From: Haladaptatus paucihalophilus DX253
Lineage (GTDB): Archaea > Halobacteriota > Halobacteria > Halobacteriales > Haladaptataceae
Reading direction: 5' to 3'
DNA: 64,000 bases
NCBI RefSeq assembly: GCF_000376445.1
Contig: NZ_AQXI01000003.1
Location: 1-64,000, forward strand
Part shown: one piece after another, positions 1-64,000 of the stretch
Layout: the number at the start of each line of letters is the position of its first letter
How positions within the stretch are numbered: the first letter of the stretch is position 1
The notes under the pieces: model-generated
Seen by the model: only the letters and a program-made list of their open reading frames with translations
What the model was told of the DNA's origin: nothing
Database searches by the model: none
Made by a program: the position numbers and the translations under genes

Positions 1-114
1 CTGCAATCACGCGAAAACCGTTGGCTGTTCGTCGCGACCGTGACCGAACTATCCGAAAACTGCTGCCAACTGCACCAAACATCCGTTTCCCGGTCTCGAA
101 ACGCGAACTCGTGA

Positions 115-1107
115 TTACGGACTCGTCGCCATCCGGTCCTCGAAGAGCGCGTCCAAACCGGGTGGCTCGACCAGTTCGTACTCGTCGCCGACGCGTTCGA
201 CGTATCCCGCTTCCGCGAGATGTCTGAGGTGGGCGTAGGATTCGCCGGGGCCGTGGAGGAGGTGGATGCCGTCGAGGTCGCCGAACAGGTGGGAACCCAC
301 GGTCCACGGGTCGGTCGGGCCGTGTCGTTCCAGCACGTCGATGACGTCACCGGCGCGGTCGCGGTGGTGGTCCCGAATCTCGCGGGCGCGCCCCGTCGGG
401 TCGAGCGGGCCGCCGTGGCCGGGCCAGGCGCGCTCGTAGGACTCCCCGACGACGTGCGACAGCGTATCGAGGTACGCCGCAAGCGGATTTTCGAGGCGGA
501 CGTCCGCGCCGCCGACGTTGGGCGTGTAGTTTCCGAGGAGGGCGTCGCCGCAGAAGAGTTCGCGGCCGGAGTCGCCGTCGAAGGCGAACCCCGAGAGACC
601 GGCGGTGTGGCCGGGGAGGTGGACAGCTTCGCGTTCGACGTCGCCGCGGTCGAAGCGGTAGCCCGCGGAAAACGGCTCGACGGTCGGTTCGGGACCGTCG
701 AGACGACCGATTTTCCGCGCGTGCTGGAACACCGGGTCCTGGATGTGCTCGGGGAGCCCCCACTCGTCGAGGAGGCGCTGTTGGCGGGTTCCGATGGCGT
801 CCCACGCCGACTCGTCTTGGGCGACGAGCGCCGCGTCGTCCTCGTGGACGAAGACGGCGGCGTCGCTTCGCGCTTGGACGGTTCCCGCGAGTCCGGCGTG
901 GTCGGTGTGCCAATGGGTGACGAGCACGCGGTCCACGTCGCCGACCGAACAGCCGTAGTCGGCCAATCCTGACTCCAGTGAATCGAGCGTTTCGGGCTTT
1001 CGAACGCTCGTGTCGATGAGTGTCGTGGGAGCATCGGTATCGGTACCGAGGAGGTAAACGCTGTTTTCTCCCTCGAACTCGGAGTTTTCGAGTCGAATTC
1101 GGTTCAC
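115..1107 (-). CDS. MBL-fold metallo-hydrolase
   Basis: This 330-residue protein belongs to the metallo-beta-lactamase fold hydrolases, cytoplasmic enzymes that use two metal ions, often to cleave thioesters or similar esters. The metal motif HWHTDH lies at residues 65-70, followed by LPGHTAG (His167), FCGDALL (Asp188) and WPGHGG (His231), so all expected ligands are visible. The C-terminal 90 residues look like the winged-helix-like tail common in LACTB2-type members. The start codon is GTG at 1107 and no upstream ATG improves on it. The gene stands alone, with the next gene upstream 95 bases away on the same strand. The substrate cannot be told from the sequence. Confidence 0.88.
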   Translation of the reverse strand: MNRIRLENSEFEGENSVYLLGTDTDAPTTLIDTSVRKPETLDSLESGLADYGCSVGDVDRVLVTHWHTDHAGLAGTVQARSDAAVFVHEDDAALVAQDESAWDAIGTRQQRLLDEWGLPEHIQDPVFQHARKIGRLDGPEPTVEPFSAGYRFDRGDVEREAVHLPGHTAGLSGFAFDGDSGRELFCGDALLGNYTPNVGGADVRLENPLAAYLDTLSHVVGESYERAWPGHGGPLDPTGRAREIRDHHRDRAGDVIDVLERHGPTDPWTVGSHLFGDLDGIHLLHGPGESYAHLRHLAEAGYVERVGDEYELVEPPGLDALFEDRMATSP

Positions 1108-1202
1108 ACCTGTTTTCGAGCGTCACCACTCATTATATTTTTTATATTTCTCTCGATAACGAGTGGCGTCCGTCGTCGTGTCGAACGTCGGAGCGGTACT
1201 CG

Positions 1203-1802
1203 TTACTCGTCGCCCGTGAGGAGTTGCGCGAGTGACAGCGCCGTAAACGACGCGACGATGAGGACGTCCCAAATGATATTCGGAACGAAGGAAACGGGTG
1301 GGACGCCGATCCACGCCGCCGCTACGACGGCGATTCCGACCGCGGTGGCAACTCGGTAGTAGCGCAACCACGGGGTTTCGTCGTCGCTCGACTCTCCGTC
1401 TTCCATTTCGACTTCGTAGTCGGATTCGTCCGCCGTGTCGAGATACGGGTCGAACTGGTCGGCCAGCGGTCCGCGTTCGACGATGCCGCGGCTCTTGTTG
1501 TAGCGGATGATTCCCTCGCTTTCGAGCTTCGGCAGGTGAGATTGGTACAGCGCGATGTAGACGCGCTGGCGTTCGTCCGAGGTGAGCGCCTGCACAGTAG
1601 TGTCGTTTTCCCACGCGGCGACCTGCTCCGCGAGGTCGCGCATCTCGACCGTGCCGCCGGTCTCCTTCAGGAACCGAAGCGCGTCCCGACGTCGCTGTGT
1701 CTGGAGAATATGAAATATCTTGTCGCGGGAGAGCGGTTCGACGGACTCCTCCGTGGCGTGTTCGAACCCGTCTCCCGCGGTCGAGTCGGAACTGACGCTC
1801 AT
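1203..1802 (-). CDS. DUF7344-type winged-helix protein with membrane tail
   Basis: This 199-residue protein has a haloarchaeal DUF7344-like domain at about residues 22-105. The characteristic pattern is a QRRRDALRFL helix, then LAEQVAAWEN, then a YIALYQSHLPKLE segment before a short wing. An acidic linker (about 125-145) leads to two hydrophobic segments at about 150-190 that should span the membrane. Proteins of this type are thought to be DNA-binding regulators, here probably anchored at the membrane. It faces the small gene at 2103 across a 300-base divergent region. A second DUF7344-like gene lies at 36136. Its targets and signal are unknown. Confidence 0.8.
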   Translation of the reverse strand: MSVSSDSTAGDGFEHATEESVEPLSRDKIFHILQTQRRRDALRFLKETGGTVEMRDLAEQVAAWENDTTVQALTSDERQRVYIALYQSHLPKLESEGIIRYNKSRGIVERGPLADQFDPYLDTADESDYEVEMEDGESSDDETPWLRYYRVATAVGIAVVAAAWIGVPPVSFVPNIIWDVLIVASFTALSLAQLLTGDE

Positions 1803-2102
1803 CGTTTCGTCCCTTGGTATGCGTCGCTTTCCACTCGATTTCGAGTGCCCGGTCGTGGATTCTCGTCGTTACTTCGGTCCGAGACTGTCGGTCGTCTCGG
1901 TAATCGGTCGTTTCGTTGCTCGCGTGCCATGTAGTTCAATATCTCTTGTTGATTTTAAAAAGGTATTGGGTCTACGACGATGATAAAGGTCACATTTATC
2001 TTCTGGCCGCTCGTTGGTAGTTTCCGATTCCCGATGGTTCCGTTTCGTCGGCGAAGCCGTGGTCGGGGTTTTAATATCTCGAAATGGAAGCTTTCCACGA
2101 CG
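1803..2102. promoter_or_regulatory. Divergent intergenic region
   Basis: This 300-base stretch separates the minus-strand DUF7344 gene from the plus-strand gene at 2103. It contains several AT-rich patches (about 1950-1962, 1990-1998 and 2068-2080) that could be promoter elements. An open frame extends upstream of 2103 but has no coding character I can defend, so I treat the region as regulatory. Confidence 0.5.
2070..2078 (+). promoter_or_regulatory. TATA-like box for the gene at 2103
   Basis: The sequence TTTTAATAT sits about 28 bases before the ATG at 2103. That spacing is typical of a leaderless haloarchaeal transcript, and it supports choosing this ATG rather than the longer frame starting at 1980. 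Confidence 0.5.
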
Positions 2103-2474
2103 ATGGAGAACTTCGACGGCCGGGAGTACCGTCGGGTCGTGCACCGACTCGCGGGTAAGGTTCGGGAACGGGTCGGTTCCGGGATGAGTATGCGCTCTGC
2201 CCTGTACCGGTCGGTCGGCGAGTGTATCGGCAACCTCTGGAATCGTGACGTGTCGCTTCGCGTCTGTGAACTCTCCGAACAGGACCCCGAAATCGAGATG
2301 GTGACCGAAATCGTCGCCGAGGACGAGACCGAGACGCACGCCGATTACGAGGTGTTCGTCCGCGCGATGGCGTTCTCGGTCCTCGAACAGGACGTGCGCG
2401 AAGCGGTCGAAAACACGGTTTCCGTCGAGCGGGAGACGGACCCCGGAGCGAACGGACGCGAACTCGGCGGCTAG
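2103..2474 (+). CDS. Hypothetical protein, 123 aa
   Basis: This is an acidic, soluble 123-residue protein that I do not recognise. It is predicted mostly helical, with a basic N-terminal third (residues 1-40 rich in Arg) and a strongly acidic middle (60-85). It has no cysteines forming a zinc site and no membrane segment. I chose the ATG at 2103 because a TATA-like box lies about 28 bases upstream and because the extra N-terminal residues of the longer frame are unlike a haloarchaeal protein. The next gene starts 37 bases downstream on the same strand with its own possible promoter. Confidence 0.65.
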   Translation: MENFDGREYRRVVHRLAGKVRERVGSGMSMRSALYRSVGECIGNLWNRDVSLRVCELSEQDPEIEMVTEIVAEDETETHADYEVFVRAMAFSVLEQDVREAVENTVSVERETDPGANGRELGG

Positions 2475-2511
2475 ACCATACGTTTACGCGCCTTCGGGCC
2501 GTGGTGACTCT

Positions 2512-2700
2512 ATGCCCAGTCCCACCCACTCGGACGATGAATTCACGTCCTGTGCCAACTGCGGCAAACTCGTCAACCTCTCGGAGTATCACCCGACGGT
2601 GGTCGTTCGACACAGCGTCACCGCCAACCAAACGGAGAACGTGACCCTCCACTTCTGTAGCGAGGACTGTCTGGACGAGTGGACCGGCCCGTTCCCGTGA
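2512..2700 (+). CDS. Small treble-clef zinc-finger protein
   Basis: This 62-residue protein carries a four-cysteine zinc-binding pattern: CANC near residues 15-18 and FCSEDC near 49-54, with a conserved DEW motif just after. This resembles the short haloarchaeal zinc-finger proteins with an HFC-x2-DC-x3-W ending. Such proteins are abundant in haloarchaea and most have no known function; protein-protein or nucleic acid binding is the usual suggestion. It is flanked by other small genes on the plus strand at 2103 and 2778. Confidence 0.72.
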   Translation: MPSPTHSDDEFTSCANCGKLVNLSEYHPTVVVRHSVTANQTENVTLHFCSEDCLDEWTGPFP

Positions 2701-2777
2701 CTCGATTTTCGCGGTAATCTCCCCTTACCGGCCGAACGCTCACCGCGTTTTACCCGCCCGCTCGACGTTCTCGCCGC

Positions 2778-2966
2778 ATGGAGTTCGAACGCCCGGAATC
2801 GCGCTGGAAACGCGCCGCCATCATCGGCGGCATCGCGCTCGGCTTTCTCGCCGCTTCGTTCATCGTGCTTCCCGTCGCGCTGCTCGCGGTCGAGTTCGTC
2901 GCGGGAATCGTGGTCGGACTCGTTCGCGTCGTCACCGAACCTCGTACGGATCGGCGTCCGGCATGA
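2778..2966 (+). CDS. Small membrane protein, 62 aa
   Basis: A 62-residue protein with a charged N-terminus (residues 1-13) and a long hydrophobic stretch at about 14-51 that could form two close membrane helices. The tail is short and basic. I do not recognise the family. Its 3' end overlaps the 3' end of the convergent gene at 2932-3621 by 35 bases, a tight arrangement that leaves no room for a shared terminator. ATG start; no clear partner. Confidence 0.6.
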   Translation: MEFERPESRWKRAAIIGGIALGFLAASFIVLPVALLAVEFVAGIVVGLVRVVTEPRTDRRPA

Positions 2967-3621
2967 AGCGCCCCAAATCGACCGTCTGCTGGTAGTCCGA
3001 GGACAGGATTCCGTTCAGTCGCTCCCGAAGGCGGTCGCCGTCGTTCGGTCCCCACTCGCGCGGGTCACGAACCGGGACGACGAGGAAGCCCCGTCCTTTG
3101 ATCTCCTCGGCGTGGAGCGTCGCCATATCTGGGCCGTCCCGTCCGTCGCCGATTCCGTGTTTTTCGGCTTGCGCCGTGAACTCCCAGAAGACGTGTTCGG
3201 TCGCTGTTCGGCCGACCGGAAGCAGGACGTGTGCGGCGATAGCCCTGAGTTCGGCGTCGAAAAATCGCTCCATGTCGTCGTACTCTCGCGGCGTGGGCTG
3301 CCGACCGTCGGGCAGCCTGCACATGTGGAGGTAGCTCATGAACAGGTTCGCGATGGTCGGCCGGTCGCTGTACACGTCGCCGATGAGGCCGACCTCGTTC
3401 AACACCGGCTGTAGCGTCTCCCCGACGGGGCCGCCGGTAAACGGCACGTTCGACTCGATGCCGCCGTGCGCTCCCGGATGGTCGCCGATGAGGTGGAAGT
3501 CCGCGTTCGCGTCGCCGTAGCCGAACACTGCACAGTCCCCGTCGTGTGTGACGTTACACTGGCAGGGTGGTTGCATTCCGAACGGATTGCTCGTCCGTTC
3601 ATCCTCGTGAAGCCATTGCAC
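2932..3621 (-). CDS. Uracil-DNA glycosylase superfamily protein
   Basis: This 229-residue protein fits the uracil-DNA glycosylase superfamily, which removes uracil and related damaged bases from DNA. A GDHPGAHGG segment near residues 47-55 corresponds to the water-activating loop (motif 1), and NLFMSYLHMCRLPDG resembles the following strand and loop of the family 4/5 group. PVRDPREW near residue 190 sits where the DNA-intercalating motif would be. The paired N-terminal cysteines (PCQC, then C) may be an iron-sulfur or zinc site, but the spacing is not clearly that of family 4. An internal Met just before the PPCQC segment is an alternative start. Catalytic activity is uncertain because motif 1 departs from the usual GEAPG. 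Confidence 0.7.
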   Translation of the reverse strand: MQWLHEDERTSNPFGMQPPCQCNVTHDGDCAVFGYGDANADFHLIGDHPGAHGGIESNVPFTGGPVGETLQPVLNEVGLIGDVYSDRPTIANLFMSYLHMCRLPDGRQPTPREYDDMERFFDAELRAIAAHVLLPVGRTATEHVFWEFTAQAEKHGIGDGRDGPDMATLHAEEIKGRGFLVVPVRDPREWGPNDGDRLRERLNGILSSDYQQTVDLGRFMPDADPYEVR

Positions 3622-4292
3622 ACCCTCCGTAGCAGTCCCGTATGAAAAAGCGCGTCGGTCCGCGGAACCGCACCGCTGTCGGGTTCAACGGACGTTCGAC
3701 TGGAATCGTATTTCCGAAAACCGGTAGACCTGAATTGGAAGATGCATCGGGAGATGCACCGAACCAGAGACACAGAGCTGTAGATTTTGACAGGCGCAAA
3801 GCCGTGATTTTTCGCGGGTCGTTCTCCGAATCCTATTCGTTCCCTCCTGTTTGGTATGACATAACACATAGTACAACGGCGCGATTACTATTTAGTTCTT
3901 GTGGTGATATCGGGCGATAAGCTCTGCCAATGATTTCCCAATTTGCTAAAAACAATGCAAATGGGATTTTCTAACCGAAATAATTTAAACATCTCGTTTC
4001 ATGTGGTCTCGTTCTCACCGTCACCGTTTTCCCTCCTTCTTCCCCTGCTCTCACCTCTCTCCTTCTTCCCCTGCTCTCACCTCTCTCCTTCTTCCCCTGC
4101 TCTCACCTCTCTCCTTCTTCCCCTGCTCTCACCTCTCTCCTTCTTCCCCTGCTCTCTTTCCCCGTTCTTCGTTTTCTACCCGACACTGTGCGGCCCGGAG
4201 CGGCACGGATGCGCCGCTCCGGTCTGTTTCACCATCTTCCGTACACTCACCGACTTCATCCCGCGAAAAACAGCAATTCGGGCCGACGCCCG
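3622..4292. other. Non-coding region with a tandem repeat
   Basis: This 671-base gap lies between two minus-strand genes: downstream of the EF-1A gene and upstream of the glycosylase-like gene. The part at 3700-4010 is AT-richer and holds no convincing gene. The part at 4024-4156 is a pyrimidine-rich tandem repeat, described separately. The open frames crossing it are products of the repeat and look unlike proteins. Confidence 0.7.
4033..4153. repeat. 26-bp tandem repeat, polypyrimidine
   Basis: Four exact head-to-tail copies of a 26-base unit (starting CTCACCTCTC and ending TTCCCCTGCT) lie at 4050-4075, 4076-4101, 4102-4127 and 4128-4153. A 17-base partial copy precedes them at 4033-4049. 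The plus strand is almost pure pyrimidine, so the minus strand, which is the coding direction of both neighbours, is almost pure purine. The unit length is not a multiple of three, so it is not a coding repeat, and there are no spacers, so it is not a CRISPR array. Confidence 0.97.
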
Positions 4293-5558
4293 CTACTTCT
4301 CGTTCACTTCCAGCACCCGCCCCGCCGCGATGGTCTGGCCCATGTCGCGCACCGCGAAACTGCCGAGTTCGGGAATCTCCGACGACGGTTCGATGGACAG
4401 CGGTTTCTGCGGTCTGACGGTGACGACGGCGGCGTCGCCGCTCTGGATGTAGTCGGGATTCTCCTCGACGACTTCGCCGCTGGCCGGGTCTATCTTCTGG
4501 TCGATGGATTCGATGGTGCAGGCGTCCTGTGCGGTGTGCGCGTGGAACACCGGCGTGTAGCCCGCGGTGATGACCGACGGGTGTTGCATCACGACGATTT
4601 GGGCCGTGAAGGTGTCCGCCACCTTCGGCGGGTCGTCCGCCGGACCCGCGACGTCCCCGCGCCGGATGTCGTTTTTGCCGACTCCACGGACGTTGAACCC
4701 GACGTTATCCCCCGGTCCCGCTTCCGGGACCTCCTCGTGGTGCATCTCGATGGTTTTGACCTCGCCGGTCACGTCGCTCGGTTGGAAGGACACCGAGTCG
4801 CCGATGTTCAACATGCCCGTCTCGACGCGTCCGACCGGGACGGTTCCGATGCCCGAAATCGTGTACACGTCCTGAATCGGCAACCGAAGCGGCGCGTCGG
4901 TCGGCGGCTCCGGCATCGGCAGGTCGTTGAGCGCTTCGAGGACGGTTTCCCCGTCGTACCACGGCATCTCGTCGCTGTGGTCCACGATGTTGTCCCCCGC
5001 GAGCGCCGAAATCGGGATGAACGAAGCGTCCTCGGTGTCGAACCGGACTTGATTCAACAGCCCCTTTACCTCGTCTACGACCTCGCGGTAGCGGTCCTCG
5101 CTGTAATTCGCAGCGTCCATCTTGTTTACCGCGACGATGAGTTCGTTGATGCCCAAGGTGCGCGCGAGGAAGACGTGTTCTTGCGTCTGTGGCTGAACGC
5201 CGTCGTCCGCGGCGACGACGAGGACGGCGTTGTCCGCCTGACTCGCGCCCGTAATCATGTTCTTCACGAAGTCGCGGTGGCCCGGCGTATCGACGATGGT
5301 GAAATAGTACTCGTCGGTGTCGAACTCCTGGTGGGCGATGTCGATGGTGACGCCGCGTTCGCGCTCCTCTGCGAGGTTGTCCATCACGTAGGCGAACTCG
5401 AAGCCGCCCTTCCCCTTCTCTTCGGCTTCCTGTTTGTGCTGTTCGATGACGTGTTCCGGGACGCTCCCCGTCTCGAAGAGGAGTCGTCCGACTAAGGTGG
5501 ATTTTCCGTGGTCGACGTGACCGATGATCGCTAGGTTCTGATGTGGTTTGTCTGGCAT
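4293..5558 (-). CDS. tuf: Translation elongation factor EF-1A
   Basis: This 421-residue GTPase delivers aminoacyl-tRNA to the ribosome. The P-loop GHVDHGKS is at residues 13-20, the switch II motif DTPGHRD follows, and NKMD marks the guanine-specificity loop. Domains 2 and 3 complete a normal archaeal length. The gene is not next to rpsJ or the fusA/rpsL cluster where the haloarchaeal EF-1A gene usually sits, so this may be a second copy. The switch II motif reads DTPGHRD where I recall DCPGHRD in most haloarchaeal EF-1A proteins, which fits a diverged paralogue. The BrkB-type gene ends 62 bases upstream. A purine-rich stretch just before the ATG could act as a ribosome binding site. Confidence 0.95.
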
Positions 5559-5620
5559 ACCCCTTTCCCCCGTATCGAGTACGTATCGTGACGAATGAGC
5601 AAAACAGTTGTGCCGGTTCC

Positions 5621-6718
5621 CTACTCCCCGCTGCGCCTCGTCTTCGTCATTTCCCGCCGTAGCTCCCGTTGAATCTCGTTCGTCGAAAGGCCGTCCTCAC
5701 GCGCCTGTCTGGTAAGCCGGTGTAACACCTCCCGGAACTCCTGCTCGCTCTCGATTCCTCCGCTCGCCACTGCTTCTCCCCCGTTCGCCACTGTTTCATT
5801 CGCCCTCGTATCGTTCACTCCCGATTTGTTCGCTCCCGCGCCGCTCTCCACCGTCTCGTCCCCCACCGTACCCTTCCTCTCGGTCGGTTTCACTTCCGCC
5901 GAGTCGCGTTCGCGGTCGCTTTTGGCGGCGTCTCCCGTCCGTCCGGCGAGGACCGCGTTGACCGCCGCGCCGAACAGGATGACGATGCTGCCGACGTAGA
6001 GCCAGACGATGACGAGGAGGATCTTTCCGACGGTTCCGTACAGGCTGGTGTTGTACGCCGAGACTTGCGCGTACATGTGAAACACCGAGTGGAGGACCTG
6101 CCAGCCCACGGCCGCGATGGCGACACCGGGGAGGATTTCTCCGATTTCGACGTCGATGTTCGGAAACACGTAGTACATCGGGAGGAACGCGATGCCGAGG
6201 ACGAGTATCGACACCCCCTCGGCCAGATACTCGTCGAACGGCAACCGCTGTGGCGTCGAAATCGTCGCGCTGGTCACGCCGATGGTGACGACGACGAGGA
6301 CGAGCGCCACGAGGACGACCACGCCGTCCTCCAGTTCGTCCCTGAACGAGGTCTTTCGCTCCACGTCGTAGATGTCCGCGAACGCCGCGTCGAGCGCCCG
6401 AAAGATTCGAAACGTGCCCCAGAGGAGCACCAGGACGACGACGAGCGAGTCGCCCGGCGACGGTGCTCCCGAAATCGCGTTTTGCAGGAAGATGTTGGCG
6501 CTCGCCGGGAGGTAGGACCCGATGTCCTGTATCAACCGCCTCGCGAGGGTTTCGCTCCCGACCGCGGAGACGATGAGCGTCAACAACAGAAGCACGGGAA
6601 GCAGGGAGACGAAGGAGTGGTAGGCGATGCTCCCCGCCATGAATTTGATGTTCTCCTCGTGCACTTCCCGCACGATGTCCCGCCCTAAAGAGACGACGCG
6701 CCGGAGTCGAGGGTTCAT
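5621..6718 (-). CDS. YihY/BrkB family membrane protein
   Basis: This 365-residue integral membrane protein matches the YihY/BrkB family (also called virulence factor BrkB or RNase BN-like, although no nuclease activity belongs to it). About six hydrophobic helices span residues 25-260. The family hallmark [18 protein letters not shown] near residue 28 is clear, as is [12 protein letters not shown] in the second part. The last 100 residues are a hydrophilic, low-complexity tail rich in Glu, Asn and Gly, ending in a short helical segment (about 325-365). Transport of an unknown solute is the usual guess. It precedes the EF-1A gene on the same strand. Confidence 0.88.
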
Positions 6719-6820
6719 ATCCGATATACGGTGAGCGCCCCTAAAAGTTCCAACCGTGATTCACGTTCTCCCGTTTGCCCCCTCCCGCCGTTTTAAGCCG
6801 ACGAGGGCCGACCCTCGGGT

Positions 6821-7888
6821 ATGAAAGCCGCTGTGTTGCGCGAGTACGGCGAACCGCTTTCCATCGAGGAGGTGCCGGAACCGACCCCCGACCCGCTCGG
6901 CGTCGTCATCAAAACCGAAGCCTGTGGCATCTGTCGAAGCGACTGGCACGCGTGGCAGGGCCACGGCGAGTGGGCCGACGACCAAGTTCCAATCGGGCAA
7001 ATCCTCGGCCACGAACCCGCCGGACGGGTCGTCGCGGTCGGCGAGCAGGTCCGGGACATCGGCGAGGGGGACCGAATCGCGGTCCCGTTCAATCTCGGCC
7101 GAGGCCACTGCGGGTACTGCCAGAACGGCCACGGCAACGTCTGTGAAAACGGCATTGCCCTCGGCTTCGAGGAGGCCGCGCCCGGCGCGTTCACGGACCG
7201 GGTCGACGTCCCGTCCGCCGACTACAACGCGGTGCACCTCCCAGAATCCGTCTCGCCGGTCGAGATGGCCGGGTTGGGCTGTCGGTTCGTCACGGCGTAC
7301 CACGCGCTCGCCCACCGCGCCGACCTAACGCCGGGGGATTGGGTCGCGGTTCACGGGTGTGGCGGCGTCGGCCTCTCGGCGGTTCACGTCGCCGACGCGC
7401 TCGGCGCGAACGTCATCGCGGTGGATTTGGACGCCGACAAACTCGACCGCGCGCGAGACCTCGGCGCGGACGAGACGGTGCTCGCCGACGCCGAGACCGA
7501 CGTTCCGACGACGATTCAGGCGCGACTCGGCGGGGCCGACGTCTCCATCGACGCGCTCGGCATCGCCGAAACGTGTCGGAATTCCATCGACTGCCTCCGC
7601 CCGCGCGGTCAACACGTCCAACTCGGGTTGACGACGGACGCGGAACGCGGCGAGGTCTCCCTCCCGACGGACGCGATGACGATGCGCGAAATCACGTTTT
7701 TGGGGTCGCGCGGGATGCCGCCGTCCCGCTACGACGAACTGCTTCGCATGCTGGAACGGGACACGCTCTCGCCCGGTAAACTCGTGACGAACACCGTTTC
7801 TCTGGCCGAGGTTCCCGACCGCCTCGCCGCCATGAACGACTTCGAAACGTCCGGCATCGAGGTTGTCGAGTTCTCCGCGTCATCGTAG
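6821..7888 (+). CDS. Zinc-dependent alcohol dehydrogenase family protein
   Basis: This 355-residue medium-chain dehydrogenase oxidises or reduces an alcohol/carbonyl pair with NAD(P). The catalytic zinc ligand region reads CGICRSDWH near residues 35-43, with GHEPAG at about 65. The structural zinc loop is partly kept (HCGYCQNGHGNVC near 93-105). The nucleotide-binding site HGCGGVGLSAVHVA is near residue 180, followed by DLDADKLDRA, where an acidic residue at the strand end favours NAD over NADP. ATG start with no neighbour in an operon. The substrate cannot be told. Confidence 0.88.
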   Translation: MKAAVLREYGEPLSIEEVPEPTPDPLGVVIKTEACGICRSDWHAWQGHGEWADDQVPIGQILGHEPAGRVVAVGEQVRDIGEGDRIAVPFNLGRGHCGYCQNGHGNVCENGIALGFEEAAPGAFTDRVDVPSADYNAVHLPESVSPVEMAGLGCRFVTAYHALAHRADLTPGDWVAVHGCGGVGLSAVHVADALGANVIAVDLDADKLDRARDLGADETVLADAETDVPTTIQARLGGADVSIDALGIAETCRNSIDCLRPRGQHVQLGLTTDAERGEVSLPTDAMTMREITFLGSRGMPPSRYDELLRMLERDTLSPGKLVTNTVSLAEVPDRLAAMNDFETSGIEVVEFSASS

Positions 7889-7937
7889 CTCGAAAAACCT
7901 CCTGAATAAATACAAATTTTGACGACACATCACCAGT

Positions 7938-8180
7938 ATGTCTCCCACAACTGAATCCGCGGAGGGCCTTCCCCTTCGGCGCATCCTCCTCATCGCCCTC
8001 CTCCTGCTGGCGACGCCGCTCGTCGTGTTCGTTCTCATCGCCGGAGCGCTGACGGCGGACGCCGGTCTCGGCGGGTGGTTGCTGTTGGTCGTCGCGCCGC
8101 TGTCGTTCCTCGGCACCGGCCTCTGGCTGTTGGCTGGCGGGTCGCTGCGCTGGCCGAAGCGTGTCGATACGTCCGCGTAG
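7938..8180 (+). CDS. Small membrane protein, 80 aa
   Basis: An 80-residue protein with two clear hydrophobic helices at about residues 16-38 and 45-68, separated by a short loop, and a charged tail. I do not recognise the family. An AT-rich TATA-like element (about 7905-7918) lies about 27 bases before the ATG, which suggests its own leaderless transcript rather than co-transcription with the dehydrogenase 50 bases upstream. Confidence 0.65.
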   Translation: MSPTTESAEGLPLRRILLIALLLLATPLVVFVLIAGALTADAGLGGWLLLVVAPLSFLGTGLWLLAGGSLRWPKRVDTSA

Positions 8181-8223
8181 AAGGAATTCGCTCAGTTCGG
8201 TTCCGTACCGCTACGTTCCGGTC

Positions 8224-8511
8224 CTACACCGGCACTTCGTTCAAGCAGTTCACTTGCTCCCAGTCGCCCGTATCGTCCAGTCGGTAGAGCCGCTGTCGGG
8301 CGTCGGGGATGTACACTTCCTCGGTGACGGCACCGATTTCCGTCAGGTTCTCCAGTGCGCTCCTGACCGTTCGCGCCGAAAGTCGTGACCGCTTCACGAT
8401 TTCCTTCTGCGTGTGGGCGCCGCTGTACTCCAACACTTTGAACACGAGCTTCGCGCTCGGCGGTAGCTCACATAGGCAGGTCAGGGTCTGCTTCTCCATA
8501 CACGGTTCCAT
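8224..8511 (-). CDS. Winged-helix transcriptional regulator
   Basis: This 95-residue protein has a MarR/TrmB-like winged-helix domain. Residues 15-30 hold the conserved LPPSAKLVFKVLEY start, residues 32-60 the helix-turn-helix (KEIVKRSRLSARTVRSALENL), and residues 65-80 the wing (YIPDARQRLYRL). It is closely similar to the gene at 37609-37938, which has the same LPPSAKLVY and YLPDARKRLY segments, so the two are paralogues. The target is unknown. A second in-frame ATG at 8499 is an alternative start. Confidence 0.78.
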   Translation of the reverse strand: MEPCMEKQTLTCLCELPPSAKLVFKVLEYSGAHTQKEIVKRSRLSARTVRSALENLTEIGAVTEEVYIPDARQRLYRLDDTGDWEQVNCLNEVPV

Positions 8512-8663
8512 GGGTGCCAGCCACTAAACCGCTCGCTAACTGCACGGTAACCCGGTATCATGCATGTCACCCGACGGTGGGAAGTTCTCCCAACGATAGG
8601 GAGTCTCACACATGTCACCGGAAAAACGTAGGTTCTTTCATTGATGACTGCGAATATACGCGT

Positions 8664-8861
8664 ATGCAGCCTGAACTTGCAAGCAGAACGCGGTCGGGGG
8701 ACCTCGACCGACTGTTCTGCCAGGTGTGTGGGGAGCGTTTCGATGCCGACGCCGCGACGGACGACGGGTGGCACTACCAGTGTCCGAACGACGACTGTGA
8801 CGGCGCGGGCATCCGTGAAGACCTGTATCCGGTTCGAGACGTCCTTCCGTCCCGTCGATAA
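8664..8861 (+). CDS. Short zinc-finger protein, 65 aa
   Basis: A 65-residue protein with a two-pair cysteine zinc motif: CQVC near residues 19-22 and CPNDDC near 40-45, separated by DDGWHYQ. This resembles a haloarchaeal small zinc-finger group of the HVO_2901 type, though I make that link from memory of the pattern only. I chose the ATG at 8664 because the longer frame from 8514 runs through a non-coding-like, poorly acidic stretch. Function unknown. Confidence 0.68.
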   Translation: MQPELASRTRSGDLDRLFCQVCGERFDADAATDDGWHYQCPNDDCDGAGIREDLYPVRDVLPSRR

Positions 8862-8948
8862 CCGATTCCGACCGACCGTCCCGTTTTCTTTCTCCCCACG
8901 TTCGATGGAAACCCTTTACCTCTCCCGCTACACCACAACCAACATCGA

Positions 8949-9392
8949 ATGCGGTTCGACAGCTTTCTGATTCAGGCACTCGCGACGCTCATGCTCTTGG
9001 CCGGGCTCGTCCTCACCGGCTACGCGCTCCTCCAGCCGCCGCAAAACACGACGACCTACACGCTCTCGCTGGAGCAGGTGGAGAAGAACGAACCCGGCGT
9101 GCGCTCGTCGTCGGTGAAGTACGGAAGCTTATCGAGCGAGGCGCGGGTCGCCTTCGGTCGCGCGAAACTCCACGGGTCGTATCAGCTGTCGGACGAGCCG
9201 CCCGGCGCGTTGGAGGACTATTCGTTCGTCATCGACAACGATAGGGTGTACGCCATCACGATTTCGGAACGAGAACACATCACGGAGCGGATGGCGACCC
9301 TCTTCGGCGGCACGATGGCCGCGGTCATCGGGGCGTTCATCTTCGTCTCGTGGCTGGACGTGCTCTCGGGATTCCGGCCGAATCGGAACTGA
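8949..9392 (+). CDS. Membrane protein, 147 aa
   Basis: A 147-residue protein with an N-terminal membrane helix (about residues 8-28) and a C-terminal one (about 115-138). The roughly 85-residue middle part is hydrophilic and probably lies outside the cell. I do not recognise the family. It is convergent with the SLC13 gene that ends at 9448. ATG start at 8949. Confidence 0.68.
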   Translation: MRFDSFLIQALATLMLLAGLVLTGYALLQPPQNTTTYTLSLEQVEKNEPGVRSSSVKYGSLSSEARVAFGRAKLHGSYQLSDEPPGALEDYSFVIDNDRVYAITISEREHITERMATLFGGTMAAVIGAFIFVSWLDVLSGFRPNRN

Positions 9393-9447
9393 AACGGGAG
9401 ATACGAACCACACACCCGATTCGACCGCTTCGTCGAACGTCCTTTCC

Positions 9448-11280
9448 TCAGAGTCCCCAGAACGTCACGATTCCGGCGACCGTCACGGCGGACAGGAGCA
9501 GTTGGAGCGGTGCCCCGATTCGGAAGTAGTCCGTGAACTTGTAGCCGCCCGGCCCGTAGACGAACAGGTTGGTCTGATAGCCGACGGGACCGAGGAACGA
9601 CGTCGAGGCGGCGAACGTCACCGCGAGGACGAACGCGAACGGGTTGGCGTCGATTCGGGTCGCCGCCTCGACGGCCACGGGAATCATCAGGACGACGCTG
9701 GCGTTGTTGCTGATGACCTCCGTGATGAGGCCCGTGGCGATGTAGAATATCCAGAGGACGGCCACGACCGGAAGGTAGTTCGCGCTGGCCGCGACGAGGC
9801 CGCCGAGCAGTTCCGCGCCGCCGGAGTTTTCGAGGGCGACGCCGAGCGGGATGACGCCCGCCAGCAGGAAGATGACGTTCCACTCGACCGATTCGTACAA
9901 CTCGCCGGGTTTCAGGACGCCGGTGGCGACCATCGCCACCACGCCGCCGAGCGCCGTGACGAGAATCGGGAAGACCCCGAGCGCGGCGAGCGAGACGACC
10001 CCGACGATGATGGCGAGCGCCGCCGGAATCTTCTCGGTTCGGTAGTCCGGGTCGCTCACTTGGTGGGCCACGATGAAATCCCGATTCGCCGCCAGCCGGT
10101 CGATGCTGTCCGCCGACGCCTGCACGAGGAGCGTGTCGCCGACCCGAATCGTCACCCGGTCGAGACGCTCGTGGATGACCTCGCCGCGGCTCCGGAAGGC
10201 GAGGACCGCGGCGTCGAAGCGCTCCCGAAACGTCGAACTCGAAAGCGTCTCCCCGACGAGCGAGGACCCGGAGGGAATGACGACTTCGACGAGCGTCTGT
10301 TCCTCGCCGGGGTCGATTTCCGCCTCCGTCGGCGTCCCCGCGAGCGTCAGATGTTCGAGCGTCGTGAGCGTACTTAGCGTCTGCTTGTCGATTCGGAGCG
10401 TGAGCACGTCACCGGCGCGTATCGTCCGCTGACCGATGTGTTCGATGAACGTCTCGTCGTCCCGAACTAACTGGATTATCTCGGCGTCGAAGACGGCCTC
10501 GTCGATGGCGTCTTCGACCGTTTGGTCGACGAACGGCGACCCCTCGGCCACTTCGACTTCCGTGAGGTAGTTTTCCATCTCGTACTCCTCGATGTAGTCT
10601 TCCTCCGGCGGGACGCGTTCGGGTAGGAGTCGGTGGCCGACGAACAACAGGTAGAGTCCGCCGACCACGAGGACGATGACGCCGAGTCCCGTGAACTCGA
10701 ACATCGAGAAGGCGTGGAGGCGGGCGTTTCCGGTTCGCTCGGCGAGTCGCCCCGTCACGTTGCTGGCGAGGATGTTGGTCGAGGTGCCGATGAGCGTGAG
10801 CATCCCGCCGAGCATCGAGGCGTAGGAGAGCGGGATGAGCAGTTTCGACGGCGAAGTCTTCCCCTCGTGCGCGAGGTCGGTGATGACGGGCACCAGAATC
10901 GCCACGACGGGCGTGTTGTTCACGAACCCGGACGCGGGTCCGGCGACGCCGATGGTCGCGAACAGCTGTTTTCTGAGGTCGCTTCCCGCGAAGTCGGCTA
11001 GCCGACTGCCGAGCAACTGGACGACCCCCGTTTGGCTGACGCCGGCGCTGAGGATGAGCATCGCCAGCACGGTGATGGTCGCCTCGTTTGCGAACCCGGC
11101 GATTCCCTCGGTCGTGCTGATTCCCGTCCACGGTTCGAGCACCATCAGCGTGACCATTATCAGAATCGCGGTCACGTCCACGGGAAGCAACTCCGTCGCA
11201 AAGAACACCAGCGCGATGAGGACGATGGCGAACACCACGAGCATGTCCGTCGTCACAGCCGCCAACCCGGTCTGCATCAT
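9448..11280 (-). CDS. SLC13 family permease with TrkA-C domains
   Basis: This roughly 610-residue transporter belongs to the SLC13/divalent anion symporter group. It has two blocks of membrane helices (about residues 10-220 and 425-610) flanking a cytoplasmic region with two TrkA-C (RCK-C) domains (about 220-410). The motifs GFVNNTPVVAILVPV and ISNNASVVLMIP are the repeated SNN/NNT-type re-entrant loops that bind Na+ and the anion. Sulfate or dicarboxylate uptake is plausible but cannot be fixed. I chose the ATG at 11280 (MMQTGLA); the longer frame adds only nine basic residues. Confidence 0.87.
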   Translation of the reverse strand: MMQTGLAAVTTDMLVVFAIVLIALVFFATELLPVDVTAILIMVTLMVLEPWTGISTTEGIAGFANEATITVLAMLILSAGVSQTGVVQLLGSRLADFAGSDLRKQLFATIGVAGPASGFVNNTPVVAILVPVITDLAHEGKTSPSKLLIPLSYASMLGGMLTLIGTSTNILASNVTGRLAERTGNARLHAFSMFEFTGLGVIVLVVGGLYLLFVGHRLLPERVPPEEDYIEEYEMENYLTEVEVAEGSPFVDQTVEDAIDEAVFDAEIIQLVRDDETFIEHIGQRTIRAGDVLTLRIDKQTLSTLTTLEHLTLAGTPTEAEIDPGEEQTLVEVVIPSGSSLVGETLSSSTFRERFDAAVLAFRSRGEVIHERLDRVTIRVGDTLLVQASADSIDRLAANRDFIVAHQVSDPDYRTEKIPAALAIIVGVVSLAALGVFPILVTALGGVVAMVATGVLKPGELYESVEWNVIFLLAGVIPLGVALENSGGAELLGGLVAASANYLPVVAVLWIFYIATGLITEVISNNASVVLMIPVAVEAATRIDANPFAFVLAVTFAASTSFLGPVGYQTNLFVYGPGGYKFTDYFRIGAPLQLLLSAVTVAGIVTFWGL

Positions 11281-11708
11281 ATCCCCGTGTACGGATTTTC
11301 GCCTCAAAAAGATTGGTGATAACTTATGGAGATGAAATAAAAATCATTCAAAATGGATTCAAAACATAACTGTGTGAATTATCTATGGCGTTGCTTTCGA
11401 TATTCGTGTTCGCCACCCCGCCTCCGTCGGCCTGGCCGCGTTCGTGGTTTTCACCACCGCGACCCTACCGGCGTGACTTCGTGACTACTGGAGCGTTCTA
11501 TTTTTTACTGGATACTACCGGAGAATACTATTTCATACTATATCCTACTATTTCATACTTATATCTACCATCCTACACTGTATTCTCCTCCTCCACTCTC
11601 GTCCGAGCGGTTCAAAAATCGGTTTCTATGTCCACCGCACACGTCCTTATCGAACCGCACCGCACCTCTCCATCGAACCGCTTTCTCCGCTTCGCCGCTC
11701 ATTTCCAT
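11281..11708. promoter_or_regulatory. Intergenic region upstream of the SLC13 gene
   Basis: This 428-base gap holds no gene I can support. Near 11318 there is an AT-rich patch at a suitable distance to be the minus-strand promoter of the SLC13 gene. Further away, at 11524-11566, there is a short 10-base periodic repeat described separately. Confidence 0.6.
11524..11566. repeat. 10-bp phased TACTA repeat
   Basis: Four copies of a roughly 10-base unit with consensus TACTATTTCA start at 11526, 11536, 11546 and 11556, exactly ten bases apart; the second and fourth are imperfect. Two more TACT motifs lie at 11506 and 11513. The run is much more AT-rich than its surroundings. Confidence 0.75.
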
Positions 11709-12721
11709 TCAATCGGCGACGTGGCCGCCGTTCGCCGGATAGCAGTCGAAGTCGGCGGTTTCGCAGTCGCCGCTCTCGGACTCGACTTGGATGGTCGCGT
11801 GACCGATGTCGTGGCGTTCGTTGAGGGCGTGGCGGGCGGCGTCGAGAACCGCGTCGCGGTCCGCGTCGTCCGCGACGACGACGTGGGCGCTACAGGCCAA
11901 ACTGCGGTTGGTGAGCGCCCAGACGTGCACGTCGTGGACGTCGATTGCTCCGTCGAGGTCGGAGAGCGTCCCGGTGATGTCGTCCACGTCCACGCTGGAC
12001 GGCGTGCCCTGCAGGAGGATGTTGACGCTCTCGATGAGGAGGTCCTTCGCGGAGTACAGGACGAGCGCGGCGATGACGAGGCTGAATATCGGGTCGAGGA
12101 CGTAGAGGTCGGAGACGTACAATCCGACCCCCAGCGCGATGGCGGCGAGGCTTCCGGCGGCGTCGGTCAGCAGGTGGAGGTAGACGCCCTCGACGTTGAG
12201 GCTGTCCCGGCCGCCGTGGAGGACGTACGCCCCGGCGAGGTTCGCGCCGAGTCCCACGACACCGATGACGATTGTGGGAAGCGCCTTCACGTCCTGCGGG
12301 TTCTGGAACCGCATGACGGCCTCGTAGGCGACGTAGACGACGATGATGACGAGGAAGACGCCGTTCGCCAGCGCGGCGAGAATCTCGGCGCGTTGATAGC
12401 CGTAGGTGCGCTTCGAGTCCGCATCGAGCGTGGCAATCCACGCGGCGAAGAGCGCGAGGACGATGCTCGCCGAGTCCGTGAGCATGTGCCCGGCGTCCGC
12501 GAGGAGCGTGAGCGAGTTGGCGTACAGCGCCCCGGCGATTTCCACCACGAAGAACGCGGTGTTGATGACGAGCGCGATTTTCAACGCTCGCCGGTTCCCC
12601 GACCCCCCGTGGCCGCCGTGACCGTGGCCGTCGTGGTCGTGACCGTGACCGCCGTGACCGTGGCCGCCATGAGACCATCGTGGTCATGGTCGTGTCCGTG
12701 ACCGTTCGAGCGGTCGCTCAT
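11709..12721 (-). pseudogene. CDF-family cation exporter, frameshifted in its His-rich N-terminus
   Basis: This is a cation diffusion facilitator (CzcD/ZitB type), a membrane antiporter exporting Zn2+ or similar ions. The in-frame part from ATG 12584 has six membrane helices and a C-terminal cytoplasmic domain. Metal-site motifs are HMLTD (helix 2) and HLLTDAAGS (helix 5). The natural start appears to be ATG 12721 (MSDRSNGHGHDHDHDG), a His-rich metal-binding leader. That frame runs into a stop at 12581. The His-rich coding resumes in the frame of the transporter just after 12671. Removing two bases from the TCTC (minus strand) at 12671-12674 would restore one continuous HG-rich leader joined to the transporter. 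This is either a real 2-bp insertion or a sequence error. The ATG at 12584 could still give a leaderless-domain transporter. Confidence 0.75.
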
Positions 12722-12836
12722 GTGGGAACGAAACCCCTTCTCGGGTATTAATTCCCCTGTCATCGTTCCGGGGTAGAATAGCAGTCTCTAGCAACTGAAC
12801 GGGTCTGTGTTCATAACACCCGTCGTCCTCGGGACG

Positions 12837-15266
12837 TCAGTTCACGAGTCGCTCGACCAGTTCGATTTCGTCCGCCGAGAGTCCGTAGGCTCGGGAGACG
12901 AGTCGGTCGATTTCCGCATCCGTCCGCTCAATTTTCGCGTCCACCTGTGCCGCGGACCGACACCGCTCCGCGAACGCCGTCGCGGTTTCGAGCGACGGGA
13001 GCCGAATCGATTCGAGTCGGTCGAGCGGCGAGATGGTTTTCCGCGCCTCCTCGGTGAACCCGTCGCTTTCGACGTGGCGCGGGACGTACCACGGGAGCAC
13101 GTCGCGCCACTCCTCCCGCCCGTCGGCCTCGAACACGAGCGCTCGAATCGGTTCCGTCTCCGCGAACCCCCACGTATCGGTGGCCCGCTCTTCCGCGGGA
13201 CGATAGCGGGCCGTCGCCGAGAACACGAGTTCGTCCACTCCTCTCTCGACGCTGACGTTCCCGACGCGAAGCCCGTCCCGCGTCGTCGTCGTCTCGGCCA
13301 ACGGCGAGTCGGTGCCGACCCGCCGAACGAGGTCACCGAGTCGCGGGCCGTCATCCCCCTCACCCTCATCCTCTTCTGGACCCTCATCTCCTTCTGGACT
13401 CCCATCCTCTTCATCCTCATCCCCATCCCCTCCGGGAAGGCGGATTTCGATGTCCGCTCGCGCCTCTCGAAGCCGTTCCAACCGTTCCGTCAGCGCGACC
13501 AGTTCGTCGCGCTCTCCCTCGCCGTCGGGAATCGGCAGCCGATTTGCGAACATCGGCTTGAACCGGAGATAGCCGCCGCTGACGTGCGTGCCGCCGTACA
13601 CCTGCTGAAACCAGCAGGCCGAAACCGTGGCGTTGATGACCGCGAGGAGGTACCGTAGCGGCAGGTCGGAACGAGGGCGGGACCGGACGCTGAAGAGGGT
13701 GTTCAGCGCGTACGTTCCGGCGTCGTCGTACGTCGCCACGGGACGGTCGCTGATGTCTCGGAGGAGCAGTTTCTCGCCGTCGAAGACCGTCCGGTCGCGT
13801 AGGGCACCGTACTCGCCGTCGCCGATGAGCGACGGGTCGAACCGAACCCAGTCGCCGTCCCACTCCAATCGGTAGCGCGATACGTCCCCCCCGCCCACGA
13901 CTTTTTCACAGTCCGGCCCCGGTTCGTCCACGACGAGCTTTTCCCGCACGTTGCCGGTGTGGATACCCTCCGTCATATCGACGTGCGCTCCGAGTTCGTC
14001 GAACTCCCGGACGAGTCGTTCCGCCAGCGACCCGAACGAGGGGTCGATACCCACCGGAATCACCCGGTCGCCGAGCGCGTCCACGAACGACCGGGAGAGC
14101 GTCGTTTCCGCTGTTTCCTCCGTCCCGTCGCTCGACTCCCCCCGCCGAATCGATATCTCCTCGGTCGGGCCGCCGCCGGAGTCGAACGTGAGAACCAGCG
14201 GGTAGACGCTCGCGTCGGGGAACACCGTGCCGTTCGACACGTCGAGCAGTTCCACCAATCGGTGCTCGTCGAGCAGTCGGTTGCGGAGGGGTCGCCCGTA
14301 TCGCGCCGTCGTCCACTTGTTCGGGACGATACAGGACACCCTCCCTCCGAGTTCGGCCATGCGCTCGACGAACGGCACGTAGAGGTCGAACGACCCGGTC
14401 ACCGTATCGTACCGCTCCCGAAGATCGTCTTTTCGCTCCGCCGGGAGGTGGCGGCTCCGTACGTAGGGTGGATTGCCGACCACGGCGTCGAATCCGTCCC
14501 CGTCGAATCCCGCCACGTCCATCCACTCCGGGTTCGACGCGAGCGCGTCGCCGACGACGAGGGTGTCGTCCGGCCAGACGCCGGTTTCGAACCACACGGC
14601 CGACCGTGCGAGTTCGACGGCCAGCGGGTCCACGTCCACCCCGAAGATGCGGTTCTCCGCGACGAACTGACGGGCTCGCTCGCTCTGCTCGTCGCGGGAT
14701 TCGGCCAACCGGTCGATGGCGCAGGTCAGAAAGTTTCCGCTCCCCATCGCGGGGTCGATGACTCGGGCGTCCTCCCGTCCGTGGAGCGCCCGCGAAACCG
14801 CGTATTCGACCACCTCGTTCGGCGTGTAGTACGCTCCCGCGGACACCCGCCGCGTCGCGTCTCCCGTGAGACGAATCCCGCCGTCTTCCATCTCGGGTAC
14901 GTAATCGAGCGACCGCTCGTACGCACCACCGAGTCGCCGAAACGACAGCGAATCGTACGCCAGCGAGTCCAACAGCGCGTGCAATCGTTCGTTCGCGTCC
15001 TCCGACAGCGAGTCGAAGCGCACCCGCTCGTCCCGGAGTTCCGGCCCCTTCGCAAACGGCGGTCGGTCGCGGTCGCGTGCCGCCGCGAATTCGGTGACGA
15101 GGCGGTCGAACACACCGACGAGGGCGGCGTCGAACGCCAGTTCCGGTCCCGCCGCTGTCGGTTCGAGCGTCACGAGCAATTCGTCCGTGGCGAGTTCGAG
15201 GGCGCGCCGGACGGTCTCGTCCACCGATTCCGTAGCACCCGCGGCCGCTCCACGGTGCCGGGTCAT
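12837..15266 (-). CDS. N6-adenine DNA methyltransferase (Eco57I/type IIG-like), orphan
   Basis: This protein of about 809 residues is an adenine-specific DNA methyltransferase. The SAM motif DPAMGSGNFL is at about residues 171-180 and the catalytic NPPY at about 265-268. The sequence between them has the usual spacing for a gamma-class enzyme. The C-terminal half looks like a TaqI/Eco57I-type target recognition domain, with GGTHVSGGYLRFKPMF near 560. An acidic, Glu/Asp/Gly-rich linker lies at about 605-640. I see no PD-(D/E)XK motif in the first 110 residues, so cleavage activity is not evident, and there is no adjacent nuclease or specificity gene. ATG 15266 is preferred over the GTG seven codons upstream because a TATA-like element lies about 30 bases before it. 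Confidence 0.85.
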   Translation of the reverse strand: MTRHRGAAAGATESVDETVRRALELATDELLVTLEPTAAGPELAFDAALVGVFDRLVTEFAAARDRDRPPFAKGPELRDERVRFDSLSEDANERLHALLDSLAYDSLSFRRLGGAYERSLDYVPEMEDGGIRLTGDATRRVSAGAYYTPNEVVEYAVSRALHGREDARVIDPAMGSGNFLTCAIDRLAESRDEQSERARQFVAENRIFGVDVDPLAVELARSAVWFETGVWPDDTLVVGDALASNPEWMDVAGFDGDGFDAVVGNPPYVRSRHLPAERKDDLRERYDTVTGSFDLYVPFVERMAELGGRVSCIVPNKWTTARYGRPLRNRLLDEHRLVELLDVSNGTVFPDASVYPLVLTFDSGGGPTEEISIRRGESSDGTEETAETTLSRSFVDALGDRVIPVGIDPSFGSLAERLVREFDELGAHVDMTEGIHTGNVREKLVVDEPGPDCEKVVGGGDVSRYRLEWDGDWVRFDPSLIGDGEYGALRDRTVFDGEKLLLRDISDRPVATYDDAGTYALNTLFSVRSRPRSDLPLRYLLAVINATVSACWFQQVYGGTHVSGGYLRFKPMFANRLPIPDGEGERDELVALTERLERLREARADIEIRLPGGDGDEDEEDGSPEGDEGPEEDEGEGDDGPRLGDLVRRVGTDSPLAETTTTRDGLRVGNVSVERGVDELVFSATARYRPAEERATDTWGFAETEPIRALVFEADGREEWRDVLPWYVPRHVESDGFTEEARKTISPLDRLESIRLPSLETATAFAERCRSAAQVDAKIERTDAEIDRLVSRAYGLSADEIELVERLVN

Positions 15267-15315
15267 TAGTTTCACAACGCCCGCCACCGGGATAAGTTTA
15301 CTCCGCGTCGAACGG

Positions 15316-15588
15316 CTACTCCGCGTAGAGCGAGTAGGCGATGGCGGCGAAGCCGAGCGCGGTCAGCGTGCTTTCGATGACGAGGACGAAATCCCGGTTC
15401 ACGCTGAACGCTTGGTCGGCGAGTCCGGCGAGCAGAGCGCCGAGGGTGACGACGCCGAACCCGATGGCGAGCGACCTGAGTGCCGGTGAGCCGGTTCGGC
15501 GGTACGCTTTGAACGCGAAGTACGTTATCACGCCGCCGAGGACGAGCGTGAGCGTCTTGAGCGTGATGACGATGACGGTGACGTTCAT
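15316..15588 (-). CDS. DUF7521-like small membrane protein
   Basis: This 90-residue protein has three hydrophobic helices (about residues 5-25, 37-58 and 66-87) and very little else. It matches the haloarchaeal DUF7521 pattern, in which a short three-helix protein follows a winged-helix gene. Its ATG overlaps the stop of the upstream regulator gene by four bases, so the two are translated together. Function unknown; a membrane sensor partner for the regulator is an inference. Confidence 0.78.
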   Translation of the reverse strand: MNVTVIVITLKTLTLVLGGVITYFAFKAYRRTGSPALRSLAIGFGVVTLGALLAGLADQAFSVNRDFVLVIESTLTALGFAAIAYSLYAE

Positions 15589-15956
15589 GTTTCCTTTCGC
15601 ACCTCCGTCCAGAGCCGTTCGAGGCGTTCGTCGGTGGTCTCCGGTGGACGGTCTATCGACACGTCGAATTCCCGCTCGTCCGTCAGAGAGATGTTTACCG
15701 ATTCCACCGTAATTCGGTAGCGGGAGGTGTGATGACCGTCCTCCCGAATCTCGGTTCGTTCGTCGACGAGGGAGGCTTCGCTTAACATGTCGAGCTTTCG
15801 GTAGAGCGTCGAGAGCGGGATGTCCGTCGCGTCGGCGAGTTCCCGCGCTGTCATCGGGTCGCGTAATTCCATGATTATTCGTCGGCATGCGGGGTCGTCG
15901 AGGGCGTCGAGGACGTCCTGTAATTCGGGCGTATCGTCTGCCAAATCCCGCACCAT
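15585..15956 (-). CDS. Winged-helix regulator paired with a membrane protein
   Basis: This 123-residue protein has an ArsR-like winged helix at about residues 12-85: LDDPACRRIIMEL, then ARELADATDIPLSTLYRKLDML (the helix-turn-helix), then a wing. The C-terminal part is a small beta-rich extension. Its stop overlaps the start of the DUF7521-like gene by four bases. A TATA-like box (CCTATTATG on the minus strand, 15980-15990) sits about 29 bases before the ATG, so the operon probably has a leaderless message. The nearby CopA gene at 16077 runs the same way. Confidence 0.82.
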   Translation of the reverse strand: MVRDLADDTPELQDVLDALDDPACRRIIMELRDPMTARELADATDIPLSTLYRKLDMLSEASLVDERTEIREDGHHTSRYRITVESVNISLTDEREFDVSIDRPPETTDERLERLWTEVRKET

Positions 15957-15979
15957 TCACCCGACCTTTCGTTGCTCGG

Positions 15980-15990
15980 CACATAATAGG
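15980..15990 (-). promoter_or_regulatory. TATA-like box of the wHTH/DUF7521 operon
   Basis: The minus-strand sequence CCTATTATGTG is centred about 29 bases before the ATG at 15956, the standard spacing for leaderless initiation. Confidence 0.5.
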
Positions 15991-16076
15991 TTCGACTACC
16001 TCCATCGTTCGCATCTGCTGAGAACCATCGAAAAAGCGGAGGACGGTACGGCGACACACACCACGACTTCCGCTGT

Positions 16077-18692
16077 TCAGCGGAGGAAGCCGAGCAGGCG
16101 GTACTCGTGGTCGGGAACGTACCGTCGGAATGCTAAGCTGTTCGTCAGGACGCTCACGCTGGAGAACGCCATCGCGCCCGCGGCGAGCGCGGGTTGGAGC
16201 AGTCCGAGCGAGGCCAACGGAATCATGGCGGTGTTGTAGCCGAGCGCCCAGAAGAGGTTCTGCTTTATCTTCGAGAGCGTTCCCGCCGAAATCCGAATCG
16301 CCTTCACCACGTCGCGCGGGTCGTCGCGCATCAGCGTCACGTCCGCGGCCTCGATGGCGACGTCGGTGCCGCTGCCGATGGCGGTGCCGACGAACGCCGC
16401 CGCGAGCGCCGGGGCGTCGTTCACGCCGTCGCCGACCATCATCGCGTTCTCGCCGCCCGCTTGCACGTCCTCGACTACGGCCGCCTTCTCGTCGGGGAGC
16501 ACCTCTGCGCGGACGTTTTCGGGGTCGATGCCGACCCGTTCCGCGACGGCGCGGGCGGTCCGCTCGTTGTCCCCCGTGAGCATGAGCACGGTCAGTCCCC
16601 GCTCTCGGAGGTCCGAGACGGCTTCCTTCGCGCTCGCCTTCACCTCGTCGGCGTTGGCGACGACGCCGAGGAGGCGGTCGTCGAGCGCGACGAGCATGGC
16701 CGTCTTCCCCTCGCGTTCGAGCCGTTCCATCGTCTTCTCCGCCGGGTCGGTGTCGATTCCGGCCTCCCGAAGGAGTTTCCGGTTGCCGACGAGCACCTCG
16801 CCGTGGCTCGTCTCCGCCCGGATTCCGTGGCCGGGCACGTTCTCGAAGGAACTCGGGTCCTCGATTTCGACGCCGCGCTCGTCCGCACCCGCCACGATGG
16901 CCTTCGCCAGCGGGTGCTCGCTTCCCCGCTCCGCGCTGGCCGCGGCGGAGAGCACGAGTTCTTCCGTCGTCGTCTCGGCGTCCGCCGCCGCTCCGAGTAC
17001 GTCCGCCCCGCCGTCCGCCATCGCGGGGTCGGTTTCGTCGGCAATCGCCACCACGTCCGTCAACTGCATCTCGCCCTCGGTCAGCGTCCCGGTCTTGTCG
17101 AAGACGACCGTCTCCGCGTCCTTCACCCGTTCCAGCACGTCGCCGCCCTTGAACAGGACGCCGGTACGCGCGCCGATGGCCGTTCCGACCATCGTCGCCG
17201 TCGGGGTGGCGAGGCCGAGCGCGCAGGGACACGCGATGAGTACCGCGCTGGCGAAGACGACGACGGCGAACTCGAACACCGTGACGCCGCCCGCTGCACC
17301 CACCGCACCGCCCGCCACGTTTGGACCTCCGGCGACTAGTCCCCACAACGGCAGGCCGTTCACGAACCCGGAGAGCGCTTCGGGGAACAGATACCAGAGG
17401 ATTCCCCACAGCAGCGCGTTCGCGATGACCGCCGGGACGAAGTAGGCGCTGATGCGGTCGGCGAGGTTCTGAATCTCGGGTTGGCGGGCCTGTGCCTCCT
17501 TCACCATGCCGACGATTTGCTGGAGCGCCGTCTCCTCGCCGACTTTCGTCGCGCGAACCGTCAGCACGCCGTTCTCGTTGATGGTCGCGCCGATAACCTC
17601 GTCGCCCTCGCGCTTTTCGACGGGGACGGATTCGCCCGTCACCATCGATTCGTCCGTCGCACTCTCTCCGTCCACGACGATACCGTCCGTCGGAATCTTC
17701 TCGCCGGGACGGACGCGAAGCAGGTCGCCCTCCTCCACGTCTTCGAGCGGGATTTCTCGTTCACCGTCGTCCTCGATCACGGTCGCCGTATCGGCTTCCA
17801 GTTCGAGAAGTTCGCGGAGCGCGTCGCTGGCCTGCCCCTTCGACCGGGCTTCGAGCCAGTTGCCGAGTGTGATGAACACGAGGATGAGCACCGCGCTGTC
17901 GAAGTAGGTGCCGCCCGGGATGAGCGACAGCATGACGGCGACGCTGTAGACGTACGCCGTCGTCGAACCGAGCGCGATGAGCACGTCCATGTTCGCCGTC
18001 CGGTTCTTCACGAGCGCGTTGTAGGCGTTCCCGTAGAACTCCTTACCCAGCCAAATCTGAACCGGCGTGGCGAGAAGGAACTGTATTACTGCCACATCGA
18101 CGCCGAACACCGTCTCGCTCACCATCTCCGGGAAAAACAGGTGTTCGAGCATGAAGAAGACGAGCGGCGCCGCGAGCACCGCGCCGAACAGCGTCAGTCG
18201 GAACTGCTTGCGTATCTCGGCGTCGCGCGCGGCTTGGCGGGCGTCCGCCTCCGCTTCCTTCCCGTCCGTGCCGTCCTCCCGGACCGGTTCGTAGCCCGCC
18301 TCCTCCACGGCGTCGTAGAGGGCCGACCGGTTCACTCCGGCGGGGTTGTACTCGACGCTCGCCTCGTCGGTCGCGTAATTGACCTCGGCGTCCACCACGC
18401 CCGGGACAGATTCGAGCGCCGTTCGATTCGTGTCCGCACAGTTCGCACAGGACATCCCCGTGATTCCGATGGTCGTCGTCGCGCGAACCGGGTCGTATCC
18501 AGCGTCCTCGATGGCCGCGTAGATTTCGGACAGCGAGACGACCTCCGGGTCGTACTCGACGGTACCCTCGTCGGTGGCGAAGTTGACGTTCGCCTCCCGT
18601 ACGCCGTCGAGCGAGTTCAACGCCTCGCTGACCGTTCCCGAACAATTCGCGCAACTCATCCCACGGATTTCGAGTTGCGTTCGTTCCGTCAT
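16077..18692 (-). CDS. copA: Copper-exporting P-type ATPase
   Basis: This 871-residue P1B-type ATPase pumps copper out of the cytoplasm. Two HMA metal-binding domains with CxxC motifs (MSCANC) are at residues 12-17 and about 80-85. The ion-binding motif in the membrane is CPC ([13 protein letters not shown]), which indicates Cu+ rather than the CPH type. The phosphorylation site DKTGTLTEG, the ATP-binding HP motif (SEHPLAKAI) and [12 protein letters not shown] are intact. ATG 18692 is preferred; a GTG at 18734 would add 14 residues. A TRASH-domain regulator and an HMA chaperone that probably belong to the same copper response lie 11 kb away at 29646-30715. Confidence 0.94.
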
Positions 18693-18955
18693 AGTAGGTT
18701 CTTGTGTTTCAATACGGTATCCGTGTTCATTCACCTTGTCCTTTAGAAAATTCGGCCAGGTTGTGGATGGACCTCAGATACTAATTTCTCCGGTCGAGAC
18801 GACGATACGGTCGAACCCGAATGGGGCGTGAACACCTTTGTTACTGCTTTCGACACGCGTATCGCGTACCTTTTTATGCCATGTCGAGCCGATTTCAGAA
18901 TAATGCGTCGTGCCCTCCTCGCGGCCGCGAAAAACACCTCGAGCCACGGTTGCGG

Positions 18956-19366
18956 CTACGACTGTCCGCTTCCGCCCACGTCGCTTCGGGAGCGTCGTTC
19001 GAGCGCCGCCGTCCGCGCTTCTCGTACCACGCGCCCGCCGAGAAACGCCAGCAGGACGCCGACGGCCGCGTCGCCCCACTTCGGAATCGGTCCTGCGGTA
19101 GCGACGGCGAACGGGCGCGTCACTTGCCAGAGTCCGAGCAGGGCGAGCAGTCCCCCCGCCGCGATGCCGACCTGTCGGTCGCGCCACGTGCAGACGACGC
19201 CGTAGAACGCGAGCGCCGCCACGACGACCCCCATGAGAACATCGTTCCAGAAGTTCGGTGCGAGCATCGCGTCGTAGACGACGAACGGCGCGGCGAGCAG
19301 CCAGACGCCGAGCGACGTTCCCCCGATGATGAGTTCCTTTCCTCTCATATCCGTCCATTCCCCCAT
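18956..19366 (-). CDS. SPW repeat family membrane protein
   Basis: This 136-residue protein has four hydrophobic segments (about residues 15-33, 40-60, 67-85 and 92-112). Its layout, two repeats of a two-helix unit, matches the SPW repeat family, with WLLAAPFVVYD and ALLGLWQVTRPF as the repeat cores. The function of SPW proteins is unknown. MRGKELI (ATG at 19348) is an alternative start six residues in. Confidence 0.75.
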   Translation of the reverse strand: MGEWTDMRGKELIIGGTSLGVWLLAAPFVVYDAMLAPNFWNDVLMGVVVAALAFYGVVCTWRDRQVGIAAGGLLALLGLWQVTRPFAVATAGPIPKWGDAAVGVLLAFLGGRVVREARTAALERRSRSDVGGSGQS

Positions 19367-19480
19367 ATCCGTTCACGTTCACGATTCGTCGGCGGATAAG
19401 TGAGACGGCCGTAGAACAAATTCACTTTCAAAAATACAAGTACAGATGTTTTATCTGTGAGCGTCGTGTAGCGCCACTCG

Positions 19481-19957
19481 ATGCACGACACTGCGACACT
19501 CGCCGAATCGCGGACGGTCATGAGCGAAATCCTGATGCCGAACGACGCCAACAACCTCGGTCGGGCGCTCGGTGGGTCGATTCTACACTGGATGGACATC
19601 TGCGCGGCCATCTCCTCGCGCCGGTTCTCCCGCCGACAGGTCGTCACGGCGTCCATGGATCACGTCGATTTCCTCGGTCCCATCGACCTCGGCGACATCG
19701 TGACTGTGGAGGGGTACGTGTTCGAGACGGGCGAGACGAGCATGGAGGTCGTGGTCTCGGTTCGGGCGGAGCGGCCCAGTCACGACGAGAAGGGAGAGAC
19801 GGCGACGTCGTTCTTCACGATGGTCGCGCTGGACGACGACGAGACTCCGACGGCGGTCCCCGCCCTCGACTGTCCGACGGACGACCAGAAAACCCTGCGT
19901 GACGACGCCCTGCGCCGCCGCGAAAAGCGCCGCACGTCGCTCAGTGCGTCCCGATAA
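19481..19957 (+). CDS. Acyl-CoA thioesterase (hotdog fold)
   Basis: This 158-residue protein fits the YciA/BFIT-type acyl-CoA thioesterases, which hydrolyse acyl-CoA to free acid and CoA. The conserved helix reads NNLGRALGGSILHWMDICAA at about residues 24-43. It is followed by VVTASMDHVDFLGPIDLGD, the central strand that carries the active-site Asp. A TATA-like element lies about 30 bases before the ATG. It converges on nrdB, whose stop is ten bases away. Confidence 0.88.
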   Translation: MHDTATLAESRTVMSEILMPNDANNLGRALGGSILHWMDICAAISSRRFSRRQVVTASMDHVDFLGPIDLGDIVTVEGYVFETGETSMEVVVSVRAERPSHDEKGETATSFFTMVALDDDETPTAVPALDCPTDDQKTLRDDALRRREKRRTSLSASR

Positions 19958-19966
19958 GAACGGCCG

Positions 19967-20959
19967 CTACCAGTCGAGCGACCCGCCGCTCTGATACTCC
20001 GTGACTTGCGTTTCGAAGAAGTTCTTCTCCTTGTTGAGGTCCACCTGCTCGGACATCCACGGGAAGGGATTCTCCGTCCCGTACTGTTCGTCGAGGTCGA
20101 GTTGCGCCAGTCTGCGGTCGGCGATGTGCTCGACGTACTCGGCGAACTGCGCCGCGCTCATGCCGAGGATTTCGTCCGGGCAGGCCTCGTACGCGTAAAT
20201 TTTCTCCAACTCGACGGCGTTCGTGATGAGATCGGTCACCTCGTCGCCGAACGCGTCCGTCCACGCGTTCGGGTTCTCCGCGCGGATTTCGTTGATGAGG
20301 TCCACGCCGAACCCGACGTGGAGCGACTCGTCGCGCAGGATGTACTCGAACTGCTGGCCGATGCCGACCATCTTGTTCTGGCGCTTCAGGCCGAGCATCA
20401 TGGCGAATCCTGCGTAGAAGAAGACGCCCTCCATGATGACGTAGAAGCCAACGAGGTCGCGGAGGAACTCGCGGACGTCGGCGTCGGTTTCGATGGTGAA
20501 ATCGGGGCGGTCGATGGCGCGGGTCAGGTCCACGACGAACTCGTCCTTCTCGGCGATGGAGGGAACCCGGTCGTACATCCCGTAGAGGTAGTCGGGGTCG
20601 AAGCCGAGCGAGTCACAGCAGTAGATGAACGTGTCCGTGTGAATCGCCTCCTCGTAGGCCTGTCGGAGGAGGTACTGGCGACACTCCGGAGCCGTCACGT
20701 ACTCGTAGAGCGCGAGGACGATGTTGTTCGCGGTGAGCGATTCCGCCGTCGAGAAGAACCCGAGGTTCCACTCGATGAGTTGGCGCTCGGCGTCGGACAG
20801 GGCGTCGCCGTTCCACTGGGAGATGTCGTCCTGCATCGGGATTTCCTCCGGAACCCAGTTGTTGTTGACGCCCGCCTCGTAGTAGTCGCGGGCCCAGTCG
20901 TAGTCGAGCGGCAGTATCTTGTTCGGGTCGTGTTCGTTGTCGGTGTCGAGTATCGGCAT
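19967..20959 (-). CDS. nrdB: Ribonucleotide reductase small subunit, Phe at the radical-Tyr position
   Basis: This 330-residue R2-like protein houses the metal cofactor that starts ribonucleotide reduction. The metal ligands can be read as Glu73 (TAESL), Glu104 and His107 (EEAIH), Glu177 (IMEGVF), and Glu211 and His214 (DESLH). The position of the radical tyrosine in class Ia enzymes (E-x-x-H-x3-Y) is Phe111 here. The first ligand is Glu rather than Asp. Both features define the class Ic (Mn/Fe) type known from Chlamydia. The gene follows nrdA after 36 bases on the same strand, so it is the last gene of the nrdR-nrdA-nrdB operon. Confidence 0.92.
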   Translation of the reverse strand: MPILDTDNEHDPNKILPLDYDWARDYYEAGVNNNWVPEEIPMQDDISQWNGDALSDAERQLIEWNLGFFSTAESLTANNIVLALYEYVTAPECRQYLLRQAYEEAIHTDTFIYCCDSLGFDPDYLYGMYDRVPSIAEKDEFVVDLTRAIDRPDFTIETDADVREFLRDLVGFYVIMEGVFFYAGFAMMLGLKRQNKMVGIGQQFEYILRDESLHVGFGVDLINEIRAENPNAWTDAFGDEVTDLITNAVELEKIYAYEACPDEILGMSAAQFAEYVEHIADRRLAQLDLDEQYGTENPFPWMSEQVDLNKEKNFFETQVTEYQSGGSLDW

Positions 20960-20995
20960 GTATCGTTCGTGAGGTACGTTATCGCGTCGGTCGTG

Positions 20996-23443
20996 TCACT
21001 GGCAGGCGTCGCAGGTGGGGTCCTCGACGGTACAGAGATCGGTTTCGCCGTCTCCGTCGTCGGCGTCCCCGCTCCCGTCGTCGTCGGGGTCGGTTCCGAA
21101 TCCGTCCCGGTGCTGGCTCTTTCCGTATTCGGCCATGTCGAGCGTCGATTTCTCGATTCCCGACGCGCCGAGCGTGCGGAGATAGTAGGTCGTCTTCAGT
21201 CCCAACCGCCACGCCGTCTTGTACACGTCGTCGAGCAGCGTGCCGTCGGTCGAGGGGAAAAAGACGTTGTGCGAGACGGACTGGTCTATCCACGTCTGTC
21301 GGTGCGCGGTCAGGCGGAGTTGGTGGCGCGGGTCGATTTCGAACGCACCCCGGTACAGTTCCTTCAGGTCGTCCGGTACGGCGTCGATTTCCTGAATCGT
21401 CCCGTCGTGGTACTTGATGCGGTCCACCATCTCCTCGTCCCACAGTTCGAGGGCTTTCAAGTCGTCCACGAGGTGGTCGTTGACGACGGTGAACTCCCCG
21501 GACATGTTCGATTTCACGTAGAGGTTCGAGTACATCGGTTCGATGGAGGGCGTGGTTCCGTTGATAGTCGAGACGGTCGCCGTCGGCGCGATGGCCATCG
21601 TGTTCGAGTTCCGCATGCCGTGTTCCTCGACGTGTTCGCGGACGACGTACCAGTCGAGCGTCTCCTCGCGTTCGGTCGGAATTTCGCGGCCCCGTTCGGC
21701 TTCGAGCGTATCTACGGTATCCTGCGGGAGCATCCCGCGGTCCCACTTCGACCCCTCGTAGGACGGGTAGGTCCCGCGCTCCGCCGCGAGCTTCGAGGAG
21801 TTGTGAATGGCGTGGTAGGAGACGAACTCCTGCCAGCGGTTCGCTTTCTCGATCGCGTCCTCGGAGTCCATGGGGATTCCCAGTTCCATCAGCGCGTCGT
21901 GGAATCCCATCGTGCCGAGCCCCACCGGCCGATGCTGCATGTTCGAGTGTTCGGCCTCGTCCGTCGGGTAAAAGCAGAGGTCAACCACGTTGTCCAGCAT
22001 CCGCATCGCGGTTTCGATGGTCTCGGCGAGGTGGTCGTGATTCAGTTCGCCGCCCGAAACGTGCGTCGCAAAGTTCACGCTGCCGAGGTTGCAGACGGCG
22101 TGTTCGTCCTCGCTCGTGTTCAGCGTGATTTCGGTACAGAGGTTCGAGGAGTGGACCGTCCCGGCGTGGTCCTGCGGCGAGCGGACGTTACACGGGTCCT
22201 TGAACGTCAGCCACGGGTGGCCCGTCTCGAACAGTCGCGTGAGCGTCTTTCGCCACAGTTCTTCGGCATCGACGCGCTCGTACTGCCTGAACTCGCCCGC
22301 CTCCGCCTGCTTCTCGTACTCCCGATACTTCTCGGCGAACGCCTCGCCGGACAGGTCGTGGAGGTCGGGCACCTCGTCGGGGCTGAACAGCGTCCACTCC
22401 TCGCCCGCTTCGACCCGCTTCATGAACAGGTCCGGAATCCACGCGGCCGTGTTCATGTCCGGCGTGCGCCGCCGCTCGTCGCCGGTGTTGCGCTTCAGGT
22501 CGATGAACGCCGGGAAGTCGAGGTGCCAGCAGGCGAGGTAGGCACAGGCCGCGCCGCGTCGCTTCCCGGAGCGGTTGATGGCCGCCGTCACGTCGTTGCT
22601 GATGCGGAGGAACGGCACGACGCCGGTCGATTCGACGCCGGTCGATTCGATGAGCGCGCCGCTCGCCCGGAGGTTGGTCCAGTCGTTGCCGAGGCCGCCG
22701 CTCCACTTCGAGAGGTGGGCGTGGTGGTTGTACGAATCGAAGATGTGTTCGAGGTCGTCCGAGACGGTCGTCAGATAGCACGAGGAGAGCTGCGGATGGG
22801 TCGAGCCGCTGTGGAACAGCGTCGGCGTCGAAGGGGTGAACTCCAGCTTCGAGAGGACGTCGTAGAACTCCTTGGCCCGGCGTTGCGGGTCGTCCTCTTC
22901 GACGGCGAGGCCCATGGCGACCCGCATCCAGAACGCTTGCGGGAGTTCGAGTCGCTCGCCGTTCTCCTCGGTTTTGAGGAAGTAGCGCTGGGCCAGCGTC
23001 TCCATCGCCATGTATTCGAAGCGCTCGTCGCGGTCCGGTTCGAGATAGGACGCGAGGTCGTCGAGGTCGAATCGCTCGGGTAGTCGCTCGTCGAGGCGTC
23101 CGATTTCGACCGCGCGTTCGAGGTTCTCGATGAAGGTCGCGCGGTACTCGCGGTCCAGTTCGTAACCCCGGAGGTTCTCGCCGATGACTTCGTGGTAGTA
23201 TCCCTGTCGGAAGGCCGCGGCCGCGATTCGTTTGAACGCCGGTTCGCGCTCGACGCGCGCCGAAAACGCTTGGGTAACGGCCTGATACACTTCGTCTGTG
23301 GACGCGCCGTCGTAGAGGGTGCGTTCGATTTCGCTGGCGAGGGTTTCACACTCGTCCTCGGGGAATGCGGTTTCGTAGCCTGTTCGTGCTCGGTCGAGGA
23401 TGGACCGTACGTCGATGGTCGTCGTCGGTGTTCGTTGACTCAT
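20996..23443 (-). CDS. nrdA: Ribonucleotide reductase large subunit
   Basis: This 815-residue catalytic subunit reduces ribonucleotides to deoxyribonucleotides. The thiyl-radical site NLCTE is at residues 434-438 (Cys436), and the redox pair is Cys222 (SSCYL) and Cys451 (CNLGS). The C-terminus ends CDACQ, supplying the CxxC used to recharge the active site by thioredoxin. The first 90 residues look like a divergent ATP-cone region. Its ATG overlaps the stop of nrdR by four bases, so the genes are translationally coupled. Confidence 0.95.
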   Translation of the reverse strand: MSQRTPTTTIDVRSILDRARTGYETAFPEDECETLASEIERTLYDGASTDEVYQAVTQAFSARVEREPAFKRIAAAAFRQGYYHEVIGENLRGYELDREYRATFIENLERAVEIGRLDERLPERFDLDDLASYLEPDRDERFEYMAMETLAQRYFLKTEENGERLELPQAFWMRVAMGLAVEEDDPQRRAKEFYDVLSKLEFTPSTPTLFHSGSTHPQLSSCYLTTVSDDLEHIFDSYNHHAHLSKWSGGLGNDWTNLRASGALIESTGVESTGVVPFLRISNDVTAAINRSGKRRGAACAYLACWHLDFPAFIDLKRNTGDERRRTPDMNTAAWIPDLFMKRVEAGEEWTLFSPDEVPDLHDLSGEAFAEKYREYEKQAEAGEFRQYERVDAEELWRKTLTRLFETGHPWLTFKDPCNVRSPQDHAGTVHSSNLCTEITLNTSEDEHAVCNLGSVNFATHVSGGELNHDHLAETIETAMRMLDNVVDLCFYPTDEAEHSNMQHRPVGLGTMGFHDALMELGIPMDSEDAIEKANRWQEFVSYHAIHNSSKLAAERGTYPSYEGSKWDRGMLPQDTVDTLEAERGREIPTEREETLDWYVVREHVEEHGMRNSNTMAIAPTATVSTINGTTPSIEPMYSNLYVKSNMSGEFTVVNDHLVDDLKALELWDEEMVDRIKYHDGTIQEIDAVPDDLKELYRGAFEIDPRHQLRLTAHRQTWIDQSVSHNVFFPSTDGTLLDDVYKTAWRLGLKTTYYLRTLGASGIEKSTLDMAEYGKSQHRDGFGTDPDDDGSGDADDGDGETDLCTVEDPTCDACQ

Positions 23444-23937
23444 GGATTATCGGTATCATCGGTTGGATGCGGCGGGTCATCGTCGAGTTCCGCGTCGAGA
23501 ACGGCGTCGAGTTCGCGGAGGAATTCCTCGGGTTCGGAAAAGGCCTTGTACACCGAAACGAACCGGATGTACGCGACCTGGTCGAGTTCGCGGAGGCGTT
23601 CGGAAACGAGGTCGCCGACGAGGCTGGACGAGACGATTCGAGTTTCTCGGTTTCCCAACTCGGACTCGACCGCTTCCACCAAGGCCGTCACGTCCGCCTC
23701 GCTCACGTGGCGCTTCTCCACGGCTCGTTCGATACCCGCGCGGAGCTTCTCGCGGCTGAACGACTCGATGTTCCCGTCGCGCTTTTTCACCTGGAGGGAG
23801 TCCCACTCCGGACGCTCGTACGTGGTAAACCGAAACGAGCAGCGTTGGCACTCGCGCCGCCGCCGTACCGATGTTCCGTCGGCACTCGTAGTGTCGATGA
23901 CTCGCGTCCGCTCGTTCCCGCAGTCCGGGCAGTCCAT
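23440..23937 (-). CDS. nrdR: Transcriptional regulator NrdR
   Basis: This 165-residue repressor controls ribonucleotide reductase genes in response to nucleotide levels. It starts MDCPDCGNERTRV with the zinc ribbon (CPDC, then CQRC near residue 31), followed by the ATP-cone domain (VKKRDGNIESFSREKL near 51). The C-terminal tail is acidic. I chose ATG 23937 because the zinc-ribbon motif starts there; the longer frame begins with unrelated residues. Two NrdR-box-like sites lie 32-77 bases upstream, which suggests autoregulation of the whole operon. Confidence 0.93.
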   Translation of the reverse strand: MDCPDCGNERTRVIDTTSADGTSVRRRRECQRCSFRFTTYERPEWDSLQVKKRDGNIESFSREKLRAGIERAVEKRHVSEADVTALVEAVESELGNRETRIVSSSLVGDLVSERLRELDQVAYIRFVSVYKAFSEPEEFLRELDAVLDAELDDDPPHPTDDTDNP

Positions 23938-23968
23938 AGTTGTCACTCCTTGTACCTCCAGTCTTGTA

Positions 23969-24014
23969 AGCCCACATGTGGGGCGTACCCTGCTCCAACC
24001 GCTATATGTGGTGT
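23969..24014 (-). promoter_or_regulatory. Candidate pair of NrdR boxes
   Basis: Two sites resemble the NrdR box (consensus ACACTATATATWGTGT). On the plus strand, CCCACATGTGGG is a perfect 12-base palindrome at 23971-23982. The second, with right half TGTGGTGT, spans about 23999-24014. Their centres are 30 bases apart, about three helical turns, as is usual for paired NrdR boxes. A TATA-like element (minus-strand TTTATG, about 24029-24034) lies just upstream, so bound NrdR would cover the start of transcription. Confidence 0.55.
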
Positions 24015-24185
24015 CCCGACGGGCACCCATAAACTTTGCCCAATTCAATTGCAGTAAAACAAATTTGTTTGTATTAGAGCGATAGAGACCACCGGCTCGA
24101 ACGACGAAAACGGCCGCGGACGCCGCTGTCGGAGCCAGTTATTCGAAAATCGGACCGTCTCGATTCCGACGACGGGAGACGGCGC

Positions 24186-25955
24186 TCAGTCCATTTCGTG
24201 GATGTTCTCGCCGCGGTTGAGCCGTTCCGCGATTCGGAACGTCTGCTCGCCCGCTCGCCGCGTCGGCGTGTGGGCCGAGAGGTAGCGCGCGGTGGCGATG
24301 AGGTGAATCCGCGCCCTTCGTTCGCTCTCTTCGGTTCTTTCGGCCGCGAGCGCGTCGTACTGCCCGAAGGCCACTTCGACGTTCTGTCGGGTGTGGAAGC
24401 CGACGTCCTCGCGCACCAACGCCTCCCCGAGTTTTCGCTTCAGTCGGTCCGCGTCGCCTCCGGCGGCGAGGTAGTCCGCGGTCGATTCCCCGGCGAGGTC
24501 CACCTCTTCGTCGGCTTCCACCTCGAAGGTCTCCATCAGCTCGTCGAGCGCGGCGTCGGGGTCACGGTCCCCGTCCGGGTCTGGAATCGGCGTCGGCGGC
24601 GTGTTGAGGAATCGGTCGAGGTAGACGTTCATCGCGGCATCGAAGACGCCGCGGTACACCTCCGGTGCGTCAGTCCGCCGGGAGAGCCCGTTCACCGCGT
24701 TCGCGTAGGTGTACGTGTGATGGACCGTGTTCCAGTCGCGGAACTCGTTCGACGTGCCGAAGTGGGCGACCCGTCGCGCCGCGGCGAACGTCACGACGCG
24801 GGTGAGTTCGGTCGCCGTCGCGCCGTTCTCGATGGCGTCCGTCACCGCGTCCACGATGGCGTGCGGGTTCTCGCCGAGGAGCACGTCCACGAAGTCGTCG
24901 GGTTCCTCCCACGTCTTGCCCTCGCCCGCTTCGAGCAGGTCCGGCAGTTCCTCGGCGGCGTCGAAACACAGTTGCGCCACGTCGATGGGCTGTCGCCACG
25001 AGGAGTTCTCCTCCGCGCGGTTGGCCGACGTCAGTCCGGGGACGAGGCTGGGGAGCACGTCGTCCGCGCGCTCCCACCCGATGTGGTCGAGCGTCTCGAA
25101 CGCCTTGTTGATGAAGTCCAACCGGTGGCCGGTATCGAGGTACAAGTGGTCCGTCGCGGCGGCGACGAGCATCCCCGCGATGTCGGACTCGTCGAGGTCC
25201 GCCGTGATTCCCGCTCGAAGGACGCGCTCCGCGCCGTCCGAGTCCCGAACTTCGATGTTGTCGCGGAACCACTCCGTGAGCCGTTCGGCCGACACGTCGT
25301 CCGTCGAAAGCGCCTCCTGCACGAAGAACGGCGGTTCGCCGGAACAGTTGTCCGCCACCTCCGTCAATCCGACGTAGAGCGCCCGGCGGCGGTCCTCCGG
25401 GCGGAGCGCGGGAAGGAGGTTCGTCATCACGCCCAGCGTCGTCAGTCCCCGACCCCACCCGGCTTGGCGGTAGTGCGTTCCGAACTCCGTCCCGAGTTCC
25501 ACCGGGACGGTGGACGGAACCTCCTCGGACTCCAACCCGATGACCGATTTGGCGACGACGAGGCTGATGTTCTCTCGAAGGCCGTGTTCGAGTCGATTCC
25601 GCCAATGTTCTTCGGGCGGTTCGTCCCGCGGTGGATTCGGTTGGACGTATACGTCCCCGTCCCGGACCTCGACGGGATAGGTCCGCACGTCGTCGGCGAA
25701 CGGGTCGAACGTGTCCCCGCAGGACAGTTCGAACCGCGCGTGGTGCCAGTGACAGGTGAGGATGCCGTCGTCGACCGACCCCTTCGTGAGCGGGAACCCC
25801 ATGTGCGGGCAACGCGGTTCACAACAGTTAATTTTTGATTCATGGTAGAAAAATAATAGTGATTTATCATCAATTGAAATAACTTTTCTCCCTGCTTCTT
25901 TTAATTCTTCAAGATCTATCGCTTTTTGGAAGTTATGATCTGTTTCCGAACTCAT
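24186..25955 (-). CDS. Rieske [2Fe-2S] protein with replaced N-terminus
   Basis: This 589-residue protein has an N-terminal Rieske domain: CPHMG at about residues 49-53 and CHWHH at about 68-72 supply the two Cys and two His cluster ligands. The remaining 450 residues are a mainly helical domain that I do not recognise. The first 53 codons, up to CPHMG (25955 down to 25812), are AT-rich and unlike the rest, which is GC-rich. A GC-rich copy of the same N-terminal region, also ending in CPHMG, is stranded at 29415-29582. The gene therefore seems to have had its original 5' end displaced by the AT-rich island, which provided a new in-frame start and promoter. The electron-transfer partner is unknown. 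Confidence 0.85.
   Translation of the reverse strand: MSSETDHNFQKAIDLEELKEAGRKVISIDDKSLLFFYHESKINCCEPRCPHMGFPLTKGSVDDGILTCHWHHARFELSCGDTFDPFADDVRTYPVEVRDGDVYVQPNPPRDEPPEEHWRNRLEHGLRENISLVVAKSVIGLESEEVPSTVPVELGTEFGTHYRQAGWGRGLTTLGVMTNLLPALRPEDRRRALYVGLTEVADNCSGEPPFFVQEALSTDDVSAERLTEWFRDNIEVRDSDGAERVLRAGITADLDESDIAGMLVAAATDHLYLDTGHRLDFINKAFETLDHIGWERADDVLPSLVPGLTSANRAEENSSWRQPIDVAQLCFDAAEELPDLLEAGEGKTWEEPDDFVDVLLGENPHAIVDAVTDAIENGATATELTRVVTFAAARRVAHFGTSNEFRDWNTVHHTYTYANAVNGLSRRTDAPEVYRGVFDAAMNVYLDRFLNTPPTPIPDPDGDRDPDAALDELMETFEVEADEEVDLAGESTADYLAAGGDADRLKRKLGEALVREDVGFHTRQNVEVAFGQYDALAAERTEESERRARIHLIATARYLSAHTPTRRAGEQTFRIAERLNRGENIHEMD
25798..25811. repeat. Left copy of the 14-bp junction repeat
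   Basis: CCCATGTGCGGGCA at the boundary between GC-rich gene body and AT-rich island. It encodes the conserved CPHMG of the Rieske domain on the minus strand. It recurs with one mismatch at 29431-29444. Confidence 0.8.
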
Positions 25956-25982
25956 GGTGAGACACTATACCATGAAGCGTAG

Positions 25983-25993
25983 TAAAGTCTCGC
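25983..25993 (-). promoter_or_regulatory. Possible promoter of the chimeric Rieske gene
   Basis: The minus-strand sequence ACTTTACTACG lies roughly 30-35 bases before the ATG at 25955 and is the best TATA-like element there. It is inside the island, so the rescued gene would use a promoter supplied by the element. Confidence 0.4.
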
Positions 25994-26052
25994 TGAAAAT
26001 TGTTATTGTATGATGGTTGATGGTTGTTCCTCGATATGGCATTGACGAAATA

Positions 26053-26060
26053 TTTATAAA
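26053..26060 (+). promoter_or_regulatory. TATA box for the island genes
   Basis: TTTATAAA is a near-ideal archaeal TATA box. Transcription would be expected to start about 25-30 bases downstream, around 26080-26088. Confidence 0.55.
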
Positions 26061-26141
26061 TTATCATAATATAGAACCAAGAGGTGACTAACCGTCAATA
26101 AGAATATCAATTTTGAAGCAGTTCGGGAGCAATTCGTTGAG

Positions 26142-27125
26142 TTGGCAGACCGGATTGAGCAGGATTCCCAGATCGTCCCAGAGGTACTTTCATCTCCAGA
26201 AATTGCCGGTCAACTCGGTTTTTCCTCCACCTTCATTGATGTCGAACAACGGGATGCCGTAAGAGAGGGTACGTCTGATTTTGCGCGGAAAATGAAATCT
26301 GAGGCCATGAATGCGGAAGATTATCCTGAATTGATGTCCTCTCTTATTGACCTTGCGAGCGACTTTGGGTTTGATGAAGAGCTAAAAGAAAATGCCGAAG
26401 TAAACCAACAACATCCACATTTGGGACTTATTCTATTACACGCCTGTTGTACCTCCCTGCAGGATCTTGATGAATTATCTCAACTTGACAACTACGAACC
26501 TGCCTCTAAATTCATTGATAAATTGGACAATCAAGATTTCCTAAGTAACGCAAGTTCCATTATACTGTTCTACCTTGCTAGCGACAGAGAATTTCTTTTG
26601 AGATATGGAAGGGCGATTAATCAAGATATTCCAAGAGCAGTAGCTGAGCTACGTGCTATTAGTAATTCTGAAAGTATATCTGACCCTGATCATTTGGTTG
26701 ATGTGTTTCGCCCGTGGGGTTCACTTTGTGAAACATCAATTGCCCCACTAACAGTAGTCCTCGGTCTACTTGAAAACAAAGTCGTTGATTTCGAGAAGCC
26801 AAAGGATATGTCGTTTCGAGATTCTGTTGATCAAGTTCGTAGCTTCCCAACGCTTGAACCACTTGGAAAACGACTTGATATAGACCTTAGAAACTCACTA
26901 TCTCACGGTGGGCCTGACGGTGGCTATTCTCCAAATCCAATAACGAATCAAATTCAATTTTGGTTCAAGAAAAACGGAAAAGTACAAACAAGGAGTATGA
27001 ATTTTGCTGAGTTTGAGGAATGTGTGGTTGAGACGCTTTCAGCAGTAGTTGCACTTTCGTTGTTACCTTTGTATATCATCTCAACCCATGCCTGCATCGA
27101 AGTTTCTGATTTTCAGGATTGTTAA
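26142..27125 (+). CDS. Unknown protein with HEPN-like RNxxxH motif (island gene A)
   Basis: This 327-residue, mostly helical protein is unfamiliar to me overall. It has the sequence LRNSLSHGG at residues 249-257, giving R250-N-x3-H255, the signature of HEPN domains (RNases and toxins in abortive infection, toxin-antitoxin and CRISPR systems). The helices before and after the motif fit a HEPN fold, but this rests on a short motif. The start is unclear: TTG at 26142 is the first standard start in frame, yet the same frame is open back to 26088 with coding-like codons, and the TATA box at 26053 would start the message near 26084. The gene is AT-rich, precedes the nuclease-like gene by 265 bases and probably works with it. 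Confidence 0.72.
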   Translation: MADRIEQDSQIVPEVLSSPEIAGQLGFSSTFIDVEQRDAVREGTSDFARKMKSEAMNAEDYPELMSSLIDLASDFGFDEELKENAEVNQQHPHLGLILLHACCTSLQDLDELSQLDNYEPASKFIDKLDNQDFLSNASSIILFYLASDREFLLRYGRAINQDIPRAVAELRAISNSESISDPDHLVDVFRPWGSLCETSIAPLTVVLGLLENKVVDFEKPKDMSFRDSVDQVRSFPTLEPLGKRLDIDLRNSLSHGGPDGGYSPNPITNQIQFWFKKNGKVQTRSMNFAEFEECVVETLSAVVALSLLPLYIISTHACIEVSDFQDC

Positions 27126-27390
27126 CAATAAAATTGGTGAAAACATCGTCAGGTGAGTGAACACTTCCACCGACAAAGACTGGGTCGTATCGCCTGTATC
27201 TCTCTCGTTAGTTGTTGAATCAGAGAGCAAGTAGTTCATCCGGCATTGGTGAAATAATAAGAAACTAATAGGAATTGGTGCTGAAAACACTCTCTGTATT
27301 CAGCAGACTCAATTCAGTTGTTTAGAGTAAAGGCTTTGAATCAGCCATACATAGGATTAATGACCATCCGCTTCAATCCAAATAATATCA
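27126..27390 (+). promoter_or_regulatory. Gap between the two island genes
   Basis: This 265-base AT-rich gap has no gene I can support. A small inverted repeat, GCTGAA (27280-27285) and TTCAGC (27299-27304) with a 13-base loop, could form a hairpin in RNA. A weak AT-rich promoter candidate lies at about 27350-27362 before the ATG at 27391. Confidence 0.4.
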
Positions 27391-29217
27391 ATGGTCGATC
27401 AAGACGACGGTGAAATCTCTCCTGCTCCCTACCCGGATTCGGATACGGATGAACAAGCTACGATAGAGATCTTAGAGCGGCTATTTCCAGATGAAATAAA
27501 ATCGCATATCGACTCACGAGATAAAGTTCCCAATCATGATGGTCATCTTGAAATCGTTGATTCGAATGGAAGCCCTGTGGGCCGGATTATTGTCCAAATT
27601 AAGAAATTACCCGATGAGAAGCGTGACCCACCACGAAAACAGCTAAAGACAAACCATCTTGCTTACTGTCGTACAGTTTCTGATCCATTTGTACTAATCG
27701 TCGTTGATGTTGACAACGATATAGGATACTGGAAACACATAACACCAGAGTGGTTTAAGGAGAAAAATCTGGATTCACAAAAATCCAAAACAGTCCGTTT
27801 TGATGAGGAGAACCTGATTGCAGAAGAGAGTGATTATAAGATCGACTGGATGAATATAATTGAGGACACAAAAAAGAGAATTGAAAACTACGAAGAATAC
27901 GAAGATCTAAAAGATAGAGCCAATCCAGCAATCGGAGAAACGAAAGATAGGTTTAGAAATATACATTTATTCATAGACAAATTCAATCACCTTTTAAATA
28001 CAGACTTCCAGGTTATCAAAGAAAAGCAATACCCCAGTGTTTGGAAATTTGGCTTCGGGAGTATTGACTATGGGGAGGAGAGCTTGCACTATACTCTGTA
28101 TCCGATTCAGAATAATGAAAACGATGCACAAATCCGAGATCTTGACTCGGATTGGGAAGAAATCCGCAAGTTGGGTGCTTCACGACGGAGTGGAGTCGCC
28201 GGTAATCCAATCGAAAGAGATCCAGAGCGGTTTGCCTACAACGCTATAAGAAAAGAAGCAGAAAAGCAGATTAAGGATAGGAATCTCAGCTACTCGAACA
28301 GCACGTTTCTTGCAAAAGAATATGTCTATCCGTTTGCTCACAAATATGCTCCATTACTGGGACTAAATCGAAGTTCAGAATATCAAGTGAATAATATTAG
28401 GGATGGATATTATCGTCACCTACAATTTTGGCTTACAGAGGAAATAAGCGATATTCTTCGCGAACACAGCATTGGTGAAGTAGGTGTTCATTTAGAAGGA
28501 TACTTAGATCGGAAAGAAGATCCCCGATTTGCAACAATCCACGAATCTGCAGAGAAACAGACGCAGGAAGCTTCCACTGATCCCCCGAAACATCGAATCC
28601 ATGGCTCAGATTTTGACCAAGAGATCCTAGAAAGGATGATTGATGTACTTGTAGAAAGTCCAATGACCACGTTAACAAAACCCTATGTGGAAAAAGATAG
28701 GGCAAGAGATGAGGTTGGGTCAGTAGACACCATCTGGGACTTATATTCGGATGACGCGATCATTGAAAACGCAAAAAGTTATTATACTAACTACCCATAT
28801 GAATATCAAAATTTACTGAGGCAAAATTTCGATTCTTTGGAATCAGAATTTTCGTATCCCACTACTGAATTTCTCCTCGTAATCATTGATATCGAAAACA
28901 TTCGAGCGGGCATGGGTGGTGGTTGGTGTATACACCAATTTTGGCTCGAAAGTAATGAGGATGAGTTAAGAGTGGAATTCCATCGAACTACCGACCCAGA
29001 GATTCCAGAAGAGATTGAAATGCGTATGGATATGCTTGAATATGGGGGACAAGATTATCCAATAATTGCACAATCATCTTCAGGTGATCATAAACTAATG
29101 GAGATAGCACGAGATAATAAACCTGTTTTCGAGGATGTCCATAAGGCACTCGACCGCGATCTTGAAGCTTATTTGCGTGAAAGAGAGGCGAACATTATTC
29201 CCGGAGCTATGAGGTGA
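27391..29217 (+). CDS. Unknown protein with PD-(D/E)XK-like N-terminal domain (island gene B)
   Basis: This 608-residue protein is mostly unfamiliar. The first 120 residues resemble the DUF4365-type PD-(D/E)XK nuclease fold. Residues 47-54 (PNHDGHLE) give the acidic site Asp50 and Glu54, and IIVQIKK at 66-72 gives a Q-x-K in place of the usual (D/E)-x-K. VLIVVDVDNDIGYWKHI at about 101-117 is the next strand, ending in the YW pair seen in that family. The remaining part (120-608) has charged helical regions and a possible second folded domain around 410-600 that I cannot name. AT-rich codon use matches its neighbour and not the chromosome. Together they look like a two-gene anti-virus or restriction module. 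Confidence 0.78.
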   Translation: MVDQDDGEISPAPYPDSDTDEQATIEILERLFPDEIKSHIDSRDKVPNHDGHLEIVDSNGSPVGRIIVQIKKLPDEKRDPPRKQLKTNHLAYCRTVSDPFVLIVVDVDNDIGYWKHITPEWFKEKNLDSQKSKTVRFDEENLIAEESDYKIDWMNIIEDTKKRIENYEEYEDLKDRANPAIGETKDRFRNIHLFIDKFNHLLNTDFQVIKEKQYPSVWKFGFGSIDYGEESLHYTLYPIQNNENDAQIRDLDSDWEEIRKLGASRRSGVAGNPIERDPERFAYNAIRKEAEKQIKDRNLSYSNSTFLAKEYVYPFAHKYAPLLGLNRSSEYQVNNIRDGYYRHLQFWLTEEISDILREHSIGEVGVHLEGYLDRKEDPRFATIHESAEKQTQEASTDPPKHRIHGSDFDQEILERMIDVLVESPMTTLTKPYVEKDRARDEVGSVDTIWDLYSDDAIIENAKSYYTNYPYEYQNLLRQNFDSLESEFSYPTTEFLLVIIDIENIRAGMGGGWCIHQFWLESNEDELRVEFHRTTDPEIPEEIEMRMDMLEYGGQDYPIIAQSSSGDHKLMEIARDNKPVFEDVHKALDRDLEAYLREREANIIPGAMR

Positions 29218-29414
29218 TCATCTCTGGCTGTTTAACCGACATTTTCCAATGATGTCAAATTTATGGGTGATGTGAATTGTGGGGTTAGTATCACAGATAA
29301 ACGCAGTGAATTATCTCATATCTCAACATTTTGACTTAAATGGCTATTTTAATGATTCAGGCTATATAGAGTACATCCATGGGTTTTAACCAATTTGTTT
29401 TACAGAGAATAATA

Positions 29415-29582
29415 TCATGGATACCTAGAACCCATATGCGGGCACCGGTTATCGACGGCGTGAACCTCTCCTTCGTGGAAAAAGAGTCCGATGGAGTGGC
29501 CGTCCGCCTGGACGATTTGCGGGTTATCTTCCCGGAGGTCGTCCGCGTCGGCGACCCGGACGAACGATTGTTCGGTTGCCAT
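29415..29582 (-). pseudogene. Stranded original 5' end of the Rieske gene
   Basis: This minus-strand fragment codes for MATEQSFVRVADADDLRED and continues to VDNRCPHMG, then leaves the Rieske sequence (SRYP) and stops. It is GC-rich and acidic like the chromosome, and it ends at exactly the motif where the intact gene 3.6 kb away becomes GC-rich. A TATA-like element (minus-strand TACATAAATCC, about 29628-29638) may still drive it. It can only make a 55-residue truncated domain lacking the second cluster motif. Confidence 0.82.
29431..29444. repeat. Right copy of the 14-bp junction repeat
   Basis: CCCATATGCGGGCA, differing at one base from the copy at 25798-25811. It marks the right edge of the AT-rich island within the native Rieske 5' fragment. 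Confidence 0.8.
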
Positions 29583-29645
29583 GTCTCGTCGTTTGGTACA
29601 TGGCACCAAAACCCTTCCCTGAAACGGATTTATGTAACTCCCGTG

Positions 29646-30242
29646 TCAGTCGGCGGCACCTTCCTGTAGTCGTTCGTATCGCTCGGCGAACTGCCCTTTG
29701 CACGACGAACAACAGAAGTGGTACAATTCGCCGTCGATGCGCGTCGATTCCCCCTCGTTCGTGACGGTGTTGCCACACTCGACGCAATCCGGGGCGAACT
29801 CGATGGTTCCCGGTTGCGGGTTCCACTCCTCGTCAACGAGCAACTGGACGTCGTAATCGCGTACGGCGTCCTCCTCGATGGCGTCGGAGAGCAGCGCCTC
29901 GACCGCGTGTTCGTGTAAGTTCGCCTTGCAGACGATGTGCGCGTCGGCGGTGACGAAGACGTGTTCCACGCCGTCGAACGAACCGAGCGAGCCCTTGATG
30001 GCGTCCACGTGTCCCGGTTTGGCGTTGACCGTGACGAGCAACGAGAGGCCGTCGATGAGAATTCCTTGGTCCAAATCCGCGGTGAACCGGCGGATGATAC
30101 CGATTTCTCGTAACCGTTCCACGCGGTCGGAGACCGTCGGCGGCGAGAGGCCGACCGTTTCCGCGATTTCGTTGTAGGGGCGGCGTGCGTCCTCTACAAG
30201 CAACCGGATTATCTCCCGGTCAGTGTCGTCGAGTTGTCGCAT
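29646..30242 (-). CDS. Lrp/AsnC-type regulator with TRASH metal-sensing domain
   Basis: This 198-residue regulator starts with an AsnC-type helix-turn-helix (residues 4-60: LDDTDREIIRLLVEDARRPYNEIAE, then LSPPTVSDRVERL). A RAM-like ligand domain follows (about 62-140). The C-terminal 45 residues form a TRASH domain, CVECG then FCCSSCKGQF, a cysteine set proposed to bind copper or similar metals. This layout is that of the archaeal copper regulator usually called CopR or CopT. It is divergent from an HMA chaperone gene 275 bases away, so control of copper handling, including copA at 16077, is likely. A TATA-like box lies about 23 bases before the ATG. Confidence 0.85.
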   Translation of the reverse strand: MRQLDDTDREIIRLLVEDARRPYNEIAETVGLSPPTVSDRVERLREIGIIRRFTADLDQGILIDGLSLLVTVNAKPGHVDAIKGSLGSFDGVEHVFVTADAHIVCKANLHEHAVEALLSDAIEEDAVRDYDVQLLVDEEWNPQPGTIEFAPDCVECGNTVTNEGESTRIDGELYHFCCSSCKGQFAERYERLQEGAAD

Positions 30243-30258
30243 TACAGCTCAGTTAGCG

Positions 30259-30268
30259 TTATAGAATA
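30259..30268 (-). promoter_or_regulatory. TATA-like box of the TRASH regulator
   Basis: Minus-strand TTTATTCTAT lies about 23 bases before the ATG at 30242, which suits leaderless initiation. Confidence 0.5.
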
Positions 30269-30517
30269 AAAACAGTTTTCGTTATCTCGCTTCTCTGCCG
30301 CTGACTTCCTGTGTATATTCGGTGAAATACAAAATTCCGCTTGTTTAAAAAACGAATTATCCTCGAACTCCTCTCTCCCTTCGACGACTTCCGCTTCCGC
30401 GCCACGTCACCCTCACGAGTCCTCTTTTCACGCCTCCTTTCCCCCGTTCGGATTCGACGGAACGGCTTTGGATATTTTTCCGAAATCGCAAAAAGCAACG
30501 GGTGAGTAACCGTGAGT

Positions 30518-30715
30518 ATGGTTCGAACCATCGATGTGGACGGAATGAGTTGCGGTGGCTGTGAGCAGAACGTCGTCGAAGCGCTCGAAGACGTTTCGGG
30601 CGTCTCGGACGCTAGCGCGGACCACGAGGCGGGAACGGCGACCGTCGAAGGCGACGCGAACGACGCCGATATCGTCGCCGCCGTCGAGGACGCCGGGTAC
30701 GACGCCTCGGCCTGA
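30518..30715 (+). CDS. copZ: HMA-domain copper chaperone
   Basis: This 65-residue protein is a single heavy-metal-associated domain. The metal site is MSCGGC at about residues 9-14, in the usual first loop, and the fold is complete, ending at the fourth strand with DAGYDASA. It resembles CopZ-type chaperones that hand Cu+ to CopA. It lies divergent to the TRASH regulator. I chose ATG 30518; the GTG at 30512 would add two residues. Confidence 0.87.
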   Translation: MVRTIDVDGMSCGGCEQNVVEALEDVSGVSDASADHEAGTATVEGDANDADIVAAVEDAGYDASA

Positions 30716-30720
30716 AACGC

Positions 30721-30732
30721 TCTCGCTTTTTC
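30721..30732 (+). terminator. T-rich terminator after the HMA gene
   Basis: The run CTCGCTTTTTCC follows the stop codon directly. A short T-stretch is the usual archaeal termination signal. Confidence 0.4.
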
Positions 30733-30790
30733 CGCCGCTCGAAATAGGACGAGTCGAAACGCTTAGACGCTATCCGGCCAATCTCGGCAC

Positions 30791-31795
30791 ATGAGCGACC
30801 TGTTGGTTCGGGCGGCACGCGGCGAACGGACCGAACGCCCACCGGTTTGGTTGATGCGACAGGCCGGACGATACATCCCTGAGTACCGCGACATCCGAGA
30901 ACAGTACACGTTCAAGGAGGCCATCAAGAATCCCGAGGTGGCCGAGCGGATAACCCTGCTCCCGTGGGAGCTGTTCGAACCGGACGGTCTCGTCATGTTC
31001 TCGGACATCCTCACCGTCCTCGAACCGCTCGGCTTCGACTACCGCATCGAGAGCGGCGTCGGCCCCGTCGTCTCCAATCCCGTCACCGACCCGGGCGACG
31101 TGCCCACCGAGTTCGCCGACGTCGCCACGGAAATCGACTACGTGGGCGACCTATTGGCCCGATTGCAGTCGAGTATCGGCGACGAGACGAGCATCATCGG
31201 CTTCTCCGGCGGCCCGTACACCCTCGCCTCGTACGTCGTCGGCGACGAACCCACGTCCAGAAAACCGATTCGGCGGTTCCGAACCAATCATCCCGAGGCG
31301 TTCCGCGACCTCCTCTCGATGTTCACCGACGTGGTGGAGGAGTACGTTCGGTATCAAGTCGAGCAGGGCGCGGACGTGGTGCAGGTGTTCGACACGTGGG
31401 CGGGCGTGTTGACGCCGGACGACTACCGGGAGTTCGTCCTGCCGCTCCACCAGCGCATCTTCGACGCCATCGACGTCCCCTCCATCGTCTTCGCGCGCCA
31501 CCCCGGCGGCAAACTCGACCTGCTCGCCGAATCGGGCGCGGATGTCGTCGGCCTCGACTGGACGGTGGACATGGCCGACGCCCGCGAGCAGTTGGGCGAC
31601 ACGCCGGTGCAGGGCAACCTCGACCCCTCCTACCTGCTCGGGAGTCCCGAGTTCGTCAAGGAGAAGACCCACGAAGTCATCGAGAAGGCGGGCGATTCCG
31701 GCCACATCCTCAATCTCGGCCACGGCATCGACCGAACGACGCCCGTCGAGAACGCGACGGCGTTCGTGGACGCGGCGAAGGAAATCGAACGATAG
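30791..31795 (+). CDS. hemE: Uroporphyrinogen decarboxylase
   Basis: This 334-residue enzyme converts uroporphyrinogen III to coproporphyrinogen III in haem synthesis. The family signature PPVWLMRQAGRYIPEYR is at about residues 18-34, carrying the substrate-binding arginines. FSGGPYTLASY near 140 and the final GHGIDRTTPVENATAF are also typical. The later haem genes hemG and hemH lie close by on the other strand (32681-35016). Confidence 0.95.
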   Translation: MSDLLVRAARGERTERPPVWLMRQAGRYIPEYRDIREQYTFKEAIKNPEVAERITLLPWELFEPDGLVMFSDILTVLEPLGFDYRIESGVGPVVSNPVTDPGDVPTEFADVATEIDYVGDLLARLQSSIGDETSIIGFSGGPYTLASYVVGDEPTSRKPIRRFRTNHPEAFRDLLSMFTDVVEEYVRYQVEQGADVVQVFDTWAGVLTPDDYREFVLPLHQRIFDAIDVPSIVFARHPGGKLDLLAESGADVVGLDWTVDMADAREQLGDTPVQGNLDPSYLLGSPEFVKEKTHEVIEKAGDSGHILNLGHGIDRTTPVENATAFVDAAKEIER

Positions 31796-31830
31796 GCATC
31801 TTTATAGCAAAATAGCGTCAGTTCGGATTT

Positions 31831-32652
31831 ATGTCCCTCCGATTGGTCGCCCGAAAGGATTTTTTCGATTTTGCTCGGAAGAAGTCGTTCTGGGCCGTTT
31901 CGGTCGTCCTCTCCCTGCTCGTTGTCCTGTGGTCGTATTTCTATACGATCCACTCCTACAGCACTGGCAGTGCGGTTGATGTGGTGGAATACGTCTACTC
32001 CGCGGCACAGGTGCTCGTTCCGCTCATCGGACTGTTCGTCGGGTACAGCGCGGTCGCCGGTGAACGCGAGTCGGGGTCGCTAAAACTGCTGCTCGGCTTG
32101 CCACACTCTCGACGGGACGTGTTCGGCGGTAAGTTCCTCTCCCGCTGCGGTGTCGCTCTCGTCCCATCGTTGGCGAGTTTCCTCCTCGCCATCGTCTTCA
32201 TCGTCTCGCAGTTCGACCGCTTTTCGATCGGACCGTACGCGCTGTTCACGGCTGCGACGGTCCTCCTCGGTGTCGTGTACGTTGCAATCGGCGTCGGACT
32301 GTCGGGACTGGCGAAATCGAACCGCCGCGCCGGAATCCTCGCGGTCGGCGCGTTCGCCCTCTTCCAGTTGTTCTGGGGTGTGCTGGTCAATATCGTCGCG
32401 TACTTCAAAACGGGTTCTTCGACGATGACCTACCCGATTCCGGCGTGGACCTACCTCGTGCAATGGCTGAGTCCGTCCGGCGCGTACGAGGGATTGCTTC
32501 ATCTGTCCTTGCTTCCGCCCCTTCGAATCGCCTCGGGCGGCCAACCCCCGGCGTATCTTTCCCCGTGGCTGTTCCTCGCCGTCTTGCTCTTCTGGGGGAC
32601 CGTCCCGCTCGCGGTCGGTTACTGGCGGTTCGAAAGCGCCGAAATCCAGTAA
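31831..32652 (+). CDS. ABC-2-type transporter permease
   Basis: This 273-residue membrane protein has about six hydrophobic helices. The central region reads GYSAVAGERESGSLKLLLGLPHSRRDVFGGKFLSR, the coupling region typical of ABC-2 permeases of the NosY/CcmB-like group. No ATPase gene is next to it, so its partner is encoded elsewhere. It lies 35 bases after hemE and could be co-transcribed, but nothing ties it to haem. Confidence 0.82.
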   Translation: MSLRLVARKDFFDFARKKSFWAVSVVLSLLVVLWSYFYTIHSYSTGSAVDVVEYVYSAAQVLVPLIGLFVGYSAVAGERESGSLKLLLGLPHSRRDVFGGKFLSRCGVALVPSLASFLLAIVFIVSQFDRFSIGPYALFTAATVLLGVVYVAIGVGLSGLAKSNRRAGILAVGAFALFQLFWGVLVNIVAYFKTGSSTMTYPIPAWTYLVQWLSPSGAYEGLLHLSLLPPLRIASGGQPPAYLSPWLFLAVLLFWGTVPLAVGYWRFESAEIQ

Positions 32653-32680
32653 TTACTCCGCGAACCGCACCACCAGCGAA

Positions 32681-33970
32681 CTACTCCGCGAATCGCTCCG
32701 CCAGTGCTTTTGCCTCCCGAATTCGACTCGGGACGCCCATCCGCGCGGTGTAGTTCGTGGCGAGGTGGATGCCGTCCGGGGTCTCGAACTCCTCCAGCGC
32801 GTCCCACGACGCGTCGTAGGCGGGGAATCCTCGGTCGAGTTTGTTGACGCTCAACACCTCGGCCCCGGTTCCCATCACCTCGGCGAACTCCGTCGCGCCG
32901 ATGTCGCCGAGCGTTTCGTCGCTTTCTTCGAGCAGTTCGGGCTTTTTCATCCCGCCGAGGAAGACGGTGTAGACCCCTCCTGCCTCGTCCGCGCCGTCGT
33001 CCGACCGTCCGGTCCGGCCGAACATGCTCGCGTTCCACGAGACGCCGAGCGTGTCGAGGTCCTCGTCGTGGCGGACCTGATAGCCGAAGCCGTCCCGGTC
33101 GGAATCGGCGCGGAGGTGGACGAACGCGAGCGGGTTGTAGTTCAGCCGCCGGAGCGCGTCCGCGCTCTCGGTGAGCGGGGCCAGCAGGTCGGCGCTCACT
33201 TCGGCGGGCGTCGTGACAACCACGTCATCGACCTCGAACGATTCGTCGTCCGTTTCGAGGACGTATCCCGCACCGTCCTCCCGAATTCCGGTGACAGGGG
33301 TTTCCAGATGCACGTTCTCGCGGTGGGCCTCGTACAGGGCCGTCGGAAGCTGTTGGACGCCCTCCTCGAAGGACATGGCGGGAGCCGAACTGCCGCCCGC
33401 CATGGCGCGTTTCAGGACGGGGGTCAGCAGGTCGCCGTACTTCTCCTCCATCCGCAACACGCCGGAGAGCGAGTGTTTGACCGGCATTCGCTCGGGAAGC
33501 GAGCCGTACGTCCCGCCGAACAGCGGGCCGATGAGATTCTCGTACGCCTCCTCGCCGAACTTCCGGGTGAACATCTCCGCGGCGGTCTCCTCGGGGTCCG
33601 CGGGGGCGGTCTGGGGTTCTTTCAGCACGTCGAGTTTGCCGCGCCACGAGAGCAGGTCGGTGTGGCCGAACTCCTCGATGGTGAACGGTGCGCGCCGGAG
33701 GTCGCCGTCCGCGTAGACGAACAATTTCGTGTCCCCGGCTTCGATGACCTCGCCGTCCAGCCCGAGGTCGGTGACGAGTTCGTCCACCGGTCCCGTCCGT
33801 CGGAGTCGCTGTGGGCCCCACTCCAGCAGGTAGCCATCGACGCGCCCGCTCCGAATCACGCCGCCGGGTTGGTCGTCGGCTTCGAGGACGACGTACTCGG
33901 TTTCCGTCCCGTCGAGGTGGTGGGCGAGCGCCAGCCCCGTGATGCCCGCGCCGATGATTCCGACCGTCAT
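32681..33970 (-). CDS. hemG: Protoporphyrinogen/coproporphyrinogen oxidase
   Basis: This 429-residue FAD enzyme oxidises the porphyrinogen ring in haem synthesis. The FAD-binding site is GIIGAGITGLALAHHL at residues 3-18, with VVLEADDQPGGVIRSG next, and the C-terminal RIREAKALAERF helix is typical of the HemY family. ATG 33970 overlaps the stop of hemH by four bases. Since the neighbouring hemE makes coproporphyrinogen, the enzyme may act on coproporphyrinogen as in the coproporphyrin branch. Confidence 0.9.
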   Translation of the reverse strand: MTVGIIGAGITGLALAHHLDGTETEYVVLEADDQPGGVIRSGRVDGYLLEWGPQRLRRTGPVDELVTDLGLDGEVIEAGDTKLFVYADGDLRRAPFTIEEFGHTDLLSWRGKLDVLKEPQTAPADPEETAAEMFTRKFGEEAYENLIGPLFGGTYGSLPERMPVKHSLSGVLRMEEKYGDLLTPVLKRAMAGGSSAPAMSFEEGVQQLPTALYEAHRENVHLETPVTGIREDGAGYVLETDDESFEVDDVVVTTPAEVSADLLAPLTESADALRRLNYNPLAFVHLRADSDRDGFGYQVRHDEDLDTLGVSWNASMFGRTGRSDDGADEAGGVYTVFLGGMKKPELLEESDETLGDIGATEFAEVMGTGAEVLSVNKLDRGFPAYDASWDALEEFETPDGIHLATNYTARMGVPSRIREAKALAERFAE

Positions 33971-35016
33971 CGGCTGAACGGGGCGTTGAGGCACATCGTG
34001 CCGGGCGTGTCCTTACACTGGCACTGGCGGAACTGGTAGTAGGAAGGGTCGAAGTCGGCGACGAACGGCTCCACGAGGTCGGCGAGGACGCCCGCGAATC
34101 GCTCGTCGTCGTGCGGGACGGGAACCCGGTAGAAGTCGAGTCCGACTTCCTCGGTCTCCTCGCGGAGTTCGTCGTCCAACTCCGAGAGCGTCTCGCTCTG
34201 TTCGTGCATGAAGCTGATTGGTTCGACGACGACGCGCTCGGCGTCGATGTCGGCGATGACGTCCTCGACTTCCGGTTCCGTCCACGGTATCTTCCGATTG
34301 CCGTGGTTCTGGAAGCCGAGCGAGTACGACTCGACGTCGAGTTCGCTCGCCATCACGTCACAGAACTCCTCGACGTAGACGTCGTAGCGACTCCCTTCGT
34401 CCAGATAGTGGCTCGGCGTCCCGTGCGCCGAAAAGAGCAGTTCGGTGTCGTCGTCGGTCAGGCCGAGACCCTCTTCGTCGGCGAACGCTCGGATGTTCTC
34501 CGCGCGAATTCGGTTGTACGTCGGGTGTTTGTGCCAGCCGGTAATTTCGTGGACCGGGACGTCCCAGTCGCGTTCGTCCACCGCGTCCGTGAGTTCTTCG
34601 AGGGACGCGACGGTGGTCGAGGCACCGCACAGCGGGTAGACGGGTAGGCCGATGAGTTCGTCCACGCCGTCTTCGTGGGCCTCTTCCACGGCGTCGGCGA
34701 TGAATGGTTCCGTGAATTGGAAGCCCGTGTAGGTCATCGCGTCGAACCCCCGTGCGTCGAGTTCGGCTTCCAGCGCGTCGGCTTGCGCTTTCGCTTGCGG
34801 GTCGAGCGGCGACCCGCCGATCTCCTCGTACTCTTCGATGAGACCGGGCGCGCGTCGTTCGGCCAGTTGCCGGGAGCGCTGTCGCGCTTCCGCTTCGGTG
34901 GTGTCACCTTCGAGGTCGGCGTTATTCATGAAAATGCGCTCGAGATAATCGAGGACGCTCTCTCGCGTCGGTTCGTCCGGCTCTCCGAAGTTGAGTACCA
35001 CGACGCCAGTCGTCAT
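33967..35016 (-). CDS. hemH: Ferrochelatase
   Basis: This 349-residue enzyme inserts iron into the porphyrin. LLFSAHGTPSHYLDEG, with the metal-side histidine, is at about residues 192-207, and GFQNHGNRKIPWTEPEV follows as the second signature. The last 20 residues carry three cysteines, CQC then C seven residues later, somewhat like the iron-sulfur ligands in some ferrochelatases. The gene is translationally coupled to hemG. ATG start at 35016. Confidence 0.92.
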   Translation of the reverse strand: MTTGVVVLNFGEPDEPTRESVLDYLERIFMNNADLEGDTTEAEARQRSRQLAERRAPGLIEEYEEIGGSPLDPQAKAQADALEAELDARGFDAMTYTGFQFTEPFIADAVEEAHEDGVDELIGLPVYPLCGASTTVASLEELTDAVDERDWDVPVHEITGWHKHPTYNRIRAENIRAFADEEGLGLTDDDTELLFSAHGTPSHYLDEGSRYDVYVEEFCDVMASELDVESYSLGFQNHGNRKIPWTEPEVEDVIADIDAERVVVEPISFMHEQSETLSELDDELREETEEVGLDFYRVPVPHDDERFAGVLADLVEPFVADFDPSYYQFRQCQCKDTPGTMCLNAPFSR

Positions 35017-35173
35017 AGTCGAATGTCGGGACGGACGCGCCGAATAGTTGTCGTTTGCGGGACGAACCGGAAGGCGTTCGATGAACCCCGATGCGTCTCG
35101 ACGTTCGAAATCGTACAGTGCGGGCGCGCTTTTTCCCGCCGATACGAGGACGCGTTTCAGCGGGAAGACGTTC

Positions 35174-35485
35174 TCAGAGCCACTCGTCGGCCCACAGTTC
35201 GAGTTCCTCGAAGATGGGACAGAGCGAGCGACCCTTCTCGTTCAGGCTGTAGTACGTCGCTATCGGCGCGTCCTCCTCGGTACGGCGACTGACGAATCCC
35301 ATCTCACCGAGGTCGTCCAGCACGCGCGAGAGGGTCCGCGAACTCGCCCCCGTGGAGCGCTTGAGTTCGTTGAATCGCTTCTCGCCATCGTGTAAATCGT
35401 GGAGGACGACCAACCGCCACTGCGACCCTATCTGCTCGATGGATTTGACGACTGGACAGACGTTCTTCTCGACGGACTCGGACAT
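35174..35485 (-). CDS. HxlR-type transcriptional regulator
   Basis: This 103-residue winged-helix protein matches the HxlR family: VCPVVKSIEQIGSQWRLVVLHDL at the N-terminus, then KRFNELKRSTGASSRTLSRVLDDL (the helix-turn-helix), then TYYSLNEKGRSL (the wing). The Cys near residue 9 is often a redox or aldehyde sensor in this family. ATG 35485 is preferred over the upstream one at 35506. Its target is not evident. Confidence 0.88.
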   Translation of the reverse strand: MSESVEKNVCPVVKSIEQIGSQWRLVVLHDLHDGEKRFNELKRSTGASSRTLSRVLDDLGEMGFVSRRTEEDAPIATYYSLNEKGRSLCPIFEELELWADEWL

Positions 35486-35605
35486 TCGTGTTCTCGTTCC
35501 ATCCAACTCCGCGGAGGCATAAATCGGTTCGTATTCTAACCACGTAACGAAATGATACCGCTTGTCCCTCGCGCGAGCGGGGAAACTCGGCGCGAACGAA
35601 AGCTA

Positions 35606-35615
35606 ATTTATTTAT
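35606..35615 (+). promoter_or_regulatory. TATA-like box of the universal stress protein gene
   Basis: The AT-rich run ATTTATTTAT lies about 28 bases before the GTG at 35640, fitting a leaderless transcript. Confidence 0.5.
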
Positions 35616-35639
35616 CCTTCGACTCTGGCAATATCTGGT

Positions 35640-36086
35640 GTGAAACGAGCACTCGCGGTCGTCGAGGCATCTGAATCGGCAAAAGAATTAGTTCGGGAAG
35701 CGGGCGAATTGGCAGCGGGCGTCGGGGCGGAACTCGTCTTGCTCCACGTCACGACCAACGAGGAGTACGAGGAGACGCGCACGTCGTTGGAAGGTATTCC
35801 GAATCTCGAAACGTCCTACACCGCCGGGCAGGCGCTCGAAGGTGCCCGACAGTTCGCCCAAGACATCGGGCGCGAAGTCCTCGACGGTATCGACGTCGAA
35901 TACGAGGCCATCGGGCGCATCGGCGACGAGCGCGACCAGATTCTCGACGCCGCCACCGAACTCGACTGCGACCACGTGTTCCTCGCGGGCCGAAAGCGCT
36001 CTCCCACCGGGAAAGCCCTGTTCGGCGACCGAACGCAGTCGGTCATCCTCGATTTCGACGGCGCGGTCACTGTCGTAACAGAATAG
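35640..36086 (+). CDS. Universal stress protein family protein
   Basis: This 148-residue protein has the UspA fold. The first strand and loop (ALAVVEASESAKELV) and the C-terminal ATP-binding pattern (AGRKRSPTGKALFGDRTQSVI, close to G-x2-G-x9-G-S/T) are visible. It starts with GTG, and a TATA-like element lies about 28 bases upstream. Its stress signal is unknown. Confidence 0.87.
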   Translation: MKRALAVVEASESAKELVREAGELAAGVGAELVLLHVTTNEEYEETRTSLEGIPNLETSYTAGQALEGARQFAQDIGREVLDGIDVEYEAIGRIGDERDQILDAATELDCDHVFLAGRKRSPTGKALFGDRTQSVILDFDGAVTVVTE

Positions 36087-36135
36087 TTACCTGTCTTCAT
36101 TTCTTCACAATCGCAACTGGTAAGTTGATGCTTCG

Positions 36136-36513
36136 ATGACGGTCGTACGTATGTTCGGACGATTGTTCGGCCGTCAGCCCGTCTCTTCGCCGATACACTT
36201 GTCCCGAGACGAACTGTTCAACTTGTGTCGCGTCGAGCGCCGCCGTCACGCGATTACCATTATGGCAGACGTCGAGGACGTGATTCCGATGCGAACGCTC
36301 GTCGACGAGGTGACGTCCCGGGAGTTCGGTCCCGACTGGACCACGAACCAACGGACCACCGTCTACACGACGTTCTATCAGCAACACGTCTCCATCCTGG
36401 ACGACGCCGACGTTCTCTCCGCCCCTGACGGCCCCAGCGGGTCCCTCTATCCGGAAGCCAACGCGGAACCCCTCGCCGAACTGCTCTCGTTTATCGAGAC
36501 GATTTCCGACTGA
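36136..36513 (+). CDS. DUF7344-like winged-helix protein
   Basis: This 125-residue protein has the DUF7344-type domain over most of its length: LSRDELFNLCRVERRRHAIT at about residues 22-41, then MRTLVDEVTSREF, then TVYTTFYQQHVSILDDADVL. It resembles the gene at 1203 but lacks the membrane tail. A second ATG at 36151 is a possible start. Confidence 0.75.
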   Translation: MTVVRMFGRLFGRQPVSSPIHLSRDELFNLCRVERRRHAITIMADVEDVIPMRTLVDEVTSREFGPDWTTNQRTTVYTTFYQQHVSILDDADVLSAPDGPSGSLYPEANAEPLAELLSFIETISD

Positions 36514-36535
36514 GCGACCGTCTTTACCGCCCGTT

Positions 36536-37078
36536 TCACCAATCGTTCCCCAACTTTCTCCGCGCGACCAGATACCCGGCGTGCGTTCGCCAGCGCCGTC
36601 CGCTTTCGACGTGCTCGACTCGATAGCGCGCGCCGCAGTTCCCACACCGCCGCCGCTCGGGTCGTTTAACTGCCTTCGACGCGCGGAAGCGACGCGCGTC
36701 CCAGTCACAGGACGAACAGACGAGTCGAAGTCGCGCGTCCGCGAACGACCGACAGTGGCGCGGCGCGTCGAGTTCCCTCGCTTTCTCGGCGAATCGCGGG
36801 CCGTGACCCGATTCGCCGAACCGCTGAAACTCCCACGCGTGAACCAGTTCGTGTCGAATCGTTCCCGTGAACTCGTCCCATCCGAACGAGCGATAGGCGT
36901 CCCACGTCAAGCGAATCGTCACCCGTGCCGCCCGCCGGTCGTACAGACAGGCACCCGCACGGCGCACCGCCCGGTCCGAGCACTCCCACTCTACGGCGTC
37001 GAGGTCAACCGCTATCGGAACCGTCTCCGCGTAGCGTTCGGCCGCGGAAAGCAGTTCCTCGCGGGTCTCCGGTTCCAT
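36536..37078 (-). CDS. SprT-like zinc metalloprotein
   Basis: This 180-residue protein has the zincin motif HELVHAWE at about residues 93-100, with a downstream His in ESGHGPRF, as in SprT/Spartan-like proteins. The C-terminal half adds a four-cysteine zinc ribbon: CSSC near 138 and CGNC near 160. SprT family members act on DNA-protein crosslinks in eukaryotes; in archaea the role is unproven. ATG start. Confidence 0.83.
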   Translation of the reverse strand: MEPETREELLSAAERYAETVPIAVDLDAVEWECSDRAVRRAGACLYDRRAARVTIRLTWDAYRSFGWDEFTGTIRHELVHAWEFQRFGESGHGPRFAEKARELDAPRHCRSFADARLRLVCSSCDWDARRFRASKAVKRPERRRCGNCGARYRVEHVESGRRWRTHAGYLVARRKLGNDW

Positions 37079-37201
37079 CGACGGGCGATTCGAATCGGCG
37101 AACTATAGAACTCCCGTCTCCGCGGCGGCTCTCCCCCTGATCCGACCGTTCCCCTGTCCCGACTATCTTCCGTTCGCCGCATCTCCGATTCTACCGTCCC
37201 C

Positions 37202-37492
37202 TCATATCCGCTCCAACTGACCGTTCTTGCAGTACGGACAGTGAGCACCGGGTCCCGGACGCGTGCAGACACGGCCGCACATGGTACACGCCCTGACGAC
37301 GCGTTCCCGTCGGTTACGCTCGGCTTCGAGGACTTCGACCCGCTCCTCGGCTTCCGCGAGGCGGCGACGGAGCGACTCTATTTCGGCGCGTAGCTGATCG
37401 AACAGCTCGCGCTCCGTTATTCCTCGTCGAGAGTCCGCCGGGTCGATTCGTGGCCGCCGCGGACGCCACCGACCGTGCTTGTCTCTCGTCAT
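37202..37492 (-). CDS. Coiled-coil zinc-finger protein, 96 aa
   Basis: This 96-residue protein has a basic N-terminus, a coiled coil at about residues 27-66 (FDQLRAEIESLRRRLAEAEE and on), and a C-terminal zinc finger with CTMC and CPYC pairs at about 68-88. I do not recognise the family. ATG 37492 is preferred over the longer frame because the extra N-terminal part is not coding-like. Confidence 0.68.
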   Translation of the reverse strand: MTRDKHGRWRPRRPRIDPADSRRGITERELFDQLRAEIESLRRRLAEAEERVEVLEAERNRRERVVRACTMCGRVCTRPGPGAHCPYCKNGQLERI

Positions 37493-37608
37493 ACCTTCCG
37501 TCGAAGAAACGTGACGGACATGTATGAATGGGTCGGCGGTCTCGTGATTCCTTGCGATATACCGCACATGCGATAGAAACCGACCCGTCGAATGAAACGC
37601 GGAGTCGG

Positions 37609-37938
37609 CTACTCCGTCTCGTCGTCCGGGCGTTCGACTTCGAGCGGCGCGTAGAGCCGCTTTCGCGCGTCGGGAAGATAGAGTCGTTCCTCGACGAGAT
37701 TTTCGTCTTTCAGTTTCATCAATGCGTCTCGCGTCGTGCGGGCCGGTAGCAGGGCGTCGGTGCGCACCTGCTGCTGGGTCATCGGTGCATCCTCCGTGAG
37801 AACCCGGTAGACGAGTTTTGCACTGGGTGGCAGTTCGATAAGTCGCTCGAATCGTTCTTGGGGGGTTGTGTTACTGCCGGAGTGTCCGGCAAAAACGACC
37901 ACTGGTTTTCGACATACCAGTTTCTCATTGGATGTCAT
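37609..37938 (-). CDS. Winged-helix regulator, paralogue of the gene at 8224
   Basis: This 109-residue protein has a winged-helix domain at about residues 32-98: LPPSAKLVYRVLTEDAPMTQ, TRDALMKLKDENLVEE and YLPDARKRLYAPL. The same pattern occurs in the protein encoded at 8224-8511. The first 25 residues differ. The target is unknown. Confidence 0.78.
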   Translation of the reverse strand: MTSNEKLVCRKPVVVFAGHSGSNTTPQERFERLIELPPSAKLVYRVLTEDAPMTQQQVRTDALLPARTTRDALMKLKDENLVEERLYLPDARKRLYAPLEVERPDDETE

Positions 37939-38100
37939 CTGTGTTATTTATTTCGGTACTGTCGAACTGATAGAAGAACCGAGTGTGGACCTGTCTTTCG
38001 CCATTCACGGATTTCGTAACCACAAGATATAAAGATGCTTTAGCGAATGGTTCAGTAACAAACCGCGGTCGATGGATAAACGGGACCTCTGGAACCAATT

Positions 38101-38667
38101 ATGGCTGTTGACGAACCAACGATTCTCGTCGTCGATGACGAGGCAGACGTTACGGACTTGTATGCGACGTGGTTAGAAGATTCCTACGACGTCCGACGCG
38201 CATACGAGGGCCGTGAAGCGCTGGACATGCTCGACGATGAGGTCGATGTCGTTCTCCTCGACCGTCGGATGCCCGGCCTCTCCGGGGACGAAGTGCTCGC
38301 GGAACTTCGAAGTCGCGACCTCCACTCCCGTGTGGTGATGGTGACAGCCGTCAAGCCCGACTTCGACATCATCGACATGGGATTCGACGACTACCTCGTC
38401 AAACCGGTTTCGAAAGACGACCTCTATACGACCGTGAGCGGGATGTTGTCGCGGGTCGAATACGACTCCCAGATGCAGGAATATTTCTCGCTCGCCTCCA
38501 AACTCGCCGTTCTCGAAACCGAAAAGGACGAAGCGAATCTGCGCGACAACGAGCGGTATCAGGAACTCAAGCGGGACGTCGAACGCCTCCGCGAGGTCGC
38601 CGACGACTCGCGCGAGAACTTACAGAACCACGACGATTTCGTCGGCGCGTTTCAGGACCTCGACTGA
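38101..38667 (+). CDS. HalX-domain response regulator
   Basis: This 188-residue protein has a receiver domain (residues 1-120) with DDEAD near 12-16, the phosphorylation site Asp in VVLLDRRMPG near 58 and the conserved Lys in DYLVKPV. The C-terminal 70 residues are a HalX domain, a haloarchaeal output module: YFSLASKLAVLETEK is its start. No histidine kinase gene is adjacent. Confidence 0.9.
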   Translation: MAVDEPTILVVDDEADVTDLYATWLEDSYDVRRAYEGREALDMLDDEVDVVLLDRRMPGLSGDEVLAELRSRDLHSRVVMVTAVKPDFDIIDMGFDDYLVKPVSKDDLYTTVSGMLSRVEYDSQMQEYFSLASKLAVLETEKDEANLRDNERYQELKRDVERLREVADDSRENLQNHDDFVGAFQDLD

Positions 38668-38771
38668 CACCATTTCGACCACCGTTACCTCGCTTGATTT
38701 CCCCCGATTCCGCCGACCCCGCTCTCGCTCCCCTCCGACGTGTTTTTTACGCTCGCTACGGCCGTCTCAGT

Positions 38772-39581
38772 ATGAACCTTCCCGACGGCTGGACGACGAA
38801 CACCGCCCGCGTGAACGGCGTCGAGCTACGGTACTACCGCACCGGCGACGGGCCGACGCTGGTTCTGGCACACGGCTTTTACAGCAACGGTCGCTGCTGG
38901 GAGCGGTTGGCCGCGGACCTCGCCGACGAGTACGAACTCGTGATGTACGATGCCCGCGGGCACGGGCGGTCGGACGCACCGGAGTCGGGGTACGGCATCG
39001 AGGACCGAGTCGCCGACCTCGTGGGACTCGTGGGGGCGCTCTCGCTCGACGACCCGATTCTGGTGGGCCACTCGATGGGCGGTTCGACGGCGGCGTGGAC
39101 GGCCGCGACCCATCCCGACCTCCCGCGTGCCGTCGTCCTCGAAGACCCTGCTGGCGTGCACGGCCCTCCCGATACCGGACCCGACGAGCGGGCGCGGATG
39201 GTCCGCGAAAACGTCCGCGAGTGGTCGAACCGGTCGCTCGAAGCACTCGTGGCCGACCACGACGACCGAGAACCGGCGCTGGCCCGACGCCTCGCGGTGG
39301 CGAACGCCGAGTGTCGCCCGGAAATCGCGGAGATAACCCGCGAGGGGTATCCCCCGCTGGCGGACGCGTTCCCCGATATCGAGTGTCCGACGCTCGTCCT
39401 GAAAGCCGATGCCGACCCGGCGACGCGGGCGGCCGACCTCGACCTCGCCGACGAACTGACGGACGGACGACTGGTTCACGTTCCCGACGCCGGACACTGC
39501 GTGCTCCGTGACGAGTACGAGGCCGCATACGCGGAACTGCGGACGTTTCTCCGTCGGCTGTCGTTCGACGCCGATTACTGA
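38772..39581 (+). CDS. Alpha/beta hydrolase
   Basis: This 269-residue protein has the alpha/beta hydrolase fold. The oxyanion region is HGFYSNGRCWERL near residue 33, the nucleophile Ser sits in VGHSMGG near 100, and the catalytic His is in PDAGHCVLRDEY near 240. ATG 38772 is chosen because it follows a TATA-like T-rich element by about 25 bases; the longer frame starts at TTG 38694. The substrate is unknown. Confidence 0.88.
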   Translation: MNLPDGWTTNTARVNGVELRYYRTGDGPTLVLAHGFYSNGRCWERLAADLADEYELVMYDARGHGRSDAPESGYGIEDRVADLVGLVGALSLDDPILVGHSMGGSTAAWTAATHPDLPRAVVLEDPAGVHGPPDTGPDERARMVRENVREWSNRSLEALVADHDDREPALARRLAVANAECRPEIAEITREGYPPLADAFPDIECPTLVLKADADPATRAADLDLADELTDGRLVHVPDAGHCVLRDEYEAAYAELRTFLRRLSFDADY

Positions 39582-39639
39582 CGGATTTTCGACCTCCCTA
39601 TCCGTAATAGTAAAGCGCTAGAGTTCACAGACTTCGGAC

Positions 39640-40008
39640 ATGGGTGACGAGGAGGCGGACGAGATACTGGCCGCGCTCGGATTGGACGAGGAAGCGACCG
39701 AATCGCCGGAACGACGGTTCGAACGCCGAGTGGTCGCGGCGATGGTGGACGCGCGGCGCGCCGGTGTGGACTACTGGCGGTTGTTCGAACTCATCGAACG
39801 ACAGCAGCGGGCGGCGGTTCGAGCGTCGTTTTCAGGGGGCGAGTTCGGCGACGACCACTCGACGGTGGACGAGGAGACGATACAGTACTCGCAAGTGGTT
39901 CACGCCACCGCACGCGCGCTCGACGCCGGGGCGTCGGAGCGCCGACTCCTCTTCAACCTCGCCAGCGCTTACCAGTTGTTCGAGGACGACTGGTCGGGAG
40001 AGCAGTAA
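39640..40008 (+). CDS. Hypothetical protein, 122 aa
   Basis: An acidic, helical 122-residue protein that I do not recognise. It has no zinc, membrane or nucleotide-binding motif. Its only notable segments are a basic-helical stretch (ERRFERRVVAAMVDARRAGVDYWRL region, about 23-48) and an aromatic end. ATG start after a 58-base gap from the hydrolase. Confidence 0.62.
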   Translation: MGDEEADEILAALGLDEEATESPERRFERRVVAAMVDARRAGVDYWRLFELIERQQRAAVRASFSGGEFGDDHSTVDEETIQYSQVVHATARALDAGASERRLLFNLASAYQLFEDDWSGEQ

Positions 40009-40105
40009 CTGTCGGTGTAGCGATAAAGAAAACCTCGTGTACCCCTACCCGAGGTAAGCTGAAATTGACGTGGATACGATAAATGCTTTGTGTTCTTCAC
40101 TCCGG

Positions 40106-40591
40106 TTAGAGCGCAACCGTGTACACCGATTCGTCGTACTCTCCGGGACCGATTTCGACGGTCGCTTCGTCCGTTTTCTCGAATCCGAGTCGCTGGTAAA
40201 ACTCGATTCCCATATCGTTTTGAGAGAGCACCATCGCCCGGATTCGCTTCATGTTGATGTCCCGGAAATCGCCTCGTAATCGCTCGTAGAGTGCGGTTCC
40301 GATGCCATCCCCCCAATGGTCCGGATCGACGTACAGTCGGAGCAAGTCACCTTCGTCCTCGTAACAGACCGCATGACAGAACCCGAGAAGTCCGTCCGCT
40401 CCCGTTGCCACGAGAAACACGGTTCCGGGTTTCTCGACGGCCGCCGCGAGCGACTCGTCCGAGTACCAGGACGATACCGTCCCGTCGATGGACTCGTCAT
40501 CGACGAAATTCTCGTATGCTTCCTTCCACGCACGCCGTGCGACGTTCCGGACCGATTCGAAATCCTCCCCGTTCGCTGGTCGTATCTCCAT
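40106..40591 (-). CDS. GNAT family N-acetyltransferase
   Basis: This 161-residue protein matches the GNAT fold, which transfers an acetyl group from acetyl-CoA. The CoA-binding loop (motif A) reads LYVDPDHWGDGIGTALYERL at about residues 88-107, and GIEFYQRLGFEKTDEATVEI follows as the last strands. ATG 40591 starts the classical MEIRPANGEDFESV N-terminus; the longer frame adds unrelated residues. The acceptor is unknown. Confidence 0.88.
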   Translation of the reverse strand: MEIRPANGEDFESVRNVARRAWKEAYENFVDDESIDGTVSSWYSDESLAAAVEKPGTVFLVATGADGLLGFCHAVCYEDEGDLLRLYVDPDHWGDGIGTALYERLRGDFRDINMKRIRAMVLSQNDMGIEFYQRLGFEKTDEATVEIGPGEYDESVYTVAL

Positions 40592-40670
40592 TCGCAGTTC
40601 CCCCGGCAGTCCGTTCACCGTGCTCTGTGGTAACGATGCTGAATCACAACCGTCGTTGCAGAACGAAAAG

Positions 40671-41195
40671 TCAGTTTTCCTCGGTCGTCGGCCGCTCCCC
40701 GTCGAACACGAGTTTCGTTCCCGGTTCGATGCCGACTCGCTCCGCGAACCCTTGTCGCATCTCGACGACGTACTTCGCGTCCCCGTCGCTTCGATAGGTT
40801 CGTAGTTCGCTGTCGCTCGCGTTCGGCTGCGTGTCCGCGTGAGCGACGTTGAGGACCGTCCCATCTGGCGCGACGAATATCATATCGAGCGGGATGAGGG
40901 TATTTTTCATCCAGAACGACTGCACCGATGGGTTCTCGAAGACGAATATCATCCCGTGATTCTTCGGGAGCGACTCCCGGTACATCAGTCCGCGCTCGCG
41001 CTCGTCGTAGGAGTTTGCGACTTCGAGTTCGACCGTCGTTCGGTCGCCGTTCGTGACGAACGCCGCGGTGGCGGTTTCCTCTACCTTGGTGGTTCCGGTG
41101 GTCGATTGGTTCCCGTCGTCGGTTCCGAACCCGCCTCCGACGCATCCGGCGAGCACGACGAGGCACACGACCGATAGGACCGCACTCACGCGCAT
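40671..41195 (-). CDS. DUF192 lipoprotein
   Basis: This 174-residue protein starts with a short signal peptide and a lipobox (VVLAGC, with the lipidated Cys at about residue 18). The remaining 130 residues are a DUF192 domain: RERGLMYRESLP and GMIFVFENP are typical. The short Thr/Gly-rich linker after the Cys is usual for haloarchaeal lipoproteins. The protein should sit on the outer face of the membrane; DUF192 function is not known. Confidence 0.87.
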   Translation of the reverse strand: MRVSAVLSVVCLVVLAGCVGGGFGTDDGNQSTTGTTKVEETATAAFVTNGDRTTVELEVANSYDERERGLMYRESLPKNHGMIFVFENPSVQSFWMKNTLIPLDMIFVAPDGTVLNVAHADTQPNASDSELRTYRSDGDAKYVVEMRQGFAERVGIEPGTKLVFDGERPTTEEN

Positions 41196-41288
41196 GGCTC
41201 TCGAAACGCGCGCGACTGACAAAAATACGTGGTGTCGTCGGACCATCTCCGCTGGGGGCTTCCAAACACGTCCGACCGAAATCCGCGC

Positions 41289-42026
41289 TCAGTCTCGCGT
41301 CTCGTCTTTCTGTACCGTTTCCTCGCCGATGAAGCGCGGTCGCTTTTCGAGCGCGAGGAAGTTGTTCACGTCCTCGCGGGCTTCCTTGGCCTTGCCTTTG
41401 TCGGGGTCGTAGTCGCGGCTGCCCTCGCTGCCGAGGGCGTCGTGGAGCGCATCGAGGTCCTCGAAGTAGAGTTCGGCGATGCCGTCGAACTCGGCGTTCT
41501 CGGGGTCGGTCGGGAGCACGGTGTCGTATTTGACGACGCCCTCGATTTCGCGGGCGATGGGCGTGTGGTTGTTCTGCCAGTGGTCCACGAACTCCTCGTG
41601 GCTCATGCCGTCCTTGCGAACGAGGAAGGCGGAGTGTTTGTACAGGCCGTCGGTTTTGCCGTCAACCTCGTCCTTCTGGGTGACGACTTCGCCGATGAAT
41701 CGCGGTCGCTTTTCGAGTGCGAGGAAGTTGTCCACGTCCTCGCGGGCTTCCTTGGCCTTGCCTTTGTCGGGGTCGTAGTCGCGACTGCCCTCGCTGCCGA
41801 GGGCGTCGTGGAGCGCGTCCAAATCCTCGAAATACAGTTCGGCGAGACCGTCGAACTCCGCGGCGTCGGGGGTCACCGGGAGGACGGTGCTGTATTTGAC
41901 GACGCCTTCGATGTCACGGGCGATCTCCGTGTGGTTGTTCTGCCAGTACTCCACGAACTCCTCGTGGCTCATGTCGTCCTTGCGCACCAACAAGGCAACG
42001 TGCTTGTACATTTCGTTCGAGGGCAC
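41289..42026 (-). CDS. Tandem two-domain EthD-like protein
   Basis: This 245-residue protein is made of two copies of one EthD-type dimeric alpha/beta domain. Each begins MYKHVALLVRKD or LYKHSAFLVRKD, followed by MSHEEFV and WQNNHTxIAR, and each ends NFLALEKRPRFIGE. The DNA of the two halves is also very similar over about 330 bases, offset by 366 bases (122 codons). EthD-like domains often bind or break small organic substrates. A single-chain pseudo-dimer is plausible. Monocistronic, on the opposite strand from the ABC transporter genes. Confidence 0.85.
   Translation of the reverse strand: MPSNEMYKHVALLVRKDDMSHEEFVEYWQNNHTEIARDIEGVVKYSTVLPVTPDAAEFDGLAELYFEDLDALHDALGSEGSRDYDPDKGKAKEAREDVDNFLALEKRPRFIGEVVTQKDEVDGKTDGLYKHSAFLVRKDGMSHEEFVDHWQNNHTPIAREIEGVVKYDTVLPTDPENAEFDGIAELYFEDLDALHDALGSEGSRDYDPDKGKAKEAREDVNNFLALEKRPRFIGEETVQKDETRD
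41323..42014. repeat. Internal 366-bp gene duplication
   Basis: Two highly similar DNA segments lie at about 41323-41655 and 41689-42014, starting with TCGCCGATGAA and TCGCCGATGAA/T. They are offset by 366 bases and encode the two EthD domains. The offset is a multiple of three, so the frame is kept. Confidence 0.85.
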
Positions 42027-42311
42027 AGTCCGTGCTGTGATAAAAGGCGCGAAGCATGTCGGCTCAGGCGACTTTCGCCCGGAAATTCAACACCATCGTT
42101 TCCGCTGTTTGTCGTCCTCTCTCCGGTCGGTCTCTCCTTCGACCCCGACTGACGACGAGGAGTAGAAACGGAGACGTCTGTGAACGCTAAACTCGACGCC
42201 TCCGGCGTGTTTCTCACCTTCGTATAAATCTTCCACCGCTGTTGGGTGCATCAAAAACATTCACTTACGAATACACAATCATTTATTATGCATCATTTGC
42301 TCCTTGTTGCC

Positions 42312-43562
42312 ATGGCTGACAGTAATACGGGACAGGCGAACGGTTTCAAGACGACTCGGCGCGCCGTTCTGGGTGCGGTTGGGGCGGGAGGTATCGCCGG
42401 GGTTGCTGGCTGTCTCAGCGACATCGGCGGCGGAGGCGGCGGGAGCGATACGGTAAAGTACGGGGTTCTCAACCCGATGACCGGACCGTACGCGGGACTT
42501 GCGAAGGAACAGAGGAAGGGGGCGAAACTCGCGGTGAAGACGATAAACGACAGCGACGAGTACGATTTCACCATCGACGCGCAGTACGGTGACACGCAGG
42601 CGGACGCGGAAACCGGGCAGCAAGAGGCGCGGAAATTGGTCGAACAGCACGGCGCGTCGTTCGTCATGGGGGCGATTTCCAGTTCCGTTGCGTTGGGCTT
42701 GAACGAGTTCGCAACGGAGGAGAGCGTGGTCTACTCCCCCGGAGCGGCGGCCATCCCCATCACGGGTGCGAACTGTAACAAGTACGTGTTCCGCTGTGAG
42801 ACGAACACGGCCCAAATCGCCGAGGCGTGTTCCGAATGGACGCTCAACAACCTCGGGAGCAACGTCTGGTTCCACATCGCGGATTACGCGTACGGGAAAT
42901 CCGTCCTCAGCGAGTGGCGCTCGCGGATGAAGGGGTCGAGCGCCGACTTCTCGGAAGCGGGCGTCACGCGGGCCAAACTCGGCGCGAAGAACTTCGATTC
43001 GTTCATCAGTCAGATCAAGAACTCCGACGCCGATGTCGTCGTCGTCGGTTCGACGGGCGGCGACCTCATCGAGTTCCTCAATCAGGCGAACGCGCAGGGA
43101 CTCACCGACCAGAAGAAGGTGATGACGACCACGGGGTCGTTCCAAGTAATTCGCGGGGCGCTCGGCGAGAAAGCCGACGGAGTTTACAGCGGGACGCGAT
43201 ACGTCCCCAAAATCGACGCGGGCGACAATCAGGAGTTCGTCGAAGCGTACAAGAGCGCCAACGATAGCGAACCCGGCAACTTCGCGCGGGTCGCGTACGA
43301 CTCCATCCGCATGGTCGCAAACGGAATCAAGGAGGCCGGAAGCACCGACCCCGACGACGTTGCCGACACGCTCGGCGGACTGAAGATGCAGTCCCTCTTC
43401 GGGGAGAACGAGTTCCGGAGCTGTGACCATCAGGCGAAAAACCCGGTCTGGGTCGGACAGAACGTCTACGAGAGCGGTCCGATGGCCGACGTGAAACTCA
43501 TCGAGAAGGTGAGCGGCGACGACGCGATACCGCCGTGTGACCAAACCGGCTGCCAGCTCTGA
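42312..43562 (+). CDS. Branched-chain-type ABC substrate-binding lipoprotein
   Basis: This 416-residue protein is a LivK/AmiC-type periplasmic-binding protein, held outside the cell membrane. The signal is of Tat lipoprotein type: TTRRAVLGAVGAGG then VAGC (lipobox), with a Gly/Ser-rich linker after it. The ligand-binding domain starts at about 40 (KYGVLNPMTGPYAG). The paired Cys residues in the first lobe may form a disulfide. It is the first gene of the operon followed by permease and ATPase genes. ATG 42312 is chosen because an AT-rich TATA-like element lies 15-25 bases upstream; the ligand is unknown. Confidence 0.92.
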   Translation: MADSNTGQANGFKTTRRAVLGAVGAGGIAGVAGCLSDIGGGGGGSDTVKYGVLNPMTGPYAGLAKEQRKGAKLAVKTINDSDEYDFTIDAQYGDTQADAETGQQEARKLVEQHGASFVMGAISSSVALGLNEFATEESVVYSPGAAAIPITGANCNKYVFRCETNTAQIAEACSEWTLNNLGSNVWFHIADYAYGKSVLSEWRSRMKGSSADFSEAGVTRAKLGAKNFDSFISQIKNSDADVVVVGSTGGDLIEFLNQANAQGLTDQKKVMTTTGSFQVIRGALGEKADGVYSGTRYVPKIDAGDNQEFVEAYKSANDSEPGNFARVAYDSIRMVANGIKEAGSTDPDDVADTLGGLKMQSLFGENEFRSCDHQAKNPVWVGQNVYESGPMADVKLIEKVSGDDAIPPCDQTGCQL

Positions 43563-43563
43563 T

Positions 43564-45537
43564 ATGGCGGGGGTATTCTTCGAACAACTCCTGAATGGGT
43601 TAACCATCGGCGCGGTGTACGTCCTGTTAGCGGCCGGTCTCTCCATCATCTTCGGCGTGATGGACGTCATCAACTTCGCCCACGGGGAGTTCTTCGCGCT
43701 CGGCGCGTACCTCGCCGTCGCCATCGTCGCCGTCGGCACCGGCGGCGGCATGTTCTGGCTCGCGTTGCTCGTCGCGCCGCTCGTCGTCGCCCTCATCGCG
43801 GCGGTCATCGAGCGCGGCACCATCCGCCCGCTCTACGGGCGAAACCCACTGTATCACATCCTCCTCACGTTCGGGTTGGTCCTCATCTTCGAGGACGTCA
43901 TCTCGTTCGTCTGGGGGGACAACGCCAAGCAGTTCGCCCAGCCACCGCTCCTCCGCGGTCCCGTCGATTTGCTCGGGTTCAGCTACTCGAAGTACAACTT
44001 CTTCGTCATCGCCATCGGCGTCGTGATGGCCGTCGGAACGTGGCTCCTGTTGAATCGCACGCGGTTCGGCCTCGTCGTTCGCGCTGGTGCACAGGACCGC
44101 GAGATGGTTCGTCACCTCGGCATCGACATCGACCGCTACTACACGTTGGTCTTCGCTTTCGGGGCGTTCCTCGCCGCGCTCGCCGGAATCGTCCTCGGCG
44201 CGAAACAGAGCGTCAACCCGGGGATGGGAAACTCGGTCATCATCCCTGCCTTCGTCATCGTCGTTCTCGGCGGATTGGGAAGTTTCCGCGGTGCGGTGGT
44301 CGGCGGGTTCGGCGTCGGTCTCATCGAGACGTTCCTCCGGAGTCCGCCGTTCGGCTTGGACGCGTTTCTGCCGAACCTCGAAGGGTTGGTTATCTTCCTG
44401 CTGATGATCGGAGTCTTACTCGTTCGCCCGCAAGGGTTGTTCGGCAACCCCGAGTGGGAGTCCTCGGACGGCGGCGGCGAACTGCTGACCGGCGGCGGTG
44501 GCGGCGTGTTGGACGGCCAAACGCGCTTCCGTCTCGGCGCGCTCGTCGTCGCCCTCCTCGCGCTCGCACCGCTCGGAATCGGCGTCCTCTACACCTCCTA
44601 CGAGGTGAACTCGCTGCTCCTGACCACGCTGGTCTGGGCGCTGTTCGCGTTGAGCCTCGACTTCGTGATGGGCTACGCCGGACTCGTCTCGCTGGGCCAC
44701 GTCCTCTTCTTCGGATTGGGCGCGTACAGCACCGTCCTTACGGTCGAACACGGGATGCCGTCCGTCTTCGTCGCCTTGGGCGTCGGGATGGTCGTCGCGG
44801 CCCTCGTCGCGTGGGCCGTCGGCCACCTCTCGATTCGCGTCTCCGGCGTGTACTTCTCGATGATCACTCTCGGCTTCGCGGAACTGTTCTTCCAACTCGT
44901 CCAGAAGGTCGGCTTCACGGGCGGCAGCGAAGGGCTGTTCGGATTCGACCCGGTGTACGGACTCACGAGCGGGCCGGAGGTCGGTGACGTGTCCCTCCTC
45001 GGCGACATCGAACTGTACTACTACTTCGTCCTCGCCGCGGTCGTCGGGTCGTACCTCCTCGCCAGACGGATGATGAACGCGCCGTTCGGGAGCGTGCTCC
45101 AGGGCATCCGCGAGAGCGAGGAGCGCGCCTCGTTCATCGGCTACGACGTGACCGCCTACAAGCGTCGCGCGTTCGTCGTCAGCGGCGGGTTGGCGGGGCT
45201 TGCAGGCGGTCTGTCGGCGATTCACACCGGCGGCGTCTCGCCGTCAGTCTTCGCGTGGATAAACTCCGGCGAGGTCATCGTGATGACCATCCTCGGCGGG
45301 ATGGGTACCCTATACGGGCCGATGATAGGTGCGGGCGTATTCTTCGGCCTGCAGGAACTCCTGCAGTCGTTCACCGAACAGTGGCAGGGAATTCTCGGCG
45401 TCGTGTTCGTCCTCTTCGTCATTTACGTCCCGGAGGGGCTTGTCTCGGTACCGGCGATGCTTTCCCGGCACACCAACGACGAGACCGGCGGCGGTCCCGA
45501 ACCGGTCGCGGAACCCGACTCGGAGGTGAGCAACTGA
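43564..45537 (+). CDS. Fused LivH-LivM ABC permease
   Basis: This 657-residue protein joins the two permeases of a branched-chain-type ABC transporter in one chain. The first half, to about residue 315, is LivH-like (MDVINFAHGEFFALGAY and LGSFRGAVVGG are its marks). A Gly-rich linker of about 20 residues follows. The second half, from about 335, is LivM-like (VMGYAGLVSLGHVLFFGLGAY and LGGMGTLYGPMIGAG). No frameshift is seen and the frame is continuous. The stop overlaps the start of the first ATPase gene (TGATG). Confidence 0.92.
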   Translation: MAGVFFEQLLNGLTIGAVYVLLAAGLSIIFGVMDVINFAHGEFFALGAYLAVAIVAVGTGGGMFWLALLVAPLVVALIAAVIERGTIRPLYGRNPLYHILLTFGLVLIFEDVISFVWGDNAKQFAQPPLLRGPVDLLGFSYSKYNFFVIAIGVVMAVGTWLLLNRTRFGLVVRAGAQDREMVRHLGIDIDRYYTLVFAFGAFLAALAGIVLGAKQSVNPGMGNSVIIPAFVIVVLGGLGSFRGAVVGGFGVGLIETFLRSPPFGLDAFLPNLEGLVIFLLMIGVLLVRPQGLFGNPEWESSDGGGELLTGGGGGVLDGQTRFRLGALVVALLALAPLGIGVLYTSYEVNSLLLTTLVWALFALSLDFVMGYAGLVSLGHVLFFGLGAYSTVLTVEHGMPSVFVALGVGMVVAALVAWAVGHLSIRVSGVYFSMITLGFAELFFQLVQKVGFTGGSEGLFGFDPVYGLTSGPEVGDVSLLGDIELYYYFVLAAVVGSYLLARRMMNAPFGSVLQGIRESEERASFIGYDVTAYKRRAFVVSGGLAGLAGGLSAIHTGGVSPSVFAWINSGEVIVMTILGGMGTLYGPMIGAGVFFGLQELLQSFTEQWQGILGVVFVLFVIYVPEGLVSVPAMLSRHTNDETGGGPEPVAEPDSEVSN

Positions 45538-46289
45538 TGGCGCTCCTCGAAACCACGGACCTGACGCGGCAGTTCGGGAACTTGGTCGCCACCGACGACG
45601 TGAATCTCGCCGTCGAAGCGGGCGAGTTTCGGAGCGTCATCGGCCCGAACGGGGCGGGAAAGACGACGCTGTTCAACCTGATTTCCGGCGCACTCTTTCC
45701 CACCTCGGGGACCATCACGTTCGCGGGCGAGGACGTCTCTCGACTCCCGCCGCACGAACGGGTTCGTCAGGGTATCGGGCGGTCGTTCCAGATAACGACG
45801 GTTTTCAGCGGTCTCAGCGTTCGTGAGAACGTCCGACTGGCCGCACAGTCCGGCCAGCGGTTCTCCCCGCGACAACGACTGTTCCACCCGACGGACGACT
45901 TTCCCGCTGTCGAAAAGCGCGTCGAGGAGGTCCTCTCGCAAATCGGCCTGACGGAACGGGCGGACGAACGCGCCTCCGCGCTGGCCTACGGCGACCGACG
46001 GCGACTGGAAATCGGCCTGGTGCTCGCCACGGACCCGCGGGTCGTCCTGCTGGACGAACCGACCGCCGGGATGAGCGTGGAGGAGACGCTGGCGACGATG
46101 GAACTCATCGACGACGTACTCGCCGACCGGACGGTGTTGCTCATCGAACACGACATCGACCTCGTGATGAACGTCTCCGACCGAATCACGGTGCTCAACC
46201 GCGGCCGCGAACTCGCGACCGGAACGCCGGCGCAGGTGGCGGCGAACGACGAGGTGCAGGCCGCGTACCTCGGAGGTGTTCGGACCTGA
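45537..46289 (+). CDS. livG: ABC transporter ATPase LivG-type
   Basis: This 250-residue ATPase powers the permease. Walker A GPNGAGKTT is at about residues 36-44, the Q-loop and signature (ASALAYGDRRRLEIG, near 150) follow, and Walker B reads VVLLDEP near 175. The extra loop before the signature is typical of LivG. ATG overlaps the permease stop (TGATG), and the stop overlaps livF in the same way. Confidence 0.92.
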   Translation: MALLETTDLTRQFGNLVATDDVNLAVEAGEFRSVIGPNGAGKTTLFNLISGALFPTSGTITFAGEDVSRLPPHERVRQGIGRSFQITTVFSGLSVRENVRLAAQSGQRFSPRQRLFHPTDDFPAVEKRVEEVLSQIGLTERADERASALAYGDRRRLEIGLVLATDPRVVLLDEPTAGMSVEETLATMELIDDVLADRTVLLIEHDIDLVMNVSDRITVLNRGRELATGTPAQVAANDEVQAAYLGGVRT

Positions 46290-47002
46290 TGCTCTCCATC
46301 GACAACCTGCGCGCGGGGTACGGCGAAACGGAAGTGCTCTCGGGCGTCTCGCTCGACGTTCCGGAGGGCGAAGTCGTCGCCCTCATCGGTCGAAACGGCG
46401 TCGGAAAGACGACCACGCTTCGCTCGATTACGGGCGCGCTGACGCCGAGGTCGGGCACGATTCGGTTCGACGGCGAGGACATCACCGGCTGTTCCCCCGT
46501 CGAATCCGTCAAGCACGGTATCGCGCTCGTCCCCGAAGAGCGACGGGTGTTTCCCGGTCTCACGGTCCGTGAAAATCTCTCCGTCGGGGCGCTCGGCGGG
46601 AACGACAGCGCGCGGCGAAAATCCGTCGAGGAGGTCCTCTCCGCGAGCGCGTTCGAAAACCTACAAGAACGCAAAAACAGCCGCGGCACCGACCTCTCCG
46701 GCGGCGAACAGCAGATGCTCTCCATCGCCCGGGCGCTGGTCTGTGGCGCGGATTTGCTCATGCTGGACGAACCGACCGAGGGCCTCGCCCCCCTCATCGT
46801 CGAACGCGTGGAGGCGCTCATCCGCGACCTGAACGAGGAGGGAATTACGGTCTTCCTCGTGGAGCAGAACGTCGCCGTCGCGCTCTCGCTGGCCGACAGG
46901 GTGTATCTCCTCGACCAAGGGCGAATCGTCTTCGAGGGGACCCCGCAGGAGTTGGAGGCGAACGAGGAACTGATGGACAGACACCTCGGAATCAGCGTCT
47001 AA
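46289..47002 (+). CDS. livF: ABC transporter ATPase LivF-type
   Basis: This 237-residue ATPase completes the transporter. Walker A GRNGVGKTT is at about residues 34-42, the signature LSGGEQQ near 135, and Walker B LLMLDEP near 155. Its final segment (LEANEELMDRHLGI) is typical of LivF. It overlaps livG by TGATG, so translation is coupled throughout. Confidence 0.93.
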   Translation: MLSIDNLRAGYGETEVLSGVSLDVPEGEVVALIGRNGVGKTTTLRSITGALTPRSGTIRFDGEDITGCSPVESVKHGIALVPEERRVFPGLTVRENLSVGALGGNDSARRKSVEEVLSASAFENLQERKNSRGTDLSGGEQQMLSIARALVCGADLLMLDEPTEGLAPLIVERVEALIRDLNEEGITVFLVEQNVAVALSLADRVYLLDQGRIVFEGTPQELEANEELMDRHLGISV

Positions 47003-47021
47003 GCGCATCTTTCGTCCGATT

Positions 47022-47504
47022 CTATTCCCGACCTCCTTCCCCGACTCGACTCCCGTTGACGAACAACTCCCGCGGCGGACGCCGGTTTTCGTGGTAATCG
47101 TCGTGGTACTCCATCAACTGGAAGAGCGCGCCGCTCGGGTTTCGCGGCGAGACGAACGCCTCCGTCCACGTATCGAATTCGGCTCGGTCGATGACGCGAA
47201 TCCCGTGTTCGCGGAGCGATTCGACGACGGCGGCGATGTCGGCGACTTCGAGCGTGACGTGGTGCAGCCCCGGTCCGTGTCGGTCGAGAAAGTCCGTGAG
47301 GAAGGTGTCGTCGGCTATCGGTTCGATGAGTTCGAGTCGGGAGGCGTCGCCCAACCGATAGTACGCCCACCGAAACCGCTCCTCGACCGTTTCGACCGAA
47401 AGTCGCTCGCAGCCGAGGGCGAGCAAAATCGGTTCGGCGTCCTCGATGGATTCGACGGCGATGCCGACGTGGTCCACTCGAATCGGCGTGTCGTGTGTGT
47501 TCAT
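47022..47504 (-). CDS. VOC-family protein, methylmalonyl-CoA epimerase-like
   Basis: This 160-residue protein has the vicinal oxygen chelate fold. The first repeat begins VDHVGIAVESIEDAEPIL at about 10-27, with its metal His, and the second includes PGLHHVTLEVADI with another His. The overall layout is close to methylmalonyl-CoA epimerase, but its neighbours do not support that pathway. It is convergent with livF, 20 bases away. ATG at 47504. Confidence 0.84.
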   Translation of the reverse strand: MNTHDTPIRVDHVGIAVESIEDAEPILLALGCERLSVETVEERFRWAYYRLGDASRLELIEPIADDTFLTDFLDRHGPGLHHVTLEVADIAAVVESLREHGIRVIDRAEFDTWTEAFVSPRNPSGALFQLMEYHDDYHENRRPPRELFVNGSRVGEGGRE

Positions 47505-47603
47505 TGCCCATGACGAAGGAACGGACCATCTTGAACGTGTAGGCGACAATCTATCACGGACGATTCGGGAAATTACATAACGCCGCTCCGTGTACGGTTT
47601 CGC

Positions 47604-48878
47604 ATGGGGTTCTATCAACGCGATTTCATGGAAGGGACGCGCGGAACGATGAGCGTCGATTGGGAGGAACGAATCGACATGCAGCGGATGCGCGAGGAGC
47701 GCAAGGAGCGCGCTCTCACTCGGATGCGCGAAGCGGGACTGGGGAGCATGCTCCTCATCAACGACCCGAACGTCCGCTACGTGACGGGGCTCGCCATGAC
47801 GGGCGGGTCCGGGGCCGACCACTACACCCTGCTCACCGAGGACGGCGATATCGTCCACTGGGACACGGCGGACCACGCGAGCAACCAACAGTTCAACTGC
47901 CCGTGGATTTCCGACATCCGCTACGCCTGCCCCGGCCTCGGGAACGTCCCGCGAGCGTCCGGGCGCGACTCCGCCCGCGACTGGTTGAAGGACAAGATGG
48001 CCGGACTCGTCTACGAGGCGATGGAGGAGTACGGCGTGGCGAAGGAACCGATGGGAATCGACATCGGCAACGCTCCCCTCATCTCGAAGTTCGAGGACCG
48101 CGGCGTGGACGTCCGCACCGACGAGTGCGCGAAGGTAATGGAGGACGCCCGCAAGGTGAAGACGCGCGACGAAATCGAGTGTCTGCGGATGGTCGCCGCG
48201 CTCTGTGAAGCGGGCTTCCAGCGCATCACGGAGACCGCAAAGCCGGGCGTCCGCGAGTCGGAAGTGTGGGGCGAAGCCACCCGCGAACTGTGGGGGCTCG
48301 GCGCGATGGTCCAAGGCGGCTACGTCACCTCCGGCCCGAACACGTGGCCGAAACACCAGGCGAACACCACGGACCGCATCATCCGTCCCGGCGACATCGT
48401 GTACGCCGACTTCTACAACATCGGCTTCATGGGCTATCGGTCCTGTTACTACCGAACCTTCAGCATGGGCGAGCCGACGCAAGCCCAGCAGGACGCCTAC
48501 GAAACCGCCCGCGACAACCTCTACGACGTGCTGGAACGCATCAAACCCGGCGCGACCACGGACGAGATTTGCAAGGGCTTCCCGGACATGGAGGGCGAAC
48601 ACGCCGACTGGTACGACGCCACCGACCACTGGCAGATGACGACCAACCACTGGGCGCACGGCCTCGGTCTCCAACTGTACGAAGTGCCGCTCATCTGGCG
48701 CGGCATTTCGCCCGACCACCCCATCGAAATCGAGGAGGGCATGACGATGGCCGTCGAGACGATGGAACCCGCCGACAGACAGGGTGTCCGCGTCGAGGAG
48801 ATGGTCGTCGTCCGCGAGAACGGCGTCGAGATTCTCAGCCAGTGGCCCGTCGAGGAAATCACGCAGATAGAGTATTGA
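47604..48878 (+). CDS. M24-family (creatinase/aminopeptidase P fold) protein
   Basis: This 424-residue protein has the pita-bread fold of M24 peptidases. The first metal Asp is Asp269 (YADFYN), the catalytic His region is HWAHGLG (His352), and Glu385 and Glu398 lie in MAVETMEP and RVEEM. The second metal Asp, expected after GY, is Cys281 (GYRSCYYRT). The dinuclear site is therefore probably incomplete, as in metal-free creatinases. The gene lies on the plus strand downstream of the Liv-type transporter, so it may process an imported amide or peptide-like solute. Confidence 0.85.
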   Translation: MGFYQRDFMEGTRGTMSVDWEERIDMQRMREERKERALTRMREAGLGSMLLINDPNVRYVTGLAMTGGSGADHYTLLTEDGDIVHWDTADHASNQQFNCPWISDIRYACPGLGNVPRASGRDSARDWLKDKMAGLVYEAMEEYGVAKEPMGIDIGNAPLISKFEDRGVDVRTDECAKVMEDARKVKTRDEIECLRMVAALCEAGFQRITETAKPGVRESEVWGEATRELWGLGAMVQGGYVTSGPNTWPKHQANTTDRIIRPGDIVYADFYNIGFMGYRSCYYRTFSMGEPTQAQQDAYETARDNLYDVLERIKPGATTDEICKGFPDMEGEHADWYDATDHWQMTTNHWAHGLGLQLYEVPLIWRGISPDHPIEIEEGMTMAVETMEPADRQGVRVEEMVVVRENGVEILSQWPVEEITQIEY

Positions 48879-48982
48879 GTCACAGTAACTGCGTTCGACG
48901 CTGTTTGTTTTCCTCGTTTTGTGTTCGCTCCTCTGCAACATCTATCTATAATTATTTTACTATAATATATCTTAGAATAAGA

Positions 48983-48990
48983 TTTAAATA
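48983..48990 (+). promoter_or_regulatory. TATA-like box of the microhalocin-like gene
   Basis: TTTAAATA is centred about 28 bases before the ATG at 49015. It favours that ATG over the one at 48994. Confidence 0.5.
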
Positions 48991-49014
48991 TCTATGGTGA
49001 TTAAAACTATATGT

Positions 49015-49722
49015 ATGACTAGAAAAAGAAAAATTAATCGGAGGAGTATTCTCAAAAAAGCTGGTGCGTCGGCGATCGGCGCTGTCGCCCTCAGTAGTAG
49101 TGGCGTCATGGCAGAGGAGCCGGAGCACGACCGGGAACTCGAAAAGCAGTATCTGAATGAGGGAGCACTTCGGAGTACGCTCGCCTCCCGCGGACACGAC
49201 GTGCTCGCTGAGCTGGCCGCACACGACATTATCGCACGACCGTCACCCGAGGTGTTCGATTTGGACACGAAACTCGACAGCACGCGAGTTGAAGCCTCGT
49301 GGGCCACCGACGGATGGACCGTCACGGAGTACACGAATCAGGAGGACGTTCGGACGGCTCATCTCATGTTTTCGAAGACAACCGACGAGTACGACCTCAC
49401 CCTTCACATCCAACCGCAGGCCGAGAAGGAGTACGCGCTGGTCGAATCCAAAGCGTCCGATGAGGAGTTCGCCATCGACCCCTCACTCGACAGGACGAAA
49501 TTCCCGCTGACGACCGACGGGGACGTGCAGGCGAGTAGTTGTTCGGACAGTTCATTCTGTACGGGAGAAATCTGCAAGGTTATCGGGGGCAGTCAGAGAG
49601 AATGTTACTCGAAACGTGCCTACATAACCTGCAATCAGCGAAACGGTAAGTGTCGCTGTTACTCGTCGGGTGAGGATTGTCCATATTCCGAAGGCCTCAA
49701 GGCCTGTTACATGTCGTGTTAG
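49015..49722 (+). CDS. Tat-exported precursor with ten-cysteine C-terminus, microhalocin-like
   Basis: This 235-residue protein begins with a Tat signal: two arginines at 9-10 (NRRSILKKAG), a hydrophobic stretch, and a possible cleavage after VMA at residue 33. A hydrophilic middle domain of about 140 residues follows. The last 62 residues (about 174-235) contain exactly ten cysteines, beginning SSCSDSSFC and ending KACYMSC. This layout is the same as the halocin C8 precursor, in which a Tat-exported protein is cut into an N-terminal immunity part and a C-terminal ten-Cys peptide antibiotic. I do not recognise this exact sequence. Local DNA upstream is AT-rich, a possible sign of transfer. 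No dedicated maturation gene is visible nearby. Confidence 0.75.
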   Translation: MTRKRKINRRSILKKAGASAIGAVALSSSGVMAEEPEHDRELEKQYLNEGALRSTLASRGHDVLAELAAHDIIARPSPEVFDLDTKLDSTRVEASWATDGWTVTEYTNQEDVRTAHLMFSKTTDEYDLTLHIQPQAEKEYALVESKASDEEFAIDPSLDRTKFPLTTDGDVQASSCSDSSFCTGEICKVIGGSQRECYSKRAYITCNQRNGKCRCYSSGEDCPYSEGLKACYMSC

Positions 49723-49822
49723 ATTCGGGCGGATAATTTCCGTCTTTTGACGAAACGATCGGCCCGGTGCCGTCTGCAGAAACGTTCCTTTTTTCGAACC
49801 GTTCCACGCACCAGCCACCGGC

Positions 49823-50767
49823 TCAGTCTGCCTTCGAAGATTCGGCACTTCCAGCGGCGCGTCCGTCGATATAGCCCCGAATCCCGCCGACGACTCGCGG
49901 CCACTTCACGAGGAGGAAGCCACAGAGGATGGCGAGGAAACCGCCCCCCGTCGTCGGGGTGAGTCCCTCGCCCAAGACGACCCAGCCGAAGACGGCGGCG
50001 AAGGGCGGGATGACGTACTCGATGAGTCCCATCTCTATCGGGCCGAGGCGGTGGAGGAGACGGAAGTAGACGAGGAACCCCAGCGCGCCGGGAACGACGG
50101 CGAGGTAGAGCACCCAGACGAACGAACTCGTCGTCGGTGCGGCGGCGGCGAACCCTTGCCCCGGAACGACGAACGCCGCGGCGTCGAGCGCGAGCGCGCC
50201 GACCGCGAGCATCCACGCTTGGAGGGAAAGCCCGGCGAGTCCGGCGTCGTCCTCGTCGGTGAACACGGCCCCGACGACCCACGCGACGGCGGCCCCGAGG
50301 ACGAACCAGACGCCCACGTCGCTGAGGAACCCCCCCGCGCTCGGGTTTGCGATGAGGACGACGCCGACGAATCCGAGGAGGACGCCGACGGCACCCCGCG
50401 CGGAGATGGATTCCTCCGGGCGGAACGCCGAGGTGACGACGGGCGTGAGAACCGGGACGAGGCCGAGGAGGGTCGATGCGACTGCGCTCGTGACGTACAC
50501 CTGCCCGGCGAAGAGGAGCGCGTGATGCAGGCCGATGTTGAACACGCCGCCGACGAGGACGGGCGTCCAGTCACCCCGCCCACGCGGTCGGAGCGAGCGC
50601 CCGGTCGCGGCGGCGACGGCGAAGAGGACGAACGCGGCCAAACTGAAGCGGACGGCGGCGAGAGCGACCGGCGGAAACCCGTCGAGCGCCGCCTTCGTCG
50701 CGGGGAACGCGGTCCCCCACACGGCGGCGAGCGAGAGATAGAGAGCGATGTCACGACGGCTAGCCAT
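49823..50767 (-). CDS. EamA/DMT-family transporter
   Basis: This roughly 314-residue protein has about ten hydrophobic helices in two five-helix EamA repeats, the layout of drug/metabolite transporters. VWGTAFPATKAALDGFPP near the N-terminus is the conserved first-repeat start, and LIEYVIPPFAAVFGWVVLGEGL near residue 255 marks the second. The solute is unknown. ATG 50767 is chosen (MASRRD); ATG 50776 three codons upstream is equally possible. Confidence 0.87.
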   Translation of the reverse strand: MASRRDIALYLSLAAVWGTAFPATKAALDGFPPVALAAVRFSLAAFVLFAVAAATGRSLRPRGRGDWTPVLVGGVFNIGLHHALLFAGQVYVTSAVASTLLGLVPVLTPVVTSAFRPEESISARGAVGVLLGFVGVVLIANPSAGGFLSDVGVWFVLGAAVAWVVGAVFTDEDDAGLAGLSLQAWMLAVGALALDAAAFVVPGQGFAAAAPTTSSFVWVLYLAVVPGALGFLVYFRLLHRLGPIEMGLIEYVIPPFAAVFGWVVLGEGLTPTTGGGFLAILCGFLLVKWPRVVGGIRGYIDGRAAGSAESSKAD

Positions 50768-51141
50768 TATCGGCATCTGGTCGTTGGTACTTAGATGGGT
50801 TTCGATACGAAACGATGAGGTGAATGGGGATTTCTTTTGTAAGTGTTCCAGTCTCGATGGGTACCTCTTTGAAAATTCTAACAACGCTCGTTACGGATAG
50901 AATCTGCTTTCGAGGTCCGTTCCGTCTCTCTGATGGCCTCGAAAGCCGTCGGGTAGTGTGCCCTCTCGCTCGTCCCAGCGCGCGTCACAGGGAAATCCGA
51001 GCACTCTCGAAACGAGAGAGAGGTGTAACTGAAACAGGCCCCGAATCATCAAAATAAGCCGAAAAAGAAACCATATTCGGTTACATATGTCGGAATTAGA
51101 TACATACACTTATTGGGAACCGTAACGGTTCTTAACGCGGG
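50768..51141. promoter_or_regulatory. Divergent intergenic region
   Basis: This 374-base region lies between the minus-strand transporter and the plus-strand aldehyde dehydrogenase. It has no gene I can support. AT-rich promoter candidates lie near 51090-51113 for the dehydrogenase. A perfect palindrome at 51117-51131 is described separately. Confidence 0.55.
51117..51131 (+). promoter_or_regulatory. Perfect palindrome upstream of the aldehyde dehydrogenase gene
   Basis: GAACCGTAACGGTTC has two 7-base arms around a single central A. It sits 10 bases before the ATG at 51142 and just after an AT-rich TATA-like stretch (about 51101-51113), where a repressor would block initiation. Confidence 0.5.
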
Positions 51142-52656
51142 ATGTCGACAAAATCAGCCAGTGAACGCAAAACCGAGATTCAACAACGCCACGAAACCGC
51201 CGCCGCCGAAGTCGTCCCGAGCGAACTGAAGCTGTACATCGGCGGGGAGTGGGTCGAAAGCGCCTCCGGCGAGACGTTTCAGACGAGAGACCCGACGACG
51301 GGCGAGGTACTGGCCGACGTACAAGCCGGAAATGCGGACGATATCGACCGCGCAGTCGAGGCCGCGTGGGAGGCGTACGACGAAACGTGGTCGGACTACT
51401 CCACCGCAGATCGACAGGAAGTCCTCGAAACCATCGCCGACAGAGTGGAGGCGAAAAAACAGGAGTTCGCCACGCTCGAATCGCTCGACAACGGCAAGCC
51501 GATTACCGAGGCGCGAATCGACATGGGACTCGTTGCCGACCACTTCCGGTACTTCGCCGGAGCGGCGCGGACGAACGAGGGGACGACCGTTCCGACGGAC
51601 GACAGCCGACACGTACAGACCATCCGCGAACCCTACGGCGTCGTCGGACAGATTATCCCGTGGAACTTCCCGCTGCTGATGGCGGCGTGGAAACTGGGTC
51701 CGGCCCTCTCCGCCGGAAACGCCGTCGTCCTGAAACCGGCAGAGGAGACGCCGTTGACCGTTCTCAAACTGATGGAGGAGATAGACGACGTGCTTCCGGA
51801 CGGCGTCGTCAACGTCGTCACCGGATACGGTCGGGAGGCCGGTGAACCGCTCACCCAGCACTCCGACGTGCGGAAACTCGCGTTCACCGGTTCGACGGAA
51901 GTCGGCAAATCCGTGATGAAGAACGCGGCGGACAACGTCGCCGACCTGACGCTCGAACTCGGCGGTAAGAGTCCGCTCGTCGTCTTCCCCGATGCCGATT
52001 TGGACAGGGCGGTTCAGACCACGATCATCTCCATCTTCTTCAACACGGGCGAGTGTTGCTGTGCGGGGTCGCGTTTGTTCCTCCACACCGACATCAAAGA
52101 CCAGTTCGTGGAGAAGTTGGCCGCGGCCGCGGAAGACCTCACGGTCGGCGACCCGCTCCTCGACAGCACCGACCTCGGTCCGAAGGTGACACAGGAGCAG
52201 GTGGACCGAACCATGGAGTACATCGAGACCGCCCGCGACTCCGGTGCCACGTTCGTTACCGGCGGCGAGGCACCGGACGACGAGGCGTTGGAGAACGGTT
52301 GTTTCGTCGCCCCGACGCTCATCGACGACATCGACCACGACAATAAAGCAGTGCAGGAGGAAATCTTCGGTCCCGTTCAGGAAGTGTTCGAGTGGACGGA
52401 CTACGACGAGATGATAGAGCGGGCGAACGACGTGGAGTACGGTCTCGCGGCGGGCGTCATCACGAACGACGTAACGAAGGCCTACGAAACCGCGAAGGAC
52501 ATCGAGGCGGGCAACATCTGGGTCAACCAGTACAACGACTTCCCCGCCGGACAGCCGTTCGGCGGCTACAAACAGTCCGGAATCGGACGCGAGACGGCGT
52601 TCGAAGCGGTCGAACACTACACCCAGACGAAGACCATCAACCTCTCGCTGAACTGA
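51142..52656 (+). CDS. Aldehyde dehydrogenase
   Basis: This 504-residue enzyme oxidises an aldehyde to the acid with NAD(P). The cofactor site FTGSTEVGKS is at about 248-257, the general base Glu272 is in LELGGKSP, and the catalytic Cys306 lies in GECCCAGSR. All expected residues are present. The length is normal for the family. A palindrome sits just before the gene, so it may be controlled by a repressor. Confidence 0.94.
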   Translation: MSTKSASERKTEIQQRHETAAAEVVPSELKLYIGGEWVESASGETFQTRDPTTGEVLADVQAGNADDIDRAVEAAWEAYDETWSDYSTADRQEVLETIADRVEAKKQEFATLESLDNGKPITEARIDMGLVADHFRYFAGAARTNEGTTVPTDDSRHVQTIREPYGVVGQIIPWNFPLLMAAWKLGPALSAGNAVVLKPAEETPLTVLKLMEEIDDVLPDGVVNVVTGYGREAGEPLTQHSDVRKLAFTGSTEVGKSVMKNAADNVADLTLELGGKSPLVVFPDADLDRAVQTTIISIFFNTGECCCAGSRLFLHTDIKDQFVEKLAAAAEDLTVGDPLLDSTDLGPKVTQEQVDRTMEYIETARDSGATFVTGGEAPDDEALENGCFVAPTLIDDIDHDNKAVQEEIFGPVQEVFEWTDYDEMIERANDVEYGLAAGVITNDVTKAYETAKDIEAGNIWVNQYNDFPAGQPFGGYKQSGIGRETAFEAVEHYTQTKTINLSLN

Positions 52657-52663
52657 CAGCGAT

Positions 52664-52676
52664 AATCGTCTTTTTC
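52664..52676 (+). terminator. T-rich terminator after the aldehyde dehydrogenase
   Basis: A run of five T residues (AATCGTCTTTTTC) follows the stop codon by several bases. It is a probable archaeal transcription stop. Confidence 0.4.
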
Positions 52677-52821
52677 GGAGCCGGGTTCGTGGCGATTTGA
52701 GCGATTCCGGGCTTCGAAGTACCCCCCGTCACAACCGAAATCGCAGTTGAGTGACTCACCCGCTCGCGGTCCGACTCTCATTCACGAACCATTACGTTCT
52801 CACGAATCAAACCGATTCTTC

Positions 52822-53421
52822 ATGAGCGACGACACTCCCGACTACCGGACACAAGTGGAAAGCGCCTATCCGGAACTCCAGTCCATCGAGGACGACGAAT
52901 TGCGCGAGAAGGTCATCGAGGCGTGGGTGCTCGGCCTCGAACGCGGCGGCTGGAAGGACATCGAGGACATTCCCTACGCGTGGAACATCCACGAGAAGAC
53001 GAACGTGGAACACGTCCGCGGCGTGACGCGCATCGCCATGCGCTCTGCGGAGGAACAGCGCGAGTTCCACGGGGCCGACCCGGACGAGGATACCATCATC
53101 GCGGCGTGTCTGCTCCACGACGTCGGCAAGTGCTACGAGTACGTGGATTTCGCGGACGAGGACCAACTGCTCGACCCCGACCCGACCTACGCCACGGAGG
53201 AGATTCCTCACTCCCTGTCGGGGTACGCGCTGGCCCACGAGGTCGGCTGTCCGATTTCGGTCCAGCGCGCGATTCCGCACTTCCTCGGCGAGATTCCGAC
53301 GCGCACGCTGGAAGCCGAGTTGGTCAAGAGCGCGAACTCTGCGAGTTCGAACGCCATCACTCAGTCCGCGATGGGCATCACGCTCCAGGAGTGGGTCGAG
53401 AAGTACAGCCAAACGCAGTGA
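52822..53421 (+). CDS. HD-domain metal-dependent phosphohydrolase-like protein
   Basis: This 199-residue protein has an HD domain. NVEHVRGVTRIAM supplies the first His (near 59), LLHDVGKCYEY the HD pair (near 94-95), and LAHEVGCP a further His. The later Asp of the motif is replaced or moved (VKSANSASSN), so activity is not certain. HD proteins often hydrolyse nucleotides. ATG 52822 is chosen because the longer frame is not coding-like; it is convergent with the next gene. Confidence 0.8.
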   Translation: MSDDTPDYRTQVESAYPELQSIEDDELREKVIEAWVLGLERGGWKDIEDIPYAWNIHEKTNVEHVRGVTRIAMRSAEEQREFHGADPDEDTIIAACLLHDVGKCYEYVDFADEDQLLDPDPTYATEEIPHSLSGYALAHEVGCPISVQRAIPHFLGEIPTRTLEAELVKSANSASSNAITQSAMGITLQEWVEKYSQTQ

Positions 53422-53440
53422 AGTCCGACGGCACTCGGAC

Positions 53441-54133
53441 TCAGAGCCACTTCCGACGGGACGATACGATGTCAACACCGGGGCTGTAGTAGCAAATCGG
53501 GTCCCCGTCCGGGTGGGCGAAGTTGTTCGCCCGGAAACTCTCGTTCACGCCGAACTCGACCGTCGCCGGGTACAGCGACCACACGTCGTGGTCCACGTTC
53601 GCGTAGCCGATTTTTCCACCCCGGCCGCCGACGTAGAACCGGTAGCGCTCGGTGAGGAACGCGGCCAGCGAGTCGGGGTCGGCGTCGAGTCGCCCGCCGG
53701 TCGGTTCGTAGCGCGCGTCGAACCGCAGCGGTTGGTCGCCGGGATGGGTGCGACGACTCCGGAAGCGAACTGCACCGTCCCGTTCCGCCATCTCGATGGT
53801 CGCGTTGTAGTACGGCAGTCCGAAGGCGAGACGGGCACCGAGCACGGACAGCAGACCGTCCGCGTCGAGGCTATAGAAGAAGACGGCGGGTCGGTCCTCC
53901 CCCGGAACGGTGACGTAGGTTCGGAGGTTGAGTTCGGGCAAGGACACGCCGACGGCGGCGGGAAGCCCCCGCGGACGAACCGCGACGTTCGTGAAGGGAA
54001 CGACGCTGAGCCACGCTTTCCCATCGTACGTGTCCACCTCCAACCCTTCCGGAAGTCCTCGCTCCACGATTTCCGGTTCGACCGGCCAGTTGGCGAACAG
54101 CAGTCGTCGCCATCCCATCTCGATGCCGAGCAT
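53441..54133 (-). CDS. DUF2071 family protein
   Basis: This 230-residue protein fits DUF2071 (YqjF-like): WRRLLFANWPVEPEIVERGLPEGLEVDTYDGKAWLSVVPF at the start is the family pattern, followed by the middle FFYSLDADG and FGLPYYNATI segments. The fold is related to the acetoacetate decarboxylase family, but the catalytic residues are not visible. ATG at 54133. Confidence 0.85.
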   Translation of the reverse strand: MLGIEMGWRRLLFANWPVEPEIVERGLPEGLEVDTYDGKAWLSVVPFTNVAVRPRGLPAAVGVSLPELNLRTYVTVPGEDRPAVFFYSLDADGLLSVLGARLAFGLPYYNATIEMAERDGAVRFRSRRTHPGDQPLRFDARYEPTGGRLDADPDSLAAFLTERYRFYVGGRGGKIGYANVDHDVWSLYPATVEFGVNESFRANNFAHPDGDPICYYSPGVDIVSSRRKWL

Positions 54134-54188
54134 TGGGACGTACTTGGAAACGGTCGCAAAAAGCAGTTCCGTCGTTCGATTCGTCCCC

Positions 54189-55154
54189 TCAGACCGTCTC
54201 CAGTCCGTTCTCCTCGCGGAGCACGTTGATGTACGACCGGAACCCGCTCTCCAGGTCGTAGCGCGGTTCGTAACCCAAATCCTCTTGAATCGCGGTCATG
54301 TCGAGCTTCTGGGTCCACGGGAGTTTGCCCTCGTCGGACACCTCCAAGTCGGCGTCGGGCACGATTTTCTCGACCGTCTCGGCGGCCTCACGAATCGTCG
54401 CCACGGTGCCGCGAACGTTGTAGACGCGCTGGTTCAGGTCCTCGTCCGGCGTGAACGCCGCGCGGCGGAACGCCTGTGCGATGTCTTCGACGTGCTGCCA
54501 GTCGATGACTTGATCACCGTACTTGACGCTGAACGGTTCGCCGAGCGCGGGCTTTTCGATGATATTTGCGAGGAACGCAGAGCCACCCGTTTCGCGGTAC
54601 GGACCGTAGGCGACGGTCGGTCGGAGCGCGACGTGCGAGAGGTCGTGGTCCTCGAAGTACACCCTCGCTTGATGTTCGTTGAACTCCTTGCTCGCACCGT
54701 AGAGCGTATCGGGGTACACGAGGTCGTCCTCGGTCACCCAGTCGTCGTCGTAGTTCGCGGGCGGTGCGAACACGGCGGCGCTGGACGCCCACGCCACGCG
54801 CTCCACTTGGTCGGAGAACGTGCGCGCCGCCTCGAAGATGGTGTTCGTGCCGCGAACGTTCACGTCGATGGCGAGGCGAGGGTTCTCGCGCGCCGTCGTC
54901 GTGAGCAGCGCCGCGAGGTGAACGATTCGCGTCGCATCGGTCTCGCGCACCACGCGGAACACGTCCGTCGAGTCGGTGATGTCGCCGCGGCGAATCTCCA
55001 CGTCGTCCGCGATGCCGAGTTTCTCCAAGATGCGCGTGTCCGTCGAAAGGTCGTAGGCAACCACGTCGTGGCCGTGGTCGAGCAGTTCCTTCGCCGTGTA
55101 CGACCCGATGAAGCCTGTCCCGCCAGTGACGAGCACCGTCTCGCTTTGCGCCAT
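54189..55154 (-). CDS. NAD-dependent epimerase/dehydratase
   Basis: This 321-residue protein is an extended short-chain dehydrogenase of the sugar epimerase type. The NAD-binding motif TGGTGFIG is at about 10-17, and the catalytic Tyr and Lys lie in YGASKEFNE near 155-160. No sugar-transferase gene adjoins it, so the substrate remains unknown. ATG start. Confidence 0.91.
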   Translation of the reverse strand: MAQSETVLVTGGTGFIGSYTAKELLDHGHDVVAYDLSTDTRILEKLGIADDVEIRRGDITDSTDVFRVVRETDATRIVHLAALLTTTARENPRLAIDVNVRGTNTIFEAARTFSDQVERVAWASSAAVFAPPANYDDDWVTEDDLVYPDTLYGASKEFNEHQARVYFEDHDLSHVALRPTVAYGPYRETGGSAFLANIIEKPALGEPFSVKYGDQVIDWQHVEDIAQAFRRAAFTPDEDLNQRVYNVRGTVATIREAAETVEKIVPDADLEVSDEGKLPWTQKLDMTAIQEDLGYEPRYDLESGFRSYINVLREENGLETV

Positions 55155-55306
55155 GGTTTTTTACTCTCCGGCTGGCAAGAAAAGGTTTCCTTCCTGTTTT
55201 TTCGTGACGGGGTGCGAACCGGGGTACTCGTGTCTCCTTGCGTTCGTCTCTGACCGCGATTCGAACTGGCGTACATTCTTACGTGATGACGCGGAATTTC
55301 TGCGTG

Positions 55307-55917
55307 ATGAACCTACGCGAGGACCGGCTCGTTATCTCGAAGCAACTCACTGAACTCGACGAGGAGGTGATTGAATTCACCGGTGTCCTCGAAGACGTAG
55401 GCATATCATACGTTATCGTCAGTGGCTACCTCGCCATCCTCACCGGACGCTCCCGTTCAACCGAGGACATAGACATCATCCTCGAACCCCTTTCCGAGTC
55501 GAAGACTGAAACTCTGGTGTCGACATTGAAAGACCGTGGCTACTGGGGAATGGCGATGCCGCTCGATAGTATGTACGAGATGCTGAGCGACGGCGACCGA
55601 ATTCGCGTCGCCGAGGAGGAAACGATGATTCCCAACTTCGAAGTGTGGTTTGCAGGCTCTTCTCTCGAACGAACCGCCTCCGAACCCCGCTTGTCGCCGA
55701 CTTCGGTCAGAACACCCTCAATGTCAGCCCAATCGAGTTGCAAATCGCGTACAAATTACAACTCGCACAGGGTGCTGACAGCGTCACTGGTAAGGACTTC
55801 GAGGACGCCTTACACCTCTTCCTGACATTCAGGGAGCAACTTAATACGGACGAACTCGAACGTCACGTCAACGAACTCGGAGTGAAACGATACTATGACG
55901 AACTCCAAAGCGCGTGA
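55307..55917 (+). pseudogene. Nucleotidyltransferase gene broken by one frameshift
   Basis: The first part, from ATG 55307, codes for a nucleotidyltransferase-fold protein. VSGYLAILTGRSRSTEDIDIIL at about 38-59 includes the metal-binding Asp-x-Asp. This frame leaves the family near 55680 and ends at 55825. The other half is in the plus-1-shifted frame up to 55917: LVADFGQNTLNVSPIELQIA and DFEDALHLFLTF continue the same family. A single base lost near 55680-55690 explains the break. It could be a true pseudogene or a sequence error. The gene overlaps a small partner at 55895 by 23 bases, as in nucleotidyltransferase-type toxin-antitoxin pairs. Confidence 0.78.
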
Positions 55918-56116
55918 CGCCGAAGATCGACGAGCGTTCATCAAGCAGTGGGCCGAGTACGTTCGCACCCACGACGACGAGGAGTGGTCGCGCCAGCAGA
56001 AGACGGTCGTCGATTCGCAACTCCAGTCCGCGAGGGAACTCGCCGCGAAGGGTGAAACCGACCCCGCCGAGTTCGTCCGAAAGCGGGACGAAATCGCGCG
56101 GAAAAACGCCGACTGA
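55895..56116 (+). CDS. Small partner protein of the nucleotidyltransferase
   Basis: This 73-residue, charged, helical protein overlaps the end of the nucleotidyltransferase gene by 23 bases. It has an AFIKQWAEYVRTHDDEEWSR helix and an acidic/basic C-terminus. I do not recognise the family. The close overlap suggests that the two form one functional pair, possibly a toxin-antitoxin module, but the role of this partner is not visible in its sequence. Confidence 0.65.
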   Translation: MTNSKARDAEDRRAFIKQWAEYVRTHDDEEWSRQQKTVVDSQLQSARELAAKGETDPAEFVRKRDEIARKNAD

Positions 56117-56118
56117 TT

Positions 56119-57840
56119 TTACTCGTGTAATCCGCCCGTTTCGGCGTAGAACGAGGATTCCAGCTGTTCGGCCATGTCCTCCTCGCGGTCGATTCGCGCG
56201 TCGATGACGAACGGAACGTCGCTTTCTTTCCCCGTTCGAAGCGCGTCGGCGAGTTCTTCGGGGGTCACCGCCCGCGTCCCGTCCGCGCCGAAGCCCTCGG
56301 CGACCGTGACGAAATCCGTATCGTGGAATTCGACGCCCGCGATGTCGCCGTCTTCCTCCTGCATCTGGCGCACCATGCCGAGACTGGTGTCGTTCAGCAC
56401 GACGAACGTCGGCGCGACGCCGTTCTCGACGGCGATTTCGACGCTGGTCATGGTCATGGTGAAGCCGCCGTCGCCCGCGACGCCGATGACGTCCTTGTCG
56501 GTGGTGATGGCGGCGCTGACCGCGGCCGGGGCGGACCACCCCATCCCGCCGACGCCTCCCGACCCGAAGTAGGTCCGAACGGCGGGCGTCTGGAGGTAGT
56601 TCAATAGCCAGAATCGGTTGTTGCCCGAGTCGGCCGTGACGATGGTGTCCTCGTCCACCATCGCCTCGATTTCCTTCACCGCGCGCTGCGGTTTGATGGG
56701 CGAGGCGTCGCTCTCGCATTTCTCGGTGAAAAACGACTCCCGCGCGGTTTCCGCCCGGTCGCGCGCCCAGTCGTTGTCGGCGCTCCCGGCGTCCGATAGC
56801 GCCCGAAGGCTCTCCTTCGCGTCGCCGATGAGTCCCACGTCGGCGGGGTACACCCACCCCGCGTTTCGCGTGTCGATGTCGGCGTGGATGATGGTCTGTT
56901 CGTCCGGGCGGATGAACGAGGGTGCCTGCCAGTTGGTGTCCATCGGGTTCATCCGGCAGCCGACGACGAGCAGGGTGTCGGCCTCGCTGACGACCCGATT
57001 CGCGCCTTCGTGGCCGAACGACCCGATGACGCCCGCCGCGAGGTCGTGCGTCTCGGGAATCGTCGATTTGCCGAGATAGGAGGTCGTAACGATTGCATCG
57101 TACGCATCCGCGACGTCCCGGAGTTCGTCGTAGGCTCCCGCCGAGTGGACGCCGTTCCCGGCGATGATAACGGGACGCTCCGCGGATTCGAGTGCCTCGA
57201 CCGCCGCGCTCACGTCGCGGTCGGTCGGCTTGGACTCCCAGTTTCGAACCTGCTCCTCGCTGTCCCAGACAGGCGGTATCGGGTTTTCGGGGACGTCATC
57301 CGTAATGGCGTTGCCGTCGAGGATGACGGCCGTCGGTCCCGACCGGCCCGCCGTCGAGTGTTTGAACGCGAGTTGGACGCTTCGTATGGTCTCGGTCGGC
57401 GTGCGCGGGAACCAGTGTTCTTTGGTCACGCCGTCCAGAATCTTCGGGAGCGAGAGCCCGCCGTAGTCGCCGCGTGACTGCTGATAGGGCGCGAGCGTCG
57501 AGTAGTCGCCGCGCTCGCTCGCTTCGGTCAAGACCACCATCGGTGAGGAGGCGAGCCGGGCCTCCATCTGTCCGATGACGCCGAGGCTCCCTATCCACGG
57601 TCCCTGTCCGGCCAGCACGGCGGGCTTGCCGTGGAGGCGGCCGTACATCTCGGCCATCACGCTTCCCTCGCGTTCGTCGCGCGGGCGAACCACGTCCACG
57701 CTCGACTCGGGGAGGTCGTCGAGCAACTCGATGACGCGCCCGCCCGGATAGCCGAACACGTACTCCACGCCCAGCGATTCGAGGACGGAAACCAGCGCTT
57801 CGCTCGTCGTCTCTCCCGCACCGTCGTCGAGGCCTGTCAT
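56119..57840 (-). CDS. Thiamine pyrophosphate-dependent enzyme, acetolactate synthase-like
   Basis: This 573-residue protein has the three-domain layout of the acetolactate synthase/benzoylformate decarboxylase group. The N-terminal PYR domain starts GVEYVFGYPGGRVIELLDDL near 24, with the catalytic Glu in RDEREGSVMAEMYGR near 53-55. The PP domain has GMGWSAPAAVSAA and the metal motif GDGGFTMTMTSVEIAVENGVAPT near 450. Acetolactate synthase itself usually has a small subunit gene beside it, which is absent here. ATG 57840 is chosen because the longer frame is unlike the family. Confidence 0.88.
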   Translation of the reverse strand: MTGLDDGAGETTSEALVSVLESLGVEYVFGYPGGRVIELLDDLPESSVDVVRPRDEREGSVMAEMYGRLHGKPAVLAGQGPWIGSLGVIGQMEARLASSPMVVLTEASERGDYSTLAPYQQSRGDYGGLSLPKILDGVTKEHWFPRTPTETIRSVQLAFKHSTAGRSGPTAVILDGNAITDDVPENPIPPVWDSEEQVRNWESKPTDRDVSAAVEALESAERPVIIAGNGVHSAGAYDELRDVADAYDAIVTTSYLGKSTIPETHDLAAGVIGSFGHEGANRVVSEADTLLVVGCRMNPMDTNWQAPSFIRPDEQTIIHADIDTRNAGWVYPADVGLIGDAKESLRALSDAGSADNDWARDRAETARESFFTEKCESDASPIKPQRAVKEIEAMVDEDTIVTADSGNNRFWLLNYLQTPAVRTYFGSGGVGGMGWSAPAAVSAAITTDKDVIGVAGDGGFTMTMTSVEIAVENGVAPTFVVLNDTSLGMVRQMQEEDGDIAGVEFHDTDFVTVAEGFGADGTRAVTPEELADALRTGKESDVPFVIDARIDREEDMAEQLESSFYAETGGLHE

Positions 57841-57957
57841 GCTACTCGAATCCACCCGCTCTCGTCTCTTTGTTCTGTCGATTATCACGGTCGTTTCTGT
57901 AAAATCCGGCTCGATTCGGGCGACCGTTTATAGTCGGGACCGGCTAGGGTGTCTCCA

Positions 57958-59220
57958 GTGAAGCGAAACGACCGAACCATCCTCGGCCTGACCATGCTGG
58001 CCCACGCGATGGTTCACACCTACGAACTCTCCCTTCCCATCCTCATCCCGGTCTGGCTCGTCGAGTTCGGCGCGTCGAAGGCCACGCTCGGGGTCGTCCT
58101 CTCGCTCGGCTACGCGCTGTTCGGCATCGGTGCGCTGCCCGGCGGCGTCCTCTCCGATAGCTACGGCTCCCGCCGACTCATCGTCGTCTGTCTGCTCGGC
58201 ATGGGTGGGTCGTTTCTCCTCCTCTCGTTCGCCCCGACGCTCCCCGTCATCGCGCTTGCGCTCCTGTTGTGGGGGACGGCGGCGAGCGTCTATCACCCGT
58301 CCGGCCTCTCGTTGCTGAGCACCGGCATCGAACCCGACGACCAGGGGAGCGCCTTCGCGTACCACGGCATCGCCGGAAACGTCGGTATCGCCTTCGGCCC
58401 GTTGGCGACGACGCTCCTCCTGCTCGCGTTCGGCTGGCGGACCGTCGTCGCCGTCCTCGCGGTTCCCGCCCTCGTCGCCGCCGTGGTCGCGTTTCGAACG
58501 TCCATCGACGAGACGGCGGCGGTCGAGACGGAAACGCGTGCGCGGGATTCGAGCGCGGAGCGAACCACCCGTACCGACGGCGGCCTCACCTCGATTTCGG
58601 ACCTCCTTTCCGCCTCTCGGTCGCTCTTTTCGGGCTGGTTCGTCGCCGTCTTCGGCGTCGTCATGCTCTCCGGACTGTACTACCGCGGCGTATTGACCTT
58701 CCTCCCGGACCTCCTCTCGGGCCTCTCGCTCTTCGCGCCCATCGACGTTGCCGGAAAATCGCTCGAACCGGCGCGCTACCTCTACGCCGGACTCCTCACC
58801 GTCGGGATGGTCGGACAGTTCGCGGGCGGCAAACTCACCGACCGCGTGGAAAACACCGCCGCCATCGCGGTCGCCTTCGGCACGTTGGCGCTCATCGCGC
58901 TCGTGTTCGTCCCCGCCGCGGACGCCGGGCTCGTCCCCCTGCTCGTCGTCAGTTTCGCGCTCGGATTCTGGCTGTTCGCGGTGCAACCGCTGTATCAGGC
59001 GACCGTCGCCGAGTTCACGCCGCCCGACGCCCGCGGTCTTTCATACGGCTACACCTATCTCGGCGTGTTTGGAATCGGCGCGCTCGGTGCGGCCGTCGCT
59101 GGCTACGTGCTCCAGTACTATTCGCCGACGGTCCTGTTCCTCGTCCTCGCGGGATTCGCGACGGTCGCGTCCCTACTCGGCGTCTTGCTCTCGCTTCGAG
59201 CGGGGTCAGAGTTGGTTTGA
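57958..59220 (+). CDS. MFS transporter
   Basis: This roughly 420-residue protein has twelve membrane helices. The first-half motif LGYALFGIGALPGGVLSDSYGSRRL, near residue 50, is the usual loop 2-3 signature of the major facilitator group. The start is probably GTG 57958, because a TTTATA box (about 57926-57932) lies about 29 bases before it; GTG 57949 is an alternative. The 3' end overlaps the convergent HTH gene by 15 bases. The solute is unknown. Confidence 0.88.
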   Translation: MKRNDRTILGLTMLAHAMVHTYELSLPILIPVWLVEFGASKATLGVVLSLGYALFGIGALPGGVLSDSYGSRRLIVVCLLGMGGSFLLLSFAPTLPVIALALLLWGTAASVYHPSGLSLLSTGIEPDDQGSAFAYHGIAGNVGIAFGPLATTLLLLAFGWRTVVAVLAVPALVAAVVAFRTSIDETAAVETETRARDSSAERTTRTDGGLTSISDLLSASRSLFSGWFVAVFGVVMLSGLYYRGVLTFLPDLLSGLSLFAPIDVAGKSLEPARYLYAGLLTVGMVGQFAGGKLTDRVENTAAIAVAFGTLALIALVFVPAADAGLVPLLVVSFALGFWLFAVQPLYQATVAEFTPPDARGLSYGYTYLGVFGIGALGAAVAGYVLQYYSPTVLFLVLAGFATVASLLGVLLSLRAGSELV

Positions 59221-59901
59221 GTTGACGTGCTTGCCGACCTCCTCCATCACCTTCCGCTCCGCACGGGCGAGGTGTTCCCACGCCGTCGTGGATGCGATGC
59301 CGACGGTATCGGCGATGTCCTCGATGCTGGTCTCCTTCTTCGGTCGGTAGTAGCCGAGGTCGATGGCCGTACCGAGCACCTCTCGCTGTCGTCCCGTGAG
59401 TTCGTGGACGACGCGCGAGAACTCCAACTGCTCCTGTTCTGCGACGGTCCCGAGTTCGACGTTTCGAACGAGGTCGGTCTCGTTCCCGGCGCGTTCGAGC
59501 GACTCGACGATTTCGTTTAGGTCGTCCGCGTCGTCCAGATACAACGTCCAGCGTTCCCACCCGGCGGCTATCGTCGCTCCGGTTCGGTAGTGGACGCCCA
59601 AGTCGGTCAACCGCTGTGAGATGCTGTCCCACTGGTAGCTGTCGATGGTGACGGCGACGAGGACTCGCGGCACGTCGAGCGGCGTCAACGCGTCCACGTC
59701 CAGTACGGGTTCCGCGGCCTCGAACTCGTCGAGGAAGCCCGCAATCGACGTTTCCGGGCCGGTTATTTCGATGATGCGTTTTCGCTCCGCGGCGCTTCCC
59801 GTCATCGACGAGACGGAGCGAATCGTGATGGCCGGGTAATCGGCGCTGATGTCGCTCTCCGGCTCGCCGTGGTGACGTATCCGAAGCGTCACTTCTCGCA
59901 T
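59206..59901 (-). CDS. Bat-type helix-turn-helix regulator
   Basis: This 231-residue protein has the bacterio-opsin-activator-like layout: an N-terminal sensory half, then an HTH_10 domain at the end. LTGRQREVLGTAIDLGYYRPKKETSIEDIADTVGIASTTAWEHLARAERKVM, at about residues 170-220, is the family signature. Its targets are unknown; the divergent neighbour is the ABC transporter operon starting at 60065, which it may control. Confidence 0.88.
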   Translation of the reverse strand: MREVTLRIRHHGEPESDISADYPAITIRSVSSMTGSAAERKRIIEITGPETSIAGFLDEFEAAEPVLDVDALTPLDVPRVLVAVTIDSYQWDSISQRLTDLGVHYRTGATIAAGWERWTLYLDDADDLNEIVESLERAGNETDLVRNVELGTVAEQEQLEFSRVVHELTGRQREVLGTAIDLGYYRPKKETSIEDIADTVGIASTTAWEHLARAERKVMEEVGKHVNSNQL

Positions 59902-60064
59902 AACTACAATCGAGGAAACCGAATGTGTTGAACCTTTGTATCCACTCTAGTTATCCTTCTGCATCGTATATTGTATGTTTCTATCATTTTCATATTCGAT
60001 TCTTTGACAACCGAATCTATACGGGTATCCAACGAAGGGGGCTGTTCATCTGTACCATACTACC

Positions 60065-61753
60065 ATGGGAAACAGTGGCAAAATTTCGGACGGAGCCCTC
60101 AGTGGCCCGGTTATCGACCGTCGGACGACCGTCAAACTGCTCGGTGCGGCAGGTATCACTAGCCTGGCCGGTTGTACGAGCGGCGGTGACGACAACGGCG
60201 ACGGTGGCAGCGGTGGCGATGGTGGAACTGACGACGGTGGCAACGGCACGACCGACGTTCCCTCGGACGACCAGCGCGGTGGACGGTTGACGGCCGGGTG
60301 GTTCACCGGCAGCATCGACGTGCTCGACCCGCCGTACATCAGCGTCGGCCAGTACTTCCAGGTGGCCGCCAACGTGTTCAACGGCCTCGTCACGCTCAAA
60401 AAGGATCTGACCATTCGGGGCGACCTCGCCAAGGACTGGGAGGTCAGCAACGGCGGGAAGAAGATCACCTTCGACCTGCGTACGGGCGTGAAGTTCCACA
60501 ACGGCACCGACTTCACCGCCGAGGACGTGAAATACACCATCAATCGGACGATTTCGGAGGAAGCTCCCGCCGCCTCGAAACTCGGGTCGCTCAAGCCGGT
60601 GGACGACGGCGGCGTCGTGGTCAAGGACGACCACACGGTCGAACTCAACTTCGAGGAACCGATGGCACCCGCCCTCGTCTACCTCACGCGCGGACCGGGC
60701 CGCGCCGCGACCATCGTCAACAAGGAGGCTATCGAAAAGATGGGCGCGGACCAGTACAAGGTGACGCCGGTCGGGACCGGTCCGTTCGAGGTCTCGAAAC
60801 ACGAAATCGGCTCCGGTATCACCCTCGACGCGTTCGAGGACTACTTCGAAACCGACAGCGACGGAAACGCGCTCCCGTACTTGGACGGCATCGACATCAA
60901 GCCGATTCCCGAACCCGCGACGCTCGTGAACGCGCTTCGGAGCGGCGACATCGACTTCGCCAACCTCGTGCCCCTCCAGAACGTGAAGAAGGTCGAGTCG
61001 GCGAGCGGCGTGACGAAACTGGAAGCGCCGGGAATCAACTGGTATGGATTTGCCATGAACGAGCGTCGGAAGCCGTTCGACTCGAAGAAGGCCCGCATGG
61101 GTATCGCGAAATCCATCGACAATCAGGCGTACGTGGACGCGGCCTACTTCGGCAACGCGCTCCCCGACACGGGTCCGATCAACAAGGCGACGAACTGGGT
61201 CTGGCGCGACGACAAGCCGACCGACCAGCAGTACGACCCCGAAGCGGGCAAACAGCTCATCAAGGAGGCGGGTGCCGAAGGGGCGTCCTTCTCCATCCTG
61301 ACGACCGAAAGCAGTCTCCGCGGTGCGAAGGCAATGCGCCAACAGCTGAACAAGGCCGGGTTCGACGTGAGCATCGAACAGGTGACGAGTTCGTCCTACT
61401 GGGAACGCTACGAGAAGGGTAACTACGACACGACCATCAGCGGCAGCGTCGGCGACCCCGACCCGGAGCAGTCGCTTTGGAACTTCTACCGTAAGCCCGA
61501 CGACGGGGGCGCGTGGAACTGGGTGAACTTCGAGGACGACAAGGCACACAACCTGCTCGCAGAACAGCGGAAAGCGCTCGACCGGGACGAGCGCAAGAAG
61601 CTCCTGCAGGAACTCGAAGACCACCTCATCAAGCAGGTCCCGCACGCCTACCTGATGCACCAGAACGACATCGCGGCGAAACGCTCGAACATGAAGGGAT
61701 TCACCCACATCCCGTTCATGCGTAACTTCCACACGACGTGGGTCGAGGAATAG
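60065..61753 (+). CDS. Dipeptide/oligopeptide-type ABC substrate-binding lipoprotein
   Basis: This 562-residue protein is an SBP_bac_5-type binding protein. It starts with a Tat lipoprotein signal (DRRTTVKLLGAAG then LAGC) and a Gly/Asp-rich linker (about 40-60). The ligand domain follows: KDWEVSNGGKKITFDLRTGVKFHNG near 125 is the family signature. It begins the operon whose permease genes follow directly (the stop codon is adjacent to the next ATG). ATG 60065 start. Confidence 0.93.
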   Translation: MGNSGKISDGALSGPVIDRRTTVKLLGAAGITSLAGCTSGGDDNGDGGSGGDGGTDDGGNGTTDVPSDDQRGGRLTAGWFTGSIDVLDPPYISVGQYFQVAANVFNGLVTLKKDLTIRGDLAKDWEVSNGGKKITFDLRTGVKFHNGTDFTAEDVKYTINRTISEEAPAASKLGSLKPVDDGGVVVKDDHTVELNFEEPMAPALVYLTRGPGRAATIVNKEAIEKMGADQYKVTPVGTGPFEVSKHEIGSGITLDAFEDYFETDSDGNALPYLDGIDIKPIPEPATLVNALRSGDIDFANLVPLQNVKKVESASGVTKLEAPGINWYGFAMNERRKPFDSKKARMGIAKSIDNQAYVDAAYFGNALPDTGPINKATNWVWRDDKPTDQQYDPEAGKQLIKEAGAEGASFSILTTESSLRGAKAMRQQLNKAGFDVSIEQVTSSSYWERYEKGNYDTTISGSVGDPDPEQSLWNFYRKPDDGGAWNWVNFEDDKAHNLLAEQRKALDRDERKKLLQELEDHLIKQVPHAYLMHQNDIAAKRSNMKGFTHIPFMRNFHTTWVEE

Positions 61754-62707
61754 ATGCGCCAGTACGTCGCAAAGCGGGTCGCACACGCCATCTTTATCAT
61801 GTGGTTGGTGGCGACCACGGTCTTCTTCGGCCTGCGCCTGATTCCGGGCGGTCCGGTTCGGACCATGCTCGGGCAGGAAGCGACACCGAAAGCGGTTGCG
61901 GCGCTGCGGGCGAAACTCGGCCTGAACCAGCCGCTGTACGTCCAGTATTTCGACTGGCTGAAGGAGATGCTCACGCTGCACTTCGGCCAGAGCCTGAGCA
62001 CCGGCCAGCCGGTTTCGACGCTGGTCTCGCAGGCCGCACCGAAGACCCTCTCCATCGCGATTCTCGCCATCATCATCGGCCTCGGTGTCGCCATCCCGAC
62101 CGGAATCATCAGCGCCACGCGCAAGGGCGAACCGGTCGATTACGCGGCGACGGTGACGGCGTTCCTCGGCGTTTCCATGCCCGCGTTCTTCGTCGGCATC
62201 CTGCTCGCGCTGGTGTTCGGCGTCTGGCTGAACCTGCTTCCCGTCTTCGGCTACACGCCGCCGAGCGAGGGACTCGTCCCGTGGCTGGAGAGCGTCCTAC
62301 TCCCCGGCATCGCGGTCGGCCTGCCGTACGCCGCCGTCGTCATGCGGATGATGCGCTCGTCGTTACTGGAAGTGCTGAACGAACCGTACATGCGAACCGC
62401 CCGAGCGAAGGGCGTCAACGGTCGCGTGATGCTGTTCAAACACGCGCTCCAGAACGCGCTCATCCCCGTCATCACCGTCGCCGGGATTCAACTCGCGCTG
62501 GTGTTAGTCGGCAGCGTCACGGTCGAACTCGTCTTCGGGATTCAGGGACTCGGCAGACTGCTCGTGGATTCGATGCTCGACCGTAACTACCCGGTGACGC
62601 AAGCGGTCATCCTCATCGTCGCCGCGGTGATGGTGTTCACGAACCTCGCGGTGGACCTCGTGTACACCGTCATCGACCCGCGCATCGGCTACGGAGGGAA
62701 CCAATGA
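61754..62707 (+). CDS. dppB: ABC permease DppB-type
   Basis: This 317-residue membrane protein has about six helices and the EAA-like coupling loop EPYMRTARAKGVNGRVMLFKHAL at about residues 213-235. The first helix and the following SLSTGQPV loop are typical of DppB. It follows the binding protein with no gap and overlaps dppC by four bases. Confidence 0.93.
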   Translation: MRQYVAKRVAHAIFIMWLVATTVFFGLRLIPGGPVRTMLGQEATPKAVAALRAKLGLNQPLYVQYFDWLKEMLTLHFGQSLSTGQPVSTLVSQAAPKTLSIAILAIIIGLGVAIPTGIISATRKGEPVDYAATVTAFLGVSMPAFFVGILLALVFGVWLNLLPVFGYTPPSEGLVPWLESVLLPGIAVGLPYAAVVMRMMRSSLLEVLNEPYMRTARAKGVNGRVMLFKHALQNALIPVITVAGIQLALVLVGSVTVELVFGIQGLGRLLVDSMLDRNYPVTQAVILIVAAVMVFTNLAVDLVYTVIDPRIGYGGNQ

Positions 62708-63720
62708 CGGAACACACCGATTCGAACGTCGGCCACAATGCGACCACCGAGTCCGGCGCTCCTGTTGAATCGGGACCCATCGACGTCCCGCCAGAATATC
62801 GGGAGGAAGAACACTACGAGGAACACAAATCGACGCGCCAACGCCTCGTCGAGGGGCTACTGGCCGACAAGATGGCGTTGTTCGGTGCCGTGGTCGTCTT
62901 GTTGTTCGTCTTCGTCGCAATCTTCGCGCCGGTCGTCGCACCCCACGACCCCGAGGCCACGTTCGGCTTCATGAAAGCGCCGAACTCCCACTCCGTGGGC
63001 AACTACGACGGCGCGCCCGGAACCGAATCCGTGTGGCATCCGCTCGGGACGGACTCGTTCGGGCACGACATCCTCTCGCGCATGATCTACGGTGCGCGGG
63101 TTTCGCTGCTCGTGGCCCTCTCGACGGTCGCCGTGGCGTTCACGCTCGGCACGTCCATCGGCCTCCTCGCCGGATTCTACGGCGGCTGGGTCGATAGCGT
63201 GCTGATGCGCTACGTCGACTTTCAGTGGGCGTTCCCCGAACTCATCCTCGGGGTCGGTATCATCGCCATCTCCGGCGGGTTGGGCATCACGAACGTCGTC
63301 ATCGCCATCGGTATCGCGTATATCGACGACTTCGCCCGCCTCGTTCGGGGCGAGGTGCTGTCGCTCCGCGAGGAGGAGTACGTCATGGCGGCCCGCGCCA
63401 TCGGCATGACCGACAAGCGGATCATGACGCGGGAAATCCTGCCGAACGCGGTCGCGCCGCTCATCGTGCAGGCGACGCTCATGATTCCGCTCGCCATCCT
63501 CGCCGAGGCGGGCCTCTCGTTCCTCGGTCTGGGCGTCAAACCGACGACGCCCACGTGGGGGCTGTTGCTCTCGGACGGGCGGCAGTTCATCGGCGAGGCG
63601 TGGTGGATAAGCGTCATGCCCGGCCTCGCCATCATGCTGGTAGTCCTCGCGTTCAACATGCTCGGCGACGGTCTCCGCGACATCTTCGACGTGAGCGACG
63701 GGGAGGTCGAGAGCCGATGA
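62704..63720 (+). CDS. dppC: ABC permease DppC-type
   Basis: This 338-residue membrane protein has an acidic N-terminal tail (about 60 residues), then a first helix and the periplasmic PLGTDSFGHDILSRMIYGAR segment that marks DppC/OppC. The coupling loop EEYVMAARAIGMTDKRIMTREILPNA is at about 225-250. The start overlaps dppB by four bases; the ATPase gene start overlaps its stop in turn. Confidence 0.93.
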   Translation: MTEHTDSNVGHNATTESGAPVESGPIDVPPEYREEEHYEEHKSTRQRLVEGLLADKMALFGAVVVLLFVFVAIFAPVVAPHDPEATFGFMKAPNSHSVGNYDGAPGTESVWHPLGTDSFGHDILSRMIYGARVSLLVALSTVAVAFTLGTSIGLLAGFYGGWVDSVLMRYVDFQWAFPELILGVGIIAISGGLGITNVVIAIGIAYIDDFARLVRGEVLSLREEEYVMAARAIGMTDKRIMTREILPNAVAPLIVQATLMIPLAILAEAGLSFLGLGVKPTTPTWGLLLSDGRQFIGEAWWISVMPGLAIMLVVLAFNMLGDGLRDIFDVSDGEVESR

Positions 63721-64000
63721 CCGTCCTCGAAGTCGACGGGCTTCACACCCGATTCCCGACCCCCAGAGGGACGGTGGACGCGGTGAACGAGGTGGACTTG
63801 CGCATCGAACCCGGCGAAATCGTCGGTCTCGTCGGGGAAAGCGGGTCGGGAAAGAGCGTCCTCGCGGAGAGCATCATGGGCATCGTCGAGGAACCGGGCG
63901 AAATCGCGTCGGGCGACATTCGACTCCACGGGGAGTCGCTGCTCGACCTGCCCGAATCGAAGCGCCGTGAAATCCGCGGCGGGACGATTTCGATGGTGTT
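63717..64000 (+). CDS. dppD: ABC transporter ATPase DppD-type, cut by the window edge
   Basis: The first 94 codons of an ATPase gene lie here. It begins MTVLEVDGLHTRFPTPRG and has Walker A GESGSGKS at about residue 40. The ATG overlaps the dppC stop. The gene continues beyond 64000, so only the first third is visible. Confidence 0.9.
   Translation, partial: MTVLEVDGLHTRFPTPRGTVDAVNEVDLRIEPGEIVGLVGESGSGKSVLAESIMGIVEEPGEIASGDIRLHGESLLDLPESKRREIRGGTISMV

Follow-up and report, generated by a model that had tools for sequence, protein, structure and literature searches.

The window, by which we mean the whole stretch of 64,000 nucleotides of Haladaptatus paucihalophilus DX253 that was analysed, carries at positions 49015-49722 of the forward strand a gene whose translation gives 235 amino acids plus a stop codon. 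The initial annotation had read its product as a Tat signal, a middle domain and a ten-cysteine tail, and the translation bears this out. Residues 1-33 (49015-49113, forward strand) form the Tat-type signal peptide (RRSILKK...GVMA), which reads MTRKRKINRRSILKKAGASAIGAVALSSSGVMA with EE following and places a hydrophobic stretch behind the RRSILKK motif; R9, R10 and L13 are nearly invariant among the homologues (alignment A1), and the NCBIfam model TIGR02811 (TAT target) matches the segment weakly, at 21.4 bits and thus under its cut-off. Residues 34-169 (49114-49521, forward strand), delimited from an AlphaFold2 model and the homologues, make up a middle of about 136 residues with zero cysteines, a pro-domain and possible immunity domain. 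The remaining residues 170-235 (49522-49719, forward strand) constitute the C-terminal peptide, recognized from the sequence and from the even-cysteine statistic described below, with exactly ten cysteines at positions 176, 182, 187, 197, 206, 213, 215, 222, 231 and 235 (spacings 5-4-9-8-6-1-6-8-3), the terminus CYMSC, no tryptophan, and the junction motif ..DGDV-x4-C ahead of it. The predicted peptide of about 66 amino acids would weigh roughly 7 kDa, and microhalocins are defined as secreted and smaller than 10 kDa.

An alternative in-frame ATG lies upstream at 48994; 49015 is probably the better start, because a TATA-like box, TTTAAATA (48983-48990, forward strand, as read from the sequence), stands about 27 nt 5′ of it, as in leaderless transcripts, and the transcript is probably leaderless. 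The long antisense ORFs at the gene are the usual shadow ORFs that high G+C content produces in a genome. Searches of Pfam, PHROGs and PDB sequences gave no match to the protein, NCBIfam nothing beyond the sub-threshold match to the Tat segment, and a PDB search with the tail no match either. Elsewhere in the window, LivH- and LivM-like branched-chain amino-acid ABC permeases are apparently fused in a single ORF of 666 amino acids (43537-45537).

The gene is an insertion, and two congeners carry the empty site. By synteny comparison the segment 48882-49822 is missing from the corresponding locus of Haladaptatus sp. DYF46, where the gap between the M24 peptidase and EamA transporter genes (53 bp, compared with 941 in the window) holds no precursor gene; the locus of a second genome (G001) likewise lacks it, with vaguer borders. 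The M24 peptidase next to the window gene shares 93-97% identity with records assigned to Haladaptatus by name, which agrees with the host genus. The inserted stretch is poorer in G+C (52%) than the flanking genes (64-70%), and its borders showed neither an integrase nor an IS. That both congeners have lost the gene is less likely. L002, the best of the homologues (34% identity to the window protein), is encoded in the congener G003, some 8 kb away from this same M24 peptidase gene (G003:C5:72833-82536, L213), and the neighbourhood is possibly an insertion hotspot.

Across the Halobacteria we collected 97 distinct homologous genes that keep the same three-part plan of Tat signal, cysteine-free middle and cysteine-rich tail, so that the architecture is more than a chance arrangement. 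Among 99 relatives that were searched, 22 genomes gave 42 matches between them. When 391 genomes of the class were scanned with a profile, full-length matches turned up, counted from the table, in at least about 50 of them, a lower bound since seven candidates per genome were scored; many weak matches of that scan are Tat signals only. Single-protein scans of genome contigs and viral contigs with the window protein gave no relative, and neither did a plasmid collection. The distribution is patchy, most homologues are about 16-36% identical, and the Pfam, NCBIfam, PHROGs and PDB sequence searches pointed to no family other than Tat-signal models. Their middle domains follow the consensus ..LL..La..G.L.. 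/ ..ta.i...... / V.Pe.d.ayA.v.p, and their tails hold from 4 to 22 cysteines, so the number ten, on which the initial annotation had laid weight, is not diagnostic. Tandem arrays of two to three precursors with differing tails occur at four loci (L098, L099, L111 and L021). The window's own genome encodes a second member on another contig (L125:6870-7694), with 14 tail cysteines, which adjoins a low-molecular-weight phosphatase-like gene and has close relatives in congeners (L029 and L032). Taken as a whole, the family looks like a large, so far unnamed haloarchaeal group resembling an arsenal of secreted peptide weapons.

The clearest regularity in this diversity concerns the parity of the cysteines. 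Their number is even in 94 of the 96 scored tails, which range from 4 to 22 cysteines (binomial P 6e-26), and in 82 of 84 distinct spacing patterns (P 2e-22); these P-values are nominal, the sequences being related, and the effect persists over very different frameworks. The middle is cysteine-free in 95 of 96 members. Even tails on a cysteine-free middle are, as far as sequence can tell, the mark of a disulfide-bonded extracellular peptide carried on a separate pro-domain, and in the window peptide the ten cysteines would apparently pair into five disulfide bonds.

Among other members of the family, eight close pairs give tail dN/dS values between 0.06 and 0.67; these tails are under purifying selection, and among close orthologues they are about as conserved as the middle. 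In several distant or tandem paralogue pairs the tail diverges much faster than the middle, with indels, as in the L099 tandem pair (62% identity in the middle, 14% in the tail outside the cysteines) and the L111 pair (61% and 19%). Such faster divergence is not universal, since some pairs, for example L008/L020, have the better-conserved tail.

A search with the mature peptide of halocin C8 (HalC8) as probe recovered an identical copy in one genome (G034) together with graded homologues; among plasmids, some records bear the annotation "halocin C8-like domain-containing protein". The source of halocin C8 is ProC8, a precursor exported by Tat that yields HalI and a 76-aa peptide (PMC11509114), and it had been proposed that the window protein is built in the same way. 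The anatomy agrees. Both the halocin C8 family (TIGR04449, NF040679) and the window gene encode a single-gene precursor whose Tat export is read from the signal, with a cysteine-free N-domain of similar predicted topology, a short V/I-containing junction ahead of the first cysteine, and a C-terminal cysteine-rich peptide, in a haloarchaeal host. The proposed difference in spacing and residues was confirmed as well: the ten cysteines of HalC8 are spaced 2-7-3-7-13-7-8-8-5, unlike those of the window, and the window tail is polar and disulfide-dense whereas HalC8 is hydrophobic. In an NCBIfam scan TIGR04449 matched 17 of 17 HalC8-type precursors and 0 of 39 window-family members, which, with the different cysteine framework, rules out membership in the halocin C8 family. 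The window protein is instead one member of a large haloarchaeal family of its own, and it would work like a HalC8 precursor while lying outside the HalC8 family.

Whether the middle domain corresponds to HalI has a divided answer, as the predicted folds are alike and sequence homology is not demonstrable. A profile match between the two at 96.8% probability was rejected because it was driven by the shared Tat signal, and without the Tat segment hhalign returned a probability of 1.8% (P 0.027). Two HalC8 precursors (L049 and L046) rank first and third among about 7,500 non-family ORFs against the middle-domain profile, with E-values (0.45 and 0.76) that are suggestive only. In the AlphaFold models, the N-domain of HalC8 is predicted as two helices (55-66, 69-80) and a five-strand meander (92-98, 103-112, 119-126, 133-143, 149-155), that of the window protein (AlphaFold2, pLDDT mostly above 85 over residues 41-160) as three helices (37-45, 49-59, 61-69) and a five-strand meander (100-107, 113-122, 126-133, 138-145, 151-154). 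Foldseek/VIA comparison with the PDB left both models without a confident fold match (best Z 4.8 and 5.7); several weak matches of both are cystatin-like arrangements, which we do not use as evidence of fold identity. The profile ranks and the same order of predicted elements hint at a remote kinship of HalI and the middle domain.

A second tie between the two families is a partner gene that some members of both have in common. It encodes a membrane protein with an invariant YTGxxRCxxCTxxN motif (alignment A3) and adjoins the precursor at six window-family loci (in genomes G059, G096, G122, G153, G208 and G378); HalC8-type precursors of G238 and of Haloferax lucentense also have it immediately downstream, and in the latter its product is WP_004064528.1, a "hypothetical protein". 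Copies were located at L120:5154-5939, L110:5214-6023, L111:6232-7002, L108:3409-4257, L098:7004-7810, L157:5148-5900 and L151:6263-7018. There are about two to three copies of this gene family per genome, and about 0.14 such neighbours would be expected by chance within 1 kb of the 97 precursors, an expectation whose rate was estimated from the table in a post hoc test. At two loci outside model building the gene again adjoins Tat precursors, with a 14-cysteine tail (L177:2392-3357) and a 10-cysteine tail (L195:1260-2165), neither of which is assigned to the HalC8 or the window family. The membrane protein is possibly an immunity or maturation factor. ABC transporters and Hvo_1808-like lipoproteins also recur beside relatives' precursors; we give them no weight as evidence. 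Beside the window copy lies neither a conserved partner gene nor any of the relatives' partner families.

From these data we consider it reasonably probable that the window gene is a secreted halocin-like peptide cassette with a built-in pro- or self-protection domain, whose released tail inhibits other haloarchaea. What is observed, and on which this reading builds, is the anatomy, the family, the even-cysteine rule, the purifying selection on relatives' tails, the insertion, and the partners shared among relatives; for the window peptide itself we infer export, disulfide formation, cleavage, self-protection and antagonism. The precursor would be exported through the Tat pathway, its C-terminal peptide of about 60-66 residues would fold with five disulfides, and an extracellular protease would free it near ..DGDV-QASS-C, upon which it would most likely inhibit competing haloarchaea; the cysteine-free middle would serve as pro-domain and probably protect the producer, as HalI does for halocin C8. 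A cassette that stands alone, in a locus otherwise undisturbed, is consistent with a single gene supplying both production and immunity. A possible model for the release step is the unrelated protein HFX_0892/HmHapP of Haloferax mediterranei, where secreted precursors are cleaved by halolysin, an extracellular serine protease, into antagonistic peptides (PMC12893001); it differs in that its active part is N-terminal and helical, with cysteines or disulfides unmentioned in that paper. Against the halocin reading, the window protein has no sequence homology to any known halocin and its precursor has no defined cleavage site.

One sub-group of the family carries a further clue to what such peptides may become. 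A polyprenyl-synthase-like enzyme (alignment A4), resembling a nonaprenyl diphosphate synthase in the PDB (E 5e-7) and PF00348 (E 0.0016), is rare, with 12 copies in 391 genomes, and seven of these copies adjoin window-family precursors (L098:3431-4225, L101:5193-6041, L104:3557-4402, L105:3361-4248, L127:5561-6418, L133:6563-7414 and L138:6512-7363). All nine precursors at these seven loci have a tryptophan within the last two residues, compared with 6 of 87 elsewhere (Fisher 4e-9; 2e-7 with loci counted once). Conserved in the enzymes are EYYDIxDDxxDxD and, four residues ahead of the Asp of the second motif region, an invariant Gln; these are features given for tryptophan prenyltransferases in a review that also describes ComQ-ComX as a quorum-sensing pair (PMC13290415), and PalQ of Paenibacillus is specific for a C-terminal tryptophan (PMC10853753). 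Like ComQ-ComX and PalQ-PalX, this sub-group alone thus sets an isoprenoid-synthase-like enzyme, with a DDxxD-type motif and the conserved Gln, beside W-ended precursors; unlike them, its substrates would be Tat-exported disulfide-rich precursors in archaea. Among the other copies, an eighth (L228) stands beside a different Tat precursor (L228:5051-5791, reverse strand) whose hydrophobic Gly/Ala-rich tail ends in NNSWI. Two more, in two species of one genus, adjoin homologous 34-aa peptides, MSATQAVAEVELDVIEDIARRKQRDEEYAKLAPW (L230:5716-5817, forward strand) and MTAMGREGCDFEEIAADIRRRKDRDEEYARLGVW (L231:6995-7108, reverse strand), which end in ..RRKQRDEEYAKLAPW and ..RRKDRDEEYARLGVW and are candidates for ComX-like peptides in archaea. 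At L229 no comparable Trp-ended peptide was seen, and L232 is cut by a contig end.

A C-terminal tryptophan together with a linked enzyme was found for nine relatives, some of which may carry a lipid on the last tryptophan. To our knowledge, prenylation of a C-terminal tryptophan would have no precedent in archaea. The family as a whole could plausibly be, as we tentatively propose, a large and unannotated repertoire of Tat-exported peptides rich in disulfides, which diversifies while the pro-domain is shared; conotoxin precursors are arranged comparably. Part of the repertoire would be Trp-prenylated by archaeal ComQ/PalQ-like enzymes. In the window genome (G000) no ComQ-like gene was found and the window tail lacks tryptophan, so the window protein itself falls outside the prenylated-peptide group.

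The same association feeds the main rival, a pheromone or other non-weapon secreted peptide. As a pheromone-like signal, the tail would be released and sensed by kin as ComX is, with the Trp-ended members prenylated, and because the ComQ-like genes sit beside all nine Trp-ended precursors of the seven loci, as well as beside the two W-ended 34-aa peptides, we regard this role as possible at least for the sub-group. For the window protein, which has neither tryptophan nor enzyme, we regard it as unlikely, all the more as no sensor kinase is found among the recurrent neighbours of relatives' precursors, and tails of up to 22 cysteines and such strong diversification are unusual in signals. It is similarly improbable that the tail remains attached to the middle as an extracellular protease inhibitor rich in disulfides, as an adhesin or as another surface domain, and is no weapon. 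Small disulfide-rich domains are often protease inhibitors, and one ORF encodes tail and middle in all homologues; the initial annotation had named a tail that stays joined in all species as a sign against a released peptide, which is trivially the case and does not discriminate, because HalC8 likewise encodes its tail in the same ORF. That one conserved carrier bears extremely diverse cysteine frameworks, that tandem paralogues differ in their tails and that partner genes are common to HalC8-type precursors is instead what is expected of released cargo, and the tail has no PDB match. A metal-binding tail, metallothionein-like or iron-sulfur, is very improbable in spite of a high cysteine content (21.5% of tail residues), since the even-cysteine rule, which thiolate clusters do not need, and the extracellular destination disfavour it.

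As a functional class, then, the halocin-like precursor to which we give preference is known. The family, its size, the diversity of its cysteines and especially the association of one sub-group with a Trp-prenyltransferase-like enzyme were found described nowhere in our literature searches. The survey of Makarova et al. 2019 (mBio 10:e00715-19) reportedly offers predictions of many archaeal toxin/halocin candidates, these proteins possibly among them, and the novelty claim for the family is limited accordingly. Halocin production is described as nearly universal in haloarchaea, few halocins have been sequenced, and the sequence families known so far account for little of it. The tryptophan link predicts that the last residue of the sub-group's peptides would show the mass shift of a prenyl group, and the family, if the halocin-like reading is true, would offer haloarchaeal antagonism a genetic basis and supply salt-stable peptides rich in disulfides, in 84 distinct cysteine patterns.
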